From: a bacterium
GTDB taxonomy: Bacteria > DYJV01 > JALVYZ01
Assembly (NCBI GenBank): GCA_027037705.1
Contig: JALVYZ010000059.1
Span: forward strand, 8,143-15,562
Direction: 5' to 3'
Length of the DNA: 7,420 nucleotides
Of this stretch, positions 1 through 7,420 are shown piece after piece (within the stretch, counting starts at the first letter, position 1; the number at the start of each line of letters is the position of its first letter). The translations under genes were made by a program, and so were the position numbers. The notes under the pieces are model-generated. The model saw only the letters and a list, made by a program, of their open reading frames with translations. It searched no databases and was not told the origin of the DNA.

Positions 1-1069
1 AATTAGAAATTGCAACATTTTTATTCAGGTTTTTATTTGTTAAGTGATGATTTCCAATGATTTCTTTATGGACATCAGGCAAATTCCATTTTTCAGCTAT
101 TAATTCTCCTACTTCTTGATGATTAAGATAAAAATAACCTTTTTCAATTTCAATTAGTGTGAATTTAGAATCAAAATTTTTAAAAAATTGCAAATTTTTA
201 TCTTTTGCCAAATTTCCTATAATTAATTTTCCAATATCATGAAGAAGACCACCAATAAAAATCTCCTCCTGAATTTTTGTATCATAATCTAAATATTTTG
301 AGATCTCTTTTGAAAAACAAGCTGTAAAGTAACTATGTTTCCATAATTCATTTTTTTTATAATTATATGCAGGTAAACTTACATTTAACAATTTTGATGC
401 ATAAGCACTATAAACAACACTTTTTAATGTATCAAGACCCATATATGCAACGCTTTCTGAAATAGTTGAAATTTTTCTGCTTAAAGAAAAAAATGGAGAG
501 TTGATTATTTTTAAAACTTTTGCAGTAATTACCTGATCTTTTTTTATTACTTCTTCAAAATCTGATGCATTACTCTTCTTATTATTAATAAGCCTTTCAA
601 TTTCACTAATAATAGCAGGGAAGGGGGGTAATTGTTCAATTTTTCTATTAATTTCATTTATGATTTTATTCTTTTTTAAAATATTAATATCTTTTACATT
701 ACTTTCTTCTAATCCTAAAATTTTCAAAATTCTTTTAAGTAAATCATTTTTATCAAATGGATAAATGAGAAAAGAGGAAATTCTATATTTTTTTGCTTTT
801 TGTAAAATATCTTTTGTTGGCTTTGTATGATAGGCAATTATTGGAGTTCTATAATCATTAACTACCTCTCTTACCCATTTGGTAAAATAAAAAGGTTGAA
901 AATTACCAAATACGGGATTTGTAATTATTAGATCAGGTTTTGATTTTTCATATTCTTTTTTTAATTTAGTAAAAGAATTAATAATTTCTACATCAAAGTT
1001 ATAGAAATCAAGGAAATTTTTTAAATCATTTGCAATTTTTTCATCTTTTTCTATAATTATAATTTTCAT
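1..1069 (-). CDS. Pseudo-receiver plus HDOD domain signalling protein (C-terminus cut by window edge)
   Basis: The minus-strand frame is open from an ATG at 1069-1067 to the window edge, giving 356 residues without a stop, so the C-terminus is missing. Residues 1-120 have the layout of a response-regulator receiver (hydrophobic first strand, KPDLIITNP at 44-52, LIYPF at 101-105). The phosphoacceptor Asp position is Asn51, the switch Thr/Ser position is His81, the conserved Lys position is Tyr103, and the acidic pair is Glu7-Lys8. I therefore call it a degenerate receiver. Residues about 138-345 form an HDOD domain: LPPFPAI (147-153), a KIINSPFFSLSRKIS-type stretch (187-201), LHDIGK (276-281), NHQEVG (316-321) and GNHH (339-342). 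The HD-type metal ligands (H245, H277, D278, H317, H341/H342) look retained, although HDOD domains are generally regarded as non-catalytic regulatory modules. The start lies 4 nt after the VWA stop with only a weak Shine-Dalgarno, suggesting translational coupling. Its partner and signal are unknown. Confidence 0.88.
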   Translation of the reverse strand, partial: MKIIIIEKDEKIANDLKNFLDFYNFDVEIINSFTKLKKEYEKSKPDLIITNPVFGNFQPFYFTKWVREVVNDYRTPIIAYHTKPTKDILQKAKKYRISSFLIYPFDKNDLLKRILKILGLEESNVKDINILKKNKIINEINRKIEQLPPFPAIISEIERLINNKKSNASDFEEVIKKDQVITAKVLKIINSPFFSLSRKISTISESVAYMGLDTLKSVVYSAYASKLLNVSLPAYNYKKNELWKHSYFTACFSKEISKYLDYDTKIQEEIFIGGLLHDIGKLIIGNLAKDKNLQFFKNFDSKFTLIEIEKGYFYLNHQEVGELIAEKWNLPDVHKEIIGNHHLTNKNLNKNVAISN

Positions 1070-1073
1070 CTAT

Positions 1074-1934
1074 CTAAACTAAATCTTTTATATTCTCCGC
1101 AGAAACATCATTTAATTTCATATACTTTCCATCCATTAACCTTGCAAGCTCCCAGGAATATCCAAAAGCAAGATGGTCAGTTTCAGTATCTAAAATTATT
1201 GTTTTTATGCCTAATTTTTTTATGTATATACCAAAAATTTCAGCTTGGTCAAGGCAATTTTTATCTTCATATGGGACATTACCTCTGCCATCTGATACTA
1301 AAAACATTATAAAATTGCCATCTGGATTTTTTATTTTTTCCTGTTTTAAAACTTTATACGCTAATGCAAGACCGTGCGCCAATGGTGTTTTGCCACCAGT
1401 TGGCAGATTATCAAGTTTTTTCTTTGCAATATGGACACTATTAGTAAATGGTAAAATCAATTTAGCATCATTCACCCTAAAAGAAATTAATCCAACTTTA
1501 TCTCTTTTTTGATAAGCATCAATTAGTAAAGAATAAATTAAAGATTTTACTTTTATCATCTGCTGTTTTACTCCCATAGATCCACTTGAATCTACAACAA
1601 AGAGAATAGTTGAACCTTGTAAGTTCTCCCTTAAATTTTCTTTTATATGTTCAGGTTTAACTTTAAAATTTATTCCTGTTTGAATTGCTGCTGTTTTGAT
1701 TGTTGGAATAATAGCAATATCAGATGTTTTTTGAAAAGGAGTTTTATAACCAATTACTTTTCCTTTTTTCTCTTTTAATATAGCAGTGGTTCTTTTTCCA
1801 GACTTAAAATTACTCTTCTTTTTGGACTTGTAAGTAATATTTTTTATTTTGAAAGGTTCACCTGTTTCAAAAACTTTAAACTTTACTTCTACTTCTTCAT
1901 CTATTTCACTTGACTTTGATTTTTGTTTTTTTTT
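1074..1934 (-). CDS. chlD: VWA half of a ChlD-type metal chelatase, in the -1 frame relative to the AAA+ half
   Basis: This frame is open from just after an in-frame stop (1937-1935) to the TAG at 1076-1074, and holds no credible start. The only early ATG (1577-1575) falls inside the metal-binding site, so the segment is probably read by frameshifting from the upstream AAA+ frame. The joined protein would have 645 residues, close to my recollection of ChlD-type subunits. In joined numbering, residues 363 to about 465 are a charged, Lys/Glu-rich linker with a SGKRTTAI stretch typical of ChlD. A von Willebrand A domain follows with an intact MIDAS: DSSGS at 474-478, Thr542 in [11 protein letters not shown], and Asp574 in VSDGRGN. 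In the family this subunit assembles with ATP-driven ChlI-type rings and helps the large subunit (ChlH or CobN) insert Mg or Co into a tetrapyrrole. No large subunit is encoded here. If no frameshifting occurs, this half is dead; the intact MIDAS argues it is still under selection. Confidence 0.85.
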
Positions 1935-3010
1935 TCACTAAATATTAAATCTGAATCTATCTCTTTTTCTAATTTAGTTTCTTTTTCTTTAACCTTTTTT
2001 ATTGCTCTTTCTATAACATCTGTTTCAACTTCCAATTCATCAAATGGATTTTTTCTCATTCTATGTGGAAGAGCAATTTTAGCAGCTATTCTTATATGAT
2101 TTTCAGAAACATTTTTATCTCCATAATATGCTGCTAAAGCCTTAGCAGTTTTTTCCATAACAATGTCTGCTCTATGACCATCAACATTCATATCTATGGA
2201 GATTTGAGCAATCATTGTTAATATTTCATCGTTGACTTTGACCTTTTTCAAGTTCTTTTTTGCCTTTACAATCATTTGTGAAAGTTTTTTATCAAATTTT
2301 TGCCATTTTTTTATGAATTTTTCTGGATTTTTTTCAAATTCTTCTCTTCTTTTTATAATTTCAATTCTTTTAGACACACTCTTAATACCCTCAATTTCAA
2401 CACATAATCCAAATCTATCAAGAAGTTGTGGTCTGAGGTCACCTTCTTCTGGATTCATTGTCCCTATTAAAACAAAATTACTTGGATGAGAAATGGAGAT
2501 TCCCTCTCTTTCAATGTAATTTTTACCCATAGCAGCAGCATCTAAAATTGTATCAATTATATGATCGCTTAAAAGATTAACTTCATCAATATAAAGAATC
2601 CCTCTGTTAACTTCTGCCAATATACCAGGTTCAAAACTTTTTATTCCTTCTTTTAAAACTTTTTCAATATCAATTGTTCCAATAACTCTATCTTCAGTTG
2701 CTCCTATCGGCAAATTTACAACTTTAATTTTTCTATATTCATATTCAATATCTTTTTTATGTTTCAATTTTTCAACACATTCTTCACATAAATTGTTAAC
2801 ATCATCTGGATCGCAATTAAATCTGCATCCTTTAACAACTTTTATTTCAGGTAATAAATTTGCAAGAGACCTTACTGCTGTCGATTTTGCAGTTCCTTTT
2901 TCCCCTCTAATTAAAACTCCTCCAATTGATGGGTCAATTATATTTAAAATTAATGCTAATTTCATTAAATCCTGGCCAACAATAGCAGAAAAAGGGTATA
3001 TATAATTCAT
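1901..3010 (-). CDS. chlI: AAA+ ATPase subunit of a Mg/Co chelatase (ChlI-like), 369 aa without frameshifting
   Basis: This is a MoxR/ChlI-clade AAA+ ATPase. It shows Walker A GEKGTAKS at residues 36-43, Walker B ILYIDEVN at 138-145, sensor-1 Asn186 in [18 protein letters not shown], and a sensor-2 GHRAD at 278-282. A Cys cluster (C62, C66, C75, C78) around NCDPDD sits between Walker A and B and may bind a metal. The start ATG (3010-3008) has an AGAGG ribosome site 8 nt upstream and overlaps the aroC stop as ATGA, so translation is probably coupled to aroC. The frame stops at 1903-1901, a few residues after a run of ten A. At 369 residues the short product matches a ChlI small subunit. The same gene read with a -1 shift gives the ChlD-type product that also carries the VWA domain. 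The chelated metal cannot be read from the sequence. Cobalt for cobalamin is my preferred inference, since no chlorophyll genes are in view. Confidence 0.9.
1925..1936 (-). other. Candidate -1 frameshift site: A10 run with slippery heptamer A AAA AAC
   Basis: In mRNA sense the zero-frame codons here are GAA AAA AAA AAC, with ten consecutive A at 1935-1926. The heptamer A AAA AAC occupies 1931-1925, and A AAA AAA occupies 1934-1928; both fit the X XXY YYZ rule. Slipping back one base moves the ribosome from the ChlI-like frame (which ends at 1901) into the VWA frame. A run of ten A could equally cause slippage by RNA polymerase, with one extra A giving the same frame change. I see no well-placed Shine-Dalgarno-like stimulator: the nearest, AAAGAGA, is about 25 nt upstream. 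I also see no strong stem directly downstream. A homopolymer error or a real mutation cannot be excluded. Confidence 0.65.
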
Positions 3011-4056
3011 ATCTTTAACCTCTCATTTAACATTAAAAAATCAACTATTACAATCGCAGTCATTGCTTCTATTACAACATTAATTCTTGGAATAGCGCAT
3101 ACATCATGTCTTCCTTTAATTTTAATTGTGGTTTCATTTCCATTAATGTCAATAGTTCTCTGTTGAATTGATATTGACGGAATTGGTTTTATAGCAACTC
3201 TAAATAAAATATCTTCTCCAGTAGTAATTCCTCCTAATATCCCACCAGCATTATTAGTGATAAATCCATTTTTAGAAATTTCATCATTATTTTCAGAACC
3301 TTTAATTTCAGCAACTTTAAATCCTTTTCCAAATTCTATTCCCTTTGTTGCACCAATGCTTAAAATAGCATGAGATAAAACAGCATCAAATTTATCAAAA
3401 ATAGGTTCTCCAAGTCCTGCTGGAATATTTTTTACCACACATTCAACAATTCCACCTATTGAATCACCTTCTTCTTTTACTTTATCCAAAAATTTCAAAA
3501 TTTCATTAATTTTACTATGATCAGCAAAATATAAAGGTCTATTATAAATGTTATTTAAATCAACTTTCTCTGCTTTAATATTTCCAATCTGTATAGTATA
3601 ACAAATAATTTCAATATTATATTTTTCTAAAATCTTTTTTGCTATAGCACCAGCAGCAACTCTTGCAACAGTTTCTCTTGCAGAAGCCCTTCCACCACCA
3701 CGCCAGTCTCTTATCCCAAATTTTTTTAAAAAAGTAAAATCTGCATGTCCAGGTCGAAAGATATTTTTTAACTTGTCATAATGTTGGGATTTAATATCTT
3801 TATTATAAACAATAATTGTTAAAGGAGTGCCAGTAGTTTTACCATTAAAAATACCAGATAAAATTTCAACTTTATCAATCTCTTTTCTTGGTGATGAAAA
3901 CCTAAATTGACCAGGTTTTCTCTTTTCAAGTTCTTTGTTTATATATTCTTCTGTAATTTCAATATTTGGTGGAACTCCGTCAATTGTGACTCCAATTGCT
4001 TTTCCGTGAGATTCACCCCATGTTGTTATTTTAAAAATTTTCCCAAAACTATTCAT
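3007..4056 (-). CDS. aroC: Chorismate synthase
   Basis: AroC converts 5-enolpyruvylshikimate-3-phosphate to chorismate, the last shikimate step, using reduced FMN in the cytoplasm. The 349 residues match the usual length. Signatures are present in order: GESHG at 14-18 with the catalytic-type His17, DGVPP at 26-30, RPGHAD at 101-106 (His104), a glycine-rich [10 protein letters not shown] at 120-129 for FMN and substrate binding, GGILGG at 271-276, and GRHD at 315-318 near the C-terminus. The ATG at 4056-4054 begins inside the last codons of the acyl-CoA ligase (8-nt overlap) with no clear Shine-Dalgarno, only an A-rich run, so translation is probably coupled. Its own stop overlaps the chelatase start by 4 nt. 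No other shikimate genes are in the window. The protein looks complete and functional. Confidence 0.97.
3019..3023 (-). promoter_or_regulatory. Ribosome binding site of the chelatase gene inside aroC
   Basis: AGAGG in mRNA sense, 8 nt before the ATG at 3010, lies within the last codons of aroC. Together with the ATGA overlap it supports this start and coupled translation. Confidence 0.6.
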
Positions 4057-5575
4057 TTTTTTTTAAATACCATTCTCTAATTTTTGTCTTCTGTATTTTC
4101 CCAGAACCAGTTTTTGGCAATTCTTTTACAAAATCAACAGATTTTGGAGCTTTATATCTTGCTATTTTACTTTTTACAAAATCAATAATTTCCTGTTCTG
4201 TAGCTTGCATCCCTTCTTTTAAAACAATTACTGCTTTAACAGCTTCTCCCCATTTTTCATCAGGAACACCTATTACAGCTACCTCTAAAACTGCTGGATG
4301 TTCATATATAACATTTTCAACCTCAGTAGAATAAACATTTTCTCCACCTGTAATAATTATATCTTTTTTTCTATCAACGATATTAACATATCTTTCTTTA
4401 TCAATTGTAGCCATATCACCTGTATGAAGCCAACCATTCTTTATCGCTTTTTGAGTTTCTTCGGGATTTTTCCAGTATCCAGGAGTAACAATATCTCCTT
4501 TAACTATTATTTCACCTACTTCTTTATCATTAGGTTCAACATCTTCTCCTTTTGAATTAATAACTCTTAATTTTACACCAAGAAATTCCCTTCCTGTTCT
4601 TGCTTTATATTTAAATTGTTCTTCTGGAGGTAATTTTTTAAGATGTTCTTTCAAAATAGAGACTGTTAAATAGGGACTTGTTTCTGTCATTCCATAAGTT
4701 TGAATATAGTCACATTTGAACTTTTCCATTATTCTTTTAACAAGTTCAGGTGCAATAGGCGCTCCACCACTTAATATAACTCTCAAACTTGATAAATCAT
4801 AATTTTCAATTTTATCTGAATTAACAAGCAAATTTAGCATAGTTGGGACCATATTTGAAATAGTTATTTTTTCTTTTTCTATTAATTCAAAAACTTTTTC
4901 GACTTCAAAATCATTTAAAAAAGTATGGGATGCACCAGCTCCAGTAAACGCAAAAGTACTCCAAGCATCAGCAAGATGAAACATCGGTGCTGCATGAAGC
5001 CAGTTATCATCATCTTTTATACAAAATTCTCCTATAGCACATATTGAATGAAAGCAAACATTTTTATGAGTTAACATCACTCCTTTGGGTTTTCCAGTAG
5101 TACCACTGGTATAATAAAGATGGGCTATATGAGAGTCATCATATTCAACTTCTTGAAAATTAGTATCTTGTAAAGAAATAATATCTTCATAATCTTTATC
5201 AGTCCAGATAATTTCAGGAAGCTTATCTTTTATTTTATTTAATTCATCTTCATATCTTGTATGAGCAATGAGCAACTTTGTTTCTGAATTTTCTAAAATA
5301 TATAAAATTTCATTTGCTGATAATCTTACATTAATTGAATTTAAAATTAATCCACATAAAGAAGCAGCATAATAAACTTCATAATAATAATGACAATTAA
5401 AATGAATTATTGATATTACATCACCTTTTTTTAAGCCTTTATTTTGTAAAAATTTTGCTAATTTTTTAATTCTCTCAAATGTTTCTTGATATGTAATTTT
5501 TAAATCATTACAAATAATTGCAGATTTGTTTGGATATAACTTTGCAGCTTTTTCTAAAAAATTATGTATTAACAT
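4049..5575 (-). CDS. AMP-forming acyl-CoA synthetase (fatty-acid-CoA ligase type)
   Basis: This is a complete 508-residue class I adenylate-forming enzyme, expected to activate a carboxylate with ATP to an acyl-AMP and then transfer it to CoA. The core motifs are all present: phosphate loop YTSGTTGKPKG (155-165), YGMTE (294-298), HTGD (384-387), the hinge region DRKKDIIITGGENVY (401-415), and the catalytic Lys493 in PKTGSGK. The overall pattern, including GGENVYSTEVE and ARYKAPK, resembles medium/long-chain fatty-acid-CoA ligases more than acetyl-CoA synthetase, but the substrate cannot be fixed by eye. There is no signal peptide. The ATG at 5575-5573 follows a GAGGT ribosome site with a 5-nt spacer. 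It lies 59 nt after tRNA-Asp with no evident terminator, so it may be read through from the HU/tRNA transcript or use a weak promoter I do not recognise. It leads the packed ligase-aroC-chelatase-HDOD cluster. Confidence 0.93.
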   Translation of the reverse strand: MLIHNFLEKAAKLYPNKSAIICNDLKITYQETFERIKKLAKFLQNKGLKKGDVISIIHFNCHYYYEVYYAASLCGLILNSINVRLSANEILYILENSETKLLIAHTRYEDELNKIKDKLPEIIWTDKDYEDIISLQDTNFQEVEYDDSHIAHLYYTSGTTGKPKGVMLTHKNVCFHSICAIGEFCIKDDDNWLHAAPMFHLADAWSTFAFTGAGASHTFLNDFEVEKVFELIEKEKITISNMVPTMLNLLVNSDKIENYDLSSLRVILSGGAPIAPELVKRIMEKFKCDYIQTYGMTETSPYLTVSILKEHLKKLPPEEQFKYKARTGREFLGVKLRVINSKGEDVEPNDKEVGEIIVKGDIVTPGYWKNPEETQKAIKNGWLHTGDMATIDKERYVNIVDRKKDIIITGGENVYSTEVENVIYEHPAVLEVAVIGVPDEKWGEAVKAVIVLKEGMQATEQEIIDFVKSKIARYKAPKSVDFVKELPKTGSGKIQKTKIREWYLKKNE

Positions 5576-5580
5576 AACTT

Positions 5581-5585
5581 ACCTC
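5581..5585 (-). promoter_or_regulatory. Ribosome binding site of the acyl-CoA ligase
   Basis: GAGGT in mRNA sense lies 5 nt before the ATG at 5575. It supports this start and independent translation initiation after the tRNA genes. Confidence 0.6.
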
Positions 5586-5634
5586 GTATATTTAAAATTA
5601 TCAAAAAGATTTGCTTGATATGAAAAAGAGAAAA

Positions 5635-5709
5635 CGGGGACGATGGGATTTGAACCCACGGCCTCTGGCGTGACAGGCCAGCGCTATAACCTGGCTTAGC
5701 TACGCCCCC
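5635..5709 (-). tRNA. tRNA-Asp (anticodon GUC)
   Basis: The 75-nt cloverleaf folds completely. The acceptor GGGGGCG pairs with CGTCCCC (one G-U), the D stem is GCTA/TAGC, and the anticodon stem CTGGC/GCCAG encloses loop CTGTCAC with anticodon GTC. The T arm is GTGGG/CCCAT with loop TTCAAAT. The discriminator base is G73, as expected for aspartate. CCA is not encoded; the next bases are TTTT, so the end must be added by a CCA-adding enzyme. It lies 16 nt downstream of tRNA-Val. Confidence 0.97.
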
Positions 5710-5725
5710 GAATTTATACATAATA

Positions 5726-5798
5726 TAGGCGGAACAGGGATCGAACCTGTGACCCCCGGCTTGTAAGGCCGGTGCTCTCCCAGCTGAGCTATCCGCCC
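5726..5798 (-). tRNA. tRNA-Val (anticodon UAC)
   Basis: This is a 73-nt cloverleaf. The acceptor GGGCGGA pairs with TCCGCCT, with a G1-U72 wobble at the tip. The D stem is GCTC/GAGC, the anticodon stem CCGGC/GCCGG encloses loop CTTACAA with anticodon TAC, and the T arm is ACAGG/CCTGT with TTCGATC. The discriminator is A73, as usual for valine. CCA is not encoded. It starts 20 nt after the HU stop codon, with no promoter or terminator recognisable between them, so it is probably processed from an HU-tRNA transcript. Confidence 0.97.
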
Positions 5799-5818
5799 GT
5801 TAATAAAAATATAATATG

Positions 5819-6088
5819 TTATACTGCGTCTTTTAGACCTTTTCCTGGTCTGAATTTTGGTGCTTTTGTTGCAGGAATAGTGATTTCTTCTCCAGTTTGA
5901 GGATTTCTACCTTTTCTTGCAGCTCTTTGAACAACTTCAAAAGTCCCAAATCCAACTAAGCTAACTTTTTCGCCAGCAGCTAAAGCTTCTTTTACTGTGT
6001 CCATGAATGCATTAAGAGCTGCTTCTGCATCTTTTTTGCTTAAGTTTGCTTTTTCAGCAATTTTTGCAACTAATTCAGCTTTTGTCAT
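5819..6088 (-). CDS. hup: DNA-binding protein HU
   Basis: This is an 89-residue nucleoid-associated protein that bends and compacts DNA as a dimer; the length is typical of HU. The helical N-terminal half ([19 protein letters not shown], residues 1-19) is followed by GFGTF at 46-50 and the DNA-gripping beta-arm around [14 protein letters not shown] at 60-73. The intercalating Pro63 is in place, and the C-terminus ends in the usual [16 protein letters not shown] and HU share this fold, but the sequence, notably the N-terminus and the arm, looks like HU. It is Ala/Gly-rich and less AT-biased than its neighbours, as expected of an abundant, well-expressed gene. It has its own promoter and a strong AGGAG ribosome site 6 nt before the ATG. 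Two tRNA genes follow closely. Confidence 0.97.
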
Positions 6089-6094
6089 TTTTAT

Positions 6095-6099
6095 CTCCT
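6095..6099 (-). promoter_or_regulatory. Ribosome binding site of HU
   Basis: AGGAG in mRNA sense, 6 nt before the ATG at 6088. It is the strongest Shine-Dalgarno site in the window and fixes the HU start. Confidence 0.8.
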
Positions 6100-6120
6100 T
6101 TAATTAGAGGATTTGTGCAG

Positions 6121-6149
6121 TTTATAATTATCTTTTTTAAATTTGTCAA
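6121..6149 (-). promoter_or_regulatory. Sigma70-type promoter for HU and probably the two tRNAs
   Basis: A consensus -35 TTGACA (6149-6144) and a -10 TATAAA (6126-6121) are separated by exactly 17 nt. The predicted start is near 6114, giving a leader of about 25 nt before the HU ATG. The promoter sits just beyond the rmlD stop and is the only near-consensus promoter I find here. Confidence 0.8.
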
Positions 6150-6157
6150 GACTTTTT

Positions 6158-6997
6158 TTAAAAACTTTTAAGAAAAATTTTTACAGCCTCTTGCCATTGT
6201 GAAAAAGCATTAAAACCTATTAATTTTAAATTAAAATTTTCAAGTACTGAATTTTTAGGTCTTTTAGCTGGTCTTGGAAATTCTTCTGTTGAACAGGGAA
6301 TTACTTTAGTTTTTATATTTAAATTTTTAAATATATATTTTGTAAATTCATACCAGGTACAACTCCCTTCACAAGTAGCGTGATAAAGTCCAAAATAAGT
6401 TGTAGGTAATAATATATGAATTTGTTTACAGATTTCAATAGTACTTGTAGGTGTTACAAATTGGTCATTTACCACTTTTAACTCATCTTTTTCTCTTGCA
6501 AGATTTATAATTGTTTTAATAAAATTTTTACCATATTTTCCATATACTCCACTTACCCTTAAAATAAAAAACCGCTCATTATGTTCTTTTACCATAACTT
6601 CACCATAATATTTACTTTTTCCATAAATTGATATTGGATCTGGTTTATCATATTCTGTATATGGAGAATCTTTTTCACCATTAAATACATAATCTGTACT
6701 TATATGAAAAAGTTTTGCATTTATTTCATTTGAGATTATAGAGATATTTTTTGCTCCTATTGTGTTAATTAAAAAAGCTTTATTTATATTTTTCTCGCAT
6801 TCATCTACAGCAGTGTATGCAGCACAATTAATAATAACATCTGGCATAATTTCTTTTGTTATTTTATATGATAAATCTAAATTTGAAATATCCATTTCTG
6901 ATGAAGAGAAAGAATAAACTTGAAAGCCTTTATCTTTTAAAAATAAAGTTAAATCAGTTCCTAATTGACCTTTGCCACCTGTTATTAATATCTTCAT
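6158..6997 (-). CDS. rmlD: dTDP-4-dehydrorhamnose reductase
   Basis: RmlD (RfbD) reduces dTDP-4-keto-L-rhamnose to dTDP-L-rhamnose with NAD(P)H, the last step of making the rhamnose donor for surface polysaccharides. The 279 residues are near the usual length. It is an extended short-chain dehydrogenase: nucleotide-binding GGKGQLG at 7-13, NCAAYTAVDECE at 57-68, STDYVFNG at 100-107, catalytic YGKSK at 125-129 (Tyr125, Lys129), the PTST segment at 183-186, and the RPKNSVL segment at 246-252 typical of RmlD. The ATG at 6997-6995 is 1 nt after the upstream stop (TAATATG) with only a weak ribosome site, so translation is probably coupled. The partners rmlA, rmlB and rmlC are not in the window and may lie upstream of 7420 or elsewhere. 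A related NDP-sugar reductase is possible but less likely. Confidence 0.9.
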   Translation of the reverse strand: MKILITGGKGQLGTDLTLFLKDKGFQVYSFSSSEMDISNLDLSYKITKEIMPDVIINCAAYTAVDECEKNINKAFLINTIGAKNISIISNEINAKLFHISTDYVFNGEKDSPYTEYDKPDPISIYGKSKYYGEVMVKEHNERFFILRVSGVYGKYGKNFIKTIINLAREKDELKVVNDQFVTPTSTIEICKQIHILLPTTYFGLYHATCEGSCTWYEFTKYIFKNLNIKTKVIPCSTEEFPRPAKRPKNSVLENFNLKLIGFNAFSQWQEAVKIFLKSF

Positions 6998-6998
6998 A

Positions 6999-7418
6999 TT
7001 AACACTTTAATATATTATGTAGTTCATTTAAATCATTTAATTTTTTTATTCCAGCTATATCTTCAAAACTCTTCCAGGAATAAACAGGTTTCCCTAATTT
7101 TAATCCAATTGCAATTTCTGATAAAGTTCCATAACCTTTTCCAATTGCTATTATCAACTCTGAAGTTGTAACAATAATAACATTTCTTGCATGTCCCATA
7201 TTTGTTGCAATAGGAATATCAACATATTGATTAGCATCTTTTATTGAATTAGTAGGTAAAATTCCTATTGTTAATCCGTTTTTTGACTTAGCCCCTTTAC
7301 AAGCTGCTTCCATCACTCCATACAGACCGCCACAGATTAATTTATGTCCTTTTTCTGCAATTATCTGCCCAATTTTAAAAGCATCATTATATAGTTCTTC
7401 TTTACAGCTCGAAACTCC
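6999..7418 (-). CDS. TIGR00725/LOG-like nucleotide-binding protein (N-terminus cut by window edge)
   Basis: The frame is open from the window edge to the TAA at 7001-6999, giving 139 visible residues. The ATG at 7313-7311 and the GTG at 7316-7314 are internal, because clear family sequence continues upstream (GVSSCKEELY, then CGGLYGVMEAACKGA). Probably only 10-20 N-terminal residues are missing. The Rossmann-like fold is suggested by CGGLYGVMEAA, the DIPIATNMGHARN stretch with its conserved Arg, and GYGTLSEIAIGLKLGKPV, which corresponds to the PGGxGTxxE motif of LOG phosphoribohydrolases with the first Pro replaced. TIGR00725-type proteins have no firmly known function; nucleotide or nucleoside monophosphate binding is the reasonable expectation. 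It is followed after 1 nt by rmlD, suggesting one operon, though a link to rhamnose synthesis is not established. Confidence 0.85.
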   Translation of the reverse strand, partial: GVSSCKEELYNDAFKIGQIIAEKGHKLICGGLYGVMEAACKGAKSKNGLTIGILPTNSIKDANQYVDIPIATNMGHARNVIIVTTSELIIAIGKGYGTLSEIAIGLKLGKPVYSWKSFEDIAGIKKLNDLNELHNILKC

Positions 7419-7420
7419 TA

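Follow-up and report, generated by a model that had tools for sequence, protein, structure and literature searches.

The window analysed here is a 7,420-nucleotide stretch of a draft bacterial genome (G000:C59:8143-15562; 2.05 Mb, 496 contigs, 92.8% completeness), the minus strand of which carries a chlD gene that is spread over two reading frames (3010 to 1074). The start of chlD shares an ATGA overlap (3007-3010) with the end of the upstream aroC gene (chorismate synthase, 4056-3007), suggesting that chlD probably lies within the aroC transcript. Directly downstream, on the same strand, is a gene for a response regulator-HDOD protein (2-1069), followed beyond the window by one for a GAF-SpoIIE phosphatase. 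A promoter scan gave signal no higher than the shuffle level, and Rfam matches within the window were limited to two tRNAs (tRNA-Asp and tRNA-Val, 5634-5798, minus strand), located between an HU gene and an acyl-CoA synthetase-like gene. A run of N inside the HDOD gene near the window start (L073, about 7991-9211) points to probable scaffolding or masking of the contig at this place.

The zero frame of chlD (1901-3010, minus strand) encodes a 369-amino acid, ChlI-like AAA+ half, recognized by motifs and profiles, which would be the unshifted product. Its Walker A (GEKGTAKST), Walker B and Arg-finger (RPQLLDRFG) motifs are all intact; Walker motifs were also considered as a mark of frameshifted genes, and rejected because they are intact in most ChlD proteins as well and so are not diagnostic. 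The continuation in the -1 frame (1074-1934) encodes a Lys-rich linker and a VWA domain with the MIDAS motif DSSGSMG. The N and C halves match positions 1-349 and 372-640, respectively, of the 641-position profile TIGR02442, while the N half scores 450 bits against TIGR02030, slightly below the cut-off of 467. Solved relatives are ChlI (8osf) for the N half and the 60 kDa (D) subunit of magnesium chelatase (2x31) for the C half, and the folds of both halves are clear from sequence.

At the frame break, the zero frame reads ...TTT AGT GAA AAA AAA AAC AAA AAT CAA AGT CAA GTG AAA TAG, and includes a run of ten A residues (A10, 1926-1935), the longest run in the window, an in-frame slippery heptamer (A_AAA_AAC, 1925-1931) and the TAG that ends the short product (1901-1903), 22 nt past the run. 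Upstream, the -1 frame is closed by a TGA (1935-1937) directly before the run; from 1934 it stays open as far as 1074. Its earliest ATG, GTG or TTG, at 1577, opens an ORF of only 167 amino acids that begins inside the VWA domain, past the MIDAS motif. A shift into this frame at the run would yield a product of 645 amino acids (361 + 1 + 283). An earlier note on this DNA had described a stop shortly after the A run, a VWA half in the -1 frame with no usable start, the codons GAA AAA AAA AAC with their heptamer, and ChlI-like and ChlD-like products of 369 and 645 amino acids; the ORFs and the two TIGR02442 halves agree with this description throughout.

Conservation of the frame break

A comparison set of 386 genomes was searched for chlD, of which 48 gave a match, including the single other genome of the phylum that was compared (G001; same order, different family; 2.5 Mb, 98% complete), one contig of which is DYJV01000088.1. 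A scan of genome contigs matched only the record of G001 and one archaeal locus. Alignment of orthologues, a check put forward in the earlier note, revealed the same A10 run and both frames in G001, where the zero frame at the break is TCT GAA AAA AAA AAG TAG: the run has the same length and place, the in-frame heptamer is A_AAA_AAG and the break is again -1, although the base after the run (G), the zero-frame stop and the Ser codons before the run all differ from those of G000. The VWA half of G001 is intact. Amino acid identity between the two genomes is 71% in the N half and 60% in the C half, and differences in the C half fall at the three codon positions in the proportions 0.32/0.22/0.54; the excess of third-position changes points to purifying selection on the VWA half, not to relaxed selection.

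Homopolymers are prone to error, and the window comes from a draft in 496 contigs, yet we give almost no credence to the view that the break is an assembly or sequencing error or a sign of gene decay. Separate assemblies from two families share the same A10 run and the same -1 break, the C half is constrained and its MIDAS motif intact, and two genomes from outside the phylum (G139 and G276, below) break at the same place.

Reinitiation after the zero-frame stop, with the VWA half started separately and no frameshift needed, would fit the close overlap of the two frames, which resembles that of translationally coupled genes. It is nevertheless extremely unlikely, as the first -1 frame start in G000 lies beyond the MIDAS motif, that of G001 is a GTG at a different place (before the VWA domain), and a TGA directly before the run closes the -1 frame in both genomes.

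Besides these two, three of the 48 genomes with a match (G139, G276 and G332) carry the halves in separate frames and have an A run where they break. G139 and G276 belong to one family outside the phylum; the break reads GAA AAA AAA AAT (A10) in the former and GAA AAA AAA AGT (A9, again a -1 break) in the latter. In a tree of the AAA+ half, these two group with G000 and G001 (support 95/86) while G332 is placed elsewhere, indicating that at least two changes are needed. The split chlD of G332 (L060) arose separately and has no more than seven A residues (A7) at its break (CTA AAA AAA GCT TAG). Many other genomes with a match have an ordinary in-frame ChlD, often together with a separate ChlI. 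One of these in-frame genes (L042, G147:C43; a 657-amino acid ORF, no separate ChlI seen) carries A8 in its linker near codon 358 (GAA AAA AAA GAC), where a -1 slip would lead to a stop after 7 codons and a ChlI-size protein, a mirror image of the G000 case.

A10 tracts are generally hypermutable, and the run might in principle be a phase-variation switch in the DNA, with replication slippage between A10 and A11 toggling the long product within the population. This too is very unlikely, since A10 in both phylum genomes and A9 or A10 in their clade relatives, always in the same -1 relation, is not what random slippage would keep. The sequence GA10B occurs three times in G000 and four times in G001, one copy in each being the chlD frame break. 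Shuffling synonymous codons in 29.7 kb of coding sequence, with the result scaled up to a genome assumed to be 1.8 Mb, would give about 45; such runs are thus avoided, though not at chlD.

Probable frameshifting and its mode

No second match of ChlI size was found in G000 or G001, nor was CobS. A separate chlI could be missing from G000 because the draft is 92.8% complete, but the 98% complete G001 is also without one. Absence of a separate small subunit is enriched in, and not required of, the frameshifted chlD (fs-chlD) family.

We consider it highly probable that the two frames are joined by recoding of some kind, making this an fs-chlD gene with ChlI-like and ChlD-like products. Translation without a slip would produce the 369-amino acid AAA+ ATPase, while a fraction of events would slip back one base on A10, at A_AAA_AAC, so that the AAA+ and VWA halves become one ChlD-like protein of 645 amino acids. 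A single gene would then supply both partners of an AAA+/VWA complex in a ratio set by the slip frequency, and with both partners coming from chlD alone a separate chlI would not be needed. The earlier proposal of one gene encoding two proteins by a -1 slip on A10 is well supported by the break in G001, the constraint on the VWA half and the lack of a separate ChlI or CobS, which that note had suggested looking for. The two frames, the run, the conservation of both and the lack of a further small subunit can be read directly from the sequence searched; that slipping takes place in the organism itself, chiefly on the ribosome, and that its two products work as partners is what we infer.

Poly-A -1 frameshifting in ‘magnesium chelatase’ chlD genes was predicted and then shown in E. 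coli reporters, in which chelatase sites gave a -1 shift of 10% at A7, 40% at A9 and 63% at A11 (Antonov 2013, NAR, PMC3711429); an A10 run would fall between the last two values if it behaves alike. Known chlD frameshift signals usually have a downstream structure (PMC9227772), a usual and not a defining feature. No stable stimulatory RNA structure was found downstream of the G000 site (z between about +0.6 and +0.9 over 61-91 nt, and -0.86 and +0.07 over 121 nt), and inspection by eye found no Shine-Dalgarno-like element 8-14 nt upstream of it.

This result, together with the length of the run, leaves room within recoding for a different mechanism, in which RNA polymerase slips on A10 and the two products are translated from different mRNAs (with A11, or A8). 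Such transcriptional slippage is a possibility of some weight, though not our preferred one: A10 is at or above the length, often 9, at which it is evident in bacteria (PMC1088944), Thermus dnaX slips in this way on A9, and the length of ten is kept in G000 and G001 even though ribosomes can make do with shorter A-rich heptamers. In G000 and G001 alike, the run is phased so as to form a ribosomal heptamer (A_AAA_AAC and A_AAA_AAG, respectively), which favours a ribosomal slip, as does the separately arising G332 case with only A7, but neither point is decisive.

Large subunit, B12 genes and gene neighbours

The earlier note treated the gene as a case of cobalt chelatase and suggested a search for cobN. 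A CobN-family gene is indeed present, with one such protein in each of G000 and G001 and no CobN match in G139 or G276, but its features fit poorly with that role. By sequence and hydropathy, the N terminus is signal-like (MKRILFHVFFLCFLINLSA in G000; MKKVIFFLTIVTIFLFT in G001), and a membrane helix lies at the C terminus of the G001 protein; in G000 the contig ends within the gene. The CobN loci (L072, G000:C199; L082, G001:C104) have TonB receptor, MotA/ExbB and DUF2162 neighbours in both genomes, and that of G000 additionally contains a DUF2149 gene and a periplasmic-binding/CbiZ fusion. The export signal, the anchor in G001 and the TonB/ExbB neighbours suggest that CobN should face the periplasm. 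The ChlI/ChlD halves lack an export signal of this kind and should be cytoplasmic, so that the membrane would separate them from the expected large subunit.

The best solved match of the CobN-family protein is the heme de-chelatase HmuS (501 bits, vs. 388 for CobN), and the protein carries a CobN-type D-D-F-F-Q-Y-A-G-G stretch. HmuS, encoded in the hmu operon of Bacteroidota (PDB 9d26), is predicted to be anchored through a helix at either terminus and does not need ATP (PMC12583661). Our protein resembles it in its terminal membrane helices (G001), its TonB receptor and ExbB neighbours and, in G000, DUF2149. Identification as HmuS, considered on the basis of these neighbours and the best solved match, was rejected: the methionine-rich insertion is absent, and Asp and Tyr replace His-1209 and His-254, respectively. 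By these sequence criteria, the protein fits neither an ordinary cytoplasmic CobN nor a genuine HmuS.

G000 and G001 both encode CbiC, CbiD, CbiE/T, CbiF, CbiG and CbiH, in a search that covered markers of the anaerobic type. In the anaerobic B12 pathway, to which this set belongs, cobalt is inserted early. Of the two genomes, only G001 yielded a short CbiX/CfbA-like chelatase. The order chlD, response regulator-HDOD, GAF-SpoIIE phosphatase is kept in two families (window 2-1069 and upstream in C59; L074, 2835-5752); in G001 this downstream order is visible, while the aroC side of chlD lies beyond the contig end.

It is accordingly unlikely that the AAA+ and VWA halves work with CobN of the same genome as a conventional B12 cobaltochelatase. 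Such a reading would account for the CobN-family gene in both genomes, for the second active-site position of that protein, which is CobN-type rather than HmuS-type, and for the name of TIGR02442 (putative cobaltochelatase), and the CbiX-like chelatase of G001 was not found in G000. Against it stand the N-terminal export signal in both genomes and the C-terminal anchor in G001, the TonB receptor, ExbB and DUF2162 genes beside CobN, the anaerobic, early-cobalt type of the B12 genes found and the distance of these genes from chlD. The exported CobN, the anaerobic gene set and the signalling neighbours of chlD together argue against an aerobic cobaltochelatase role, and the sequences lend no support to a B12 cobaltochelatase whose CobN is cytoplasmic. 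More tentatively, the ChlI/ChlD pair may not be a chelatase at all: it could form a free-standing AAA+/VWA module working with the adjacent HDOD regulator and SpoIIE phosphatase, in which the slip would fix the ratio of motor to adaptor.

Relation to known systems

The G000 gene resembles known fs-chlD genes (Antonov 2013, PMC3711429; Antonov 2020, MBE, as described in PMC9227772; Kuznetsov 2022, PMC9227772) in having AAA+ and VWA halves in adjacent frames with a -1 shift on poly-A, in the lack of a separate small subunit among the sequences found, and in products of ChlI and ChlD size. It differs from them in its poorly sampled phylum, the lack of an evident RNA structure, the predicted export of CobN and the anaerobic B12 genes. 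Nested products sharing an AAA+ half through a slip on an A run are also known from dnaX (ribosomal, at A_AAA_AAG, in E. coli; transcriptional, on A9, in Thermus), but there the slip leads to the short product, in contrast to chlD of G000, where it would lead to the long one. As in the CobN-ChlI-ChlD and CobNST cobaltochelatases, homologous AAA+ and VWA subunits occur in a genome with a CobN-family protein; unlike in those systems, CobN is predicted to be exported and anchored, the pathway genes found are anaerobic and no B12 genes lie by chlD. G139 and G276, having no CobN match, resemble the ‘stage 1’ genomes of Kuznetsov et al. (2022, PMC9227772).

The kind of gene is thus already known and tested in E. 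coli reporters; what is new is the phylum, the conserved genome pair and a large subunit predicted to lie across the membrane. A 2016 review warned that the name ‘magnesium chelatase’ may misstate the function (PMC5009743), and Kuznetsov et al. (2022, PMC9227772) left open what ChlI and ChlD do without ChlH or CobN. The present case extends a validated recoding family to another phylum, where its conservation is well supported, and sharpens that question by adding two related genomes that have the frameshifted gene but no evident large subunit in the cytoplasm. The HDOD and SpoIIE neighbours of chlD, being conserved, provide a new lead to the role of ChlI and ChlD.
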